Shown here in pieces: positions 1 to 57,436 of a stretch of DNA of 57,436 nucleotides; position 1 is the first letter of the stretch; the number at the start of each line of letters is the position of its first letter. The translations under genes and the position numbers were made by a program. The notes under the pieces were generated by a model, which saw only the letters and a list, made by a program, of their open reading frames with translations, ran no database searches and was not told the origin of the DNA. Where the stretch lies: positions 1-57,436 of the forward strand of contig CADAWR010000012.1 of the NCBI GenBank assembly GCA_902791695.1. The letters are read 5' to 3'. The DNA comes from an uncultured Bacteroidota bacterium. Lineage in GTDB: Bacteria > Bacteroidota > Bacteroidia > Bacteroidales > P3.

Positions 1-328
1 CATCTTCCGCAACCTCACCGACAACGCCATATCCTACGCGGGCGACGGCACCACGATAACCCTTACACATTCCGACGCCGACACCCATTGGCAGTTCACA
101 TTCTCCGACAATGGCGTTGGAATCCCAGCAGAACATCTGCCGCGTATCTTTGAGCGATTCTACCGTGTCGATAAAGGCAGAAGCCGCAAACTCGGAGGCA
201 CAGGTCTCGGTCTCGCCATCGTGAAAAACGCCGTTCAACTGCATGGTGGAATGATAGCAGCATTTCAAAACAAGGACGGTGGAGTTCGCTTTGTTTTCAC
301 TATACGCAAATGCGTAGGTCATCCGTAA
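1..328 (+). CDS. Sensor histidine kinase, C-terminal ATPase domain (5' truncated by window)
   Basis: Open from base 2 to a TAA at 326-328, about 108 codons. The reading shows the HATPase_c boxes in order: N box ([10 protein letters not shown]), G1 box (DNGVGIP), F box ([10 protein letters not shown]) and G2 box ([12 protein letters not shown]). This is the ATP-binding half of a membrane two-component sensor kinase that phosphorylates a partner response regulator. The F-box wording is typical of PhoR/BaeS-like kinases. The dimerisation and sensor parts lie upstream of the window, so the signal cannot be inferred. There is no co-directional gene close downstream; a decayed region follows. Confidence 0.93.
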
Positions 329-589
329 TCACAGTCTCGATAACATCGGAAATTCTTTTGTATTTAAACGTCAAGCAAAAAGACTTTGCTAAAAACGTTT
401 AAGGGGCTGCCATTTTGCCCGATGTGCAAAGCCAAATGTTTATTTGACCTGATACGGTAGATAATAATAATCACCACTTTAACCTTTTATAAATTGATAA
501 AAATGATAGTAGAATTACTTCTACTCGGGGTTTCTTTTGCTTGATTTAATTGTATGATTTGAAATTTTCAGATTGACAGTTCCCGGCCC

Positions 590-947
590 ATGGCCGATAT
601 GTTTAATTTAAATTTCAAATTTTATTACAAGTTCAAACAAGACCTCGCCATGGCCTATTTCGACGGCTGTAGCAAGAAGACCGCGAGCCGACGAGCTGAC
701 GAGCATGAACTTCACATACCTGATGTGCGGCTCCGGTACGGCACCTCTTGGACCTGTTCGCTGGTATGGGACCACATGCGAGCTGGCCTACATGGTGCGC
801 ACACAGCTGAATTCCAGATGGGAAGTGGCACTCACGGCCTTTAAAGACAAGAACGACAAGTCATTACCGAAAACCTTGAAAAATACGAAGGCTCCAAGCG
901 CCGAAAACATGAAAAAAATCGACCTCATCTTCCGGAAAAAGGACTAA
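590..947 (+). pseudogene. Frameshifted remnant of a small mobile-element protein (family unsure)
   Basis: Two overlapping short frames, 590-844 and 705-947, look like one broken gene. The second reads as the C-terminal part of a small Bacteroidota accessory protein (RWYGTTCELAYMVRTQL, then a lysine-rich tail ending MKKIDLIFRKKD). The W-x-GT-x-x-EL pattern recalls RteC/DUF6617-type proteins of conjugative elements, but this rests on memory of the pattern only. Neither frame has a convincing promoter or a full domain, and the stretch opens the graveyard of element genes that runs to 2707. Confidence 0.25.
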
Positions 948-1012
948 AGGGACTAACGAAAGGACTAACGATGACGTTACCCTGTGACTAAAAAAAGGAC
1001 TAAAAGGACTAA
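941..1012 (+). repeat. Five short GGACTAA direct repeats
   Basis: GGACTAA occurs at 941, 950, 962, 997 and 1006, with a TGACTAA at 985. Most copies are preceded by an A-run (AAAGGACTAA). The spacing is irregular (9, 12, 35 and 9 bp). The cluster starts at the very end of the broken frame before it and is followed by a terminator-like hairpin at 1017-1045. It may be a relic operator or iteron set. Confidence 0.6.
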
Positions 1013-1016
1013 TTCT

Positions 1017-1045
1017 GCACCGACGGCGACGCCGGTGCTTTTTTT
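1017..1045 (+). terminator. Rho-independent terminator
   Basis: GCACCG (1017-1022) can pair with CGGTGC (1033-1038), followed by seven T. The sequence between the arms is GC-rich and can extend the stem. It ends the broken-gene region at 590-947. Confidence 0.6.
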
Positions 1046-1221
1046 GCCCTACCTTTGCCGGTGATTTCAAACGGACAAGAAAAGCTGATTCGGAAAATTC
1101 GTGCAATTCGTGTTCAAAAAGGAAATCAAGAATAAAGTATCAACCGAGTCGAGGCGAGGAGGATGTTCTCGAGTAAATGGCCAAACAATCCGACCTTCCT
1201 CTCACCAAAAACTCAAACACA

Positions 1222-1623
1222 ATGAAAACAAACAAATCCAACAGCAAGATGACAACAATGGTCGACGGCATGATGACCTTCGGCGAGACTGACAACGGAC
1301 TCAAAATCATCGACTTCATGTGCACCGAATGCGTCGAGATGGAACCCTTCATGGCCAACTGCAAAGTGCAGGCCATGCGCGACGGCAACGTTTACATCAC
1401 CGAACGCCCCAAGCAGAAACACAATACACCCCTGTTCCGCGAGGACAACAGCTCGCTGACCCTCGGCCGCGACGGCAAGTACTACTTCTGCTTCATCCTG
1501 CCCGAAGACCTCGTGAAGCAGCTGCCCGACCGCCTCGTCCACCAAGCCCTCTCCATCGCCCAGAAAGTGGACAAAATGATTGCTGGCCGCGTAGGGAAGA
1601 AAGACTCAAGAAAGACTAAGTAA
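1222..1623 (+). CDS. Hypothetical protein of a Bacteroidota accessory cluster
   Basis: About 133 residues if begun at ATG 1222, which sits in an A-rich leader; an in-frame ATG at 1177 would add 15 residues. No signal peptide or membrane segment. The protein is soluble with a basic C-terminus (GRVGKKDSRKTK) and has a central stretch (SLTLGRDGKYYFCFILPEDL) that looks like a small beta-sheet domain. Codon use is GC-rich like the chromosome. It is followed by the inverted-repeat region 1636-1805 and the DUF3987 fragment at 1844, an order I associate with a common Bacteroidota accessory cluster. Function unknown. It may still be intact. Confidence 0.6.
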   Translation: MKTNKSNSKMTTMVDGMMTFGETDNGLKIIDFMCTECVEMEPFMANCKVQAMRDGNVYITERPKQKHNTPLFREDNSSLTLGRDGKYYFCFILPEDLVKQLPDRLVHQALSIAQKVDKMIAGRVGKKDSRKTK

Positions 1624-1635
1624 CCAATGGTCGAA

Positions 1636-1805
1636 TCTATCAGCTATCAGTTCTATCAATTAAAAATGACACCCCTCAATTTCAAAAACCCCTCTTATAA
1701 TACTTATAACTAATTAATAATAAGATATATATAAATAAGAAAAGGGATAAAATCAAGAAAATGACACCCCTCTAAAATAAACTGATAGAACTGATAGTTG
1801 ATAGA
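1636..1805. repeat. 23-bp inverted repeat enclosing a direct repeat and AT-rich core (iteron-like)
   Basis: The left arm 1636-1658 and right arm 1783-1805 are reverse complements with one mismatch. Each arm is built from CTGATAG/CTATCAG units (TGATAGAACTGATAG on the right). Just inside the arms the 15-mer AAAATGACACCCCTC occurs twice in direct orientation, at 1663-1677 and 1758-1772. Between these lies about 80 bp of almost pure A/T. Iterons plus an AT-rich segment in front of a DUF3987 (primase/helicase-associated) gene is the layout of a replication or packaging origin; that function is inference. Confidence 0.75.
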
Positions 1806-1843
1806 AACCCCACACTAAATTTCACCTAAAAAGCAAACAAACA

Positions 1844-2224
1844 ATGAAATACGACATCACAAAACCCAAGGCACCCAAGATGCCTAACCTTGGAAATGGT
1901 ACAGAATGCATCAAAATTCTCCTCTCTCAGGCCTCAAAAGACATGTACGAAGCCTTAGTCCCCATGTTCTTCCCCGTACTTGGCGCTCACCTCAGCGGAG
2001 CAGAATTCCAATACCCCGACCTCTCCTGGAAGGAACCATGCGGCCAAATGGCCCATCTGGTAGCCGAAAGTGGTGGCAACAAGGGCCAACTGTCCAACCT
2101 TATCGAAGCCATCTGTCGCGACTTCCGCGCCCACGACGAAGAAGAGCTGAAGAAGCTCGTCGAGTGGCAGAAGCAGGTGAAAACCAAGAGCGCCAACAAG
2201 GAGAAGCCGGCACGCCCCGCGTAG
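1844..2224 (+). pseudogene. DUF3987 (VapE/YfjI-like) protein, N-terminal fragment only
   Basis: 126 residues ending in a stop, where family members usually run to several hundred residues. The segments PVLGAHLSGAEFQYPD, CGQMAHLVAESGGNKGQLSN and HDEEELKKLVEWQKQ are what I recognise as the N-terminal part of Bacteroidota DUF3987 proteins, which in phage-like and satellite elements go with replication/primase functions. The large ATPase part is missing. Sequence after the stop switches to remnants of other families, so this is a deletion product. The stump could still be translated. Confidence 0.7.
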
Positions 2225-2226
2225 CC

Positions 2227-2340
2227 GTCAACCACCTCATGGCACTCATCCGCCGCAACGACATGCTATCCGACGAACTCCTGTCGACCGGCTACAAAAC
2301 CACCAACAAGGTCTTGAAATCAAAAGAGCATACCTCCATG
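2227..2340 (+). pseudogene. Possible DUF4248 remnant
   Basis: Out of frame with the preceding fragment, the sequence reads HLMALIRRNDMLSDELLSTGYKT, resembling the DUF4248 core (a W-R-x-L-x-x-x-I-x-x-N helix, then L-x-x-GY). DUF4248 genes are frequent neighbours of DUF3987 genes in Bacteroidota elements, which supports the guess. There is no start codon of its own and no complete C-terminus. It was recognised by eye only. Confidence 0.35.
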
Positions 2341-2344
2341 GTGA

Positions 2345-2707
2345 CTCCGTGGTGACTCCCTCTCAGGTTCGCGAAAAAAGTGCTCCATCGGCACTCTGCC
2401 TCAGGCAGGCTTCGGCAACGCCTCCTTCGCCGAGCCTCAGCGCGTCAGCGTCTCCTACAGCACTAGTGCCGACATGCCCGGTGCCGACGCTCAGGACAAG
2501 GAGTATCTCTTCATCTACCAGCCCGATACCAAGCAGGGTATCCTCTCGGCACCCGCTCTGCGTACCACTGGCCAGATTGAGGTACGTGTCCCCAGCACCT
2601 GGACTGGCCTCACCGTCCACGTCTACGGCTTCGGCCTCGGCGACGGCCGCGAAAACAAGGGCAAGAACAGCGACAGCTGCTACATCGGCACCGGCATCAT
2701 CGGTTAA
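2345..2707 (+). pseudogene. DUF6266 family protein, C-terminal fragment
   Basis: Open from just after a TGA at 2342-2344 to TAA at 2705-2707, about 120 codons. It lacks the first half of the family. The C-terminal signature is clear: a run of beta-strands with KEYLFIYQPDTKQGI, then VPSTWTGLTVHVYGFGLGDG, then SDSCYIGTGII at the end. DUF6266 proteins are of unknown function and common in Bacteroidota. The first ATG in frame (2474) would give only 77 residues. The junction with the preceding remnants shows several genes were collapsed by deletion. A good terminator follows at 2751-2784. Confidence 0.75.
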
Positions 2708-2750
2708 ACTTTCCCTGTTCTTCCCCTTCTTCTACTCTCTACTATGTGTC

Positions 2751-2784
2751 TGGCCAGTCCCAACCGAGGCTGGCCACTTTTTTT
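2751..2784 (+). terminator. Rho-independent terminator
   Basis: TGGCCAG (2751-2757) pairs with CTGGCCA (2770-2776), followed by a T-run. It ends transcription from the decayed region. Confidence 0.8.
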
Positions 2785-3164
2785 CATCGGTGAACGGTGA
2801 ACGGTGATTTTATGCACACCATGAAAATAAATCATCGCGCCCCGCAGCGATACCTTAGAAGTAATCTACGAGATCTCCCCGACCCGCACCCGGAAATCCC
2901 CGCCGCAGGCGGAAATAATTTATAAGATTTACAAGGTTTGTTTTTTTTCATGGCGTTTGTTCTGCGCCTGCGGCGCCGCCCGACAAGCGGGCGCAGGGTG
3001 CTCGCATTTGTACTGGCTCCAAGCGCCCATACTGGACGCGTCGCCGCCGCAGGCGCTGGTTGTTTAACGGTTTATATCGTAGAACAATCGGTAAACAATA
3101 GTAGGGAGGGCGGAGGAAGGGCGGAGAGGGGGCGAAGAAAGTGGGCTCTATACAATATTATATT
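2785..3164. other. Gene-free spacer with a degenerate dispersed palindrome copy (about 3052-3110)
   Basis: No credible gene is seen. The 16-mer GGTTGTTTAACGGTTT (3058-3073), followed by GTAGAACAATCGGTAAACA, matches the loop and arm wording of the long palindromes at 11886-11975, 24193-24289 and 35926-36058. The flanks here have drifted into GGGAGGGCGGAGGAAGGGCGG and no longer form a full hairpin. Upstream, CGGTGAACGGTGAACGGTGA at about 2789 is a further scrap of the same wording. GC-rich hairpins also occur near 2965-3000. Confidence 0.5.
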
Positions 3165-3194
3165 TTGCCAGTTTGCAGAAATTATGTATCTTTG
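3165..3194 (+). promoter_or_regulatory. Bacteroidota promoter for the S46 peptidase
   Basis: TTG at 3165-3167, a 19-bp spacer, and TATCTTTG at 3187-3194 match the sigma-ABfr consensus. The ATG at 3242 lies about 40 bases downstream of the expected start site. Confidence 0.8.
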
Positions 3195-3241
3195 CAAATT
3201 GATAATTCGTGCGCAAAACAATTATAAAAACAAATAATACA

Positions 3242-5401
3242 ATGAAAATTCGTACTTTAATCGTAACAATGGCCCTGGCTCTGATGCTGCCCACCGCAGC
3301 ACGCGCCGACGAGGGCATGTGGCTTCTGTCACTAATCGGAAAAAATTACAACGACATGCAGAAACAGGGCTTCAAGCTGACGCCGGAGGACATCTACAGC
3401 GTCAACCAAAGCTGCCTGAAAGACGCTATCGTAGGTCTCGGCAACGCCGGCACCCCCTTCTGGCACTTCTGCACCGGTGAGATCATCAGCGACAAGGGTC
3501 TGGTGAGCACCAACCACCATTGCGGCTACGGCAAGCTGCAAGAGCACTCGACCGTGGAGCACGACTACCTGCGCGATGGCTTCTGGGCCTATTCTCTGGA
3601 TCAGGAGCTGCCCAATCCGGGTCTCACGGCCTCGATATTGGTGCGCATGGAGGATGTCACCAAGCAGGTGCAGGAAGCCCTGAGCGACGACATGAGCGAG
3701 GGCGACCGCGCCGAAGCCATCAAGAAGGTGTGCGCCGAGATTGAGGAGGAGGCAGTGAAGGACACCAAATACGCCGCCAAGGTGAAGCCCATGTTCAATG
3801 GCAACCAGTTCTTCCTCTTCGTGCACATCATCTACAAGGACGTCCGCCTTGTTGGCGCACCCCCGTCGTCTATGGGTAAGTTCGGCGGCGACACCGACAA
3901 CTGGTCGTGGCCCCGCCATACCTGCGACTTCTCGATGTTCCGCATCTACACCGACAAGGAGGGCAACCCCGCTGAATTCAGCAAGGAGAACATTCCCCTC
4001 TCCCCCAAGCACCATCTGCCCGTGAGCGCCGGCGAACTGAAGGACGGCGACTTTGCCATGGTGATGGGCTTCCCCGGCACCACCGACCACTTCCTTACCA
4101 GCTACGGCCTGGAAGAGACCATGAACATCATCAATAAGCTGCGCTACGAAATACGCACCGTGAAGATCAACATCCTGCGCGAAGAGATGGCCGCTTCACA
4201 GGCCACGCGCATCAAATACGCCTCGAAGTACGCCAGCTGCTCGAACTACTGGAAGTACAGCAACGAGCAGAACAAGGCCCTGAAGGCCCTGAACACCATG
4301 GGCCTGAAGAAGGAGCTCGAGAAAGAGTACAGCGAGTGGGCCCGCCACCACGCCCCGAAGTACGGCAAGGCCCTCGACCTTATCGAAAAGGGTTATGCCG
4401 ACCGTGCCAAGAGCGAGGAGACCTTCATGTATGTGACGGAAGGCCTGATCACCGGCTCCGAGGCTTTGATGTTGGCCGTACGCCTGGGCAACAGCCTCAA
4501 GAGAGACCTGGAAAACGACAAGAACGCCGACCTGAGCCGCTATGAGAACTACGCTGCAGGCTTCTTCAAGGACTATGACGAGCAGGTGGACCGCCGCCTC
4601 ACGGCAGCCCTCTTCGGATACGTCTACGCCCACATCAACCCCGACGTGTGCCCCGATTTTCTCAAGGCAGCACAGAAGAAATACAAAGGCGACTGGGAGC
4701 GCTACGCCAACGACCTCTACGACAAGAGCATCTTCGCCAACGAAGAGAAGGTGGGCCAGTTCATGCACAAGCCCAATCTCAAGCAGCTGCAGAAAGACCC
4801 CATGATGGCTGCCGGCAATGAAGTCTGGGAACTGTACTTCAACCTTGACGAAAACGTATCGCAGGAGAGCAGGGACGGCTTGCAGCGCGGCATACGCGAC
4901 TTCACCGACGGTGTGCTTCAGATGAACAAGGGCAAGAAGCTCATGTCGCCGGACGCCAACTCGACCATAAGACTTACCTACGGCAACGTCAAGAGCTATG
5001 AGCCCAAGGACGGCGTGGACTACCGCTACTACACCACCATGAAGGGCATAATCGAGAAAGAGGACCCCGAGAACAGCGAGTTCAACGTACCGGAGCGCCT
5101 CAAGAAACTCTATTATGCCAAGGAGTTCGGCCCCTACGCCAACAAGAATGGTGAGATGCCCACCTGCTTCATCACCAACAACGACATCACAGGCGGCAAC
5201 AGTGGCTCGCCGGTCATCAACGGCAAGGGCGTGCTCATCGGCCTGGCCTTCGACGGCAACAGCGAGGCTATGAGCGGCGACATAGACTTCGAGGAGAACC
5301 TGCAGCGCTGCATATGCCTCGACAGCCGCTACATGCTCTGGGTCATCGACATATATGCCGGTGCCAAGAACTTGATTGAAGAGATGGATATCGTAAGATA
5401 G
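3242..5401 (+). CDS. S46 family dipeptidyl-peptidase, DPP7 type
   Basis: 719 residues, full family length. The chosen start is ATG 3242, directly before a signal peptide (MKIRTLIVTMALALMLPTAARA); an in-frame GTG upstream would overlap the promoter region. The trypsin-like fold shows its catalytic His in TNHHCGYG (about residue 93), Asp in PRHTCDFSMFR and Ser in GGNSGSPVING. Eighteen residues after the Ser is Gly (LAFDGN), the position that separates DPP7 (Gly, hydrophobic P1) from DPP11 (Arg, acidic P1), so hydrophobic specificity is expected. It acts in the periplasm, removing dipeptides from peptides taken up as carbon and nitrogen source. It is followed after 34 bp by the sigma-54 gene. 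Confidence 0.95.
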   Translation: MKIRTLIVTMALALMLPTAARADEGMWLLSLIGKNYNDMQKQGFKLTPEDIYSVNQSCLKDAIVGLGNAGTPFWHFCTGEIISDKGLVSTNHHCGYGKLQEHSTVEHDYLRDGFWAYSLDQELPNPGLTASILVRMEDVTKQVQEALSDDMSEGDRAEAIKKVCAEIEEEAVKDTKYAAKVKPMFNGNQFFLFVHIIYKDVRLVGAPPSSMGKFGGDTDNWSWPRHTCDFSMFRIYTDKEGNPAEFSKENIPLSPKHHLPVSAGELKDGDFAMVMGFPGTTDHFLTSYGLEETMNIINKLRYEIRTVKINILREEMAASQATRIKYASKYASCSNYWKYSNEQNKALKALNTMGLKKELEKEYSEWARHHAPKYGKALDLIEKGYADRAKSEETFMYVTEGLITGSEALMLAVRLGNSLKRDLENDKNADLSRYENYAAGFFKDYDEQVDRRLTAALFGYVYAHINPDVCPDFLKAAQKKYKGDWERYANDLYDKSIFANEEKVGQFMHKPNLKQLQKDPMMAAGNEVWELYFNLDENVSQESRDGLQRGIRDFTDGVLQMNKGKKLMSPDANSTIRLTYGNVKSYEPKDGVDYRYYTTMKGIIEKEDPENSEFNVPERLKKLYYAKEFGPYANKNGEMPTCFITNNDITGGNSGSPVINGKGVLIGLAFDGNSEAMSGDIDFEENLQRCICLDSRYMLWVIDIYAGAKNLIEEMDIVR

Positions 5402-5435
5402 TCCACAGCTTTCCGTATATGGACATTTAAGAAAA

Positions 5436-7718
5436 ATGAAACAGGTCCAGCGACAGCAACTGCAGCAGAAACTATCGCCTCAGCAGATACAGCTGATGCG
5501 GCTGTTGCAGTTGCCTGTCACTGAACTGGAGCAAGCCATCAAAGAAGAGATAGAGAAGAACCCTCTGCTCGACGCCGAGGTGCAGGACGAGCTGCCGCTG
5601 CCACAGACCGACAATAGGTCGGACTGGGACACCGACGATGATGATGGGTTCGACTACGACTACCGCGAGCACCAGGAGAATGACCCCAACGAAGTGAGGC
5701 GCGAATTCGTGGTGAGCGATAGTTACTCGGCATCAGAGCGCCTGATGCAACAGCTTGCGCTACGCCCACTGACAGAACGTCAGCATAAGATTGCCGCCGA
5801 ACTGGTAGGCACGCTTGACGATGCCGGCTACCTTGGACGCGACCTGGCGCTTGTGACCAACGACCTGGCATTCCGTCAAGGCATCGAGGCCTCACAAGAC
5901 GAGGTGGAGGAGGTGCTGCATATCGTACAGAGTCTTGACCCGGCAGGCATTGGAGCGCGCAACCTGCGCGAATGCCTGCTGCTGCAACTGGAGCGCGACG
6001 GTGGCAACGACCTCGCCACAACAATAGTGCGCGATCATTTCGACGACTTTGCCAATCACCGCTACGACCATATCCGACAAACACTTGGCATCAACGAAGA
6101 GGAATTCGACAAGGCGGCAGAGACAATACGTGGCCTCAACCCCAAGCCCCTGGGGTCGGACAACGAAGACAATGACACTGCAGCATACGTAACACCCGAC
6201 ATAGTGCTCACGCAGCACGACGGACAGCTAAGCTTCTACCTCAACGACAGCCACCTGCCCAAGCTAAGCCTAAACACATACTACACCAACATGCTGGCGG
6301 CAATGGAGAAAGATGGCGGCGACAAAGAAACACTGCGTTTCCTTCGCAGCAAGCAGAGCGATGCCCAAGGCTTCATAGACCTGCTACAGCAGAGACACGA
6401 CACAATAGTTCGTGTGATGCGCTACATAGTGAAGCACCAACGACAGTTCCTACTCACAGGCAACAGTGACCTGCTGGTACCGATGCGTCAGCGCGAGGTG
6501 GCCGAAGCCACGGGGCTGGACATAAGTACAGTGAGCCGTATGGCCAACAGCAAATACTTGCAAACCGACTTCGGCGCCATACCCCTCAAGGAATGCTTTT
6601 CGAAAGGCATGACCACGGAGGACGGCGAGGAAGTGGCCGTAGATACCATAAAGCAATGCCTCTCCGACGCCATAGCCAATGAAGACAAGCGAGCGCCACT
6701 ATCGGATGACGCTCTGACCAAGATATTCAACGAGCGCGGCCTACCTATAGCACGTCGCACGGTAGCCAAATACCGCGAACAGTTGGGCATACCGGTGGCA
6801 CGCCTTCGCCGCATAGTTATACTTCTACTTATAGTGCTCGGTGCAAACAACGTGTCGGCACAAATGTCGTACTACGACAGCATAATCGCCGCACGCCTCG
6901 CCAAGGCGGAGAAGATGCAGAAAGCAACAATTACGGCTGCGCCGAAGACACAACACAAAGGCAAAGAAGACAGGACCGTTACAGCGAAAGCAAAAGAGGA
7001 TGCTAAGTCACAAATGCAGACACCTCGTACGGAAATGGCCACGCCATCAGTCATCACCGGAGCGGAATACATCGTTCCGTTATGGTACGACGCCTTTCCT
7101 GGCAACCGGGTGAACCCGCACGGCCGCACTGAGGTCGCCATGCTGCCCGACGAAATAAACATAGTGCTAATAAAGGACACTTCTGATTTCTGCTTCCCAG
7201 TGAAGGATTCCAAGACCAGCCCTTATGGATGGCGTTGGAAACGCGGGCATCATGGCGTGGACATCCGACTACGCACAGGAGAGCCCATACATGCTGCATT
7301 CGGCGGCACGGTGCGTATCGCCACACGCATGGGTGGGTACGGCAACTGCGTGGTAGTGCGCCACCCCAACGGTCTGGAGACTCTATATGGCCACTTATCA
7401 AAAATAAATGTCAAGCACGGACAGCAGGTAACAGCGGGCGAGGTGATAGGCCTCGGCGGAAGCACCGGCAACAGCACCGGGCCGCACCTGCACTTTGAGT
7501 GCCGTTTCCTATACCAACCGTTCGACCCGGAATGGATACTTGACTTCAGTAACTATACACTGCGCACCCGTCGACTACACCTCGACAAGAGCTACTTCGG
7601 CATACACAAGCCGAGCAAAGGCGAAGAGCTTGAATACAAGGCAGACGAAAGCAAGATACGCGAGAGCAAGAAGAACCGCAAGGCTCAGACCACAACAATA
7701 AATCCCAAAGACTTTTAG
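5436..7718 (+). CDS. rpoN: RNA polymerase sigma-54 factor fused in frame to an M23 peptidase
   Basis: One 760-codon frame holds two proteins. Residues 1 to about 459 are a complete sigma-54: the glutamine-rich activator region I (LSPQQIQLMRLLQLPVTELE), the core-binding domain, the HTH (VAEATGLDISTVSRM) and the RpoN box (ARRTVAKYREQLGIP), after which the normal protein stops within a few residues. Here the frame runs on through RLRR and a hydrophobic stretch (IVILLLIVLG, then NNVSA) into a LytM/M23 metallopeptidase with HGVD (H606) and HLH (H684, H686) zinc ligands. Sigma-54 directs activator-dependent transcription; M23 enzymes cut peptidoglycan in the periplasm. A real fusion would be membrane-tethered. 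Separate initiation at GTG 6795 is the simpler alternative. A lost stop or a one-base error at the junction is also possible. Confidence 0.9.
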   Translation: MKQVQRQQLQQKLSPQQIQLMRLLQLPVTELEQAIKEEIEKNPLLDAEVQDELPLPQTDNRSDWDTDDDDGFDYDYREHQENDPNEVRREFVVSDSYSASERLMQQLALRPLTERQHKIAAELVGTLDDAGYLGRDLALVTNDLAFRQGIEASQDEVEEVLHIVQSLDPAGIGARNLRECLLLQLERDGGNDLATTIVRDHFDDFANHRYDHIRQTLGINEEEFDKAAETIRGLNPKPLGSDNEDNDTAAYVTPDIVLTQHDGQLSFYLNDSHLPKLSLNTYYTNMLAAMEKDGGDKETLRFLRSKQSDAQGFIDLLQQRHDTIVRVMRYIVKHQRQFLLTGNSDLLVPMRQREVAEATGLDISTVSRMANSKYLQTDFGAIPLKECFSKGMTTEDGEEVAVDTIKQCLSDAIANEDKRAPLSDDALTKIFNERGLPIARRTVAKYREQLGIPVARLRRIVILLLIVLGANNVSAQMSYYDSIIAARLAKAEKMQKATITAAPKTQHKGKEDRTVTAKAKEDAKSQMQTPRTEMATPSVITGAEYIVPLWYDAFPGNRVNPHGRTEVAMLPDEINIVLIKDTSDFCFPVKDSKTSPYGWRWKRGHHGVDIRLRTGEPIHAAFGGTVRIATRMGGYGNCVVVRHPNGLETLYGHLSKINVKHGQQVTAGEVIGLGGSTGNSTGPHLHFECRFLYQPFDPEWILDFSNYTLRTRRLHLDKSYFGIHKPSKGEELEYKADESKIRESKKNRKAQTTTINPKDF
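6795..7718 (+). CDS. Probable internally initiated M23/LytM peptidase (same frame as rpoN)
   Basis: Starting at GTG 6795, the protein begins M-ARLRR, then IVILLLIVLG, then ANNVSA before Gln: a textbook signal peptide made of the last RpoN codons plus the linker. The mature 290-residue protein has a low-complexity Lys/Thr/Ala-rich linker (about residues 485-535 of the fusion) and a complete M23 domain (GWRWKRGHHGVDIR to GPHLHFECRF) that keeps all zinc ligands, so it should be an active endopeptidase. It would be coupled to rpoN translation with no stop between the two. No Shine-Dalgarno is visible, as is usual here. Proteomic N-termini would decide between fusion and internal start. Confidence 0.55.
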   Translation: MARLRRIVILLLIVLGANNVSAQMSYYDSIIAARLAKAEKMQKATITAAPKTQHKGKEDRTVTAKAKEDAKSQMQTPRTEMATPSVITGAEYIVPLWYDAFPGNRVNPHGRTEVAMLPDEINIVLIKDTSDFCFPVKDSKTSPYGWRWKRGHHGVDIRLRTGEPIHAAFGGTVRIATRMGGYGNCVVVRHPNGLETLYGHLSKINVKHGQQVTAGEVIGLGGSTGNSTGPHLHFECRFLYQPFDPEWILDFSNYTLRTRRLHLDKSYFGIHKPSKGEELEYKADESKIRESKKNRKAQTTTINPKDF

Positions 7719-7720
7719 AC

Positions 7721-8215
7721 ATGACCGATAAGAAGACCAACCTGTCGGACTACGACCCCAAAGCCGTGCCCGACGCAAGCAAATACAGCATTGGTGTGAT
7801 TGCCGCCGAATGGAACCCCGCAGTTACTGACGCCATGCTACAAGGCGCGGTAGACACCCTGCGAGAGAACGGTGTTAAAGAAGACAACCTCATAGTGAAG
7901 CGCGTTCCTGGCACCTACGAGCTGCCATATGCTGCCGAATGCATGCTGGCCAACAACAGCACACTTGACGCCGTCATCTGCATAGGCTGCGTAATACAGG
8001 GCGAGACCCGCCACTTCGAGTTCATATGCCAAGCAGTATCACAAGGTCTCGTCAATGTGTCGCTCAAGCAAGGCCGCCCCGTCATCTTCAGCGTTCTTAC
8101 CACCAACAACATGGAGCAGGCACTTGACCGTGCCGGCGGGAAACACGGCAACAAAGGAGTAGAAGGTGCCGTGACAGCCATCAAGATGTGCCAATACACA
8201 GACGAATGCGCGTAA
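7721..8215 (+). CDS. ribH: 6,7-dimethyl-8-ribityllumazine synthase
   Basis: 164 residues. It condenses 5-amino-6-ribitylaminouracil with 3,4-dihydroxybutanone phosphate, the penultimate step of riboflavin synthesis, as a cytoplasmic multimer. Family landmarks are AAEWN near the N-terminus, VPGTYELPYAAE, GCVIQGETRHFEFIC with the catalytic His, and GVLTTNN-like FSVLTTNNMEQALDRAGGKHGNKG. It begins 2 bp after the rpoN/M23 stop, and its 3' end overlaps fmt by 10 bp (ATGCGCGTAA), so the run from rpoN to fmt is probably one operon with coupled translation. Confidence 0.96.
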   Translation: MTDKKTNLSDYDPKAVPDASKYSIGVIAAEWNPAVTDAMLQGAVDTLRENGVKEDNLIVKRVPGTYELPYAAECMLANNSTLDAVICIGCVIQGETRHFEFICQAVSQGLVNVSLKQGRPVIFSVLTTNNMEQALDRAGGKHGNKGVEGAVTAIKMCQYTDECA

Positions 8216-9141
8216 TATTCTTTGGTACCCCCGATTTTGCGGTGGAGAGCCTCGACGCCATCATGCAGTCATGCCACGAGGTTGCCGCCGTAGTCACAGT
8301 GCCCGACCGGCAAGCAGGCCGTGGCCAGAAAGTGATATACAGCGCAGTAAAAGAGTATGCTTTGGAGCATCAACTACCACTGCTTCAGCCAGAGAAATTG
8401 CGCGACCCAGACTTTCTCTCGGCACTGGGAGCCTACCATGCCGACATGTTCGTGGTGGTGGCCTTCCGCATGCTTCCCGAAGCTGTATGGAACATGCCGC
8501 CACACGGCACTTTCAATCTGCATGCATCGCTTCTGCCACGCTATCGCGGTGCGGCACCCATCAACTGGGCAATAATCAACGGTGAACAAGAAACAGGCGT
8601 GACAACCTTCCTACTTAACCACAACATCGACGAAGGTGCCATACTGATGCAAGAAAAAACCCCAATAGCTGCCGACGAGACAGCAGAGAGCCTGCACGAC
8701 CGCTTGGCCGCAATGGGCCGCAAACTCGTGGTACGCACCCTCGACAGTATGGCGGCTGGCACCATCACTCCCACGCCGCAACAAGGCACATCCTGCCCAG
8801 CTCCAAAAATCTTCAAGGAAGACTGTCGCATCGATTTCGGCCGCACCTCGGTAGAGGTCGATCGCTTCGTACGCGGGCTCGCCCCCTACCCTGCGGCAAC
8901 CATGACACTCGTCAACCCCAAAGGAGAATCAGTACCTTTTAAAGTATACGCCGTGCACCCTCTTGCCGAACCCCACGGTACCCCCTGCGGCACACTGATT
9001 TGCGACGGAAAAAAGGTGCTAAAAATAGCAACAGCCGATGGTTTTGTGCATATTTTGGAACTCCAAATGGCTGGAAAAAAGAAAAATAACATTGAAGACT
9101 TCCTCAGAGGCAATTCGCTAATAGGCTGGAAATCAGCATAG
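8206..9141 (+). CDS. fmt: Methionyl-tRNA formyltransferase
   Basis: 311 residues, normal length. It formylates initiator Met-tRNA using 10-formyl-tetrahydrofolate. It starts at ATG 8206 (MRVIFFGTPDFAV); an upstream in-frame ATG at 8188 lies inside ribH and adds nothing conserved. The catalytic segment is intact: FNLHASLLPRYRGAAPINWA with the Asn and His, and the Asp in NIDEGAIL. The C-terminal OB-fold tRNA-binding domain follows (about 205-311). It overlaps the end of ribH by 10 bp. An HU gene with its own promoter follows. Confidence 0.96.
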   Translation: MRVIFFGTPDFAVESLDAIMQSCHEVAAVVTVPDRQAGRGQKVIYSAVKEYALEHQLPLLQPEKLRDPDFLSALGAYHADMFVVVAFRMLPEAVWNMPPHGTFNLHASLLPRYRGAAPINWAIINGEQETGVTTFLLNHNIDEGAILMQEKTPIAADETAESLHDRLAAMGRKLVVRTLDSMAAGTITPTPQQGTSCPAPKIFKEDCRIDFGRTSVEVDRFVRGLAPYPAATMTLVNPKGESVPFKVYAVHPLAEPHGTPCGTLICDGKKVLKIATADGFVHILELQMAGKKKNNIEDFLRGNSLIGWKSA

Positions 9142-9186
9142 GTTATTGCGTTGCGCAAAAAAAATTAAAAAAAACCAAAAAAAAAT

Positions 9187-9218
9187 TTGCGCCATTTCAA
9201 AAATAATTCATACATTTG
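9187..9218 (+). promoter_or_regulatory. Bacteroidota promoter for the HU gene
   Basis: TTG at 9187-9189, a 21-bp spacer, and TACATTTG at 9211-9218. The expected start is about 45 bases before ATG 9268, and the leader is A-rich. Confidence 0.8.
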
Positions 9219-9267
9219 CAGCGAAAAACAAAAACCAATCATTATTAACATTTTAACACAAAACACC

Positions 9268-9564
9268 ATGAACAAAACCGAACTTGTTAACGCAATGGCC
9301 GAGAAAACTGGCATGACCAAAGTCGCCGCCAAGGCCGCTATGAACGCCTGCTTCACCACCATCCAGGAGCAGCTGAGCAAGGGTCAGAAGGTAAGCCTCA
9401 TTGGCTTCGGTACCTTCAGCGTGGTCGAGCGCAAAGCCCGCACCGCCAAGAACCCGCAGACCGGCGAGAAAGTGAAAGTGCCCGCCAAGAAGGTCGCCAA
9501 GTTCAAAGCTGGCAGCAACCTGCTCGCCAAGAAGGCCGCCAAGAAAGCCGCCAAGAAAAAATAA
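9268..9564 (+). CDS. HU family DNA-binding protein
   Basis: 98 residues. It is a histone-like nucleoid protein that bends DNA as a dimer. The start is MNKTELVNAMAEKTG, the standard HU N-terminus; in-frame codons upstream overlap the promoter. The dimer core has GFGTFSVVERKART, and the DNA-binding arm is RTAKNPQTGEKVKVPAKK. The usual HU ends soon after this; here a lysine/alanine tail (LLAKKAAKKAAKKK) is added, like the basic tails of some Bacteroidota HU variants, which should raise non-specific DNA or RNA affinity. It is a single-gene unit with its own promoter and a strong terminator. Confidence 0.95.
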   Translation: MNKTELVNAMAEKTGMTKVAAKAAMNACFTTIQEQLSKGQKVSLIGFGTFSVVERKARTAKNPQTGEKVKVPAKKVAKFKAGSNLLAKKAAKKAAKKK

Positions 9565-9587
9565 GGTTTTCTGATTGCGAAAAGAGA

Positions 9588-9624
9588 AGAGGATGTCCCG
9601 ATATGGACATCCTCTCTTTTTTTT
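9588..9624 (+). terminator. Strong Rho-independent terminator after HU
   Basis: An 11-bp stem (AGAGGATGTCC at 9588-9598 with GGACATCCTCT at 9605-9615) with a 6-base loop, followed by C and a run of T. Confidence 0.92.
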
Positions 9625-9685
9625 ACCCTCGGAGGAACATGACAGGCATTTCATTAAGTGTTTTTAACAGAATATTGTTATAAAA

Positions 9686-9756
9686 TGTGAAATAATATTA
9701 CTATTTTTGCAAATCTTTACGTACGTGTCACAAACGTTACACGTAAAGATTATATA
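9686..9756 (+). promoter_or_regulatory. gpsA promoter and hairpin leader
   Basis: TATTTTTG at 9702-9709 is a good -7 element; the nearest TTG is about 24 bp upstream, longer than ideal. The transcribed leader contains an imperfect inverted repeat (CTTTACGTACGTGT against ACACGTAAAG, about 9715-9748) immediately before the ATG. It could be an operator or could occlude the start. Confidence 0.5.
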
Positions 9757-10764
9757 ATGAAAGAGAGCAAAATAGGAATGATCGGCAGTGGCAGCTGGGC
9801 CACTGCGATAGTAAAAATACTGCTTGAGAGGGCTGGCCGCGAGGTCAATTGGTGGGTACGTAGTGATGAAACGCGCGCTAAAATCCTCGCCGAAGGTCAC
9901 AATCCACACCACCTGCCGGAAGCGCGTCTCGATGCCACCCGCCTGCACGTAGACACCAACCTGCAGGCTGTGATAGACAACAGCACCTACCTGCTGCTAG
10001 CCGTACCGTCGGCCTATCTGCACGAAGTGCTCAAGACTCTGCCCCGCGAAGCCCTGCAAGGCAAAAAACTGGTTTCTGCCATCAAGGGCACTATCCCCGA
10101 CTGCTGCCTTAGTGTATCGATGTATCTGAGGGAGTACTTCGGTGTGAGTCGCGACGCCATATGCGTGGTCAGCGGTCCTTCTCACGCCGAAGAGGTATGC
10201 CGCGAGATGCCCACATTCCTCACACTGGCCTCATCCAACATCGTCCTCGCCAACGAGATGGCCTGCATGCTGCGCTGCAACTACCTGCATACCACCACAA
10301 CCACAGACATCGACGGCGTGGAACGCTGTGGCCTGGGCAAGAACATCTACGCCATTGCAGCCGGACTCTGCCAAGGGCTCGACTACGGCGACAACCTGAA
10401 CGCCGTGCTCACCGCCGCCGCGATGCGCGAAATGCACAACATGCTGGACCACAGTATGCCTTGTCCCGACCGTAACATCTACGACAACTATTATATGGGC
10501 GACCTCGTTGTCACCTGCTGGTCGCATCACAGCCGCAACCGCGCCCTCGGCGAAGCGGTGGCACGCGGCGAGCGCCCCGAAGAAGTCTTTGCCCGCACTG
10601 GCTCTGTGGCCGAAGGCTACTACTCGGTAAAGAACCTGCACCAGTTAGCCTGCGAGTACGGAATACAACATGTGGTGCCCATTGCCGAGGCCGTATACAG
10701 CATCCTCTACGAGGGAGCCGACCCAAAGAGTACCGTCAAACACCTTATTGACACTGTATTCTAA
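9757..10764 (+). CDS. gpsA: NAD(P)-dependent glycerol-3-phosphate dehydrogenase
   Basis: 335 residues, family length. It reduces dihydroxyacetone phosphate to sn-glycerol-3-phosphate for phospholipid synthesis. The N-terminal Rossmann motif is GMIGSGSWATA. The substrate domain shows the conserved lysine segment (SAIKGT), SGPSHAEEV and GLGKNIYAIAAG. The stop overlaps the next start by one base (TAATG), so it is translationally coupled to an acyltransferase that uses its product: a two-gene lipid unit. Confidence 0.96.
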   Translation: MKESKIGMIGSGSWATAIVKILLERAGREVNWWVRSDETRAKILAEGHNPHHLPEARLDATRLHVDTNLQAVIDNSTYLLLAVPSAYLHEVLKTLPREALQGKKLVSAIKGTIPDCCLSVSMYLREYFGVSRDAICVVSGPSHAEEVCREMPTFLTLASSNIVLANEMACMLRCNYLHTTTTTDIDGVERCGLGKNIYAIAAGLCQGLDYGDNLNAVLTAAAMREMHNMLDHSMPCPDRNIYDNYYMGDLVVTCWSHHSRNRALGEAVARGERPEEVFARTGSVAEGYYSVKNLHQLACEYGIQHVVPIAEAVYSILYEGADPKSTVKHLIDTVF

Positions 10765-11852
10765 TGGATTCATTTGACGATATACGTCCCTATACCGATT
10801 CCGAGTTGCCCGACGCCATGCAGCGCATTGCCGACTGGGAACTATTCCCTCAGATAATGCGCTTTATCTATCCCGACATGGCCGTAGAAGAGGCTCGCCG
10901 CCGCCTGTTGGGCACACGCAGTGTACACCAGTTCCAGGCCACCTTCATGAACGATGCCATACGCCGCATCGTCAAGGAAACCACCGATGGCTTCTCATTC
11001 AGCGGCCTGCACCATTTGCGGAGAGGAGTGCCCTACCTCTTCATCTCCAACCACCGCGACATTACCCTCGACGCCTTCCTGCTGCAACACCTGCTAATGG
11101 AGCACCGCGGCACCACATCGCACATAGTCTTCGGCCAGAACCTACTCTCAATCCCCATAATGGAGGTGCTATTCCGCAGCAACAAGCTCATCCGCATGGA
11201 ACGTGGAGGTACCCCCAGGGCTTTCTACAACAGCCTGCACCACCTGTCTGACTACCTCAACCACCTCGTCGCCGAAGAGCATCAGTCTGTATGGATAGCC
11301 CAGAAAAACGGCCGCGCCAAAGATGGCAACGATACCACAGCTCCGGCGATGATCAAGATGCTCACCCTCGGTGGCAAAGGAGACCCGATGCAGACCCTCG
11401 CCGGTCTTCACATAGTGCCGCTCTCGATAAGCTACGAGTGGGACCCGTGCGATGTAATGAAAGCCAACGAGCTCATGCAAAGCCAGCATGGCAGCTACAC
11501 CAAAGCCCCTGACGAGGATCTTCGTTCGGTGGTCAGCGGCATCATAGGTCCCAAGGGACATGTGCACCTCACCATCGGGGCACCGCTGAAGCCTCGCGAA
11601 CTGCAGCCGCCGGCAGGTGTGGACCTTGCCGACCATGTGGCAGCCCTGCTTGACCGCCGCATCCAGCACGGCTACAAACTGATGCCCACCAACTACGCCG
11701 CATATACCCTTGTGACGGGCCGCCGCCTGCCGGCACACTACACACAGCGCACCCTCGACCGGCTCAAGGCGCGTGCCGAAGGGCTACAGCCTGACGCCCA
11801 GCGTTTTCTGTACGAAGCCTACGCCAACCCCGTAATGGCCGTGCGGCGATAG
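10764..11852 (+). CDS. Glycerol-3-phosphate/lysophosphatidate acyltransferase-like protein
   Basis: 362 residues, with no signal peptide and no clear transmembrane helix. The PlsC/PlsB-type domain (about residues 85-250) carries the acyltransferase block I as SNHRDITLDAF, with five residues between His and the final Asp rather than the usual four; this variant wording is common in Bacteroidota homologues. IRMERGGTPRAF corresponds to the substrate-binding block and VWIAQKNGRAKDG to block III. Coupling to gpsA suggests it acylates glycerol-3-phosphate or lysophosphatidate at the membrane. The exact substrate cannot be read from the sequence. Confidence 0.82.
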   Translation: MDSFDDIRPYTDSELPDAMQRIADWELFPQIMRFIYPDMAVEEARRRLLGTRSVHQFQATFMNDAIRRIVKETTDGFSFSGLHHLRRGVPYLFISNHRDITLDAFLLQHLLMEHRGTTSHIVFGQNLLSIPIMEVLFRSNKLIRMERGGTPRAFYNSLHHLSDYLNHLVAEEHQSVWIAQKNGRAKDGNDTTAPAMIKMLTLGGKGDPMQTLAGLHIVPLSISYEWDPCDVMKANELMQSQHGSYTKAPDEDLRSVVSGIIGPKGHVHLTIGAPLKPRELQPPAGVDLADHVAALLDRRIQHGYKLMPTNYAAYTLVTGRRLPAHYTQRTLDRLKARAEGLQPDAQRFLYEAYANPVMAVRR

Positions 11853-11885
11853 GCACTCATTTCCAGAACTTTTCCGCATCCTCAC

Positions 11886-11975
11886 CGTACCCGCTCCGTA
11901 CCCGCTCCGACTGTTCACCGGTTGTTTAACGGTTTTTGGTCGGAGCGGGGTCGGAGCGGGTACGGAGCGGGTACG
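11886..11975. repeat. Long dispersed palindrome, copy 1 (perfect 26-bp arms)
   Basis: Arms 11886-11911 and 11950-11975 are exact reverse complements. They consist of tandem CCGTACCCGCTC / GAGCGGGTACGG units. The loop contains TGTTCACCGGTTGTTTAACG, which recurs in the copies at 24193 and 35926 and in scraps near 3058. It lies between the convergent acyltransferase and helicase genes, where it could act as a bidirectional terminator. Other copies lie between divergent genes, so termination cannot be the general role. Confidence 0.9.
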
Positions 11976-11981
11976 AAGAAA

Positions 11982-13427
11982 TCACGCAAAGAAGCGTTCG
12001 TCGAAACCGAGCAGGTAGACCCTGCCGGTGGCGCGGGTAAAAGCCGTATAGAGCCAGCGCAGGTAGTCGCGCCCAAGCGGCTGGTCAGGCGGCAGGAAGC
12101 CCTGGTCGATGATTACCGTGTTCCACTGACCGCCCTGTGTCTTGTGACAGGTAAGAGCGTACGAGAACTTGACTTGCAAGGCATTATAGAATGGATTTTG
12201 GCGTAGTTCGCGCATACGGTCGGCCTTGTGCGGAAGGTCGGCATAGTCCTCCATGACGGCGCTGTAGAGCTGCTCCTGCTCGTCGGCGGTGAGCGACGGC
12301 GACTCGCTGTAAAGGGTGGAAAGCAGCAACTTGCAGTCACGCTCCTGCTCGTCAGGATAGTCCACGAAACGCAGTGTAGCGTCAGCAAAGCGGAAACCAT
12401 ATAGTTCTTGCACATTGCGCACGCCAAGCACCTCAACGATGTCGCCGTTGGCGATGAAGCCTATTGAGCTGTCGCCATCGAGCCAGAAGTAGTTGTTTTT
12501 CACCACCATCAGATAGTCGCCGGCGTTGACCTCCTGCTCACGGAAAAGGACACTGTTGCGCACACCCTGGTTGAAGAGGTTGGCGCGCTTGTTGCTGCGC
12601 GTGACGATGACGACCTCTTCCTGCCGTCGGTCGCCATATTCGCGGTAGAGGGTCTCCATGAGGTCGCTGCCGGCGAGGTTGACAACATCGTCGGCCACGG
12701 AGAAAAGCGGCAGGCTGACCTCGTCGGCATCCGACATATCGGCAATCTGTCCACGGAGAGCCGTTGCATTGGACAGGATGCCCGACAGGCTCTGCTGGCG
12801 CACCACCTCGGTAAGCTCATGAGGCGTCACGTTGAGTGCGAAGGCTGATGACAGATAACGCTCGTCAAGGGCCGGGCTTTCACTCTGGCCGACAGGGGGG
12901 AGCTGGGCGGTGTCCCCTATAAGCATCAGGCGGCAATGATTGCCGTCGTAGACATAGTCCACCAAGTCTTCCAGCAGACTGTGGCCGCGCGCCACGGGCT
13001 CGACGCCTATCATCGAAGCCTCATCAACGATGAATAGCGTGTGGCTGTGCTTGTTGACGGCACGGACGGTGCGGACAACACCCGAGGCGTCGGTTGCCGT
13101 CATGTATATTTTCTTATGTATGGTGAAGGCCTGGCGCCCGGAATAGCCCGAGAGCACCTTGGCGGCGCGTCCGGTCGGGGCCAACAGGACACTGCTGACA
13201 CCCAGCTGCGGCAACGTCTGGATGAGGGCTGAAACAAGAGAGGTCTTGCCGGTGCCGGCATAGCCGCGCAACAGCATAGCCGAACGCGGGTCGGAATCAT
13301 AAAGGAAACGCGACATAAGGGCACAAGCAACCCGCTGCCCGTCGGTAGGAATGTGCGGGAAGCGGGATAGTATGAGCTTTGTAACTGACTGCTCTACGTC
13401 GCGGAGAGCCACAGTATTATTCTGCAA
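11982..13427 (-). CDS. RecD-like (SF1B) ATP-dependent DNA helicase
   Basis: About 481 residues. Motifs in order are Walker A (GYAGTGKTS), Walker B (LFIVDEASM), motif III (LIGDTAQLPPVG), motif IV/V (YALTCHKTQGGQW) and motif VI (LYTAFTRATGRVYL). It is a compact Dda/RecD2-type 5'-3' helicase without the RecD2 N-terminal domain. The first in-frame initiator is TTG 13427 inside the secG stop region; a GTG five codons later is the alternative, and there is no nearby ATG. It is co-directional with and overlaps secG by 11 bp, so it is probably transcribed with it. The function is DNA repair or replication support; partner unknown. Confidence 0.88.
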   Translation of the reverse strand: MQNNTVALRDVEQSVTKLILSRFPHIPTDGQRVACALMSRFLYDSDPRSAMLLRGYAGTGKTSLVSALIQTLPQLGVSSVLLAPTGRAAKVLSGYSGRQAFTIHKKIYMTATDASGVVRTVRAVNKHSHTLFIVDEASMIGVEPVARGHSLLEDLVDYVYDGNHCRLMLIGDTAQLPPVGQSESPALDERYLSSAFALNVTPHELTEVVRQQSLSGILSNATALRGQIADMSDADEVSLPLFSVADDVVNLAGSDLMETLYREYGDRRQEEVVIVTRSNKRANLFNQGVRNSVLFREQEVNAGDYLMVVKNNYFWLDGDSSIGFIANGDIVEVLGVRNVQELYGFRFADATLRFVDYPDEQERDCKLLLSTLYSESPSLTADEQEQLYSAVMEDYADLPHKADRMRELRQNPFYNALQVKFSYALTCHKTQGGQWNTVIIDQGFLPPDQPLGRDYLRWLYTAFTRATGRVYLLGFDERFFA

Positions 13428-13746
13428 CAGGAGTCGCCACGGGAGCCTCGCTCTGCTGCACGGGGCTATAGTCGGAGGGGGCAGTGACCTCGGTCTTCAT
13501 GGGGTCAGCGGCGCCGCTGCGCGACACTGAGATGGAAATCGTGGCAGCGAGGCAAAGGGCCACCAAGATACCGGCGAGCCACCATGTGGCTTTTTCTATG
13601 AAGTCGGCCGACTGGCGGGCGCCGAGCACCTGCGTGGGAGCCGAGAAGTTGGCAGCGAGACCGCCACCTTTGGAGTTCTGTACCAACACAACGAGTGCGA
13701 GAAGCACGCAGACGATGAGAATGAGGATTACGATAAACGTGTACAT
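13417..13746 (-). CDS. secG: Preprotein translocase subunit SecG
   Basis: 109 residues with two membrane helices (about 3-23 and 53-73) separated by the conserved cytoplasmic loop VLVQNSKGGGLAANF. The C-terminal tail rich in Pro, Ala and Glu is longer than in E. coli, as is normal in Bacteroidota. It is an auxiliary SecYEG subunit in the inner membrane. It lies between a TPR-like gene (21 bp upstream) and the RecD-like helicase (overlapping). Confidence 0.93.
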   Translation of the reverse strand: MYTFIVILILIVCVLLALVVLVQNSKGGGLAANFSAPTQVLGARQSADFIEKATWWLAGILVALCLAATISISVSRSGAADPMKTEVTAPSDYSPVQQSEAPVATPVAE

Positions 13747-13767
13747 TTTACTTCTTTTAGATATATG

Positions 13768-14352
13768 TTATTTACCTTTTATTAACGTTTCCAAACGGGA
13801 AATTCGGGCTGCAAAATTACTACTTTTTTCGGGATTATGGGCTAATAAATTTTTATAAATGGCCAGAGCCTGCTCATAACGGCCTTGGTCTTCAAGGATA
13901 ACAGCAAGTGTTTCAGTGCCTAATATCTCGTCAGGCTGTATGCTTTTTTTGTCGTCGTGCACCTCAGGCACAGGTGCTTCCTGAGCCTTTTGCACATCTT
14001 CGGCAGGACCTGCATTGAGGAAATTGGAGAGGATAACGCTCTTCGGTGCAGTCTTAAAAGAGACCTCCTGGAAGGTATTTATCTCGCTGAAGATATCGTA
14101 TGAGGGTGCCTCATTGGCACTGGCAGCACGGTTAAGCATATCGTCGAGCTTCGCGCTGTCGCACATAGCCAGCATGGCAGCGCGACGCTGTTCGGGAGTA
14201 TCGAAACCGTGGGCATGATCGGCCAGCAACGCCAGCACATTGATAATGGAAGAATGGGGGTAGCGGTCCAGCACAGCTCGCAGCCAGCCACGGTCCTGAG
14301 AACTGAACTTGGCGGGGTTGCCCAGCATCTCTATAAACTGCTTCTTGTCCAT
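13768..14352 (-). CDS. TPR-like protein encoded upstream of secG
   Basis: 194 residues, no signal peptide. An N-terminal helical part (FSSQDRGWLRAVLDRYPHSS) is followed by an acidic, Pro-rich linker and a C-terminal TPR-like pair (ETLAVILEDQGRYEQALAIY). Genes of this kind sit upstream of secG in many Bacteroidales. It is probably a cytoplasmic scaffold; its partner is unknown. It is the first gene of the unit transcribed from the promoter at 14441-14470. Confidence 0.7.
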   Translation of the reverse strand: MDKKQFIEMLGNPAKFSSQDRGWLRAVLDRYPHSSIINVLALLADHAHGFDTPEQRRAAMLAMCDSAKLDDMLNRAASANEAPSYDIFSEINTFQEVSFKTAPKSVILSNFLNAGPAEDVQKAQEAPVPEVHDDKKSIQPDEILGTETLAVILEDQGRYEQALAIYKNLLAHNPEKSSNFAARISRLETLIKGK

Positions 14353-14440
14353 AAGGTTGCTCTTTGTGGTTAAAAAAGCTTTTTATTTCCGATTCAAGTT
14401 ATGCTCAATTAACACTTTTTCACTCTCAAAATTGGAAATG

Positions 14441-14470
14441 CAAATGTACAAATTATTTTTTAAACAGCAA
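14441..14470 (-). promoter_or_regulatory. Promoter for the TPR-secG-helicase unit
   Basis: On the minus strand: TTG (complement of 14468-14470), a 19-bp spacer, then TACATTTG (complement of 14441-14448). The match to consensus is perfect and lies about 90 bp before the start codon. Confidence 0.82.
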
Positions 14471-14549
14471 AACACGAATTTATTTTAACGCCATTACACA
14501 CTATATTACAGTGTATTACGAAACAAAAAGTTTTTATGTAAAACATTTT

Positions 14550-14582
14550 TTGTTCACAATTCAAAAAATATTTGTACTTTTG
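14550..14582 (+). promoter_or_regulatory. Promoter for rpmH
   Basis: TTG at 14550-14552, a 22-bp spacer and TACTTTTG at 14575-14582, inside an AT-rich divergent spacer (14353-14649) that otherwise holds no gene. Confidence 0.78.
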
Positions 14583-14649
14583 CAAACTCAATTTCAAGGG
14601 GAATGACCCGCTAAATGCGGCATAAAAAAGAACAAAAAATATTGATGAT

Positions 14650-14796
14650 ATGAAGAGAACATTTCAACCCTCGCTGAGAAAAAGAGCCAACAAGCACGGT
14701 TTCCGCAAGAGAATGTCTACCGCCAACGGTAGAAAAGTGCTGGCCGCCCGCCGCAGAAAAGGCAGAAAAAGACTGACCGTCTCCGACGAGAGATAA
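14650..14796 (+). CDS. rpmH: 50S ribosomal protein L34
   Basis: 48 residues: [20 protein letters not shown] at the N-terminus, then [11 protein letters not shown] and a basic tail ending LTVSDER. This is the L34 signature. It is slightly shorter than the usual 50-53 residues of Bacteroidota because the tail stops at DER. It has a strong promoter and a downstream terminator. It is not next to rnpA or dnaA here, as is normal in this phylum. Confidence 0.97.
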
Positions 14797-14846
14797 GCGG
14801 TGAGCCACGCCCACAGGGCGCGAAAAGAGGCTTATGCCAAAGAACT

Positions 14847-14875
14847 AAAAGGAGTATCGCGCAGATACTCCTTTT
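14847..14875 (+). terminator. Rho-independent terminator after rpmH
   Basis: A 12-bp perfect stem (AAAAGGAGTATC / GATACTCCTTTT) with a 5-base loop. The A- and T-rich ends make it usable in both directions. Confidence 0.88.
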
Positions 14876-14898
14876 ATGTTATACAATCGATATCAACC

Positions 14899-16320
14899 AT
14901 GGGAAGAAGAAATAGAGAATTGCCCCTACTGGAGCAGGTAACAATTGCCGACGCCGGCGCCGAAGGAATGGCGGTGGCCAAGGTCGACGGGCTGGTGGTA
15001 TTCGTACCCTTTGTGGTGCCGGGCGACATCGTCGACATCCAATTATACAAAAAGAAGAAGAACTACGCCGAAGGGCGCGCGGTGAAATTCCATTGCATGT
15101 CGGACAAACGCGTGGAGCCGGTGTGTCCGCACTTCGGCATATGCGGAGGTTGCAAATGGCAGACCATGAGCTACGATGCCCAGTTGGAAGCCAAGCAACG
15201 CCAGGTGCGCGACAACCTTGAGAGACTAGGCAACGTGGACTGCTCCGGCATGAGACCCATTTGCGGCTCTGAAAACATCTACTACTACCGCAACAAATTA
15301 GAGTTCTCATTCTCCACAAAAGCGTGGCACACCAACCCCGCCGAGCGGGATGAGAACGAATGGGGCGCCTTGGGCTTCCATATTCCGCAACTGTTCGACA
15401 AGGTGCTTCCCATAGAGCAGTGCGCCCTGCAGGCCGAGCCTAGCAACGCCATACGTACAGCCGTGCGCGACTACGCCATGGAGCACAGCCTTGAATGCTA
15501 CAACATACGCAACCACACAGGGTACCTGCGCAACCTGATAATCCGCAACACATCGCTGGGTCATTGGATGGTCATTGTGGTCATTGCCGATGACGATACC
15601 TCGCGTCTATTTCCCATGCTTGACATGTTGCGCGAGCGCTTCCCGCAGATAACGTCACTGCAATACATCATCAACACCAAGTTCAATGATTCCTATGGCG
15701 ACCTTGAGGTGCACACATATGCCGGCGACAACCACATCGAAGAGGAGATGGCGGGCTGGAACGGCAGCAAACCCCTGCATTATATCATAAACCCCAAGTC
15801 ATTCTACCAGACCAACTCGGCACAGGCGCAACGACTGTACAGTTTCGTGGCCGAACTGGCCGAACTGAAGTCCACCGACACGCTATACGACCTCTACACC
15901 GGCACTGGTACCATTGCACTCTTCCTTGCCTCGCAAGTGAAGAAGGTCGTTGGCATCGAATACGTGGAGGAAGCCATTGCCGACGCCCGTCTCAATGCCG
16001 CCCGCAATGGATTCAACAACACCGTCTTCTACGCCGGCGATATGGCCAAAGTGCTAACTGCTGACTTCATAGCCGCCAACGGCAGGCCCGACGTAGTAGT
16101 GACCGACCCGCCACGTGCCGGCATGCACGAAAAAGTGGTGGAGCAACTTCTCGAAGCCGCACCTCGCAAGATTGTATATGTCAGCTGCAACCCCGCCACA
16201 CAGGCGCGCGACCTGCAAATGCTCGCCTCCCGATATGAAGTGCGACGCATACAGCCCGTCGACATGTTCCCCCATACACAGCACGTGGAGAACATAGTAG
16301 AGCTGCTGCTTAAGTGTTAA
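14899..16320 (+). CDS. rlmD: 23S rRNA (uracil(1939)-C(5))-methyltransferase
   Basis: 473 residues from ATG 14899 (MGRRNRELPLLEQV). The frame is open upstream to 14800 but would run through the terminator hairpin, so the inner ATG is preferred. Domains are a TRAM domain (VTIADAGAEGMAVAKVDG), a 4Fe-4S cluster motif (CPHFGICGGCKWQ plus an earlier Cys) and a C-terminal Rossmann methyltransferase with LYDLYTGTGTIALFLA, TDPPRAGMH and the catalytic Cys in YVSCNPATQARDL. It methylates U1939 of 23S rRNA with S-adenosylmethionine; RlmC-like specificity cannot be excluded. Confidence 0.93.
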   Translation: MGRRNRELPLLEQVTIADAGAEGMAVAKVDGLVVFVPFVVPGDIVDIQLYKKKKNYAEGRAVKFHCMSDKRVEPVCPHFGICGGCKWQTMSYDAQLEAKQRQVRDNLERLGNVDCSGMRPICGSENIYYYRNKLEFSFSTKAWHTNPAERDENEWGALGFHIPQLFDKVLPIEQCALQAEPSNAIRTAVRDYAMEHSLECYNIRNHTGYLRNLIIRNTSLGHWMVIVVIADDDTSRLFPMLDMLRERFPQITSLQYIINTKFNDSYGDLEVHTYAGDNHIEEEMAGWNGSKPLHYIINPKSFYQTNSAQAQRLYSFVAELAELKSTDTLYDLYTGTGTIALFLASQVKKVVGIEYVEEAIADARLNAARNGFNNTVFYAGDMAKVLTADFIAANGRPDVVVTDPPRAGMHEKVVEQLLEAAPRKIVYVSCNPATQARDLQMLASRYEVRRIQPVDMFPHTQHVENIVELLLKC

Positions 16321-16357
16321 AAAACAAAAAAAGTTCCCTATTATAAAAAAAAAGTGT

Positions 16358-16365
16358 TATCTTTG
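16358..16365 (+). promoter_or_regulatory. -7 element of the T9SS cargo gene
   Basis: TATCTTTG matches the Bacteroidota -7 box; no clear TTG lies 19-21 bp upstream. A 104-base leader precedes ATG 16470. Confidence 0.6.
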
Positions 16366-16469
16366 CATGTTGTTCATATATGGGGGCAACAAGCTTGTTT
16401 TGGCCTCAACACCCTATACAACAACGCAATAAGTAAAGATAATAATAATAATAAATACAAACCAACAAG

Positions 16470-18797
16470 ATGAAAAAAGCATTATTCAGTCTGTTTTTGG
16501 CCTTTATCTGCCTGCCCGTATTCGCTCAGACTAAATCTTCTGTCGTCGTCGAGCATATTAGCCTGACACGATGCACTCCCTACTATTGGAGCATCACCGA
16601 CAGTACCTACGAAGAGAGTACCGTGGTCACAGTGACACACCCTGACACTGTGTATGTGCTTGACCTCTCCATCGACTCCAACAACATCGTGAGAATATAT
16701 GACACCGTCGCCGCCAACTGCGTCTATATCTGGCGCGACAGCCTCGTGTGGAAGACCAACGGTGTGCACACCGCCACCGTTGTTGACCCCCACGGCTGTG
16801 ACAGTGTGTTCAGCATCAACCTCACGCTCACCAGTGAGACTGATAGTGCAATGATAGGCAAAAAGACCGTCTGCGGTAAATACATGAGTCCGTGGGGCAC
16901 ACTGTTCACCCAAGATACCGTCATTGACACTTCATACGTCGACAGTGTCATCATTGACGGAAACACCGTTCGCACATGCACCCGCCGCGACAGTCTGATT
17001 CTTACAGTGAATCCTACCTACATCATGCCCACCGCCACTGCGGATGAAAGATGCAGCTATGTCTGGCGCGACCAGAACAACACACCCCGCATGACCATCA
17101 CCGACACTCTCGTGCACAAACTCACCCTGAAGACCAAGAAAGGCCAGTGCGACAGTGTCATCAGCATCAAGGTCAACCTTACCTTCCACATTGACACAAC
17201 CTATGACACCGTGGTCTGCGACAAGTTCACCGATCCGTGGGACAATACCCTGCCTGCCTACACCACATCGCAGGTCATTGTGCACCACGACACCACTGCC
17301 ACCAAGTGCATATACACTGACACCATCAACCTCACTGTCAACAATAGCTTCACCGACACCGCTTGGGCCACCAACAATGTGCTCGACACCACCATCGGCT
17401 GCTACCTCCAGTGGGGCGACACCCTCATCAACACCGTCACCGCACCCAACTTCGTGCTGAGACTCCTTGATAACGCCACCATCAACAAATGCGACAGCGT
17501 CGCTGCCGTGCGCGTCATCGCCCTCAACAATATAGAGAACATCGACACCATGGTCACCCCCTGTGCCAGACCCTACAAGTGGAAACCCCTCACTACCGTC
17601 CACTCGCTCAGCACTGACACCATCTGCCACGACACCCTCACCGCTGGCTCCTGCACCACTTACTACACCCTCAACCTCCAGTTCGGCGACAGCACCGTGA
17701 ACGTCGTTCGCCCCATGCGCTGCGACCACGACTCCGTCAAATACGGCGCCAACCCCAACCTCGTCCGCTACTCCTTCCATATCGACGATAATGGCGACAC
17801 CATCGTCAAGAGATATTCCGGCTCCAACGTTGAGACCGCCGATATGGACAACGTCTACGAGTACAACAACAGCAAACAATGCACCACCTACTACAAGCTG
17901 AAGCTTAATATCTTCCCCATCTCCGACCGTAGCTCCTACGACACTGCCGTGGCCTGCAACAAATACACCTTCACCCGCTACAACAACATCGTGCTCACCC
18001 ACAGTGTCGACACCGTATTCTCCTCCAGCTCCAGTCTCGTCGTTCCTCCTGCCAACCAGTATACCGGCAACTTCCCCCACGACTCCAACACCACCTGCTA
18101 CCGTCAGGAATACCACCTCAAGCTCACCATCCTTAAAAGCGACACCATCCTTGACGTCGTCAACACCTGCGACCGCTACACCTGGCGCAACGACACCACC
18201 TATACCACCAGTGTCAACATCTCGCGCAGAACCAACGACACCAACGAAGTTGGATGCTACACCTATCGCACACTTAACCTCACCCTAAACAAGACCCCCG
18301 AATCCCACATCAGCGGCGAATGGATGCTTGAGCCCGGCGCCAGCACCACCCTCACCGCCGTCAGCGAAGTGAGTGGTCTTGTCTACACCTGGTATATGAA
18401 CGGCATACAGCAGGCTGGCAATGAAGAGACCTTCACCGTCAGCGACGACGGCACCCACGAGAACGTCGACATCATGATGACCGCCTCCAACGGCAACGGT
18501 TGCCCCGACAGCAACTACACCACCGTAACCTTCACCAACATCGGCATCGAGGATGCCGAGGGTATCGACGTGAACATCTACCCCAACCCCGCCAGCCGCA
18601 TCGTCAACCTGCGCACCACCGAGGCCATCGCCAGTGTTAGCGTCTACAACGCCATCGGCCAGCAGGTGATGCTCCGCGAAGGCAACGGCAACACCATGCA
18701 GCTCGACCTATACGGTCTTGCCAACGGTCATTACACCATGCGCATCGTCACCACCGACGGCCGCGTGGCAAACCGCAAATTCATTGTCAGCAAGTAA
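16470..18797 (+). CDS. Large secreted protein with T9SS type A sorting domain
   Basis: 775 residues. Signal peptide MKKALFSLFLAFICLPVFAQ. The body is a string of divergent beta-sandwich-like repeats of about 70-90 residues carrying paired motifs such as CDSVxSIxLTL and C-x-x-Y-x-W-R, with many Asp/Thr and conserved Cys: adhesin-like modules. The C-terminus (about 695-775) is a Por sorting domain: GIDVNIYPNPASRIVNL, then SVYNAIGQQV, then GHYTMRIVTTDG. The protein should cross the outer membrane by the type IX system and be surface-anchored or released. It has no enzymatic motif. The apbE frame begins on the base after its stop. Confidence 0.88.
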   Translation: MKKALFSLFLAFICLPVFAQTKSSVVVEHISLTRCTPYYWSITDSTYEESTVVTVTHPDTVYVLDLSIDSNNIVRIYDTVAANCVYIWRDSLVWKTNGVHTATVVDPHGCDSVFSINLTLTSETDSAMIGKKTVCGKYMSPWGTLFTQDTVIDTSYVDSVIIDGNTVRTCTRRDSLILTVNPTYIMPTATADERCSYVWRDQNNTPRMTITDTLVHKLTLKTKKGQCDSVISIKVNLTFHIDTTYDTVVCDKFTDPWDNTLPAYTTSQVIVHHDTTATKCIYTDTINLTVNNSFTDTAWATNNVLDTTIGCYLQWGDTLINTVTAPNFVLRLLDNATINKCDSVAAVRVIALNNIENIDTMVTPCARPYKWKPLTTVHSLSTDTICHDTLTAGSCTTYYTLNLQFGDSTVNVVRPMRCDHDSVKYGANPNLVRYSFHIDDNGDTIVKRYSGSNVETADMDNVYEYNNSKQCTTYYKLKLNIFPISDRSSYDTAVACNKYTFTRYNNIVLTHSVDTVFSSSSSLVVPPANQYTGNFPHDSNTTCYRQEYHLKLTILKSDTILDVVNTCDRYTWRNDTTYTTSVNISRRTNDTNEVGCYTYRTLNLTLNKTPESHISGEWMLEPGASTTLTAVSEVSGLVYTWYMNGIQQAGNEETFTVSDDGTHENVDIMMTASNGNGCPDSNYTTVTFTNIGIEDAEGIDVNIYPNPASRIVNLRTTEAIASVSVYNAIGQQVMLREGNGNTMQLDLYGLANGHYTMRIVTTDGRVANRKFIVSK

Positions 18798-19838
18798 ATG
18801 ACCCTCTACGGAAAAACAACAAGCGTTCGGCACCGCCGTGCCGGACGCTTTTTTTTGTGCCTTGCAGCGCTCATCGCCAGCGGCTGCAGCCAACAGCCCA
18901 TCCGCCTCTTCGGCGAGGCACAGGGCACCTACTACAGCATCCAGTACTATGACCGCCGCGGACGCGACCTGCAGCCGCAGGTAGACTCACTGCTCCATGC
19001 CTTCGACCTCACAGCTTCCCTGTGGGTCGACAGTTCATTGCTGCGGCGCCTCAACGCAGGCACCACCGACACCGTCGACGCCCTCTTCACCGACCTGCTG
19101 GAGCATTCACTCAGCATCACCGAGTACACCGACGGCGCCTTCGACCCGCGCATAGGACGCATTGTGCAGGCCTGGGGCTTCAGCTTCCGCCAACAGCAAG
19201 AGCCCGACAGCGCCGAGCTGGCCGTCATGCTCGCCGCAGCACGCGGCAGAGTGGCCGTCAGCGACGGACGCCTCATCAAAGAGTGCCCCGCCACAGAGCT
19301 CGACTTCAACGCCATCGCCCAAGGCTACGCCGTGGACCTCCTCGCCGCCATGCTTGAGCGGTACGGCATCACCAACTACCTCGTCGATGTGGGCGGCGAA
19401 GTGATAGCCCGCGGGGGCAAACCCGACGGCAGCCCATGGCGCGTCGGCATCGAACGCCCCGCCGCCGACAGCATCAGCGCCCCCGAGGTGCAAACTGCCG
19501 TACCTCTGCGCAACGCCGCCATCGTCACATCGGGCAGCTACCGCAAATACTACGAGCGCGACGGCATACGCTACTCGCACACCATCGACCCTGCCACCGG
19601 ACGCCCCGTGCAGCACTCGCTCCTCAGCGCCTCGGTCATCGACAGCCTCTGCTGGCGCGCCGATGCCATGGCCACGGCCTATATGGTCATGGGCCTCGAC
19701 AGCGCCCGCCGCTTCATCGCCGCCCACCCCGGCGGTCCCGGCACGGCAGCCGTCTTCTTCATCTACGACTCCTGCGGCACACTGTGCTCCTACGCCACAC
19801 CATCCTTTGAACAAACAATAAAACAAAATAACCTATGA
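18798..19838 (+). CDS. apbE: FAD:protein FMN transferase (ApbE lipoprotein)
   Basis: 346 residues. It attaches FMN to Thr/Ser of flavoproteins such as Na+-NQR or RNF subunits in the periplasm. A lipobox (LIASGC, Cys about residue 30) predicts a lipoprotein. Family motifs are AQGTYYSIQYY, ELDFNAIAQGYAVD, VDVGGEVIARG, TSGSYRKYYERDG and SHTIDPATGRPV. It starts directly at the stop of the T9SS gene and ends in an ATGA overlap with yicC. The terminator at 18822-18856 lies inside its first 20 codons, so expression must read through it or start from an unseen internal promoter. Confidence 0.93.
   Translation: MTLYGKTTSVRHRRAGRFFLCLAALIASGCSQQPIRLFGEAQGTYYSIQYYDRRGRDLQPQVDSLLHAFDLTASLWVDSSLLRRLNAGTTDTVDALFTDLLEHSLSITEYTDGAFDPRIGRIVQAWGFSFRQQQEPDSAELAVMLAAARGRVAVSDGRLIKECPATELDFNAIAQGYAVDLLAAMLERYGITNYLVDVGGEVIARGGKPDGSPWRVGIERPAADSISAPEVQTAVPLRNAAIVTSGSYRKYYERDGIRYSHTIDPATGRPVQHSLLSASVIDSLCWRADAMATAYMVMGLDSARRFIAAHPGGPGTAAVFFIYDSCGTLCSYATPSFEQTIKQNNL
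18822..18856 (+). terminator. Terminator hairpin inside the 5' end of apbE
   Basis: AGCGTTCGGCAC (18822-18833) pairs with GTGCCGGACGCT (18838-18849) with a single mismatched position, a 4-base loop and eight T. The T-run encodes the phenylalanine residues that begin the hydrophobic core of the ApbE signal peptide. Confidence 0.85.
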
Positions 19839-20695
19839 AGTCAATGACCGGATACGCCAAGGTGCAGAGCACCGTCGGCGACAAGAAACTGAACATTGAG
19901 ATCAAGACCCTCAACAGCAAACAGCTCGACCTCATCGTCAAACTGCCCGCCGCCTATCGCAGCCGCGAGCTGGAGATACGCGCCCTGCTGGCCCCCCTCG
20001 AGCGCGGCAAGGTAGAGTTCACCATGAGCGAGGAGAGCGGCAGCAACATAGCCTCCCTCAACGAGGAGCTGCTGGCCTCACGCTACGAAGCCCTGTGCCG
20101 CATGGCCTCGCGCCTGGGCGCCGACAGCAGCCAGTTGCTGGCAAGCCTCGTGTGCAGCAACGACATCTGGAACGGCGACGCCGAGCAGTGCCTCGACGAA
20201 GCCGGCTGGGCGACACTGCAGGCCGACATCCAGCGCGCCGTGCAGCTCACCGACGAGTTCCGCAAACACGAGGGCAGCGTGCTGGAGCGCGACTTCCACG
20301 TCCATGTTGACCTAATCGAACAGCTCCTCGGGCAGATACCTCCCTATGAGGCAGAGCGCATCGAGACCGCCAAAGAGCGCATCCGCCGCTACATGGCCGA
20401 CGCCGCCGTCAAGGAGGTCGACCAAAACCGCTTTGAGCAGGAGCTCATCTACTACCTCGAGAAACTCGACATCACCGAAGAGAAGGTGCGCCTGCAGAAA
20501 CACATAGACTATTTCCGCCAGACCATGGCCGACGAACCCTCGTGCGGCAAAAAGCTCGGCTTCGTGGCCCAGGAAATGGGGCGCGAAATCAACACCACCG
20601 GCAGCAAGGCCAACCATGTGGAGATACAGCGCATCGTGGTAGCCATGAAAGACGAGCTCGAGAAGATAAAGGAGCAGTTGGGGAATGTACTGTGA
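19835..20695 (+). CDS. yicC: YicC/YloC-family endoribonuclease
   Basis: 286 residues, family length. It begins MKSMTGYAKV, the invariant YicC N-terminus, and ends with the conserved segment containing FVAQEMGREINTTGSKANHVEIQ. Members are cytoplasmic endoribonucleases involved in RNA turnover. The start overlaps the apbE stop (ATGA). In many genomes yicC precedes gmk; here a bidirectional terminator and a convergent gene follow instead, so gmk is not adjacent. Confidence 0.95.
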   Translation: MKSMTGYAKVQSTVGDKKLNIEIKTLNSKQLDLIVKLPAAYRSRELEIRALLAPLERGKVEFTMSEESGSNIASLNEELLASRYEALCRMASRLGADSSQLLASLVCSNDIWNGDAEQCLDEAGWATLQADIQRAVQLTDEFRKHEGSVLERDFHVHVDLIEQLLGQIPPYEAERIETAKERIRRYMADAAVKEVDQNRFEQELIYYLEKLDITEEKVRLQKHIDYFRQTMADEPSCGKKLGFVAQEMGREINTTGSKANHVEIQRIVVAMKDELEKIKEQLGNVL

Positions 20696-20710
20696 TTCTT
20701 AACCACAACA

Positions 20711-20742
20711 AAAAAAAGGCGTCCAATCGGACGCCTTTTTTT
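20711..20742. terminator. Bidirectional terminator between yicC and the T9SS cargo gene
   Basis: A 14-bp perfect stem, A7-GGCGTCC / GGACGCC-T7, with the loop AATC. A- and T-runs flank it on both strands, and the genes on either side converge. Confidence 0.95.
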
Positions 20743-20761
20743 GTTATCGTGTCGCTATAAC

Positions 20762-23512
20762 TTAGCGGACGATGAGCTTCTCAACCTTGCTGAAGCTGTC
20801 GTTGGTGACGCGCACAAAGTAGGCGCCGGCAGCGACGTTGCTCAGGTCGATGGTGTGGCTGCTCTCGGCATTGATGGCGCTGCTGTAGACAACGCGGCCG
20901 CTCATGTCGATGATGCTGCAGTTGACCATGCCGGTGACACCGGTCATGTTCAGGGTCACATTGTGGCTGGCGGGGTTCGGGCGCATGCCGAGGCTGACGC
21001 TGACGGCCTCACCCTCGATACCGATTTGCCAGGGATACAGGTGGCCAGTGGCGCTGACGGTGTGGTCGGTGGCAATCTGACCGAAGGTCACAATGTAGTA
21101 GGAACGGTTCAGCAGAACCTCGCCGGCGGCATTCTTCAGAGGCTCGATAGCCTCGGTGATGGTGTAATCCTCGCCATAGAAGTCGTCCTCGTTGTCAAGG
21201 TTGATGACATTGCCATCGATGGTGATACCGTCGACCAGACCGGGCTGAGCCCAGCTGCTGTCGCCAACACCGCAGACGATGACGGAGTAGTCACCACCTT
21301 CGTAACCGGTCGTGCTCTCGCCGCACATGTTCTCGTAGCTGTCGTTGAGGATCTCAATATTGTTGTCGCTGCACTGAGCGGTGATGGTGTGCGTGGGGAT
21401 TGACTCACGCTGACCGACGATGAGGCGGATCATAGGCCAGTAGGGATGGTAGCTACCGGTGTACATCTGATTGGAAACCGGGTCGCGGACGATGACATCC
21501 CAGCGGTAGGGCTGGAACTGACGGGCATAGGGAGCCAGCTCGTCGTCGTTGGCGAAGGCAACAGCCTGGCCAGCGGCATTGAGGTAGGCGTTCTGCTGGA
21601 TAGCGGCGGCGAAGTAACCGTCCTGCTCCATGTAGTAACCAACGTTGATGGCGGTGTTGGGCTCGAGCTCGGGCTGACCCAGAACGCGGATGTTGACAGC
21701 GTGGTAGTTGTCGTCACCGGCGGGGATGTAACCGGCACCAAGGTTGTTGATGGTGGAGTTGATGTCGTTATAACCGATCTCATAGGTATACTCGTTGGAG
21801 ATACCGGTCTCCTCGGAGCTCATGCGCTCAATGTAGGTGTACTGGGTGGGCTCACCCTGAGCGTCGACAGAATCAAGATATCTGGTTCTCCAGATGAGGG
21901 GGCTGATGACGGAACCAACCATAGCGGTGTCGACAGTGTCGGTCTGGGGGACAATCTCGATACCCTTGATAACCCAAGGCTCGTTGTTGTCGTCGAGAGG
22001 AATCACATCGGGAGTGGTGAAGCGGACACCCACATAGTAACCGGCCATGTAGTAGTGACCATCGGTGGTGATGTAGGTCGTACCACCCTCAACATGATTA
22101 CCATATTTGTAGATAGAGCTCGAGGCGATGACGCCGTTATCGTGGGCCCAGCGGTAACCGGAGACGGGAAGGTTCTCGGTGCCACCGGTCTCACCGACAA
22201 CGCGGTAGCCGATAGTGTCGTACTTGATGGGGTCGAGACCGGCAGCAGTGGCGGTGACGGTGACCTTGTTCAGACCGGGCATGTCCGAAGGCAGACCCAT
22301 GCGGGTATAACCAGCGGGGATGGCAGAAGCGGGCTGATCCCAAGCGGTGGCATAGCCAAACCAACCCATGGAGTAGATGCTGTCATAGAAGCCGCGCTCG
22401 TTGAGGGTGAGCAGCTGGGTGCCGCCGGTGATGGGGAGCAGAGTGTCACCCTGCTTGTTGGTGATCTCGGTAGCAGCGCCGTTGTAGATGTGGTAAGCGG
22501 TGGCGACGGGCGCATCGATGGTGCTGGAGCCGTCGTTGTAGATGTAGCCGTACCAAGCCAGGGGGACATTCATCTCATAGGGGAGGGTGCCATAGCCACC
22601 ATCAAGGTAGCGCTGCTCGGCGTGGTGCCATGCTGCACTGGCGGCACGCACGATGGCCACATCGTCGATAGCCCAGATGTAACCGTAGGCATTGCTGCGC
22701 ACACCGGTGGTACCATTGGTGGGAGGATTGTAGAGACGGAAGCGGAACTCGAGAGTAGCCTGCTGGCCGAACTCGGCGGGCATGGTGTAGGAACGGTAGC
22801 CGTCGCCCCAAGCGTTGATGTCGGCATCGACACCGTCGACGTTGATTTCGCGGGCATACCACTCGCTACCGACCTTGAAGTCGATGTACTCGCGGTCGTA
22901 GAACTTGCAGAAGTTCTGAACGAAGCGAATCTCATACATGTTGCCGACACCGGGGTTGGCGATGGCGGGCAGCTTGACGAAAGCGTTGTGGCGCTGAGTC
23001 TGGTTGACGGTGGTACCGGCGGGGTAGATAAGCATGAAGTTGGTGCTCACACGGTCCAAAATAACCCTGACAAGGGTGTTGATGGACCAGCCTCCGGAAT
23101 ACTCGGTGGAGTGGGCACGGATGTAGCTGGTGTCGGGAATACGCATGAAGAGGTTGGCGTTGCCGCTGAGGCTGTGAGGCTGCATGTCGACGCGTACCCA
23201 AGCATAGTCGCTGTCGGCATCCATCATTCTCACATACTCGCCGGCATTGATGACACCGTTGGTGTCCCACACCATACCGGTCATGTCGTCGAAGTTCCAG
23301 AAGGCGCCCTCGAGGGTATCGCCAACATTGTTGCCAAAGCTCTTGCTCTGGCTGAAGATGGAGGCCTTGTAGTCAACGGCGGGAGCCTTGACTTCCTGCA
23401 TAGTGGCCTGTTTGCTGAACACCTTGTCCTTTTGGGAGGTGATCACTTTGGTCTGTGCGAAAGCCACGGAGGCAATCAGAGTCAGACCAAGAACCATTAA
23501 TGTTTTTTTCAT
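20762..23512 (-). CDS. Large secreted T9SS type A sorting-domain protein
   Basis: 916 residues. Signal peptide MKKTLMVLGLTLIASVAFAQ. The long beta-rich body is aromatic- and Asp-rich; an early part (GAFWNFDDMTGMVWDTNG to SEWYAREINVDG) resembles a jelly-roll domain, and a later ALEFRFRLYNPP-like stretch suggests another. No catalytic motif is recognised. The C-terminal 80 residues are a Por sorting domain (SLGMRPNPASHNVTLNMTG, SIIDMSGRVVY, AAGAYFVRVTND), so it is exported by the type IX system. A strong promoter lies at 23626-23655 and it shares the terminator at 20711-20742. A long open frame on the opposite strand is a codon-bias shadow. Confidence 0.88.
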   Translation of the reverse strand: MKKTLMVLGLTLIASVAFAQTKVITSQKDKVFSKQATMQEVKAPAVDYKASIFSQSKSFGNNVGDTLEGAFWNFDDMTGMVWDTNGVINAGEYVRMMDADSDYAWVRVDMQPHSLSGNANLFMRIPDTSYIRAHSTEYSGGWSINTLVRVILDRVSTNFMLIYPAGTTVNQTQRHNAFVKLPAIANPGVGNMYEIRFVQNFCKFYDREYIDFKVGSEWYAREINVDGVDADINAWGDGYRSYTMPAEFGQQATLEFRFRLYNPPTNGTTGVRSNAYGYIWAIDDVAIVRAASAAWHHAEQRYLDGGYGTLPYEMNVPLAWYGYIYNDGSSTIDAPVATAYHIYNGAATEITNKQGDTLLPITGGTQLLTLNERGFYDSIYSMGWFGYATAWDQPASAIPAGYTRMGLPSDMPGLNKVTVTATAAGLDPIKYDTIGYRVVGETGGTENLPVSGYRWAHDNGVIASSSIYKYGNHVEGGTTYITTDGHYYMAGYYVGVRFTTPDVIPLDDNNEPWVIKGIEIVPQTDTVDTAMVGSVISPLIWRTRYLDSVDAQGEPTQYTYIERMSSEETGISNEYTYEIGYNDINSTINNLGAGYIPAGDDNYHAVNIRVLGQPELEPNTAINVGYYMEQDGYFAAAIQQNAYLNAAGQAVAFANDDELAPYARQFQPYRWDVIVRDPVSNQMYTGSYHPYWPMIRLIVGQRESIPTHTITAQCSDNNIEILNDSYENMCGESTTGYEGGDYSVIVCGVGDSSWAQPGLVDGITIDGNVINLDNEDDFYGEDYTITEAIEPLKNAAGEVLLNRSYYIVTFGQIATDHTVSATGHLYPWQIGIEGEAVSVSLGMRPNPASHNVTLNMTGVTGMVNCSIIDMSGRVVYSSAINAESSHTIDLSNVAAGAYFVRVTNDSFSKVEKLIVR

Positions 23513-23625
23513 TGTTGTTTGAATTTTGGTGATTAAAATTTTCTATCTTTGTTTTTTGTCCAAATGCCATGCACACAATACGATGCAGCGACATTCGGGT
23601 ACTATTTCACTATCCAATTCAAATG

Positions 23626-23655
23626 CAAATATAGGTATTTTTTTCCATACTGCAA
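23626..23655 (-). promoter_or_regulatory. Promoter for the 916-residue T9SS cargo gene
   Basis: Minus strand: TTG (complement of 23653-23655), a 19-bp spacer and TATATTTG (complement of 23626-23633). The leader is about 105 bases. Confidence 0.82.
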
Positions 23656-23746
23656 CTATTTTAGGTTTTTTTTTGATTTTTCTCCCCAAAGAGAAACAGT
23701 AATGTGTCGCCCCTACGGGGCTCGAAAAAGGGTATCGCCTGCATCC

Positions 23747-24184
23747 ATCCCGTGGGCTCACGCCCACGGCTAACCACTGACGTCCCCTTCGGGGACTTAT
23801 ACTTCCCGCAAAGCCCTGCCAAGGGCGTCAGCCTTTAGCCGTGGGCGTGAGCCCACAGTCCCGCGGCGGGGTCTTCTGCCACCTACTAAGCCCTGCCAAG
23901 GGCGCCAGTCTTTAGCCGTGGGCGTGAGCCCACGGTCCCGCGGCGAGGTCTTCTGCCACCTGCTAAGCCCTGCCAAGGGCGCCAGTCGTTAGCCGTGGGC
24001 GTGAGCCCACGGTCCCGCGGCGGGGTCTTCTGCCACCTGATAAGCCCTGCCAAGGGCGCCAGTCGTTAGCCGTGGGCGTGAGCCCACGGTCCCGCGGCGG
24101 GGTCTTCTGCCACCTGCTAAGCCCTGCCAAGGGCGCCAGTCTTTAGCCGTGGGCGTGAGCCCACAGTCCCGCGGCGGGGTCTTT
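23747..24184. repeat. Tandem array of five 77-bp units with GC-rich hairpins, plus one inverted copy
   Basis: AAGCCCTGCCAAGGGCG begins units at 23811, 23888, 23965, 24042 and 24119: exactly 77 bp each. Every unit contains the hairpin CCGTGGGCGTGAGCCCACGG and then CCGCGGCG-GGTCTTCTGCCACC. Upstream at about 23747-23773 the same hairpin plus TTAG occurs in the opposite orientation, next to a second small palindrome (GTCCCCTTCGGGGAC). The units differ at only a few positions. This is REP/BIME-like DNA; no transposase is present. The 822-bp spacer 23513-24334 holds this array, the promoter at 23626 and palindrome copy 2, and no gene. Confidence 0.93.
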
Positions 24185-24192
24185 TATCACCG

Positions 24193-24289
24193 TATCCGGT
24201 CCGTACCCGCTCCGTACCCGCTCCGTCTGTTCACCGGTTGTTTAACGGTTTTTTGTCGGAGGGAGGTCGGAGCGGGTACGGACCGGATA
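24193..24289. repeat. Long dispersed palindrome, copy 2 (perfect 22-bp arms)
   Basis: Arms 24193-24214 and 24268-24289 are exact reverse complements. The left side carries an extra TACCCGCTCCG unit. The loop again has TGTTCACCGGTTGTTTAACG, identical to copy 1. It sits directly beyond the 77-bp array and 45 bp before the start of the TPR lipoprotein gene. Confidence 0.9.
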
Positions 24290-24334
24290 GGGTGCCGCAC
24301 AATAAAAAAACCAATCCGTCGTTATTAAGGCGTC

Positions 24335-25975
24335 ATGAAAGGATATAAATATATAGTATACATACTGTTTTGTGCGGCGTTGTGCGGGTGCACGGGCAGC
24401 CGCAAGACGGCCGCCGTGGACGACAGCCGCTACCGGCGCATACCCATCCGCGAGGTCACCGAGGAGGCCCTGCGTACCGACGCGGCGCTCATCGACGCCG
24501 TGGCGCTGCAGGAGAGCGGACGCCTGGACGAGGCGCTGGCGGCCTACGCCGCGGTGACCGCCAAGGAGCCCCGCTGCGGAGCGGCATGGTACAGCATGAG
24601 CCGCCTGCTGCTGCGTCGCGGATGGACGGACAGCGCACAGGTGTGCATAGACCGCGCCGTGGCCACGGCCGACACCAACCGGTGGTACCTGCTGCTGCAG
24701 GCCGAGGTGCGCAAGCGCCGCGGCGACAGCAAGGGGCACATAGCCACGCTGGAGCGCCTGGTGCAGCTGCAGCCCGAGCGACTTGAATACTACTATGAGC
24801 TGAGCAACGCGCACATCGACGCCGGCGACATCGAGGGCGCCGTGGCGGCGCTGAACCGCGTGGAGAAGCGCATTGGCGTCACCGAAGAGATTTCGCTGCA
24901 GAAGCAGCGCCTGTGGAACGCCGCCGGCAAGAGCGACAAGGCCGAGAAGGAGATAGAAGCCCTGGCCGAGGCTATGCCGCAGGAGAAGCGCTTCCAGGCC
25001 ATACTGGCCGAGATGAACATGAACCGCAAGCGCTATGCCAAGGCCAAGCAGTACTACGACCGCGTGCTCGCCGCCGACCCGGAGGACGAGTATATACACA
25101 TACAGCTGGCCGAGTACTGGAAAGCCGTGGGCAAGCCCGCCGAGGCCGACCGCGAGCTGGCAGCGGCCTTCGCCAACGCGAAGCTCGACTGCCGCACCAA
25201 GGTGCAGCTGCTGACGTCGTTCTACTCGGCCGAGGAGTTCTACGGCGAGCGTAGCAAGGCGGCCTTCGGGCTGCTGGACAAGGTGATGGCCACTTGCGGC
25301 GACTCGACGGAGTACGCGCTGCTCTACGGCGACGTGCTGATGCGCCAACGCAAGTACGCCGAGGCTGCGCGGTGGCTGGAGCTGAGCCTGAAGAAGGACT
25401 CGAGCCGCTACGAGGTGTGGGAGGGGCTGCTGATATGCCTGACCGAGGTTCCGGAGCGCGAGGACGACATGGCGGCGCTGTCGGCAAGGGCGTCGCGCCT
25501 GTTCCCGATGCACACGCTGCCGCTATACCTGCAGGCCCTCTACGAGGTGAAGCACGAGCGATATGCCGAGGCCCTGCCGCACCTGGAGAAAGCCGAGAAA
25601 TGGGGCTTCACCAAGGGTTACCTCGAGGCCGAGACCTACGGCCTGATGGCCGAGGCATACTACCGCACAAAGCAGTACGCCAAGGCGTGGAAATGCTTCG
25701 AGCGCTGCCTGGAGCTGCGGCCCGACGACTGGGGGACGCTGAACAACTATGCCTACTACCTGTCGGAACAGGGCACAGAGCTGGAGAAAGCCCTCGCCAT
25801 GAGCCGCCGCACCATTGAGGCGGAGCCCGACAATGCCAACAGTCTGGACACCTACGCGTGGCTGCTGCACCTGCTGGGGCGCGACACGGAAGGGTTGCCC
25901 TACATGCGCAAGGCTGTGCGGCTCGACCCTGAGAGCGAGACGCTGCGCGAGCACCTGAAGGCAATGGAGAAATGA
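24335..25975 (+). CDS. TPR-repeat lipoprotein
   Basis: 546 residues. The lipoprotein signal has a lipobox around AALCGC (Cys about 19). The rest is almost wholly TPR-type helix pairs (for example GRLDEALAAYAAVTAKEP, KRYAKAKQYYDRVLAADP, KQYAKAWKCFERCLELRP, then NAYYLSEQ-like NNYAYYLSEQGTELEKAL), about 12 repeats. It is probably anchored in a membrane facing the periplasm, as a scaffold for envelope assembly. The gene is 1 bp from a DUF4292-like lipoprotein; TPR plus DUF4292 is a recurrent Bacteroidota pair. No consensus promoter is visible between palindrome copy 2 and the ATG. Confidence 0.85.
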   Translation: MKGYKYIVYILFCAALCGCTGSRKTAAVDDSRYRRIPIREVTEEALRTDAALIDAVALQESGRLDEALAAYAAVTAKEPRCGAAWYSMSRLLLRRGWTDSAQVCIDRAVATADTNRWYLLLQAEVRKRRGDSKGHIATLERLVQLQPERLEYYYELSNAHIDAGDIEGAVAALNRVEKRIGVTEEISLQKQRLWNAAGKSDKAEKEIEALAEAMPQEKRFQAILAEMNMNRKRYAKAKQYYDRVLAADPEDEYIHIQLAEYWKAVGKPAEADRELAAAFANAKLDCRTKVQLLTSFYSAEEFYGERSKAAFGLLDKVMATCGDSTEYALLYGDVLMRQRKYAEAARWLELSLKKDSSRYEVWEGLLICLTEVPEREDDMAALSARASRLFPMHTLPLYLQALYEVKHERYAEALPHLEKAEKWGFTKGYLEAETYGLMAEAYYRTKQYAKAWKCFERCLELRPDDWGTLNNYAYYLSEQGTELEKALAMSRRTIEAEPDNANSLDTYAWLLHLLGRDTEGLPYMRKAVRLDPESETLREHLKAMEK

Positions 25976-25976
25976 A

Positions 25977-26471
25977 ATGAAACGGCATTCGTACATATTG
26001 GTTATCGCGGCGGTGGCGCTGCTGGCAGTGGGTTGCAGAAGCACACGGCAGGCAGCGACGGCACCGGTTGAGGTTGCGGCGCCTGCGGCGCCGCAACGAC
26101 AGCTGAGCGTGATAACCTTCACGGCCATAGTGGAAGGCATCAGCGCCTCGGGGCAGATGCGCGTGGCTGAAGACAGCGTGATGTGGATTAGTGTCAACAA
26201 ACTGATAGAGCTGGGGCGCGCTATGGCTACACCGGACTCGGTATGGGTCACCACCACCTTCGGCGACCATAACTTCGCAGGCAGCTACGACGACTTGCAG
26301 CGGCTTACAAAACGCCGCATTACCTTCGACGAGATGCAGGCTATGGCCTTGGCCGAAGACGGCGGCGAACAGATAAGCCGGCTGGCGGCCAGCCTCGGCT
26401 TCAACGCCACAGTGTACATCACAGGCCGCCGGAAGGTGGACCGGCTCACATTCCCCTTCAAGAAAGAATAA
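25977..26471 (+). CDS. DUF4292-like lipoprotein
   Basis: 164 residues. Lipoprotein signal with lipobox LAVGC (Cys about 20). The core (FTAIVEGISASGQMRVAEDS, VMWISVNKLIELGRAMATPD, then GSYDDLQRLTKRRITFDEMQ) matches the N-terminal half of DUF4292, a LolA/LolB-like fold. It is shorter than the roughly 250 residues usual for the family because it ends after the first sheet. It starts 1 bp after the TPR gene and is followed after 13 bp by a LolA-like gene, so a role in outer-membrane lipoprotein handling is plausible but inferred. Confidence 0.68.
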   Translation: MKRHSYILVIAAVALLAVGCRSTRQAATAPVEVAAPAAPQRQLSVITFTAIVEGISASGQMRVAEDSVMWISVNKLIELGRAMATPDSVWVTTTFGDHNFAGSYDDLQRLTKRRITFDEMQAMALAEDGGEQISRLAASLGFNATVYITGRRKVDRLTFPFKKE

Positions 26472-26484
26472 AAACAGAAACGAT

Positions 26485-27225
26485 ATGAAACACTCAGTCA
26501 CCTTAGCCCTGCTGCTGGCACTGCTACCACTGGCCACAACGGCACAGAAGGCCGACACGGCGGCGACAATAGTGGACCGATACCTGGAGCTGCTGGGCGT
26601 AGACCGCCTGCCGCAGGACAAAATGCTGACGCTGGTGACCACCATCACCTCGCCGGGGTCACAGGACACCTTCATCATGAAGCGCTGGTACATTGCGCCG
26701 CGGATGATGCGCGTGGAGGTGTGGTATGGCGATACGCTTCAGACTGGCCTCTGCACCAACGGCAAGGACCGCTATCGCGTGTACAAGCCCATGCTGGGCT
26801 ACTGGGAGGAGAAGCCCGACTACGCCTTCTACGAGGATATGGACGCCTACGACTTCCGTGGGCCGCTGTACAACTGGCGCACAAAAGGGCTGACACTAAG
26901 CTACAAGGGCATAACGCGCGCCAAGGGAGACCACGAACTGCAGACAGTGACTGTCGAGGGGCCGAAGTTGTTCAAGCGCCATTATATGTTCGAGCCCACG
27001 GGACTGCTGTCGGTGATAATAGAGACCGACGAGTATGACTCGACGGAGTACCACTACAACGGCGAGCCGCACACGGAGTGGAAGATTGAGCACGAATACA
27101 TGCAAGTGGGGGAAGCAAGCATACTGCCCAAGGAAGAGAGCTTCATGCGCGACGGCGTGCTTACGATAATGCGCACAGAAGCCAAGCTTGAGCCCAAGCA
27201 GACGTTGCTGTTCAACAAAGACTGA
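26485..27225 (+). CDS. Periplasmic LolA-like protein
   Basis: 246 residues with a cleavable signal peptide (MKHSVTLALLLALLPLATTAQ). The mature protein has the alternating strands of an outer-membrane lipoprotein-sorting (LolA/LppX) fold: IVDRYLELLGVDRLP helix, then FIMKRWYIAPRMMRVEVWYG and YRVYKPMLGYWEE strands. No catalytic residues are seen. It is the third gene of the TPR/DUF4292 run, with tadA starting 6 bp later. Identification rests on fold-like patterning, so the precise role is unsure. Confidence 0.6.
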   Translation: MKHSVTLALLLALLPLATTAQKADTAATIVDRYLELLGVDRLPQDKMLTLVTTITSPGSQDTFIMKRWYIAPRMMRVEVWYGDTLQTGLCTNGKDRYRVYKPMLGYWEEKPDYAFYEDMDAYDFRGPLYNWRTKGLTLSYKGITRAKGDHELQTVTVEGPKLFKRHYMFEPTGLLSVIIETDEYDSTEYHYNGEPHTEWKIEHEYMQVGEASILPKEESFMRDGVLTIMRTEAKLEPKQTLLFNKD

Positions 27226-27231
27226 CGGGCG

Positions 27232-27678
27232 ATGAGCATCTTCGACAACGACGACGAATTCTACATGCAGCAGGCGCTGCGCGAAGCCCGAGCGGCGGAG
27301 GCCGAGGGAGAGGTGCCCATAGGCGCCGTGGTGGTGCTGGGCGACAGCGTGATAGCCCGTGCCCACAACCAGACCGAGCGGCTGGGCGACGCCACAGCGC
27401 ATGCCGAGATGCTGGCCTTTACCGCAGCAGCGGAGCACCTTGGCGGCAAGTATCTGCAGGAATGCACGCTCTACGTCACCGTGGAGCCCTGCCCCATGTG
27501 CGCCGGAGCGGCAGGATGGACACAGGTGGGCCGCATAGTCTACGGCGCCGCCGACCCCAAGCGGGGCTACAGCCTGCTGACAGGGCCCGTGCTGCACCCC
27601 AAGACAGAAGTGACCGCCGGCGTACTGGCCGACGAATGCGGGGCTCTGGTGAAGGAATTTTTCAGAAAGAAGCGGTAA
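27232..27678 (+). CDS. tadA: tRNA-specific adenosine deaminase (nucleoside deaminase family)
   Basis: 148 residues. It deaminates A34 to inosine in tRNA-Arg(ACG). The zinc-binding and catalytic residues are present: HAEM (His ligand and catalytic Glu) and PCPMCAGA (two Cys ligands). The N-terminal YMQQALREARAAEAEGEVPIG is typical of TadA. The segment after PCPMC reads GAAGWTQVGR where TadA usually has GALIHSRI, so guanine- or cytosine-type deaminase activity is a minor alternative. The 3' end overlaps convergent miaA by 17 bp; both act on tRNA. Confidence 0.88.
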   Translation: MSIFDNDDEFYMQQALREARAAEAEGEVPIGAVVVLGDSVIARAHNQTERLGDATAHAEMLAFTAAAEHLGGKYLQECTLYVTVEPCPMCAGAAGWTQVGRIVYGAADPKRGYSLLTGPVLHPKTEVTAGVLADECGALVKEFFRKKR

Positions 27679-28570
27679 TTATTTCGGCTTTGGCTTCCAT
27701 GGGGAGGCTGCCGTCAATCCACCGGATGGGGACGCCGTTGCGCTCCATGCGGCGGAACCACGTCATCTGGCGCTTGGCGAAGCGCCGTATGTCGGTGAAA
27801 AGGTCGCGGAACATTTCCTCCTGCGAGCACTGGCCGAGGAGGAAGCGTGTGACGTGGCGGTATTCGAGGCCAAAGCGCATGAGGCGTTCCGGCGCCACGC
27901 CGTCGTCGAGCAGACGCTGCACCTCGGCGGTCATGCCGTCGGCAAGCCTTTGCCTGAGGCGAGCCTCGATGCGGTCGATGATAATCTGCCGGGGAAAGCT
28001 GATGCCGAAGATGCGGTGCTCCATGGGCGGCAACTGCATGTAGGCGTCGGGGTGGCGTTGGGCGAACTCCTGTATTTCCAAGGCGCGGACAAGGCGTTCG
28101 CGCGTCTCGGTGTCGGTGTGGTTGTGCAGGCTTATATACGAGGCCAGACGCTCGGTGAGCTCCTCGTCGGAGAAGGGCTCGAGGGTGGCGCGGTAGGCGG
28201 GATCAACGGGGGCGTCGGGCAGGTGATAGCCTCGGATGACGGCGTCGAGGTAGAGGCCCGTGCCGCCACAGAGGATAGGCTGGCGGCCGCGCTCCACTAT
28301 GTCGTTGAAGGCGGCCTTGAAGTCGCCCATGAAGCGGTAGGCATTGTACTCCTCGTGCGGTGAGCAGATGTCGATGAGGTGGTAAGGGATATGGGTGCCG
28401 TGGATGTCGTAGTCGGCGAGGTCCTTGCCGGTGCCGAGGTCCATGCCACGGAACACCTGGCGGGAGTCGGCGCTGATGACCTCTCCCCCACAACGATAGG
28501 CCACCTCGGCGGCGAGAGCCGTCTTGCCGGTGGCGGTGGGACCCAATATAGTAATGAGCAGGTTACTCAT
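27662..28570 (-). CDS. miaA: tRNA dimethylallyltransferase
   Basis: 302 residues from ATG 28570. It adds the isopentenyl group to A37 of UNN-reading tRNAs. Landmarks are the P-loop GPTATGKTALAAE, ISADSRQVFRGMDLGTGK, GGTGLYLDAVIRG and the C-terminal QMTWFRRME. Its start overlaps the end of the PorE-like gene by 8 bp, so it is read from the same transcript. Its 3' end overlaps convergent tadA by 17 bp. Confidence 0.96.
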   Translation of the reverse strand: MSNLLITILGPTATGKTALAAEVAYRCGGEVISADSRQVFRGMDLGTGKDLADYDIHGTHIPYHLIDICSPHEEYNAYRFMGDFKAAFNDIVERGRQPILCGGTGLYLDAVIRGYHLPDAPVDPAYRATLEPFSDEELTERLASYISLHNHTDTETRERLVRALEIQEFAQRHPDAYMQLPPMEHRIFGISFPRQIIIDRIEARLRQRLADGMTAEVQRLLDDGVAPERLMRFGLEYRHVTRFLLGQCSQEEMFRDLFTDIRRFAKRQMTWFRRMERNGVPIRWIDGSLPMEAKAEIITASF

Positions 28571-31319
28571 CAAAGAAGATGAGCTTGGAGCGCTGCTTGT
28601 CGAACTCGTACTCGCCGAACTGGCGCAGGCCGGTACGGTTGATGATGAACTTGTAGTCCACGTTCTTCACCACCACGACCTCGACGTTCTGGCGGCGCTG
28701 TTCGCCTATCTGCATCTCCTTGAAGATGACAATCTCCTTGTCAATGATGTTGCCCTCGGCATCGAAGGAGAGGTCGCGGCGCGGGAAGTCATCCTTGGTG
28801 ATACGGCCTTGGTAGAGGAGGTTCATAGCTTCCTCCCAGGAGATAGCCACAGGCTCCATGAAGCGCTCGTCGATGAGCATGGGTATCTGCGAGCCGTTGA
28901 CGATGCAAGGTATCTCGCCGCGGGTGGAGTTGACCATGGTGACGTTGACGACGCTCTCGTCATGCACTATGGTCGGCTTCACCTCGTCGATGTCATCGTC
29001 GACGGGGCGGTTGACAAGGTCTATAACTTTTCCGTCCTCAGTCTGCTGGGCCACAGGCGTGGCAGAGGCAATATTTTCAACGAGGCGGCGCGAGACGTAG
29101 TCGGTGCGTAGCACAAGGAACTCAAGGCGGCGGTTGAGGGAGTGGGCAGCCTGCTGACGCTCGGGGTCAAGGGTGGCAATGTAGTCGCACTCCATGACAC
29201 TACCGGCGGAGAAGGTATACTTCTTGCCGTTATAGGTGACAACCACATCTTCGTCGAGGGTGCGCGGCACGCGGTCGGCATAGCCTTTGGCGACAAGGCG
29301 GTCACGCTCGATGCCACGGCTGACGAGGTAGTCAACCACCGTCTGTGCACGGCGCTGGCTGAGGGTGTCGTTGGTGAGGCCTATATAGGGCTGGCAGTCG
29401 GTGTGCGAGCGTATCTCAACCACAATGTTGGGGTTGTTCTCCATGACGAGATAGAGGTCCATGAGGGAGTCCATGAATTCGCCCTTAAGCTCGGTCTTGG
29501 CCAGGTCGAAGCGTATCTCGGGCAGTACGACGGGGCGCATCGGCACCGGCTCCATGCGGAAGTCGTGCACCAGCGTCTTGTCGGTGGTGTAGCCCTTGGT
29601 GCTCTCCGAGCCCTCTATGCTGAAGTAGTCTTTCTTGGAGAGATACATCTTGTAGACCACATCGCGGCGCACAAGCGTGCTATCGAACTTGTAGTGGCCT
29701 TTCTTATCGGTGCGGGTCTCGAACTCGCTGCCGTCGGAGCCCACAGCCTTAATGCGCACTCCCTCGAGGAGCTGCATGGACTTCTCGCTACGTACAGTGC
29801 CCTCTATGGCATAGTTGAGGCCGGGCAGCACAAAGTAGAAGATATTGTTGTTGATGGGTGGTGTCTGCTGCTTGGCCTGGTTGGCGAGCTTACGGTTATG
29901 CGGGTCGGCGAATGGGCGGTTGGACGAGAAGTAGCCGCGCTCCACGATGGTGGAGGGCGTCACCTCTTCGGGATAAAACACTATTGACATCTCGTCATAC
30001 GACGAGTTGATAGGGATGCCGAGGTTCTCCGGCTGGCTCCACTTGCCGTTGCCTTGCAGACGGCTCTTGAAGAGGTCGTAGCCGCCGACACCGGGATGAC
30101 CATCGGATGAGAAGTATAGCATTGAGTCATTGCGCAGGACGGGGAACACTTCGCGACCACGCGTGTTTATGATAGAGGTGAGATTCACCGGACGCCCGAA
30201 GTCGTCGGCCGTGCTCTTGCGTGTAGCCTTCCAAAGGTCGTAGTCACCGAAGCCACCCGGCATGTCGCTGGAGAAGTAGAGCGTCAGGCCATCACTGCTG
30301 ATGTAGGGATAGAGATAGTTGTATGCTGTGTCGCCGAGAATGAGCGGTATAGGGTCGTTCCATTCGCCAGGGGCAGCCTTCGGTGCCGACTCTTCAGCTT
30401 CCGGCTCCTCATCTGCTTCAGCGCCCTTCTTACCTTTCTTGGACTTTTTCTTGCTCTTGGCGGGGGTGCTCTTCTTGCCCTTGCCCTTCTTGTCTATGGT
30501 GGCGGGAGTGCGCGACGACATATAGATGCGGCAACCCTGTGTTTCATTGTCATATATGTCGCAACGCGAGAAATATACCGTATTGCCGTCGGGCGAGAAG
30601 ACCGCCTCACCTTCATTGACGTCGGTATTAATCTTGCCACTCACATCCCAAAGCTCCGGGGTGGAGTTCCAGTTGCCGTTGCGGTCCTGGAAGACGTAGT
30701 AGAGCTCGGAGTAAGCCTGATTGGTCCAGGGGTCACTGTCTAAGGAATATTCGCCAAAACGTGAAGAAGTGAACACCAGTTTGGTGGTATCACTACCGAT
30801 GAAACGCGGCGCCCAATCATTGTAGTCGGTGCACCAGTCGCTCATCTTGGTAATCTCGTGGCGCGTACGGTCGTTGGAGAGCTGGTTGGCGTATATCAGC
30901 GACTGTTTGCGCTTGGCGGCATAGCTGTCGTTGGGCTCCATCTCCAGATACTTCTGGTAGTAGTCGTCGGCCTCGTCGAACTTCTCCTCAAAGCGGCACA
31001 TCTCGGCCAGGTTGAAGTACAGTTTGCGCTCACTGTTCTGGTAGCCATCGTTGGCCAGGCGCTTATAGATGCGCTCGGCGCGGGGATAGTCGTACATCAG
31101 GCGGTAGCATTCAGCCAGTTGAAAGTACACGCGGTTCTTCTCGGCTTTGTTGTCCTTGATCTTTTCATAGGCCTTCTCGTACTCCTGAGCGGCATCGTAG
31201 AAACGGTACTGGTCAAACAGGTCGTCGGCCTTCTTGGCGATGCTCTTCTGGGCATAGGCACCTGAGGCCACAAACAATGCAGAAATGAGCAGTAAAAGAC
31301 CTTTTTTGAGCGTTTTCAT
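28563..31319 (-). CDS. PorE-like OmpA protein (TPR, beta-propeller, CRD, OmpA) with retropepsin-like tail
   Basis: 918 residues. Signal peptide ending SGAYAQ. Order of parts: TPR-like helices (25-150); WD40/PD40 propeller with repeated FSSDGxxxYFSS motifs (about 170-500), interrupted by a Lys-rich insert (KKGKGKKSTPAKSKKKSKKG); a carboxypeptidase-regulatory-like domain (about 500-590); an OmpA peptidoglycan-binding domain (EIRFDLAKTEL to HTD, then LNRRLEFLVL). This architecture matches PorE (PG1058) of the type IX secretion machine, expected in the periplasm bridging peptidoglycan and the outer membrane. The last 127 residues (28566-28946) look like a retropepsin-type domain whose DTG is replaced by DER, so it is probably inactive. 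miaA overlaps the 3' end. Confidence 0.85.
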   Translation of the reverse strand: MKTLKKGLLLLISALFVASGAYAQKSIAKKADDLFDQYRFYDAAQEYEKAYEKIKDNKAEKNRVYFQLAECYRLMYDYPRAERIYKRLANDGYQNSERKLYFNLAEMCRFEEKFDEADDYYQKYLEMEPNDSYAAKRKQSLIYANQLSNDRTRHEITKMSDWCTDYNDWAPRFIGSDTTKLVFTSSRFGEYSLDSDPWTNQAYSELYYVFQDRNGNWNSTPELWDVSGKINTDVNEGEAVFSPDGNTVYFSRCDIYDNETQGCRIYMSSRTPATIDKKGKGKKSTPAKSKKKSKKGKKGAEADEEPEAEESAPKAAPGEWNDPIPLILGDTAYNYLYPYISSDGLTLYFSSDMPGGFGDYDLWKATRKSTADDFGRPVNLTSIINTRGREVFPVLRNDSMLYFSSDGHPGVGGYDLFKSRLQGNGKWSQPENLGIPINSSYDEMSIVFYPEEVTPSTIVERGYFSSNRPFADPHNRKLANQAKQQTPPINNNIFYFVLPGLNYAIEGTVRSEKSMQLLEGVRIKAVGSDGSEFETRTDKKGHYKFDSTLVRRDVVYKMYLSKKDYFSIEGSESTKGYTTDKTLVHDFRMEPVPMRPVVLPEIRFDLAKTELKGEFMDSLMDLYLVMENNPNIVVEIRSHTDCQPYIGLTNDTLSQRRAQTVVDYLVSRGIERDRLVAKGYADRVPRTLDEDVVVTYNGKKYTFSAGSVMECDYIATLDPERQQAAHSLNRRLEFLVLRTDYVSRRLVENIASATPVAQQTEDGKVIDLVNRPVDDDIDEVKPTIVHDESVVNVTMVNSTRGEIPCIVNGSQIPMLIDERFMEPVAISWEEAMNLLYQGRITKDDFPRRDLSFDAEGNIIDKEIVIFKEMQIGEQRRQNVEVVVVKNVDYKFIINRTGLRQFGEYEFDKQRSKLIFFDE

Positions 31320-31413
31320 ATATATATTTCTATTTATTCTAACAGTGTATCAATATCACAATCAACTCATTGTACGGCTTTTCACCACCGTCGCAATGCG
31401 TCTGTTCAATGTG

Positions 31414-31443
31414 CTAAATTACTACTTTTTTTGATACTGGCAA
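31414..31443 (-). promoter_or_regulatory. Promoter for the PorE-like gene
   Basis: Minus strand: TTG (complement of 31441-31443), a 19-bp spacer and TAATTTAG (complement of 31414-31421), one mismatch from TAnnTTTG. It lies 95 bp before the ATG and just past the clpX stop. Confidence 0.6.
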
Positions 31444-31453
31444 AAAAAAGTTT

Positions 31454-32674
31454 TCACCGCAGTCTCTTCCTCACCTCTTCGGCGGTGAGCGTATAGCTGG
31501 TATCGGCCTTCCTCTGGGGCAGGTCGAACATCAGGTCGGTCATGATGCCCTCCATGATGCCACGCAGTCCGCGGGCACCGAGCTTGTACTCCACCGCACG
31601 GTCTACCACCATATCGAGCGCCGCTGGCTCAAAGTCCAGCGCCACACCGTCCATCTTGAACAGCTCCACATACTGCTTCACCAAAGCATTCTTGGGCTCG
31701 GTAAGTATGCGCCGCAATGCCTCACGGTCGAGGGGCTCCAGATAGGTAAGCACCGGGAATCGGCCCACAAGCTCGGGTATCAGGCCGAACTTCTTGAGGT
31801 CCATGGGCTGCACATACTGCAGCATGTTGTCACGATCCAGCTCCTGACGTTTCTCGTCGCCCTTGAAGCCTATGACATTGCTGTTAAGGCGGGCAGCAAT
31901 GGCGCGCTCGATGCCGTCGAAGGCACCGCCACAGATGAACAGTATGTTGCGTGTGTTTATCTTGATGAGCTTCTGTTCGGGGTGCTTGCGGCCTCCTTCG
32001 GGCGGCACATTGACATCGGCGCCCTCGAGGAGCTTCAGCAGAGCCTGCTGCACACCCTCGCCGCTGACGTCGCGCGTAATGCTGGTATTCTCGCTCTTGC
32101 GGGCTATCTTGTCAATCTCGTCGATGAACACTATGCCGCGCTCGCAAGCCTCAACGTCGTAGTCGGCGGCCTGCAGCAGGCGTACCAGCACATTCTCCAC
32201 GTCGTCGCCCACATATCCCGCCTCGGTCAGCGTGGTGGCGTCGGCTATGCAAAAGGGCACATTCAGCAGCTTCGCAATGGTGCGCGCCAGCAGCGTCTTG
32301 CCGGTGCCGGTCTCACCCACCATTACGATATTGCTCTTCTCTATCTCCACCTCATTCTTGTCACCGTTCAGCGCATTGTAGCGTAGGCGCTTGTAGTGGT
32401 TGTACACTGCCACCGCCAGCACCTTCTTGGCTGCATCCTGGCCTATGACATACTGGTCCAGGAAGGTCTTTATCTCCGTCGGCGTCGGTATCGGCGCCTG
32501 CGGGTCATAGCCCTTGCGGGAAGAGTCATTGACCTGCTCCTTGAATATCCTCATTGCCTGCTCGGCGCAGTCGTGGCATATCAGTCCGTGCAGGCCGCTA
32601 AGCAGCACACCGGCCTGCGAGGCCGGACGCCCGCAGAACGAGCAGTATTCTTCGTTAGTTGGTTTCTTAGGCAT
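31454..32674 (-). CDS. clpX: ATP-dependent Clp protease ATP-binding subunit ClpX
   Basis: 406 residues, family length. It is a hexameric AAA+ unfoldase that feeds ClpP. The N-terminal zinc-binding domain has [10 protein letters not shown] and CHDC; then Walker A ([11 protein letters not shown]), Walker B (GIVFIDEID), sensor/arginine-finger region (ELVGRFPV) and the IGF loop for ClpP docking ([10 protein letters not shown]). Its ATG follows the rodA TAA without a gap (TAAATG), so it is read from the mrdA-rodA transcript rather than next to clpP, which is not in the window. Confidence 0.97.
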
Positions 32675-33931
32675 TTATAACAGTTGGTTTTTTGACGCAT
32701 CTTGGCGTATGAATATGAACAGCAGTATGGTGAAAGCTATCAGCGACGAACCGCCGTAGCTGAAGAAGGGCAGCGGGATGCCTATCACGGGCACCAGCCC
32801 GAGCACCATGCCCACATTGACAAACAGGTGTATGAACAGTATGCTGGCCACCGAATAGCCGTAGAACCGCGCGAAACGGCTGCGTTGCCGCTCGGCCATG
32901 TTCACCAGCCTCACCAGCAGCCACACGTAAGCCGCCACCAGTATGCTGCTCCCGAACCAACCCCACTCCTCACCCACGGTGCAGAAGATGAAGTCGGTGT
33001 GCTGCTCCGGCACAAAGTCGGCCTTGGTGACGGTGCCCTTCAGGAAGCCCTTGCCGAAGAAGCCGCCGCTGCCGATGGCTATCTTCGACTGGTGCACGTT
33101 GTAGCCTGCCCCTTGAAGGTCCTCGCTCTTGCCGAGCAGCACGTTGATGCGCTCGCTCTGGTGGGCTTCAAGCACATGGTTGAAGACAAAGTCGACCGAG
33201 AAGACGAAGGCCGCGCAGCAGACCAGCACCGCCAGCGTGCGCCACCAGTCGCGCGAGGAGCGCTTGTTGAGCCACACAAAAAGGTATCCCGCCGCCAGCA
33301 GCACCAGCACGCCTATCAGTATGTATTTGTTCACCAGCAGCGCCAGCACAAATAGCGCTATGGCCGCCAGCCCTATGACAAGCACGGCTCCCGACAGCCC
33401 TTCGCGGAAGAGCGGCAGCACAAAAGCCAGGAACACCAGCGCCGAGCCCGTGTCGTGCTGCAGGAACACCAGCGCCATGGGCACCAGCACGATGAACGCC
33501 GACACCACCTTGGTATGCATATCCGACCACTTCACATCGATGGCGCTCATGTATTTGGCCAACGCCAATGCCGTGGCAAACTTGGCAAACTCCGACGGCT
33601 GCAGCCTGAAGAAACCCAGGTCTATCCACGACTTGCCGCCGTGCGAAGTGACGGCTATAAAGAGCGTCACTACCAGCAGCGCCAGCACAACGCCATAGAT
33701 AATATACGCCGTATTGGAGAATACACGCGGCTCGGTGAACATCACCACCACGGCTATCAGCGCCGCTCCGGCAATCCACAGCATCTGCTTGCCGTGGAAG
33801 GTGGCCAGGTCGAACACCCCGGCATGTTCACCGTTGTAGGTGGCAGCGTAGATGTTGAGCCACCCGAACACCACCAGGAAGCCCCACAGCGCCACCGTCC
33901 ACCAGTCTATTTTCAGTTTCTCTTGATACAT
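32675..33931 (-). CDS. rodA: Rod-shape peptidoglycan polymerase RodA (SEDS family)
   Basis: 418 residues from ATG 33931 (MYQEKLKIDWWTV); a TTG three codons earlier is less likely. Many membrane helices. SEDS motifs are GGKSWIDLGFFRLQPSEFAK, FLQHDTGSAL and the C-terminal GIPLPFFSYGGSSL. It polymerises lipid II glycan strands together with the transpeptidase encoded 38 bp upstream (mrdA). It is immediately followed by clpX. Confidence 0.96.
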   Translation of the reverse strand: MYQEKLKIDWWTVALWGFLVVFGWLNIYAATYNGEHAGVFDLATFHGKQMLWIAGAALIAVVVMFTEPRVFSNTAYIIYGVVLALLVVTLFIAVTSHGGKSWIDLGFFRLQPSEFAKFATALALAKYMSAIDVKWSDMHTKVVSAFIVLVPMALVFLQHDTGSALVFLAFVLPLFREGLSGAVLVIGLAAIALFVLALLVNKYILIGVLVLLAAGYLFVWLNKRSSRDWWRTLAVLVCCAAFVFSVDFVFNHVLEAHQSERINVLLGKSEDLQGAGYNVHQSKIAIGSGGFFGKGFLKGTVTKADFVPEQHTDFIFCTVGEEWGWFGSSILVAAYVWLLVRLVNMAERQRSRFARFYGYSVASILFIHLFVNVGMVLGLVPVIGIPLPFFSYGGSSLIAFTILLFIFIRQDASKNQLL

Positions 33932-33969
33932 TTCACTCAAGCATTAACGCATTCTCACATTCTCGCAGC

Positions 33970-35826
33970 TTATTTCTTTTTCTTCTTCACCCTGCGTGTC
34001 AGCGGCAGCTTCTGGCAAGGCTCCACCTCACGGTACATCTTCTCCACGTCCTTGCGCTTCACCTCGCCGTTGAGGTACTTCTCTACCAGCAGGCCCGCTA
34101 TGGGGGCCGCCCACGTGCCGCCGCCGCCCTGCGCGTTCTCCACATACACGGCCATGGCTATCTTGGGATCGTTCTTCGGCGCGAAGCAGATGAACACCGA
34201 GTGGTCGTTGCCATAGTTCTCCGCCGTGCCGGTCTTGCCGCACACGTCGAGCCCGTCTACGCGCGCACGGCGCGCCGTACCGCCGGCCACATGCACCACG
34301 TCATACATACCGTCGGCCGCTATGTCGAAATACTCGCGCTTGACGCCCGTCTCGTGGCGCACCGTGTACTCCTCGTTGCGCAACGAGTCGGGCCCATAGA
34401 AGCGCACCATGTGCGGCGTGATGTACCAGCCGTGGTTGGCCACTATGGCCGCCAGGTTGGCCATCTGTATCGGCACCACGGTGACCTCGCCCTGGCCTAT
34501 ACTGTTCGAGTATATCGTCGAGAAGGCCCACCGTTCCTTGCCGTACCAGCGGTTGTAGTAGGCCGTGTCCGGTATGTTGCCTTTCTGCACACCGCTCATG
34601 GGCAGGTCTATCGGCAGCTTCTGCCCGAATCCGAAGCGCAGCATGTACTCGCGCCACACCGTCAGGCCGTACTGCGAGTCCTTGTATATGTTCTTGTACT
34701 TGCCCTGCTGTATCACACGGCGGTAGACCTGGTAGAAGTAGGGGTTGCAGCTCATCTTGATGGCCTCGCGCACACAGGTGGCCGACGGATGGTTGTGGCA
34801 GCCCACGAGGCTCTTGTCGCAGGCGAAGCCGCTGCCCGGCGTGATGACGCCGAGGTCGAGCGCCACCATGCTCTGCGCCACCTTGAAGATAGAGCCCGGC
34901 GGATACTGTCCCATCAAGGCGCGGTTCAGCATCGGCTTGGCAATGTCGGCATTCAGCTTCTTGTAGTTCTCGCCACGTATGCGGCCCACCAGCAGGTTGG
35001 GGTCGTAGCACGGCGCGCTGACCATGGCCAGCACCTCGCCGGTGCTCGGCTCCAGAGCCACCACGCAGCCTCGCTTGTTGGCCATCAGCTCCTCGGCATA
35101 CTGCTGCAGGTCGGCGTCGATGGTGGTGTGCAGGTTCCACCCCTCCACGGGCAGCGTGTCGTACATGCCGTTGGCATAGGGGCCTATCTCGCGGTTGTGC
35201 ACATCCACGTGCATCAATCGCTGGCCCTTGACGCCGCGTAGCACCTCCTCGTAGCTCTTCTCCAGGCCACTCTTGCCTATGTAATCACCCCGCTTGTAGT
35301 ACGGGTCGCGGTCCAGGTCGCCTTGGTCCACCTCGCCCACATAACCCAGCACCTGCGCCGCTATCGGGCGGTCGTAGATGCGCAGCGTGCGCTGCGAGAT
35401 ATAGAACCCTTTGAAGCGGAACATCTTGTTCTCGAACTTGGCGTACTCCTGCTTCGAAATCTGCTTCATGAATATCGACGCCGAATAGGGCGAATACTTG
35501 CGTGCCTTCTGCATGCGCTGCTCGAAGTCCTCGAGGTCGATGCCGAGGCTACGGCAGAAATAGGCGGTATCGAGGTCCTTCACCATGCGCGGTATGACCA
35601 TCAGGTCGTACACTGCCTCGTTGTGCACCAGCAGCTCGCCGTGGCGGTCGTAGATAAAGCCGCGCGCCGGATATTGCGTCACATTGCGCAGCGACTGCCG
35701 CCGCGCCAGGTCACGGTATTCAGGGTCGAACAGCTGCAGCATCGCCAGCCGCCCTATGAACAGGACGCCCACGATGATGAAGATGGTCTTGACCACCCGT
35801 CCGCGATCCGAATACTTGTCCGACAT
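33970..35826 (-). CDS. mrdA: Penicillin-binding protein 2 (elongasome transpeptidase)
   Basis: 618 residues with one N-terminal membrane anchor (about 13-33). A PBP dimerisation domain with RGFIYDRHGELLVHN is followed by the transpeptidase: catalytic SxxK in PPGSIFK, SxN as SCN, KTG in CGKTGTAEN. The lysine-rich end (RRVKKKKK) is unusual but not disabling. It cross-links peptidoglycan for rod elongation with RodA, encoded next. The usual upstream mreBCD is absent; the upstream spacer holds palindrome copy 3. Confidence 0.96.
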   Translation of the reverse strand: MSDKYSDRGRVVKTIFIIVGVLFIGRLAMLQLFDPEYRDLARRQSLRNVTQYPARGFIYDRHGELLVHNEAVYDLMVIPRMVKDLDTAYFCRSLGIDLEDFEQRMQKARKYSPYSASIFMKQISKQEYAKFENKMFRFKGFYISQRTLRIYDRPIAAQVLGYVGEVDQGDLDRDPYYKRGDYIGKSGLEKSYEEVLRGVKGQRLMHVDVHNREIGPYANGMYDTLPVEGWNLHTTIDADLQQYAEELMANKRGCVVALEPSTGEVLAMVSAPCYDPNLLVGRIRGENYKKLNADIAKPMLNRALMGQYPPGSIFKVAQSMVALDLGVITPGSGFACDKSLVGCHNHPSATCVREAIKMSCNPYFYQVYRRVIQQGKYKNIYKDSQYGLTVWREYMLRFGFGQKLPIDLPMSGVQKGNIPDTAYYNRWYGKERWAFSTIYSNSIGQGEVTVVPIQMANLAAIVANHGWYITPHMVRFYGPDSLRNEEYTVRHETGVKREYFDIAADGMYDVVHVAGGTARRARVDGLDVCGKTGTAENYGNDHSVFICFAPKNDPKIAMAVYVENAQGGGGTWAAPIAGLLVEKYLNGEVKRKDVEKMYREVEPCQKLPLTRRVKKKKK

Positions 35827-35925
35827 AATTGTGTTTCTAACGCCACCGCCCCACTTTTATTGTGTGCGCCCTATATTTTTATTTAAACGCCGCAATCCCA
35901 CGCCGCACCCCCTACCCCACCGCGC

Positions 35926-36058
35926 CGTCGCCTCTCCGTACCCACTCCGTCCGTTCACCGGTTGTTCTACGACTGTTCACCGGTTTAAACCGGTAAACAA
36001 CCGGTGAACAACCGTAGAACAGACGGAGAGGATACGGAGAGGGTGCGTAGAGGCGACG
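35926..36058. repeat. Long dispersed palindrome, copy 3 (compound hairpin)
   Basis: The outer arms CGTCGCCTCT (35926-35935) and AGAGGCGACG (36049-36058) are exact complements. Inside are CTCCGT/ACGGAG arms, then GTTCACCGGTTGTTCTACG and its near-complement, and in the centre the palindrome CCGGTTTAAACCGG. The wording TTCACCGGTTGTT ties it to copies 1 and 2, while the arms have diverged. It occupies the mrdA / secreted-protein divergent spacer (35827-36158), which has no gene. Confidence 0.85.
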
Positions 36059-36099
36059 CGGCGACAATGGCCAAATTATTGCAAAAGAAGACAAAAAAT

Positions 36100-36130
36100 T
36101 TGCAAAATCAATTTATTATCCATACCTTTG
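36100..36130 (+). promoter_or_regulatory. Promoter for the secreted-protein pair
   Basis: TTG at 36100-36102, a 20-bp spacer and TACCTTTG at 36123-36130, 28 bp before ATG 36159. Confidence 0.82.
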
Positions 36131-36158
36131 CAAAATCAAAACAAAACACCCATCGCAC

Positions 36159-37538
36159 ATGAAGAAAACCATATTTATATTATTTTCAGCCATTTGCTTA
36201 GTTTCTCTCTATAACAATGTTAATGCGCAAGAATACGAGTATGACAATATAAATCCACAAAAAGTAATCGTACGAACATATCACGACAGTTGCCAAATAC
36301 TCTATGCCGAACAAAATAATAGCACAAACGTTTTGATTCTGCGAACACCAACAGTGAACAAAATCTTCAAACTACCGTATGGCATGAAAATAAATGACAT
36401 GGAAGTCTACTCAAGCGCCGTTGGATTCTGCGGCTCATTCAACGGCAAAGGTACTGCAGGACTTTTCCATGCATTAGATGTCTTTGATGGCACCGACGGC
36501 CTCCTATATTTTACATGCACCTCCCCATACATATTTCACCAACAATACTACAATGACACCTACATAAAAATAAAAGAGTTCCTAAAAGTGGACATCAACT
36601 ATACCTCCACCAATGGTTATTACTTAGCCTTAATCGCCTCGGCATACCTTGACACAAACGACCACTATTTAACCAATATCGTTGCATCTGCACATTTTAT
36701 CAGTAGCAACCAATGGCGCATCGAATGTCTATATGAAGAAGGCCAGCCAATAATATATTCCGATATAAAATGTCTTGACAACATAATTGTTGCATCCGGC
36801 ACAACCAAGGATTCCGGGAACCTGGCAATAAAGACATTCCAAAAGACAACAGAGTTTCTACAGTACCCACTTACGCCTGGGTTCTCGCAGAAAGTCTGTG
36901 AATATTTCGGGCCGTCACCATCAACATTGACAACACAGATAAAAGACAACATTGCTGCCTTTGCAATACATACTTATAAAGGTACCCATATACACAGATT
37001 AAGTATAAACCCGACAACTGGTGCCGTTACGCCTTTCAGGCCCTCCGTTTCCATAAAACCGGATGAACTTTTAGGAGTTGATCCTATCAACTGGCGGCTA
37101 TACGATTTACGGCGTCGTGCCTTATACCCATTGACCGACACCACTCCACAGGTTGTTTTTCTTTTGGAAAATGCCGCACACAAAAACAATATTTATGAGC
37201 GCAATATCATACGTGTGTTCACCCATAGTTCACCATCAACACTTGTTGCATTTCGAGACCACATATACGACATGCAGTCAATAGACTCCAAACTTATGCC
37301 TTCAGAAGTTTTCCGCGCCGGTGTATCAACTAACGGGTACCTTTCATTATCCAATAACACTATATACGAAAACCCAAACGCTTGTGCCGAGGGCTGGGAG
37401 TTACCTGCAGAATATCTTAATCCCATAATTGGACAAATGAAATACAGCAGCCATGCTACAATTAAAGACGAATCAGTGATACCTTTTTATCCGCAGATCA
37501 GTACAATACCAGTAAACCAAATATGCCCGCAAGAATGA
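36159..37538 (+). CDS. Secreted protein of unknown function (AT-rich)
   Basis: 459 residues with signal peptide (MKKTIFILFSAICLVSLYNN, cut after VNAQ). The mature part is beta-rich, and repeated strand patterns such as INDMEVYSSAVGFCGSFNG and CLDNIIVASGTTKDSGNL suggest a propeller-like fold; no catalytic motif is recognised. Base composition is clearly more A/T-rich than the flanking core genes, with codons such as ATA and AAT frequent, pointing to later acquisition. It overlaps the next gene by ATGA, so the two are co-translated. It has no T9SS sorting domain of its own. Confidence 0.75.
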   Translation: MKKTIFILFSAICLVSLYNNVNAQEYEYDNINPQKVIVRTYHDSCQILYAEQNNSTNVLILRTPTVNKIFKLPYGMKINDMEVYSSAVGFCGSFNGKGTAGLFHALDVFDGTDGLLYFTCTSPYIFHQQYYNDTYIKIKEFLKVDINYTSTNGYYLALIASAYLDTNDHYLTNIVASAHFISSNQWRIECLYEEGQPIIYSDIKCLDNIIVASGTTKDSGNLAIKTFQKTTEFLQYPLTPGFSQKVCEYFGPSPSTLTTQIKDNIAAFAIHTYKGTHIHRLSINPTTGAVTPFRPSVSIKPDELLGVDPINWRLYDLRRRALYPLTDTTPQVVFLLENAAHKNNIYERNIIRVFTHSSPSTLVAFRDHIYDMQSIDSKLMPSEVFRAGVSTNGYLSLSNNTIYENPNACAEGWELPAEYLNPIIGQMKYSSHATIKDESVIPFYPQISTIPVNQICPQE

Positions 37539-38668
37539 AAAGGAAATATGTTTTAACCATACTATTGCTCGCAGCGATGTGCAAGCCTATGGCGGCACAA
37601 TACGGCGACCTGTACTACCATCGCACAGGAGACACCATAGAGGGGAGGCCGAACAATGGATACTTCGAATGGTGGGATTGGGATTATTTCATAGAGAACA
37701 ATAAGCCTGTGTGGTTCTGGTATATGACATGTCAACCGATAAATCTTATGCGTTACTATACGCAGTCGCCCTTGAGAATAGTCGGAATAGCCGGCTTGCC
37801 GATATCGTATGTCGACTCAACTGGTAGACAGACGGTGGAGACTTGCAGTCCGGAGTACTTTGTCGTTTACGAAGCGTGCGCCGACAGTGTTTACAAGGTC
37901 GGGGAACTGGAGTGGAACCTTGCCGACCCTCACCGCTATGTTCATATTGTAAGTAATGACCTCATGATTAACGAGTATCACAACTATGATGCCACATATT
38001 GCTGTACGGACAACCACGATGAGGTTGTCGCTTCGTTGTACGAGTACTATTTTGACACTCCGATAACAGTGACGGATTCCTTCTATGTCGGTGGCACATG
38101 CAACTGCAGGTTTGTATACAGCTTCGATCCAATTATCACAGAATATGCAAGGTCTACCCAGATGAACTATCCGTACGGCTGCAAAACCGAATACGGCGAA
38201 GACACTTCCGAATTCCGGTGCATGCAGCCGACAACTGTACACCTGCTTACATATACACAATTGAGAGACGACTTGTTCGAATGGCGGCATGTTGACAACC
38301 GGGTGCCACTGCTTATATATCCAATAGTGGAGGTTGACACGACGGTGCCACCAGGAATTCACGACACCATTCCCAACGACACCATTGTGCCGCCAGACAC
38401 AAACCATGTGGGGTTTACGTATATGCTTCCCAATGCATACAACAATATAACACTGTCGCCCAATCCGGCACAGAAAAGTGTGACGGTGACAAGCCAACAG
38501 AACCTTAAGGATATTGACATCTACAACACTGCAGGCATACTGGTGCATAGCGATCACTATACAGGCCACCGCACAACCATAGACCTGACGGGGCTGCCGC
38601 GAGGGATGTACGTGATGCATGTGCGGACATATGCAGGGGTGACGAAACTGAAACTGGCGGTAGAATAG
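37535..38668 (+). CDS. Secreted protein with T9SS type A sorting domain
   Basis: 377 residues from ATG 37535 (MKRKYVLTILLLAAMCKP, signal peptide). The mature region has several Cys and aromatic residues and no known domain. Near residue 275 a Pro/Asp/Thr linker (VPPGIHDTIPNDTIVPPDTN) leads to a C-terminal Por sorting domain (NITLSPNPAQKSVTVTS, DIYNTAGILVHSD, GMYVMHVRTYAG). It overlaps the preceding unknown secreted gene (ATGA), suggesting the two proteins work together at the surface. Confidence 0.82.
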   Translation: MKRKYVLTILLLAAMCKPMAAQYGDLYYHRTGDTIEGRPNNGYFEWWDWDYFIENNKPVWFWYMTCQPINLMRYYTQSPLRIVGIAGLPISYVDSTGRQTVETCSPEYFVVYEACADSVYKVGELEWNLADPHRYVHIVSNDLMINEYHNYDATYCCTDNHDEVVASLYEYYFDTPITVTDSFYVGGTCNCRFVYSFDPIITEYARSTQMNYPYGCKTEYGEDTSEFRCMQPTTVHLLTYTQLRDDLFEWRHVDNRVPLLIYPIVEVDTTVPPGIHDTIPNDTIVPPDTNHVGFTYMLPNAYNNITLSPNPAQKSVTVTSQQNLKDIDIYNTAGILVHSDHYTGHRTTIDLTGLPRGMYVMHVRTYAGVTKLKLAVE

Positions 38669-38705
38669 CCTCCCTGCGGGAGGGCATCTCCAATTTATCA
38701 ACCTG

Positions 38706-38752
38706 CCAACCGCCGAGCCTGTCAAGAGTTTAGGCCCGGCGGTTGGTTTTTT
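38706..38752 (+). terminator. Rho-independent terminator
   Basis: CCAACCGCCG (38706-38715) pairs with CGGCGGTTGG (38737-38746), followed by six T. An inner GCCT/AGGC pair extends it. Confidence 0.85.
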
Positions 38753-38867
38753 GTTGAAAACTTGTTGGGCACAGGTCGGATTTTCTGGCTAATTTAGCAA
38801 AAGAATTTTGAGCCCCCCTATTGGGGCAGGCAACAGAGAATGTGTAACTTAAAATAATTGTTAAGCC

Positions 38868-41468
38868 ATGCAGGGCGACTTGTTTTCGGGAATTGAACCC
38901 GTAGAGAAAAAGAAAGAGGAGAAGACGATGAAGACCTACACTCCGGAGGAGATTATGCGCTCCTCGGTGGAGTATTTCCACGGCGACGAACTGGCCGCGA
39001 ACGTGTGGATGAACAAGTACGCTTTGCGCAACGACGACGGCGTCTACGAGCTCAACCCCGACATGATGCACCGCCGTCTGGCCCGCGAGTATGCACGCAT
39101 AGAGAACAAGTACCCCAACCCGCTGGGCGAGGAGGAGATATACCAATTACTTAAGGATTTCAAATATATAGTGCCGCAGGGAAGCCCGATGAGCGGCATT
39201 GGCAACAACTTCCAGGTGGTGAGCCTGAGCAACTGCTTCGTCATCGGCAACCAGGGCAACAGCGACAGCTACGGCGGCATCATGAAGATTGACCAGGAGC
39301 AGGTGCAGCTGATGAAGCGCCGCGGCGGCGTGGGCCACGACTTGAGCCACATACGCCCGGGCGGCAGCCCCGTGAAGAACGCGGCCCTCACCTCCACCGG
39401 CATCGTGCCGTTCATGGAACGCTACAGCAACACCACGCGCGAGGTGGCGCAGGGCGGCCGTCGCGGTGCCTTGATGCTCAGCATCAGCATCAAGCACCCC
39501 GACTCGGAGAATTTCATCGACGCCAAGATGGAGCAGGGCAAGGTGACAGGCGCCAACGTGAGCGTGAAGATTACAGACGAGTTCATGCGCTGCGCCATGG
39601 AGGGCAAACCCTTCGTGCAGCAGTACCCCATAGACTCGCCCAACCCCACCTACACCAAGACCATCGACGCCCGCGCCCTGTGGAACAAGATTATAGCCAA
39701 CGCATGGCAGAGCGCCGAGCCCGGCGTGCTCTTCTGGGACACCATACTGCGCGAGAGCGTGCCCGACTGCTACGCCGACTTCGGCTACCGCACCGTGAGC
39801 ACCAACCCCTGCGGCGAGATACCGTTGTGCCCCTACGACAGCTGCCGCCTGCAGGCCATCAACCTCTACTCCTACGTCGAGAAACCCTTCACCAAGGAGG
39901 CTTACTTCAACTTCGACCTCTTCAAGGAGCATGTGCGCAAAGGCCAGCGCCTGATGGACGACCTGATTGACCTTGAGCTGGAGAAGGTGGACCAGATACT
40001 GAAGAAGATAGAGGCCGACCCCGAGAGCGAGGAAATCAAGAGCGTGGAGCACAACCTGTGGCTGAACATCAAGATGAAGTGCCTCGAAGGGCGCCGCAGC
40101 GGCTTCGGCATCACCGCCGAAGGCGACATGCTGGCTGCCTTGGGCCTCCAGTACGGCTCCGACGAGGCCACGGCCTTTGCCGTCAAGGTGCAGCAGACAC
40201 TGTGCTGCGCAGCCTACGGCTCGAGCGTGGAGATGGCTAAGGAGCGCGGCTCATTCCCCATCTACAACGCCAAGCGCGAGGAGAACAACCCCCTCATCCA
40301 GCGCATACGCGAGGCCGACCCGCAGCTCTACGAGGAGATGACCAAGCACGGCCGCCGCAACATCGCCCTGCTAACCATAGCACCCACGGGCACCGTGAGC
40401 ATCTGCACACAGACCACCAGCGGCATAGAGCCGGTGTTCCTCGTCAGCTACAAACGCCGCAAAAAGATAAACCGCCCCGACTCCGGCGAGCAGGTCAACC
40501 AGGCATCGGGCAACCACAATATCATCAAGGACGAGAACGGCGACTACTTCGAGGAGTACAATGTGTTCCACCCGAAGTTCCTCGACTGGGCCCGCATCAA
40601 CGGCTACGATGTGGAGGAGGTGAAGAACATGGACGACGCCACACTGCAGAAGCTCATTGAGCAGAGCCCCTACTTCCATGCCACCAGCGCAGACATCGAC
40701 TGGGTGGCCAAGGTGAAGATGCAGGGCGCCATACAGAAGTGGGTGGACCACAGCATCTCGGTGACCGTCAACATACCGAAGGAGACCACCAAGGAGGTGG
40801 TGAGCAAGATATATGAGACGGCATGGGAGAGTGGTTGCAAGGGCTGCACCATCTACCGCGACGGCTCACGCACCGGCGTGCTGGTGAGCAACAACGAGAA
40901 CAAGAAGGAGAACCCCTGTTTCGGCGAGAGCAAAGCCCCCAAACGCCCCAAGAAACTGGAGGCCGAGGTGGTGCGCTTCAAGAACGAGAAGGAGGACTGG
41001 ATTGCCGTGGTGGGCATGTACGAAGGCCGCCCCTACGAGATATTCACCGGTCGAGCCGAGAACTTCCTGCTGCCCAAGAACGTGGAGCGTGGCTGGGTGA
41101 TCCGCGTCAAGGAGAAAGGTCAGGAACACGCACGCTATGACTTCCAGTTCACCGACCCGGACGGCTACCATATCACCATCGAGGGCCTCTCGCGCATGTT
41201 CCGCAAGGAGTATTGGAACTACGCCAAGCTCATCTCCGGCATCCTGCGCCACGGCATGCCCATACCCAACGTGGTGGAGCTCATAGGCAAACTGACCTTC
41301 GACACCGACAGCATCACCACATGGAGCAACGGCGTGGCACGCGCCCTGAAACGCTACATAAAGGATGGCACCGAGACCGGCGAGGTATGCCCCGACTGTG
41401 GCAGCAAACTAGTGTACACCGGCGGCTGCAAGAGCTGCCCGCAGTGTGGTTGGAGCAAATGCAGTTAA
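38868..41468 (+). CDS. nrdJ: Adenosylcobalamin-dependent (class II) ribonucleoside-diphosphate reductase
   Basis: 866 residues. It reduces ribonucleotides to deoxyribonucleotides with a B12 cofactor. Barrel landmarks are QGSPMSGIGNNFQ, SLSNCFVIG (first redox Cys), STNPCGEIPL (Asn, catalytic Cys and Glu) and LTIAPTGTVS. The C-terminus has paired Cys (CPDCGSKLVYTGGCKSCPQC, then KCS), a zinc-ribbon/redox-shuttle tail typical of NrdJ. An in-frame ATG at 38928 is a possible alternative start. A weak promoter (TAATTTAG at 38790-38797, TTG 22 bp before) is present. The leader is too short to hold a cobalamin riboswitch. Confidence 0.95.
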   Translation: MQGDLFSGIEPVEKKKEEKTMKTYTPEEIMRSSVEYFHGDELAANVWMNKYALRNDDGVYELNPDMMHRRLAREYARIENKYPNPLGEEEIYQLLKDFKYIVPQGSPMSGIGNNFQVVSLSNCFVIGNQGNSDSYGGIMKIDQEQVQLMKRRGGVGHDLSHIRPGGSPVKNAALTSTGIVPFMERYSNTTREVAQGGRRGALMLSISIKHPDSENFIDAKMEQGKVTGANVSVKITDEFMRCAMEGKPFVQQYPIDSPNPTYTKTIDARALWNKIIANAWQSAEPGVLFWDTILRESVPDCYADFGYRTVSTNPCGEIPLCPYDSCRLQAINLYSYVEKPFTKEAYFNFDLFKEHVRKGQRLMDDLIDLELEKVDQILKKIEADPESEEIKSVEHNLWLNIKMKCLEGRRSGFGITAEGDMLAALGLQYGSDEATAFAVKVQQTLCCAAYGSSVEMAKERGSFPIYNAKREENNPLIQRIREADPQLYEEMTKHGRRNIALLTIAPTGTVSICTQTTSGIEPVFLVSYKRRKKINRPDSGEQVNQASGNHNIIKDENGDYFEEYNVFHPKFLDWARINGYDVEEVKNMDDATLQKLIEQSPYFHATSADIDWVAKVKMQGAIQKWVDHSISVTVNIPKETTKEVVSKIYETAWESGCKGCTIYRDGSRTGVLVSNNENKKENPCFGESKAPKRPKKLEAEVVRFKNEKEDWIAVVGMYEGRPYEIFTGRAENFLLPKNVERGWVIRVKEKGQEHARYDFQFTDPDGYHITIEGLSRMFRKEYWNYAKLISGILRHGMPIPNVVELIGKLTFDTDSITTWSNGVARALKRYIKDGTETGEVCPDCGSKLVYTGGCKSCPQCGWSKCS

Positions 41469-41507
41469 ACAAGCAAATCTTTTTCTTAGCAAGCACATAT
41501 CACCCAG

Positions 41508-41535
41508 AAGGGGAGTCGCACCAGGCTCCCCTTTT
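41508..41535 (+). terminator. Terminator between nrdJ and pcrA
   Basis: AAGGGGAG (41508-41515) pairs with CTCCCCTT (41526-41533), with a short T-run after it. Modest strength. Confidence 0.6.
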
Positions 41536-41552
41536 GATTAAAGAGACAAGAA

Positions 41553-43829
41553 ATGAGTGAACTACTGGGACAACTGAACGAACCACAGCGCGAGGCGGCG
41601 CAGTGCACCGAAGGGCCGGTGATGATTATCGCCGGTGCCGGCAGTGGCAAGACACGCACGCTGACCTACCGCATAGCACACCTGATAGAGAAAGGAGTAG
41701 ACCCCTACCGCATACTGGCACTGACCTTCACCAACAAGGCCGCAGGCGAGATGAAGGAGCGTATCATAAAACTGGTGGGCTCGGAGGCCCGCAATATATG
41801 GATGGGCACCTTCCACTCGGTGTTCGCACGCGTGCTGCGCGCCGACGGCGACAAGCTGGGCTACACCAACAGCTTCACCATCTACGACACCGACGACCAG
41901 AAGGCGGCCATCAAGCAGATAGTGAAGCAACTGAACCTCGACCCCAAGGCCTACAAACCCAGCTATGTGCTGGGGCGCATATCCATGGCCAAGAGCAACC
42001 TGATAGGGCCCAAGGACTACATGGAGAACCCCGAGATATACCAGACCGACCAAGACGCCAAACGCCCTGCCGTGGGGCAGATATACCAGATGTACGACCA
42101 GCGCCTGCACAACTCGAACGCCATGGACTTCGACGACCTGCTGTTCAACATGAACATACTGCTGCGCGACTTCCCCGACGTACTGCTGAAGTACCAGCAG
42201 AGGTTCAACTACATCATGGTGGACGAGTACCAGGACACCAACTACGCGCAGTACCTCATCGTCAAGAAACTGGCGGCACGCCACCAGAACATCTGCGTGG
42301 TGGGCGACGACGCTCAGAGCATCTACGCCTTCCGTGGGGCCAACATACAGAACATCTTCAACTTCAAGCGCGATTACCCGCAGATGAAGCTCTTCAAGCT
42401 GGAACAGAACTACCGCTCCACGAAGACCATCGTGAACGCCGCCAACAGCATCATAGGGCACAACCGCGACCAGATACAGAAAGAGTTGTGGAGCGACAAT
42501 GCCGAGGGTAACCGCATACGTCTGATACGATGTGCCGACGAGCGCGACGAAGGCAATCGCGTGGCCGACGCCATACAGGACACGCGCATAGGGCAGGATG
42601 CCGAATACCGCGACTTCGCCATACTCTACCGCCAGAACTCGCTGTCGCGAGCCGTGGAGGACTCGCTGCGCCGCAGCAACATACCGTACCGTATCTACCA
42701 GGGCATCTCGTTCTATGGCCGCAAGGAGGTCAAGGACGCGCTGTGCTACATGCGCTTGGCGGTAAACCCCCACGACGACGAAAGTCTGGTGCGCATCATC
42801 AACTACCCCGCCCGCGGCATCGGACAGACAACGATGGACAAGATACGCGTGGCGGCATCGGACAACGACATCAGCATATGGACAGTGCTGGAGAACATAC
42901 AGGACTTCGGTCTTGGGCTCAATAGCGGTCTGATGCAGAAAATACAAGAGTTCGTATTCATGATTAAGCGCTTTGAGGCGCAGGTGCCGACGGTGGATGC
43001 CTTTACGCTGGCCAAACAGATTGTCTACGCCAGCGGCATCATCAAGGCACTGCGCGAAGCCGACGAGCCCGACATGGCGGAGCGCATCGATAACATCGAA
43101 GAGCTGCTCAACGGCGTGCAGGAGTTCTGCGAGAGCGAGGAGGAGATACCGGAAGGCACCGAAACGGCGCCTTCGGGCATCCGAACCCTCGACGAATTCC
43201 TGCAGCAGGTGCTGCTATACACCAGCGAGGACAAAGACAAGGACAAGGATGCCGACAAGGTGAGCCTTATGACCATCCATGCCGCCAAGGGTCTGGAGTT
43301 CCCATATGTATTCGTGGTGGGCATGGAGGAGCAACTGTTCCCGTCGTTCCTGGCGTCGTCGCGAGCCGAGATGGAGGAGGAGCGCAGATTGTTCTACGTG
43401 GCGGTAACACGCGCAGAGAAACAGGTGACGCTGAGCTATGCCCAGACGCGCTTCAACAACGGCCAGCGTACAGGCGGCGAGGTGAGCCGCTTCGTGGAGG
43501 AGATAGACTCACAGTATATTGAAACGCCACGCCGTCAGCAACCCACCATGCCAAGTAGTCTATGGAACATCGGCAAACCGCAGCCATCGGTGAAGAAGAA
43601 ACCACAGCCGACATTCGTGCAGCGCGGTCCCGCTGTACCCAACAATCCGGCACAGATAGGCGCCATTATGCCCGGCATGAAGGTACAGCACGAGAAGTTC
43701 GGCATAGGCAAGGTGCTGGCCATAGAGGGCACCGCCGACTCGCGCAAGGCCACGGTGTTCTTCGAAGGCGGCGTGGGCAACAAGCAGCTGATGCTCAAGT
43801 TTGCCCGCCTCACGATAATTGACGATTAA
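41553..43829 (+). CDS. pcrA: UvrD/PcrA-type 3'-5' DNA helicase
   Basis: 758 residues. SF1A motifs: Q motif (LNEPQREAA), Walker A (AGAGSGKTRTL), Ia (LTFTNKAAGEM), II (MVDEYQDTN), III (GDDAQSIYAFRGA), IV (LEQNYRS), V (MTIHAAKGLEFPYVFV), VI (RLFYVAVTRAE). The C-terminal Tudor-like RNA-polymerase-binding segment (GMKVQHEKFGIGKVLAIEG) supports PcrA/UvrD over Rep. It acts in nucleotide excision and mismatch repair and clears RNA polymerase from DNA. The GxxExxY unit follows 55 bp after the stop. Confidence 0.95.
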   Translation: MSELLGQLNEPQREAAQCTEGPVMIIAGAGSGKTRTLTYRIAHLIEKGVDPYRILALTFTNKAAGEMKERIIKLVGSEARNIWMGTFHSVFARVLRADGDKLGYTNSFTIYDTDDQKAAIKQIVKQLNLDPKAYKPSYVLGRISMAKSNLIGPKDYMENPEIYQTDQDAKRPAVGQIYQMYDQRLHNSNAMDFDDLLFNMNILLRDFPDVLLKYQQRFNYIMVDEYQDTNYAQYLIVKKLAARHQNICVVGDDAQSIYAFRGANIQNIFNFKRDYPQMKLFKLEQNYRSTKTIVNAANSIIGHNRDQIQKELWSDNAEGNRIRLIRCADERDEGNRVADAIQDTRIGQDAEYRDFAILYRQNSLSRAVEDSLRRSNIPYRIYQGISFYGRKEVKDALCYMRLAVNPHDDESLVRIINYPARGIGQTTMDKIRVAASDNDISIWTVLENIQDFGLGLNSGLMQKIQEFVFMIKRFEAQVPTVDAFTLAKQIVYASGIIKALREADEPDMAERIDNIEELLNGVQEFCESEEEIPEGTETAPSGIRTLDEFLQQVLLYTSEDKDKDKDADKVSLMTIHAAKGLEFPYVFVVGMEEQLFPSFLASSRAEMEEERRLFYVAVTRAEKQVTLSYAQTRFNNGQRTGGEVSRFVEEIDSQYIETPRRQQPTMPSSLWNIGKPQPSVKKKPQPTFVQRGPAVPNNPAQIGAIMPGMKVQHEKFGIGKVLAIEGTADSRKATVFFEGGVGNKQLMLKFARLTIIDD

Positions 43830-43883
43830 ACAAAGGTAAACGTGAATAGCCTTTTTTTGATGTGAATGGTCTTTTTAATTTAA

Positions 43884-44397
43884 CGCGTATTATCGTAAAT
43901 TGGTTCGTTAATTATCGTAAATGTCATGGTCAACTTTACTCGATACGAGGATTTAGTATATGAAATCATAGGTGCCGCAATGGCCGTGCACCGCACTCTT
44001 GGGAGTGGTTTGTTGGAAGCCGTTTATGCCGAGTCTTTGCACTTGGAGCTTCTAGACAACGGCATTGACAACACATTGGAGAAAGAAGTGAATTGCTATT
44101 ACAAAGATCACTTATTGGAGAAGAAATACCGATTAGATATGGTAGTAGGTGATATTTGTGTGGAATTAAAGTCCGTAGAAGAACTTGCAGCAGTACATCG
44201 GGCTCAACTCTTCAATTACCTGAGGCTTACCAGAATGCCTGTAGGATTATTGATAAATTTTGGCGGCGAGAGTCTTGAAGGGGAGCGGTATGCTTTCATT
44301 GAAGAGAGGAACCTCTGTTGCCGATTAGACAAAAACATGCAACTTGTGCAATAAAGAGATTTACGATAATTAACGGATTAATTCACGGTAATTAACG
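43884..44397. mobile_element. Repeat-bounded unit carrying a GxxExxY gene
   Basis: CGTTAATTATCGTAAAT at 43906-43922 and its exact reverse complement at 44359-44375 flank the GxxExxY gene. The left side also has a second ATTATCGTAAAT (43889-43900). The right side continues as CGATAATTAACG-G-ATTAATT-C-ACG-G-TAATTAACG (44364-44397). The latter matches 31 of 34 bases of the right arm of a gene-less unit at 45938-46034. The unit is AT-rich against a GC-rich background. Mobility is inference: no target duplication is obvious. Confidence 0.6.
43926..44354 (+). CDS. GxxExxY protein (PD-(D/E)XK nuclease-like fold)
   Basis: 142 residues, complete. The family signature is in GSGLLEAVYAESL (G-x-x-E-x-x-Y), and the nuclease-like core is R-L-D-MVVGD-I-x-VELKSVEEL, with Asp, Glu and Lys of a PD-(D/E)XK active site present. 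Members are widespread, small and of unknown function. The ATG lies 4 bases past the left inverted repeat and the stop 4 bases before the right one, so gene and repeats form one unit. A+T content and codon use differ from pcrA and dtd on either side. Intact active-site residues suggest it is functional. Confidence 0.92.
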   Translation: MVNFTRYEDLVYEIIGAAMAVHRTLGSGLLEAVYAESLHLELLDNGIDNTLEKEVNCYYKDHLLEKKYRLDMVVGDICVELKSVEELAAVHRAQLFNYLRLTRMPVGLLINFGGESLEGERYAFIEERNLCCRLDKNMQLVQ

Positions 44398-44438
44398 TAA
44401 AAAAAGCAATTCACGTAAACCAAGAATATTTACGTAAA

Positions 44439-44900
44439 ATGAGACTGGTAATTCAACGTGTAAGTGAAGCTTCCGTCAGCATAGGAGGCACATTAAAGTC
44501 GTCCATCGGCGAGGGAATGATGATTCTTGTGGGCGTCTGCGACGAGGACACAGACGAGGATATAGAGTACTTGTGCCAGAAAGTGGTGAAGCTGCGCATA
44601 TTCGACGACAGCGTGGGGGTGATGAACCTGCCCGTCACCGAGGTACCCGGCAGCGGCATCCTCGTGGTGAGCCAGTTCACGCTAATGGCTTCCACCAAGA
44701 AGGGCAACCGTCCCAGCTACATACACGCCTCGCGGCCGGAGTTCGCGGTGCCGATGTACGAGAAGTTCGTGACCAAGCTGCAGTCACTCTTCGGCCATGA
44801 AATACAGACCGGCACCTTCGGCGCCGACATGCAGGTGTCGTTGATTAACGACGGCCCAGTAACCATCATCATGGACTCCCACCAGCGGGAGAGGTTTTAG
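44439..44900 (+). CDS. dtd: D-aminoacyl-tRNA deacylase
   Basis: 153 residues. It removes D-amino acids mischarged on tRNA. Starts MRLVIQRVSEASVSIGG; motifs SQFTLMAST (Ser-Gln active-site segment) and the Gly-cisPro element written NDGPVTI. Full length. The start lies only 42 bp after the right end of the GxxExxY unit, so the repeat sequence forms its leader (ATTTACGTAAA just before the ATG). It is followed by a 22-bp tandem repeat and convergent prmC. Confidence 0.95.
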   Translation: MRLVIQRVSEASVSIGGTLKSSIGEGMMILVGVCDEDTDEDIEYLCQKVVKLRIFDDSVGVMNLPVTEVPGSGILVVSQFTLMASTKKGNRPSYIHASRPEFAVPMYEKFVTKLQSLFGHEIQTGTFGADMQVSLINDGPVTIIMDSHQRERF

Positions 44901-44919
44901 CCCCGTCCAAGTATAGGAC

Positions 44920-45047
44920 ATCTATACTTACAGTATACTTACCCTATACTTAGGATATTGAAAGAGTATACAAACAGTATTTAAAGAGTATACAAACAGT
45001 ATTGAAAGAGTATACAAACAGTATAGAAACAGTATACAAAGAGTATT
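44920..45047. repeat. Four 22-bp tandem repeats with GTATAC palindromes, plus a related TATACTTA run
   Basis: Units begin at 44960, 44982, 45004 and 45026; the consensus is GAAAGAGTATACAAACAGTATT. The fourth unit is diverged (GAAACAGTATACAAAGAGTATT). Just upstream (about 44930-44953) CTATACTTA/GTATACTTA occurs three times. The array lies between convergent dtd and prmC and continues to 6 bp from the prmC stop. No hairpin with a T-run is seen. Confidence 0.92.
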
Positions 45048-45053
45048 GGATGC

Positions 45054-45935
45054 CTATACAAAACGTGCCGATATCCAGCGAGACTTATCACGGAAGTCAG
45101 CATGCACCTTGGGCGTGAAGCCTTGTGCCTTGAATACGGCGCAGGTCTCCTCGGCCAAAGCCTCATTGATTTCTACCACCACCTGGCCGTTCTCGGCCAG
45201 GTGATTTTGGGCAACGGTGGCGATGGCACGGTAGAACCGTAGCGGCTCGTCGTCGGGCACGAAGAGGGCCAGCGCTGGGTCATAGTCGAGCACGTTGGCA
45301 GCCATCTGTGCCCGCTCACTGTCGCGGACGTATGGCGGGTTGCTGACAATAAGCCCATAAGACCCATTCAACCCATCAACCCCATTAAGCACATCCCTTT
45401 CCATGAAGCGCACCTCCACGCCGTTGTTTTTGGCGTTCTGCCGCGCAATCTCCAAGGCCTCGGGTGAGACATCCACCGCCGTCACGTCGGCCGCAGGAAA
45501 GGCCTTTTTTAGTGCAATGGCAATACACCCACTGCCGGTGCACAAGTCAAGAATGGTGAATGGTGAAAGGTGAAAGGTGAAATTATGGAGTATCCATTCA
45601 ACTATCTCCTCTGTCTCAGGCCTCGGTATCAGCACATCGGGGCTCACGGCAATGCGGCAGCCGCAGAACCCCACAAAGCCGATTATATGCTGTATGGGTC
45701 GGCTTTGTTTAAGGTCTTCGAGCGCCCAGTGGAAGCGCAGCAAGTCGCTCTGGTCGATGGTCTGCTCCCGCGAGGTCAGCAGCCGCACCTTGTCCCAGCC
45801 GAGGAAGGCCTCGAAGAGCATGTCGAGGAACACGCCCACCTCGCCGCTGCCGTACATGCCGTCCAGCTCCTCGTGGTAGAGGCTGATGATGTCGCGCACG
45901 CGATTAGACTTGAAGCGGAGGTTGCGGGTATTCAT
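45054..45935 (-). CDS. prmC: Peptide chain release factor N5-glutamine methyltransferase
   Basis: 293 residues. It methylates the GGQ glutamine of release factors. An N-terminal helical domain is followed by PDVLIPRPETEEIVEW, ILDLCTGSGCIAIALK (SAM site), VDVSPEALEIARQNA and the catalytic IVSNPPYVRDSE. Two loops contain in-frame simple-sequence insertions: NGVDGLNGSYG (from CCCATTCAACCCATCAACCC on the plus strand) and FTFHLSPFTI (from tandem GGTGAAA on the plus strand). These do not disrupt motifs. Upstream is the gene-less repeat unit at 45938. Confidence 0.94.
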   Translation of the reverse strand: MNTRNLRFKSNRVRDIISLYHEELDGMYGSGEVGVFLDMLFEAFLGWDKVRLLTSREQTIDQSDLLRFHWALEDLKQSRPIQHIIGFVGFCGCRIAVSPDVLIPRPETEEIVEWILHNFTFHLSPFTILDLCTGSGCIAIALKKAFPAADVTAVDVSPEALEIARQNAKNNGVEVRFMERDVLNGVDGLNGSYGLIVSNPPYVRDSERAQMAANVLDYDPALALFVPDDEPLRFYRAIATVAQNHLAENGQVVVEINEALAEETCAVFKAQGFTPKVHADFRDKSRWISARFV

Positions 45936-45937
45936 TT

Positions 45938-46034
45938 TTACGTTAATTATCGTGAATTCACTTCGTTAATTGCCGCAAATTATTTTGTCATCATTATTGA
46001 CGATAATTAACGAATTAATTTACGTTAATTAACG
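45938..46034. mobile_element. Gene-less (MITE-like) copy of the GxxExxY-flanking repeats
   Basis: CGTTAATTATCG (45941-45952) and CGATAATTAACG (46001-46012) are exact complements. The right arm 46001-46034 differs at 3 of 34 positions from 44364-44397, the right flank of the GxxExxY unit. The left arm also aligns with the left flank of that unit (ATTATCGT-AATT, then TTCGTTAATT). Between the arms are only about 48 bp. It fills the spacer between prmC and the RNase H gene. Confidence 0.65.
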
Positions 46035-46045
46035 TTCACATAAAC

Positions 46046-46726
46046 TCATTTGCGTCCAAAGTCCGCCGGTATCTCGCCCCAGTTGTCGGTGTCCCACTTG
46101 CGTATCTCGGTGGTGTAGCTGTTGGTGCGGAGCCAGTTCTCGGCGCGGTGGATGTAGTCCCACAGCTCGGCGGTCGAGGCGTCCTCCGGCAGCTTGCTCT
46201 TGCACACCTTCTGCCGCACCCAGCTGATGGCGTTGACACTGTCGCTGTATATTATCTGGTTGAGGCGGTGCTTCTTGAGGTAGCTCAGGCCGTGCACTAT
46301 GGCCAGGAACTCGCCGATATTGTTGGTGCCCTTCTCTGCGCGGTAGTGGAAGACGCGCGTCCGCGTGGGGATGTAGATGCCCTGGTACTCCATCACGCCG
46401 GGGTTGCCGCTGCAGGCGGCATCGACGGCCAGCGCGTCGAGCACGGGCGGATTGTCGGTGCCGGGCTTCACGGCGGTCATGCCGTTCTCGTCGATGACGA
46501 GACACCCACTCTGCCCAGTTGACCCATTATGCCCATTCGCCCCACTCGACTGCACCACGCTGCTGTACGGCAGCTTGATTGCCGCCTCGGCCTCGGCCAT
46601 GCTGTCGAAACCCTTGTACTGCGCCCCCTGCACGCCCATGACCTGCTCCTTGCACGCGTCCCAGTCGCTGTAGATGCCCGGCTTTTTGCCCTGCCACACC
46701 ACGTAGTATTTCTGTTTCTTCGCCAT
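46046..46726 (-). CDS. Ribonuclease H with viroplasmin (caulimovirus) N-terminal domain
   Basis: 226 residues from ATG 46726 (MAKKQKYYVVWQGKKPGIYSDW). The N-terminal hybrid-binding viroplasmin domain (WQGKKPGIYSDWDACKEQV, YKGFDSMAEAEAAI) is followed by an RNase H fold with catalytic carboxylates in VDAACSGNPGVMEYQG, the Glu of NNIGEFLAIVHGL, IIYSDSVNAI and a C-terminal DTDNWGE. It degrades RNA in RNA-DNA hybrids. The linker SSGANGHNGSTGQSG is encoded by the same CCCATT-type simple repeat seen in prmC. TATCTTTG on the minus strand (complement of 46741-46748) is the -7 box. Confidence 0.92.
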   Translation of the reverse strand: MAKKQKYYVVWQGKKPGIYSDWDACKEQVMGVQGAQYKGFDSMAEAEAAIKLPYSSVVQSSGANGHNGSTGQSGCLVIDENGMTAVKPGTDNPPVLDALAVDAACSGNPGVMEYQGIYIPTRTRVFHYRAEKGTNNIGEFLAIVHGLSYLKKHRLNQIIYSDSVNAISWVRQKVCKSKLPEDASTAELWDYIHRAENWLRTNSYTTEIRKWDTDNWGEIPADFGRK

Positions 46727-47207
46727 AGTTTTCCGCGTGCAAAGATACAAAAATTTTGCCACATGGAGAAAATGTCGTATCTTTGCATCCGATTTCAATA
46801 GGAAATCGTCGAAGCGTTATGCTCTGACTCTTGCTAGTAGAAACGTGAGAAGTTTTTAACCGCTATTGATTATCAATAAATTACAAAATCGTTCTTAAAA
46901 AGTGTTCTTTTCTTTGTTTCTTATTATCAGAGGCAAAGATACGACTCTTTTCCCATTCTGTCATTTTTTTCTGTCGTCCACGCTGGTATCACACGCGACG
47001 AATCGAGGATTTGGCCACTTCTGACAAGACCAGAAACACCACGACGCCAATCCAAGAACCTGATTATGTGTTAGGTGTGTGTCTATGGCGCAATTTTGGG
47101 GTACTGAAACCAATCCATAACTTCCACAGGTTTAGTTATTTGTTGGATTTTTGGGTATACTGTGGCAAACCAGGTTGAGGTAGTCAGGATTGAGTCCGAG
47201 ACAAATA
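46727..47207. other. Gene-poor left junction of the 9.3-kb element
   Basis: No gene is seen. A plus-strand promoter (46757-46786) points into this region with no gene after it. A second -7 box faces it on the minus strand (TATCTTTG, complement of 46934-46941). CTAGTAG-AAACGTGAGAA at 46834-46851 and AAAATCG-TTCTTAAAAAG at 46885-46901 have partners at the right end of the element (56099-56117 and 55880-55898). The rest, to the terminator at 47208, has no recognisable content. Confidence 0.5.
46757..46786 (+). promoter_or_regulatory. Orphan consensus promoter pointing into the element
   Basis: TTG at 46757-46759, a 19-bp spacer and TATCTTTG at 46779-46786: a perfect match. No plus-strand gene follows before 48156. 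If the element at about 46834-56117 were removed, it would lie about 130 bp upstream of the lipoprotein gene at 56203, its likely original target. Confidence 0.65.
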
Positions 47208-47245
47208 AGAAAGAGGTGACAGAACGGTTAAGCTCAGTCACCTCT
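47208..47245 (-). terminator. Terminator of the PRTase gene
   Basis: AGAGGTGAC (47212-47220) pairs with GTCACCTCT (47237-47245). Read on the minus strand, the stem is followed by TTCTTATTTG. It lies 29 bp past the PRTase stop. Confidence 0.7.
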
Positions 47246-47274
47246 CGAAAAAAGAAAGATTCACTGACATTGTG

Positions 47275-48033
47275 TTATTTTGATTTGGCTTTTCCAAGCA
47301 CAACGGCACCGATTACCTCAGCACCCACGTCGTTTCGCAGCTTCGCCGCAGTTTCTCGGATGCTCCTGCCCGTCGTAACTATGTCATCCAAAAGGATGGC
47401 AATCGGCTTCTCGTTGCCCTCAGGAAAGAAGCTTTTTCGGTCAAAGTGTCCTTCAGGGATACCTTTTTCCCCTCCCTTGTGTGACGGCCTCTTCTCTTCT
47501 TCTTGGGCATATATGTACGAACACAAATGCCCCATATAGCAGCCGTCTGTTTTGTTCACTATGCCTAGCATAGGCTCCCACCACCTATTGAGATGGTCAA
47601 TTTTGTTGTGCGCTGGCACGGGAACCAGCATTATGTCGTACTTATAATCGAAATGCAGTCCTTTAAGCATCCTGTTTATTTCGCGAGCGTACAGACATTC
47701 GGCAATTTGTTTGTAATACTGGTATTCACTATCGGAGTAGCGCAACCAAGCTTCCCGATTGTTCTTGAAAGCCCACACCAGATTTCTCACAAATTCGCTA
47801 TTCCTATCTTTTCCGCGATATTCGGGTGTATAGTCGAAGATGTAGCCGATGGGGATGTCATCAACCTGGTGGTCACAACGGTCTTGAATTGCAGATATCA
47901 AATCTTTGGTGCTGTCGCTCTTTTCGGTCTTGTTTTGTCTGTGTTCTGAGAGGTTGCTCTCCACATACCTATCGACGATTTCGTCAAGTTTAGTCTGGAT
48001 GAATCTGTTTGTCATTTCTTTCCTTTTCTTCAT
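47275..48033 (-). CDS. ComF-like phosphoribosyltransferase-domain protein
   Basis: 252 residues, no signal peptide. An N-terminal helical region of about 100 residues (polar, charged) has no recognised domain. The C-terminal half is a type I PRTase: IMLVPVPAHNK strand, then AILLDDIVTTGRSIRETAAKL with the 13-residue PRPP-binding motif, and a final strand EVIGAVVLGKAKSK. The arrangement (VPVPxH early, DDIVTTG late) is that of ComF/GntX proteins, which support DNA uptake or recombination; the Cys4 zinc finger of ComF is absent. It diverges from the winged-helix gene across a shared 120-bp spacer. On a mobile element it may act in DNA processing or defence; this is inference. Confidence 0.82.
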   Translation of the reverse strand: MKKRKEMTNRFIQTKLDEIVDRYVESNLSEHRQNKTEKSDSTKDLISAIQDRCDHQVDDIPIGYIFDYTPEYRGKDRNSEFVRNLVWAFKNNREAWLRYSDSEYQYYKQIAECLYAREINRMLKGLHFDYKYDIMLVPVPAHNKIDHLNRWWEPMLGIVNKTDGCYMGHLCSYIYAQEEEKRPSHKGGEKGIPEGHFDRKSFFPEGNEKPIAILLDDIVTTGRSIRETAAKLRNDVGAEVIGAVVLGKAKSK

Positions 48034-48099
48034 AATTAGTTCGTTGGAGGAAATTGGATTTTTTTTCCAACCATTTTTCTGAAATTCTCTGAATTGTTG

Positions 48100-48107
48100 T
48101 ATATTTG
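48100..48107 (+). promoter_or_regulatory. -7 element of the winged-helix gene
   Basis: TATATTTG with a weak T-rich -33 region 20 bp upstream (TTTTTCTG). It lies 49 bp before ATG 48156 and makes the upstream in-frame TTG an unlikely start. Confidence 0.65.
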
Positions 48108-48155
48108 CAACAACAAGGGAACACTATCACGGACACAAAGTATAAAAAAGTGTTA

Positions 48156-49106
48156 ATGAAGACAATGAAAATAGTGGACGAGGCCGACTTTATGCTGACG
48201 GAGGAAACCAGGAACGACAAGGCTTTGAAGCCCATCGACTTGGATGTCCTGGCTGTGTGCCAGTACGTCGCGAACTATAAGCAGTTGGATTATGACCGTA
48301 ACGGTTGGTTCATTCTGCCCTTGGCGAGGAACGCAAAGATAAAAAGCACATCACTTCAAGAATTCCTGAAACAGTGGGGGGTGTCTGTCAGCGATGACAC
48401 TGTTCGCCGAAGTGTAAATAAGCTGCGTTACCTTGGCTACTTGGAGTATAAGAAAGGCTATTACCACGGACATTCAGATAGCCAATTGGCTGAGATTAAG
48501 ATACTTAAAGGAACCGTTTCCAACCTTATCCAATCAGAAGTCAACCTAACTACCGTTGTATCACCGAAATATGAGGATATTGCGGTTGCTACATATACAA
48601 ACACAGAATCAGAACCAGAAACAAAAAAAGAGTCCTTCAATATAGGTACTTATAGGGAAGACGATGATACGTGTTCTTCTTCTACTTATGAAGAAGAACA
48701 ATTCCCTGATACTTCAAGTACCTTGGCAGAAGAGCCTATCGATGACCTTCAAGAGTATATTTCTGACCCTGGCCAAAGAAGCAGTGTTAGGAGTTGGGTT
48801 CGAGCCTGTGGCAAGCAAGGATGCACAGTTCTAGACCAACTACTAATCGGGTATCGCTGGGGGGCTATCGATGTTTTACCTCTTCTCGTTTATCTTGGAG
48901 AAAACCCAACCGATGAGGTGTACACGGCCATATCCCAAGAGTGCAGGAACAATGACAAGGATTTAGAAGACATCGCTCGGTTATGTAAGAGCGTTGGATT
49001 TACACCAACGCCAGAGAGCGACAAAAACCAACTCCAACTGTTCTATACCAAACTACGCGCCTTTGAGATGGGTGACGGTTCCGACATTCCTATCCCAAGG
49101 CCATAG
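48156..49106 (+). CDS. Winged-helix protein, candidate replication initiator or regulator
   Basis: 316 residues from ATG 48156. The N-terminal part (about 15-110) has a winged-helix layout: LDVLAVCQYVANYK, GWFILPLARNAKIK, then VSVSDDTVRRSVNKLRYLGY as recognition helix and wing. The acidic, Ser/Thr-rich middle (EDDDTCSSSTYEEEQ) is probably a flexible linker. A helical C-terminal domain follows (RSWVRACGKQGCTVLDQLL). The downstream non-coding DNA holds three copies of a 16-bp iteron and GC-rich hairpins, so a Rep-type initiator with adjacent origin is attractive. A transcriptional regulator is the alternative. No close family is recognised. Confidence 0.7.
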   Translation: MKTMKIVDEADFMLTEETRNDKALKPIDLDVLAVCQYVANYKQLDYDRNGWFILPLARNAKIKSTSLQEFLKQWGVSVSDDTVRRSVNKLRYLGYLEYKKGYYHGHSDSQLAEIKILKGTVSNLIQSEVNLTTVVSPKYEDIAVATYTNTESEPETKKESFNIGTYREDDDTCSSSTYEEEQFPDTSSTLAEEPIDDLQEYISDPGQRSSVRSWVRACGKQGCTVLDQLLIGYRWGAIDVLPLLVYLGENPTDEVYTAISQECRNNDKDLEDIARLCKSVGFTPTPESDKNQLQLFYTKLRAFEMGDGSDIPIPRP

Positions 49107-49156
49107 GTAGGAGACCAGGATGCGGCTGACTTCCCCGTCGCCCAAGTGTCCAAACC

Positions 49157-49188
49157 GTCCACCCAATTTTTGGATGGACTTTTTTTTT
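49157..49188 (+). terminator. Terminator after the winged-helix gene
   Basis: GTCCA-C-CCAA (49157-49166) pairs with TTGG-A-TGGAC (49171-49179 region), followed by nine T. The same GTCCA...TGGAC wording recurs at 50502-50524. Confidence 0.85.
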
Positions 49189-49493
49189 GTAATTTTTTTT
49201 CGCCAGGAGTACCTACGGCCAGAACAAGCCCCCCCTCTCTTTTTTTAGCCGATTTTTGATTCTGAAATTTTTGGAGCTGACAGATGGCGCACGGTTCGCT
49301 TGCCTCAATAGGATGAAAATCACTGTCATTCAAAGGGATACCTGGCTAGCCAGCCCGACAAAGGGAGGGGTACATACCCACCCCCTCGGAAAGGGGTATG
49401 GGGGAAGTGGTCGAAGAGGGGTGAAGGATGGTTGTCAAATAACAAATTATCAGGAAAATGTGAATAATTATTCGTTGATTTAGGAAAAAGTTG
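49189..49493. other. Non-coding hairpin-rich stretch (candidate origin, part 1)
   Basis: No gene. It contains a homopolymeric C-run/T-run near 49228-49247, the 10-bp palindrome TGGCTAGCCA (about 49343-49352), and a GC-rich inverted structure built from GGGGTACATACCCACCCCC and AAGGGGTATGGGGG (about 49370-49404). With the iterons at 49645-49764 this resembles an origin or transfer region. Confidence 0.45.
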
Positions 49494-49593
49494 TACTTTT
49501 GCAAAATGGAGATAACCAATCCACCGAGCGTATTGCGGTTCCAGTCCGAAGCTCAACAAAGGGGGAATACCATTGTGTACCCCCTTTTGTTTT
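49494..49593 (+). ncRNA. Candidate small RNA (promoter to terminator, about 85 nt)
   Basis: TACTTTTG at 49494-49501 is a good -7 box; a TTG 16 bp upstream is closer than usual. A terminator hairpin (CAAAGGGGG at 49557-49565 with CCCCCTTTTG at 49580-49589) ends with TTTT. The interval has no conserved gene. An ATG at 49506 opens a 51-codon frame through the terminator, so a leader peptide is an alternative. Confidence 0.5.
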
Positions 49594-49644
49594 ATGGTAC
49601 TTTTCGTGCATTTGTCCTCCTGTTTTTAACCAGCCAGTTCCGTA

Positions 49645-49764
49645 GGGATAATAGGGTATAGATGGAGCTGGATGCGGACTCTGAATCTTCAGGCGGATTC
49701 TGGGATAATAGGGTAATATGAGCAACCAGCCCTCGAGATGAGGCTTCAGGGATAATAGGGTATA
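49645..49764. repeat. Three copies of GGGATAATAGGGTATA (iteron-like)
   Basis: Copies at 49645-49660, 49702-49718 (GGGATAATAGGGTAATA) and 49749-49764, all in the same orientation and spaced 57 and 47 bp. The sequence around the first two shares further words (GACTCTGAATCTTCAGGCGGATTCT is internally repetitive). They follow the winged-helix gene and precede the small-gene cluster, as iterons beside a Rep gene would. Confidence 0.88.
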
Positions 49765-49803
49765 CTTGAACTGTGGCGCAATCGATGGAAAATGAAGGAG
49801 TTG

Positions 49804-49840
49804 CTTGTAATAAAACGCTCGGCTTTCCGTTATATGAGTG
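49804..49840 (+). repeat. Shared 37-bp leader, copy A
   Basis: CTTGTAATAAAA-CGCT, then GCTTTCCGTTATATGAGTG: nearly identical to 50595-50631 (copy B), differing by one-base shifts in the middle. It lies 30 bp before the start of the first small gene. It is probably a promoter or operator shared by the small-gene units. Confidence 0.85.
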
Positions 49841-49869
49841 CAGGAACGAAACGAAAAACACATACACCA

Positions 49870-50046
49870 ATGGACAAGCTAATCACCAAGTATGCACACA
49901 CCGAAGTCTACCACAATGGCAGCGCAGAGTACGATGAAATAAACGGATTGACGGAAGAAGAGTGGATTGAGTTATGGAAAGGTCTCTCACGTCTCGGCTA
50001 TTATCTCTCCTACAACAGCGAAGACGATTGCTTCTGCATTTCTTAA
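49870..50046 (+). CDS. Small acidic protein of the element
   Basis: 58 residues from ATG 49870 (MDKLITKYAHTEVYHNGSAE), ending DDCFCIS. The frame is open upstream to 49792, but that part overlaps the shared leader repeat, so the inner ATG is preferred. No domain is recognised; the helix EEEWIELWKGLSRLGYYLS is the core. It is followed 3 bp later by the next small gene. Size, acidity and leader resemble anti-restriction or regulatory accessory proteins, with no direct evidence. Confidence 0.6.
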   Translation: MDKLITKYAHTEVYHNGSAEYDEINGLTEEEWIELWKGLSRLGYYLSYNSEDDCFCIS

Positions 50047-50049
50047 CAA

Positions 50050-50424
50050 ATGGCAGCTATGGACTATTCCGATTTCAACAAGGTCAGAAGGCAGGTGGTC
50101 AAGTGCTGTCAAAAGCACTGCCTATACTCAAAATGGGACGTAAACGACGGCTACTTGGAGTTTGATTTCATTAGGGAATTGAACGAGGAAGCCACCGATA
50201 GGGAAACTCTCGAAATTCCCACTTGCATTGAACCAAGCGCATACATTCTCGTTAAGCTGCCATCACCACAGAGTATGGGGGAATACTGGTTCGATGAATA
50301 CGAAAAGAACGTGGCCAAATACAAAGAGGTGACAAGGGAACTTGTCGGCATTGAGCCGCCCGATTATCTGATAGGAGTTGAAAATGGCTACGTGTCGCAT
50401 CTGATGTGGTGTGCGTGGGACTAA
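50050..50424 (+). CDS. Hypothetical protein of the element
   Basis: 124 residues, mixed charge, soluble. It starts 3 bp after the preceding stop, so it is co-transcribed with it under leader copy A. A beta-rich segment (DVNDGYLEFDFIRELNEE) is followed by IPTCIEPSAYILVKLPSPQS and a helix (YWFDEYEKNVAKYKEVTREL). No family is recognised. A terminator hairpin (50449-50472) follows. Confidence 0.65.
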   Translation: MAAMDYSDFNKVRRQVVKCCQKHCLYSKWDVNDGYLEFDFIRELNEEATDRETLEIPTCIEPSAYILVKLPSPQSMGEYWFDEYEKNVAKYKEVTRELVGIEPPDYLIGVENGYVSHLMWCAWD

Positions 50425-50448
50425 CACGCCAAAGCAATGATTAGAATA

Positions 50449-50472
50449 GGCATCCGAGAGGGTGCCTTTTTT
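50449..50472 (+). terminator. Rho-independent terminator
   Basis: GGCATCC-GAGA-GGGTGCC with a six-T tail; one G-T pair in the stem. It ends the first small-gene unit. Confidence 0.75.
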
Positions 50473-50594
50473 AGTGCCTTGGAGTTGGTATTGTCCAAAG
50501 TGTCCATACTTGAATTGGATGGACAACACAATATTCAGTCAAACAAGAAACAGATTATATAACCGACTCATTAGATGGAAATTAAATTATATTT

Positions 50595-50631
50595 CTTGTA
50601 ATAAAAACGCTGCTTTTCCGTTATATGAGTG
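50595..50631 (+). repeat. Shared 37-bp leader, copy B
   Basis: CTTGTAATAAAAACGCT-GC, then TTTTCCGTTATATGAGTG, matching copy A at 49804-49840. It is followed after 40 bp by the SH3-fold gene. TTATAT lies 23-24 bp after TTG, which may be a variant promoter. Confidence 0.85.
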
Positions 50632-50671
50632 AACGAAGAGAACGATACTTAACCCTGAAAAAATACAGATT

Positions 50672-51028
50672 ATGACAAACATCTTGACAGCCCCCATCAA
50701 CAGCAGTGTTACAATCCTCAGTGAGGCCACAGCTAAACGCGCCTCGGTCATTGCAGAGCGCACCAAGTCACCAGTTGTTGGCATTGCCAAGGCTATGCTA
50801 ATCGACACACTCAAAGAGAAGCTTCACAATGGCGTTGCTCACTTCCTCTTCACCAAGGTAGACGGAACCTTGCGCGAGGCTTGGGGTACGACCAAGGAAC
50901 AGCTTGTAGACAACCACATCAACGGACGTGGAAAGAACCGCGAGAACTACGGCTGCTGTGCCTACTGGGATGTGGAGAAGGGCGCGTGGCGCAGTTTCCG
51001 TTGGGAAAGTTTGGTGCAAGTCCTCTGA
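50672..51028 (+). CDS. SH3 beta-barrel fold protein (DUF2693-like)
   Basis: 118 residues. The C-terminal half (FLFTKVDGTLREAWGTT, then YWDVEKGAWRSFRWESLVQV) is the DUF2693/SH3-fold signature common on Bacteroidota plasmids and integrative elements. The N-terminal helix (ASVIAERTKSPVVGIAKAML) is specific to this protein. Function unknown; members are thought to be small nucleic-acid- or protein-binding factors. It is under leader copy B and followed 44 bp later by another small gene. Confidence 0.8.
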   Translation: MTNILTAPINSSVTILSEATAKRASVIAERTKSPVVGIAKAMLIDTLKEKLHNGVAHFLFTKVDGTLREAWGTTKEQLVDNHINGRGKNRENYGCCAYWDVEKGAWRSFRWESLVQVL

Positions 51029-51072
51029 CTTGCACCTTCAAGGAAATGTCGGACTAATAACACACGCGAATA

Positions 51073-51450
51073 ATGAAAACAAACGGCTCACAGATAATCG
51101 ACATCGAGACCTCGATGAACATTCTCCGATTGCTGTATTCAGCACCCACAAAGTTGATGAGTTGGGGCTTTGACAACTCTCGCCCTACTCCCAATGGCGT
51201 GGCCTTCGAAGTAAACGGCTTCAAGCACAAGGGTTGGTGTGAAGTGGTCTACGATGAGGGGAGTGATACCTACACCTTCCGCACCTTTGATGATAATGGA
51301 AAAATCAAGAATGAGATTGAAGACTGCTACTGTGACAACCTGGTTTCGGTCATTGATGCGGAGGTTGAGACGAACAATGACCAATCGGAAGAGTACAAGA
51401 AGAGGTTTCAAGAATGGCTTAACTTCGTATTTGGGGAGAAGGATAGCTGA
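51073..51450 (+). CDS. Hypothetical acidic protein of the element
   Basis: 125 residues, acidic. An N-terminal helix (IIDIETSMNILRLLYSAPTK) is followed by beta-strands (GVAFEVNGFKHKGWCEVVYD, DTYTFRTFDDNGKIKNEIED) and a C-terminal helix (SEEYKKRFQEWLNFVFGEKD). The compact alpha-beta pattern recalls other small element proteins of Bacteroidota, but no family is assigned. It is probably in one transcript with the SH3-fold and SSB-like genes. Confidence 0.65.
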   Translation: MKTNGSQIIDIETSMNILRLLYSAPTKLMSWGFDNSRPTPNGVAFEVNGFKHKGWCEVVYDEGSDTYTFRTFDDNGKIKNEIEDCYCDNLVSVIDAEVETNNDQSEEYKKRFQEWLNFVFGEKDS

Positions 51451-51492
51451 CAATTTCCGATGGTTATGTATACTCAAATGATGGAAGATAAT

Positions 51493-51801
51493 ATGCGTAT
51501 AATCCAAGTTGTCGGTTCCGTACATTTCTCACCTCATATTAAGACTACCAAGGATGGGAGGCAGTACGTTCACTTCACAATCGCTTCCAACTCTGCACAA
51601 GAGACCCCAAGGCCACAGTTCCACATTCGCGTTTTCGACAAGGAGATGATGTTGATGGCAATGAAGCTGAAAAGCGGAACCAAACTATGTGTGACGGGTG
51701 AATATTTAGACTCGATTGCGATAGTCGCAGGATGCCTACTGATAAGCCAACAAATTATAGCGTCAAGTATAGAGTTTGTACAAATCAAAATCAACACGTA
51801 A
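51493..51801 (+). CDS. Single-stranded DNA-binding protein-like (OB fold)
   Basis: 102 residues from ATG 51493; ATGs at 51478 and 51481 are alternatives. Pattern: RIIQVVGSVHFSPHIKTTKD, GRQYVHFTIASNS, then FHIRVFDKEMMLMAMKLKSG and KLCVTGEYLDS, matching SSB strands in order (the G-x-h, G-x-x-V-x-F-x-h-A and K-G-x-x-V-x-G-E positions). It lacks the acidic C-terminal tip of housekeeping SSB, as is common for element-encoded copies. It would protect single strands during element replication or transfer. Confidence 0.75.
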   Translation: MRIIQVVGSVHFSPHIKTTKDGRQYVHFTIASNSAQETPRPQFHIRVFDKEMMLMAMKLKSGTKLCVTGEYLDSIAIVAGCLLISQQIIASSIEFVQIKINT

Positions 51802-51902
51802 AAAGTTAGTCAATTTACAGGGTTAGTCAAAAAAGTCAAAAAATTGGGACAACAATCAACCAGGTTTCAGATTGCGTATACCGAAATAATACAAAGAGAA
51901 AA

Positions 51903-52565
51903 ATGAATAACAATACAGCTGCCATATATGCCAGGGTCTCTTCAACGAATGACCGTCAGAACACCGAGAGACAAGTTATCGACCTAACCAGGTATGCCGA
52001 GCATAACGCCATCAACATTGTCAAGGTGTACGAGGAACATATCAGCGGAGCGAAGAAAAACGATGAACGGCCAGTTCTCATAGATTGCCTTAATTATTGT
52101 TTTGAGAACGGAGTCGCTATGTTGCTACTGAGCGAACTAAGTCGCCTTGGACGTAATGTTGATGAAGTTCTCGCGAATGTGCGCCTGTGCAAAGAGAAGC
52201 ACCTGAACCTGTATTTCCAAAAGGAGAACATTAGTATCTTTCAGGCCGACGGGAGCGAGAACCCCTATCTTACCATTATGATTGCAGTGCTTGGCACGTG
52301 CGCCCAAATAGAGCGAGACTCAATTAAATTCAGGCTGAACAGCGGCAAGCTCCGAGCCATTGAGAGGGGGGTGAGAATGGGGCGCAAGCCAGGTTCCGTG
52401 AAGACCAGGGAACAAAAGGAAATCGAATACAAGGACGTTATCCTATATCTCCGTAAAGGTTACTCAATCAAAGCAACGGCCAAGCTATGCGACAAAAGCG
52501 CAAGTACCGTTCAAAGGGTCAAGAGAGAGTTTCTGAGTGCATACTATAGACAAGTAAACGTATAG
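51903..52565 (+). CDS. Serine recombinase (resolvase/invertase family)
   Basis: 220 residues. The N-terminal catalytic domain has the nucleophile in AAIYARVSS, then LLLSELSRLGRNVDEVL with the conserved arginine, and GTCAQIERDSIKFRLNSGKLRA before the long E-helix. The C-terminal GRKPGSVKTREQ segment and a helix-turn-helix (SIKATAKLCDKSASTVQRVKR) make it an intact small resolvase/invertase. It would resolve multimers or invert a segment of the element. Direct GTTAGTCAA repeats (about 51806 and 51821) lie upstream and may be its operator. Confidence 0.92.
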   Translation: MNNNTAAIYARVSSTNDRQNTERQVIDLTRYAEHNAINIVKVYEEHISGAKKNDERPVLIDCLNYCFENGVAMLLLSELSRLGRNVDEVLANVRLCKEKHLNLYFQKENISIFQADGSENPYLTIMIAVLGTCAQIERDSIKFRLNSGKLRAIERGVRMGRKPGSVKTREQKEIEYKDVILYLRKGYSIKATAKLCDKSASTVQRVKREFLSAYYRQVNV

Positions 52566-52569
52566 AGCT

Positions 52570-52782
52570 ATGATTTCGTTACGCCAAGCAAAGAAGATAC
52601 TCAACAAGGGAGAACGCAAGTACACTGACGAGGAAGTCAAGCATATTACCGAAACCTTGGAAATGATGGCCGAGCTGCAAATTGAAACTGAAAAATATCG
52701 GGCAAGCAAGGGGAAAGTGCAGGACGAAATACAACAGGAATTCGATAATTTAGATTGGTCAGAGGAAGAACGCCACCAATAG
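52570..52782 (+). CDS. Small helical protein after the serine recombinase
   Basis: 70 residues, highly charged and almost wholly helical (RQAKKILNKGERKYTDEEVK, EMMAELQIETEKYR, ending LDWSEEERHQ). It starts 4 bp after the recombinase stop, so the two are probably co-translated. The N-terminal half resembles small plasmid proteins with a helix-hairpin core. No function is assigned. Confidence 0.65.
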   Translation: MISLRQAKKILNKGERKYTDEEVKHITETLEMMAELQIETEKYRASKGKVQDEIQQEFDNLDWSEEERHQ

Positions 52783-52817
52783 GGTAAAGTGTCAATGCGT
52801 GGGCATCAAACCAAACA

Positions 52818-52845
52818 AGAGGGGAAAACACCAAGTGTCCCCTCT
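52818..52845. terminator. Hairpin between convergent genes
   Basis: AGAGGGGA (52818-52825) pairs with TCCCCTCT (52838-52845); no strong T-run follows, so it is a modest bidirectional terminator. Confidence 0.55.
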
Positions 52846-52874
52846 AATTAGTGATGCTATTACTATGGCCAGAC

Positions 52875-53522
52875 TTATATTTTCTTGAACTTAATGAAAT
52901 ATGCAGTGGAAACATCCCTGTTTTCATAAGCACTTAATACTTCTGGATATGTGTCCCGATATGTATCCCAATTTACATAACCCCGATTGTATGTAACATC
53001 AAATATTATGCACGTTCTTAAATTTGGTTTAGTGCCACAATACTCTATATTCCTATAAGAATCCTTGTATATTTGGTCAACACCCTTGTATACAGGAATA
53101 TCTACAATTCCCTGAAACTCTTTGCCTAAAGGAGATTCGCCACCAATAACGAATGCGTTTTGATTTAATACGACCATCTCCCCAAGAAGTTGTTTGGTGT
53201 TGTTGCCAGAATACTCAACAACCCTACCGTCGGGAAGAACCTCAAAGACCGTCTCGTGGCCACCGTATTCATTAATAATTTTGTATTTGCCAATGAATTT
53301 ATTTTTTAGTGCTTTTTCCCAAGTAGTTTCTTGCGATTGTTCATTCTGAGTATTTTCCTCATTTGGTAGTTTCCCATCTCTCTTCAGGGCGGCAATGTAC
53401 TCATCAATGTACCCATCCTCTTGCGGCTTGTCTTGCGGCTTGTCATTTGTTTGAAAATTACACGATGTTACGAACACGCCCAGAAGCAGTGAGTACATCA
53501 CGACAGATACTTTTTTCCCCAT
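52875..53522 (-). CDS. Lipoprotein of unknown function on the element
   Basis: 215 residues. Lipoprotein signal (MGKKVSVVMYSLLLGVFVTS, then Cys 21). A Pro/Gln/Asp-rich linker (TNDKPQDKPQED) leads to a globular part with strands FIGKYKIINEYGGHETVFEV, GRVVEYSGNN and NAFVIGGESPLG, lipocalin- or NTF2-like by pattern only. It is A/T-rich like its surroundings. It stands alone on the minus strand between the recombinase and integrase genes, as a cargo gene would; surface exclusion or adhesion roles are guesses. Confidence 0.65.
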   Translation of the reverse strand: MGKKVSVVMYSLLLGVFVTSCNFQTNDKPQDKPQEDGYIDEYIAALKRDGKLPNEENTQNEQSQETTWEKALKNKFIGKYKIINEYGGHETVFEVLPDGRVVEYSGNNTKQLLGEMVVLNQNAFVIGGESPLGKEFQGIVDIPVYKGVDQIYKDSYRNIEYCGTKPNLRTCIIFDVTYNRGYVNWDTYRDTYPEVLSAYENRDVSTAYFIKFKKI

Positions 53523-53874
53523 TTTTTTTCTACCCTGATACGTGACGGGCGCAACTTCTGTGCTTCAGGCTCGTTGGCGGTTTGAAACTAAATTAACCCG
53601 TGCGAAAAAAGTGGAGCCATCCATTTGTCCCTATCCCTGACGGTAGGGCTTCGACTCCCTTTATTAAACAAGCAGATAAGGATTTTGGGTACACTCCACT
53701 TGTCGTATGTCGTGTAATACGAATACAATACAAGTGAGCAATCTCCATTATTCCTGCTTGTTTTCTGTGAAGTTGTCGAAGTTTCACCGTCAGCAGAATA
53801 GCGAAAAAATGCACTCTTTTCGACAAGCGGTTTTTTCCCCGTTTGCAAGTGCAAAAATACGACTATTTTTTGGA
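53523..53874. other. Spacer with a long-range inverted repeat, no gene seen
   Basis: AAGTGGAG (about 53610-53617) and CTCCACTT (about 53694-53701) are complementary and bracket an 80-bp segment that contains CCCTGACGGTAGGG, itself a small hairpin. The short open frames here are unconvincing. TATTTTTG on the minus strand near 53850 could be a promoter. Confidence 0.4.
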
Positions 53875-54123
53875 ATGACAAAAATAATTTGCAACAACGC
53901 GAAAAAAAACGGAACCGAGACTGTGGTGTTGGCAGCGCAGCAGTACAGGCAGAAGGGCGAGAATGGTAAGGCCGAGGTGTTCGCCAACGCCATCAAACAC
54001 GACTTCAAGAGCAAGAACCCGACCACCCGATGGAGCGACATAATCAGGCTAAAACGACCGCCCAACAGTCGCACTCAACAGCGTTCCCGTCACTGGGAAC
54101 AAACATATATCAGCAAAAGGTGA
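53875..54123 (+). CDS. Doubtful small open reading frame
   Basis: 82 codons from ATG 53875; the frame is open upstream to 53707 but that part has no coding character. The sequence ETVVLAAQQYRQKGENGKAEVF looks protein-like, while the end (RPPNSRTQQRSRHWEQTYIS) looks random. A TATTTTTTGG box lies just upstream. It may be a fragment of a longer lost gene. It converges on the integrase. Confidence 0.3.
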   Translation: MTKIICNNAKKNGTETVVLAAQQYRQKGENGKAEVFANAIKHDFKSKNPTTRWSDIIRLKRPPNSRTQQRSRHWEQTYISKR

Positions 54124-54155
54124 GATGGGCTTTGGGGAGGAGGAGCAAGTAGTGA

Positions 54156-55874
54156 CTACTTGAACTTCTTGTTCTTACGCTCTTCTTCATATTCAGCAGC
54201 AATCCTCTCCCACTCCTCGATATTCTCATCAGTAGGTTCGTTAGGCCATTCGCCTTCGGGTCGCTCACCACATTCTACACATTCCCACTTCAATGGGTCT
54301 GACATAAGAAAGTCTATCATATCAAAGTCGCCACGTTTCGCAGCTTCTTTGATAGCCTTGTTTCTATATTGTTCCCATTGTTCTTTTGTCATTCGGGTTC
54401 GTTTGACATATTCGAGCTGTTCTTTTGTCTGAGCCGTCTCTTTTATCTGTGCTGTGTAGCTGTCTAATACGACACTGGTATCATTGGCTGATTGTAGAGG
54501 TGCTTGGTAAGTTAATGATGGTTTTTCACGATATGCCTCTGTGAATTTCAGTACCAGTTCAGGATGTTTTCGTTTCAAACTATCAAAGTCTGAATAGTCG
54601 GACGGTTCCAGTTTACAGTAGTGTTCAACCATCGCCCTATCCTTATGTCCCGAAAATTTCATAACCTTGATATCATCCCAATCACGCAGTTTCAAGAGTG
54701 TTATGAATGTCCGTCTCTCCGTGTGGGTTCTGATTAACTCCCAGCGTTCCATCTCGTGTATGGTAGGCTGGGTCTCTCCTCCACGTTGTTCCGATACCAG
54801 TTCCGTCCCCTGTATTCCCGCTTCTCTCGCAATACGTGGCATATTGTTTGCAATTAACGTGTCGGCTCGTTTCTTCAATGGCAACTCGCCTTTGTATTTG
54901 TTTATCAGAATGTCGTATGCCAGCTGGAAAACAATATCAAACTTGACCTTCGTCCCTGTCTTCTTCTGATACAGCATTATTCGTTTCGCTCCGCTGTCGG
55001 GGTCCGTGTACGGCTCTATTTTGTCAATATCCGATATTCTCTGTCCTGTTAGGCAGTTGATAATGAAGGTATCCTTGATACGTTCATCCTGTTCTGTCTT
55101 TGCCTTGTAGTTGTAGAGCTTGTAAATCTCATCGTCGCGTAGGGCTATCTCGTTGTCACGCTTATCAACCTTTGTTGGGAGAAGTATCTTATTGAAGATG
55201 TCATCGACCACGGCAGAGGAAATGTGGTCAGGCACTGCATAGGACTTCAACAGGGTTTTCATCTCACTGAGAAGTGCGTTAATGTGGCTGACCTTATTCT
55301 TCTGTCCCTTGGGATTGATGTACTCTTTTTGTAGATAGGTGCGGTATTCGAGCATTAGTTTACGGTCTATCTTGTCGAAACAATCCAACTTTATATTGTG
55401 TGCCTCCAAGAACTGTTCAAACGGCTTCATTCGGGAAATATGCTGCTGTTTTGTGCTGTCCTTGACGGTGGTATTATTGATTATGCCGTTTTTGATAACA
55501 GCCAAAGGCGATTGTGTATGCTTATTGTTAGCCATAGGTGATATGAGTTTTATTGCCAATTCTTTTGCCTTATGTAGTTCATCAGGATGGTCACATAAAT
55601 AATCAACATAACGTAGAAAGCTCATTTTTATTGCTTTGATGGCAGAAAGAACTATCGCATTGTTCTGGTTGTCGAGTTCAGACAATGCAGAACTGATTAA
55701 CGGCTGCTGTTTGTTCCTGTTCCAGTGGTGGGGATATATTCGTACACCTGTCGGGATTTTGATTTGTTTGCCTCCGATATTAACGACAAAATAAATATTT
55801 GTAGGACGGTCAGATTTGGGTCTCCTCAGGTTAAAATGTCCGCTAATTTCCTGTGCAAAAAACTGTTTTTCCAT
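54156..55874 (-). CDS. Tyrosine recombinase/integrase of the element
   Basis: 572 residues from ATG 55874 (MEKQFFAQEISGHFNLRRPK); the in-frame GTG at 55913 overlaps the arm-type repeats and is disfavoured. The N-terminal arm-binding domain (LRRPKSDRPTNIYFVVNIGG, IKIPTGVRIYPHHWN) is the usual Bacteroidota one. A core-binding domain and a catalytic domain follow with Arg in LTGQRISDI, H-x-x-R in HTERRTF, His in FSGHKD and the Tyr in MVEHYCK. A C-terminal extension of about 110 residues (TYQAPLQS through ECVECGERPEGEWPNEP) has a Cys-x-x-Cys, unusual for the family. It catalyses integration and excision. Confidence 0.93.
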   Translation of the reverse strand: MEKQFFAQEISGHFNLRRPKSDRPTNIYFVVNIGGKQIKIPTGVRIYPHHWNRNKQQPLISSALSELDNQNNAIVLSAIKAIKMSFLRYVDYLCDHPDELHKAKELAIKLISPMANNKHTQSPLAVIKNGIINNTTVKDSTKQQHISRMKPFEQFLEAHNIKLDCFDKIDRKLMLEYRTYLQKEYINPKGQKNKVSHINALLSEMKTLLKSYAVPDHISSAVVDDIFNKILLPTKVDKRDNEIALRDDEIYKLYNYKAKTEQDERIKDTFIINCLTGQRISDIDKIEPYTDPDSGAKRIMLYQKKTGTKVKFDIVFQLAYDILINKYKGELPLKKRADTLIANNMPRIAREAGIQGTELVSEQRGGETQPTIHEMERWELIRTHTERRTFITLLKLRDWDDIKVMKFSGHKDRAMVEHYCKLEPSDYSDFDSLKRKHPELVLKFTEAYREKPSLTYQAPLQSANDTSVVLDSYTAQIKETAQTKEQLEYVKRTRMTKEQWEQYRNKAIKEAAKRGDFDMIDFLMSDPLKWECVECGERPEGEWPNEPTDENIEEWERIAAEYEEERKNKKFK

Positions 55875-55879
55875 TGCCG

Positions 55880-55910
55880 AAAATCGGTTCTTAAAAATGG
55901 TTCTTAAATC
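55880..55910. repeat. Integrase-proximal direct repeats (arm-type site candidates)
   Basis: GGTTCTTAAA occurs twice in tandem (55886-55895 and 55899-55908). The block AAAATCGGTTCTTAAAAA is matched at the left end of the element by AAAATCGTTCTTAAAAA (46885). It lies directly upstream of the integrase ATG. Confidence 0.7.
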
Positions 55911-56011
55911 CACTTCATTTTGAACGATTTGGCAATCTGATAATTTTAATGATGATTGTATCTACTTGTTTTTCAGTAATGCTCAAAAACTTCGAGAGGC
56001 ATCAACGAAAA

Positions 56012-56105
56012 GTGAGAAATTTCAACTAGTCAGCAGGGGTGGGTGTAAGGGTTCGCGTATATAGCGTGGGCTGTTTTCACATCTGCTGACTTAGGTAATT
56101 CTCAC
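56012..56105. repeat. Inverted repeat at the right end of the element
   Basis: GTGAGAAATTTCAACTAGTCAGCAG (in two parts: GTGAGAA at 56012 and AGTCAGCAG at 56028-56036) is mirrored by CTGCTGACTT (56083-56092) and ATTCTCAC (56098-56105). The enclosed 46 bp include CGCGTATATAGCG, a further palindrome. Core-type integrase sites or a recombinase crossover are plausible. The spacer 55875-56202 holds no gene. Confidence 0.75.
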
Positions 56106-56202
56106 GACCTCTACTAGAAGAAGTGGCATACGGCACCACGCTTTCGTTTTATATGGTTTGCTCGACGGGGTGCGGGAGAGAATGAACTAAAAAAAACACA
56201 AC

Positions 56203-56937
56203 ATGTTCAAACAAATCAAAAAACTGACCGCGCTGTTCTTCGTGGCAGCCACAATGTTCACCTTCGCGTCCTGCAACAAGGACAACACCGACGACGACAA
56301 CCCCTCCGGCGGCTCGTCCTCAATCTCCGAGGCCAACCTTGTTGGCGAATGGGGATGGCCGAGCAGCCACGAGATGAAGAACAAGACCATCGTCATCAAG
56401 GCCGATCACACAGGCGCTGGCAACTTGATGGCAGGCGGTTTCGAATGGACACTTAACGGCAATAAATTTGTCGCCAAAAACGGTTTCAAACAACTGGAGA
56501 TGACCATCAAATCAATCAACGGCGACAAGATGGAGGTCGAAGGCAAGTACCAGCAGCTTGACGGTGACGGCAATGTCACCAATGTCTTGAACAACGCCAC
56601 GGGCACGCTGATAAAGACTGTCACCACCCAGTCGCCGACGCTGACAGAAAGCCTTATGGTCGGGACTTGGAAGTTTAGGGATTCCCAGACGTACCGCACG
56701 TATGATGTTATCATCAATAGCGACCACACATTTACACACAACAAATACTATCTTGATGAAGGCACATGGGAAATAGAGGGTTCCAAGTTCATTGGAAGAA
56801 CAGGGAGCTATGGCACTGAATATTCTTTCATCGTGGAGTCAATTACAAGCTCTGCCATGAGTGTGGTCCTGAATACTGTCGATGGCATAGACGGCAACCT
56901 TACTTCCATCACAGGCACCTACACCAAGAACATATAA
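56203..56937 (+). CDS. Lipoprotein with two lipocalin-like/DUF5004-type repeats
   Basis: 244 residues. Lipoprotein signal with Cys about 24 (MFTFASC). After a Ser/Gly/Asp linker come two similar beta-barrel-like halves: LVGEWGWPSSHEMKN and LMVGTWKFRDSQTYR each open a half, with DHTGAGNLMAGGFEWTLNG and DHTFTHNKYYLDEGTWEIEG in parallel positions. The L-x-G-x-W start and D-H-T-x turn are those of Bacteroidota lipocalin-like (DUF5004) lipoproteins. It lies just outside the right end of the integrated element, so it may be a chromosomal gene cut off from its promoter at 46757-46786. Confidence 0.75.
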   Translation: MFKQIKKLTALFFVAATMFTFASCNKDNTDDDNPSGGSSSISEANLVGEWGWPSSHEMKNKTIVIKADHTGAGNLMAGGFEWTLNGNKFVAKNGFKQLEMTIKSINGDKMEVEGKYQQLDGDGNVTNVLNNATGTLIKTVTTQSPTLTESLMVGTWKFRDSQTYRTYDVIINSDHTFTHNKYYLDEGTWEIEGSKFIGRTGSYGTEYSFIVESITSSAMSVVLNTVDGIDGNLTSITGTYTKNI

Positions 56938-56963
56938 AGCACCACGAATGTGGCCACAAACCG

Positions 56964-56992
56964 AAAACCGAGGCTGAATGGCCTCGGTTTTT
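56964..56992 (+). terminator. Rho-independent terminator after the lipoprotein gene
   Basis: AAAACCGAGGC pairs with GCCTCGGTTTT, with a 6-base loop and a T tail; the A/T flanks allow use in both directions. Confidence 0.92.
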
Positions 56993-57047
56993 GTTGCGGC
57001 GGTGCCGCAATGTACGCGAAAGGGGGCGGCGGGGCATTGGAGGGCGT

Positions 57048-57243
57048 GAAAGTGCACCGCGCTCATGTGCGGGATGTTGAAACAGTCCATACAATACACC
57101 TCGCTCATGTGCGAGGTCTGTTTTTTGCCGGAAAGTGCTCCCCGCACATGTGCGAGGTCGATTTTCGGCCGGGAAGTGCTCCCCGCACGTGAGCGCGGTC
57201 TGTTTTCAATGAAAAAGCGCTGCCCGCTCATGAGCGCGGTGCC
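57048..57243. repeat. Five palindromic repeats at 41-42-bp periodicity
   Basis: Palindrome centres are at about 57064, 57106, 57147, 57188 and 57229. Unit wording is CCGC-(A/T)-CATGTGCG-(A/C)-GGTC, then about 20 bp such as TGTTTTTTGCCGG, then AAGTGCTCC. Versions of the palindrome vary in matched pairs (GCACATGTGC, GCTCATGAGC, GCACGTGAGC). The 381-bp spacer 56938-57318 holds this array and two terminators. Confidence 0.9.
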
Positions 57244-57260
57244 ATTGACCAAAAACGACG

Positions 57261-57290
57261 AAAGCACGCCCCTGTGCGGGGCGCGCTTTC
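57261..57290. terminator. Terminator of tsf (bidirectional)
   Basis: AAAGC-A-CGCCCC pairs with GGGGCG-C-GCTTT with the loop TGTGC. It lies 29 bp past the tsf stop. Confidence 0.75.
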
Positions 57291-57318
57291 TGCGGTAAAT
57301 CTTGCTTCTGCGGTGGGC

Positions 57319-57436
57319 TTAGGCGCCGAGTTCGAGGCGCTTGAAGCCGGTGCACTTCAGATCCTTGTCGGCCTTGGCGATGAAGTCTTTCACCTTCACC
57401 TTGGCTTCCATGATGTACTCCTGCTCCATGAGGGTG
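57319..57436 (-). CDS. tsf: Translation elongation factor Ts, C-terminal end (5' part outside window)
   Basis: On the minus strand a frame enters at the window edge and ends with TAA (complement of 57319-57321). It reads TLMEQEYIMEAKVKVKDFIA, then KADKDLKCTGFKRLELGA. The closing pattern (A-D-K-D-L-x-x-x-x-F-K-R-x-x-L) is that of Bacteroidota EF-Ts, the guanine-nucleotide exchange factor of EF-Tu. rpsB would be expected just beyond the window. Confidence 0.75.
   Translation of the reverse strand, partial: TLMEQEYIMEAKVKVKDFIAKADKDLKCTGFKRLELGA

Follow-up and report, generated by a model that had tools for sequence, protein, structure and literature searches.

The question raised by this locus is why a small gene of the GxxExxY family should lie between exact inverted repeats, with a gene-less copy of the same ends 1.6 kb away. 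The window, by which we mean the whole stretch of DNA analysed here (57,436 bp), is contig G000:C12 in its entirety, from a genome (G000) of 2.17 Mb. The GxxExxY gene (43926..44354; 142 aa) is the middle one of three genes that all lie on the + strand, with a uvrD/pcrA-type helicase gene to its left (41553..43829) and dtd, encoding a D-Tyr-tRNA deacylase, to its right (44439..44900), both of which were used in the empty-site test described below; in the ORF list it is the only open reading frame of at least 80 aa within the unit. The 17-bp inverted repeat reported around it in the initial annotation is exact, 43906-43922 and 44359-44375 being perfect reverse complements, with 3 bp separating the left one from the ATG (43926) and 4 bp separating the right one from the stop (44354). 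These are the inner parts of longer arms of 47 nt each (43879..43925 and 44356..44402, + strand) built from units of about 10 bp, four of them in the left arm, and the right arm is the reverse complement of the left with 79% agreement over the 47 nt. Extra, degenerate arm-like units, TTCACGTAAA and TTTACGTAAA, follow the right arm and reach the start of dtd (44403..44438, + strand); this stretch is part of the insert and is missing at the empty sites.

The window's protein matches the TIGR04256 (GxxExxY) profile with 128 bits (cut-off 35) and PF13366 (PDDEXK_3) with 119 bits (cut-off 22), and its closest relatives among the matches listed are from uncultured Bacteroidales. Alignment of 86 sequences shows that E31, Y34, D71, E80, K82, Q94, Y98, G107, and N111 are invariant, and that the D..ExK..QxxxY motif of Cas4/RecB-like PD-(D/E)XK nucleases is retained (D71, E80-x-K82, and Q94xxxY98). 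The structure model of the protein has a mean pLDDT of 96.4, and a fold search returned at E≤0.001 only chains of SSO0001, which we take to be a Cas4 nuclease (three matches, 4ic1 being the best at 1e-4; TM 0.46–0.49 with a large rmsd); RecE, lambda exonuclease, and a Cas4-family protein matched more weakly (E 0.05–0.08), and a sequence search of the PDB with the window's protein matched no chain. Resemblance to Cas4, RecB, and lambda exonuclease thus lies in the catalytic pattern and the SSO0001 fold match; unlike Cas4, GxxExxY is a single small domain set among repeats and not beside cas genes, and no cysteine cluster was seen in its conserved columns. By sequence family and predicted fold GxxExxY is a putative PD-(D/E)XK nuclease and not a recombinase, so that of the two analogies drawn in the initial annotation, to a recombinase or to a homing system, the first falls away and the second is possible. 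Comparison with the orthologue in G015 (pN 0.021, pS 0.54) indicates that the protein is under strong purifying selection.

The gene-less unit (45934..46040, − strand) is located between a ribonuclease H gene (rnhA-like; 46046..46798, − strand) and a prmC-like methyltransferase gene (45054..45935, − strand). The right flank of the GxxExxY unit is repeated here at 45996-46035 with 36 identities in 40 positions, and the previously noted 34-bp match at 46001-46034 does have only three mismatches; it pairs with a left arm of its own across a short loop, with no gene between. Folded as single-stranded DNA, the unit reaches −22 kcal/mol (z −5.4, equalled by none of 200 shuffles), and two further gene-less units of the same genome give z scores of −4.7 and −1.9. 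When the gene-less units are aligned by eye, each arm contains four CGTnAATT units with spacings of 10, 12, and 10 bp, and by eye no GTAG tag like that of REP repeats was noticed at their ends.

Further copies proposed as a check were found. With up to two mismatches, TTTACGATAATTAACG has 18 matches in the 2.17 Mb genome as compared to a single match for a reversed control pattern; eight of the 18 are inside the window's two units, and the other ten lie in eight places. A covariance model built on six gene-less sequences finds, counted as distinct places, at least five sites in G000, four of which are among those six, while the fifth (C25:13891) is outside the model alignment and is thus new. 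The same model finds at least five sites in G008, at least six in G015, at least seven in G012, and at least one to three in each of eight further genomes; nine of the 21 genomes have no gene-less site among the matches listed. Closely similar gene-less hairpins of about 90–130 bp are also seen by eye at five loci of G181 (L255, L256, L257, L260, and L261), and some of the 20 stretches inspected in that genome (for example L262, L264, and L268) have no convincing hairpin. In several gene-less copies the order of the arms is reversed relative to the gene-bearing unit.

Comparison of 30 dtd loci of the genus reveals both filled and empty sites. The whole unit, repeats and gene together, lies between uvrD and dtd in G000, G023, G008, and G015, and also in record L050; three further records (L051, L052, and L053) share contigs with G015, G023, and G008, and add no genomes to this count. 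In eight relatives uvrD and dtd are adjacent or nearly so, with neither repeat nor gene (L134 in G010, L136 in G071, L143 in G025, L145 in G073, L146 in G012, L147 in G067, L149 in G016, and L159 in G011). At ten of the 30 loci dtd is preceded by some other gene or stretch, and at the remaining eight the script did not locate the dtd start. At the rnhA-prmC junction, seven of eight relatives have 0–30 bp between the genes and the eighth, G008, has 58 bp of a different simple repeat; the hairpin is present only in G000. Same-genus relatives thus indicate that both units in the window are insertions into tight gene junctions. We considered whether the gene at the window locus had been inserted into an already existing hairpin, and reject this because the hairpin is missing at the empty sites as well. 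The G015 unit between uvrD and dtd is flanked by TAGAACCTTGA and TAGAGCCATGA, in which nine of 11 bases are alike, and the window's gene-less unit has AAATGA (6 bases) on both sides; these matches would fit a target duplication, which is nonetheless inconsistent, being plausible at these two junctions with none seen at a third, between a family-2 glycosyltransferase gene and a gene for a DPP-IV-type peptidase.

This third junction was compared in 16 genomes of the genus and contains the most complete series of forms. It is empty in five genomes (G081, G070, G023, G010, and G022); it contains a gene-less hairpin of the window type in G000 and G008, with a variant in G015, and a gene-less hairpin of different sequence in G012; a full GxxExxY gene (124–133 aa) with other arms is present in G071, G025, G073, and G002; and an internally deleted GxxExxY gene lies inside the same kind of arms in G004 and G036. 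The remaining genome, G009, has unrelated DNA upstream. The series is the pattern expected from a candidate autonomous element and its non-autonomous derivatives, and the differing arms show that what appear to be different element lineages have used the same junction. The suggestion that the window contains one repeat-defined unit in both full and miniature form is borne out by these gene-bearing, remnant, gene-less, and empty alleles, as is the expectation that copies with and without GxxExxY, together with empty sites, would be found in relatives. In having full, internally deleted, and gene-less forms with inverted ends at one junction, the units resemble MITEs and their parents; they are unlike MITE parents in having no transposase of a known kind and in the inconsistent target duplication.

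In our view the unit is rather probably a mobile element of small size. Its autonomous copy would be the form in which the GxxExxY nuclease gene lies between the two arms, and the gene-less hairpins that share these arms would be non-autonomous derivatives whose spread it assists. A homing-type process is possible and deserves comparison at this point. Here the nuclease would cut an uninterrupted allele and homologous repair between strains would copy the unit, the arms being by-products or sites of self-regulation. The predicted PD-(D/E)XK nuclease has the size of a homing enzyme, filled and empty alleles are precise at the uvrD-dtd and glycosyltransferase-peptidase junctions, and in L050, where the left arm and a 5′ piece of the gene are present twice ahead of the complete GxxExxY gene, the 3′-truncated copies beginning at the left arm suggest break repair there. 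However, homing leaves unexplained how gene-less hairpins have multiplied at many unrelated sites, and similar proteins with similar arms are themselves found at unrelated sites. We do not favor it, because the empty sites are also without the repeat, and regard it as unlikely.

The idea that the GxxExxY genes of relatives have flanks of this kind stands as regards their inversion, which is usual, but not as regards their sequence. The survey used 147 GxxExxY loci, in each search the highest-scoring ones and not a random sample (the best 80 of 121 in one and the best 30 in two others), which were reduced to 118 at <85% protein identity, 117 of them with full flanks. An inverted-flank score of at least 18 is reached by 78 of these 117 loci, as compared to 16 of 271 control genes, four of 117 block-shuffled flanks, and 101 of 1159 mismatched pairs, which rules out that A+T-rich flanks pair by chance. 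The arms of different lineages are not alike in sequence, and flanks outside the home order are often of the CACAGAG, CGCAAAG, or CACGGAG kind. Plasmid copies from Treponema, Fusobacteria, Gemmatirosa, and Sphingomonas have short repeats by eye in at least one flank, and score just 9–12, so that the case outside the phylum is weak. A second measure, the count of repeated 7-mers in the flanks, is at least 40 in 73 of 117 GxxExxY loci and 58 of 271 controls, and is given no weight because it separates the controls less well. For comparison, 20 genes each of the Y1 transposase and S23/IVP families were scored by the same method in this phylum, one Y1 gene at a contig end being excluded. Scores of at least 18 were found for eight of 20 S23/IVP and seven of 19 Y1 genes, and for 15 of 29 GxxExxY genes in the same survey, and the differences are not significant; by eye the Y1 genes have G+C-rich hairpins unlike the GxxExxY arms, and the IVP genes have short tandem units of other sequences. 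Inverted flanks alone therefore do not distinguish GxxExxY among such small genes outside the home order; as judged by sequence, it is set apart by the kind of repeat, the covariation of arms and protein, and the co-occurrence of gene and repeats in genomes.

The spacing and orientation of the arms bear on an explanation at the level of RNA, in which the hairpin would act in the transcript, GxxExxY or RNase III would process it, and operons would tolerate the insert, much as with the intervening sequences of 23S rRNA. Known intervening sequences interrupt 23S rRNA genes, and the protein that they encode is a four-helix bundle. The GxxExxY unit likewise has a small gene within a stem-loop insert, and in this phylum S23/IVP (PF05635) genes, too, are often flanked by short inverted repeats that are similar in kind and different in sequence; it is unlike them in lying between protein-coding genes (uvrD and dtd) and in carrying a nuclease-family gene. 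GxxExxY is codirectional with both neighbours at 71 of 108 loci, above the 89 of 180 controls (Fisher p 0.007), and opposed to both at two of 108 loci as compared to 20 of 180 (Fisher p 0.005), which would suit an RNA-level role but may merely reflect the survival of inserts in operons. Against it, self-match excess in 191 intergenic flanks is 0.045 (s.e. 0.006) at a lag of 10, 0.027 at 11, and 0.015 at 21, with −0.009 at lag 10 in 105 control stretches; these peaks at 10–11 and 21 bp fit the turn of B-DNA, and an exact 11-bp period, as for the A-form RNA turn, was rejected since it would place a peak at 22, where there is none. No Rfam family reached its gathering score either, three weak matches to microRNA models lying far below theirs. 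We consider this explanation decidedly unlikely.

At GxxExxY loci that share no neighbouring genes, the fraction of 6-mers shared between flanks rises from 0.145 for proteins with <35% identity (600 pairs) to 0.274 for those with 70–86% identity (164 pairs), while for the same pairs control DNA 300–420 bp away goes only from 0.113 to 0.131. By this measure of sequence the arms track the protein at unrelated sites. A corresponding relationship is seen between whole genomes. We counted two repeat patterns, picked from GxxExxY flanks, in 148 genomes of the phylum, scoring as carriers those with a profile match above the cut-off. GxxExxY is common in this sample (73–74 of 148), and a summed count of at least 10 is found in 33 of 73 carriers but only one of 75 non-carriers, with means of 17.2 and 1.5 matches respectively; shuffling the labels within 12 mixed families (107 genomes) gave no result as extreme in 20,000 trials. 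Three families (f40, f47, and f51) run opposite to this trend, and 40 of the 73 carriers have fewer than 10 matches to the two patterns, as would be expected if their arms differ in sequence. Because the patterns were derived from flanks, the distance of matches from GxxExxY genes was checked by hand count in three genomes for which the list of GxxExxY genes is complete, and most CACAGAG-type matches lie >500 bp from any GxxExxY gene (24 of 25 in G101, 44 of 45 in G206, and 23 of 28 in G156). Those in G206 lie mostly in local arrays. Two genomes of the covariance-model search depart from a simple correspondence: G012 has at least seven hairpin sites that are window-like or near, yet the flanks of its single GxxExxY gene are of another kind, and G023 has a window-type GxxExxY gene, yet just one window-like hairpin site among the matches listed.

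The same genomes allow us to ask whether Y1 (RAYT/TIRYT) transposases move the repeats, with GxxExxY as a passenger. Y1 genes (PF01797) are found in 105 of the 148 genomes, including 31 of the 34 that are repeat-rich, the sampled Y1 genes frequently have inverted flanks (the seven of 19 noted above), and taken singly both PF01797 and PF05635, the latter present in 116 of 148 genomes, associate with the repeats (Fisher p 0.0024 and 0.0016). In a joint model, however, GxxExxY is the sole predictor of the repeats (t 7.3, as compared to 1.1 for Y1 and 0.1 for IVP), which disfavors either family as the real partner. Moreover, a PF01797 profile search of G000 gave no match, the repeat-rich carriers G083, G104, and G186 are also without PF01797, the 45 genomes with Y1 but not GxxExxY have a median of one match with a single genome reaching 10, and the G+C-rich Y1 flanks differ by eye from the GxxExxY arms. 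This makes Y1-driven movement most unlikely, with the caveat that inverted flanks are also common at the Y1 and IVP genes themselves. A stationary gene whose arms are ordinary hairpins, of the regulatory or terminator kind, is compatible with one locus taken alone, but is exceedingly improbable when arms and gene are jointly missing at empty sites and gene-less copies have multiplied.

Returning to the mobile element that we prefer, comparisons at the level of sequence establish that the putative units insert whole, decay by internal deletion, and multiply in gene-less form, and that gene and repeats co-vary between genomes. We infer from these that GxxExxY acts on the repeats, as had been suggested at the outset. 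The nuclease would bind the arms and cut there, recognizing either an extruded hairpin or a series of sites that follow each other at intervals of one DNA turn on the same face of B-DNA; repair or copying of the ends by the host could then give a copy elsewhere or a local duplication. The best reading by analogy of architecture is that the element would work as a REPtron does, which pairs RAYT with REP, except that a Cas4/RecB-like nuclease replaces the HUH transposase. As in REP/RAYT systems (REPtrons and REPINs) and TIRYTs, a gene lies between inverted repeats, gene-less copies are dispersed between genes, and the sequence of the repeat shifts together with the protein; unlike those systems, which have an HUH/Y1 transposase, the enzyme here is of the PF13366 PD-(D/E)XK kind, and the genome lacks a PF01797 match. 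It is not a RAYT because the catalytic family is different, REP/RAYT being the nearest kind by architecture. What would be new is the pairing of a known architecture, a presumptive autonomous gene with dispersed hairpins, with the PD-(D/E)XK catalytic family. More tentatively, and with somewhat less than even confidence, we propose that GxxExxY proteins are dedicated mobilizers of a widespread class of bacterial elements, with turn-spaced hairpin ends, the abundant intergenic repeats of the CACAGAG, CGCAAAG, and CACGAATT types as non-autonomous copies, and a solo Cas4-like PD-(D/E)XK nuclease in the role of a transposase.

The accompanying short repeats are abundant in the repeat-rich genomes, and should the link hold, the GxxExxY family would gain a function and the repeats a mover, each accounting for the other, and the idea that a Cas4-like nuclease drives a mobile element would be open to direct test; if true, it would also bear on the origin of solo Cas4-type nucleases. 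The open-access full text that we searched contains no role for GxxExxY, the name appearing only in a table and as an annotation substituted for cas4, and searches of the same open-access text found no paper on these short repeats or on a mover for them. The 188-bp Prevotella repeat described in PMC4755523, which has no terminal inverted repeats, and the TAACTGA direct repeats of PMC4679880 are both different from these hairpins.

G000 has two GxxExxY proteins, and neither was matched in a PADLOC search for defence systems; in PHROGs there was no match for the window's protein and one weak match for the other. The second gene (C3:83391) has flanking repeats too, of a different sequence from those in the window.

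Genes of the S23/IVP family (PF05635) often have short tandem inverted repeats on either side, and in 8 of 20 loci (L324-L343) the inverted-flank score is at least 18, the threshold for strong inverted flanks; these repeats belong to a sequence class other than that of the GxxExxY arms. The S23/IVP genes with such flanks may represent a sister class of small genes carried by hairpins.

Repeat arrangements around GxxExxY genes in other genomes include that of locus L050 (positions 2756-3760), in which the left arm together with 3′-truncated 5′ pieces of GxxExxY occurs twice and is followed by a complete gene; this is a nested duplication with its start point at the arm. Genome G206 (C1:1578991-1681541) has local arrays of CACAGAG-type short intergenic repeats around two GxxExxY genes, and almost all repeats of this type share a strand, with 41 of the 45 copies genome-wide on the reverse strand.

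A further gene-less hairpin family is present in the window at 11863-11984, 24179-24300, and 35909-36063, built of G+C-rich 11 bp units (CCGTACCCGCT) and with the core CTGTTCACCGGTTGTT common to the three copies; an additional copy at locus L013 adjoins a AATTCACG-type repeat. No gene partner was seen for this family. The window also encodes a resolvase-type serine recombinase (51903-52565; PF00239), 7.5 kb away from the GxxExxY unit, with no link to the unit seen.

Other repeats in the window include TATCAG-type tandem units forming inverted arms (1636-1661 and 1780-1805) separated by 118 nt, and tandem repeats of 77 bp (23713-24191) and 41 bp (57099-57221). The dtd-prmC junction contains a AGTATACAAAC array with a period of 11 bp (44909-45063), and the inserts at this junction differ from relative to relative. 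By eye, short tandem units, ACCCATT-like and GGTGAAA-like, can also be recognized within the prmC and rnhA coding frames (45350-45395, 45557-45585, and 46508-46548).
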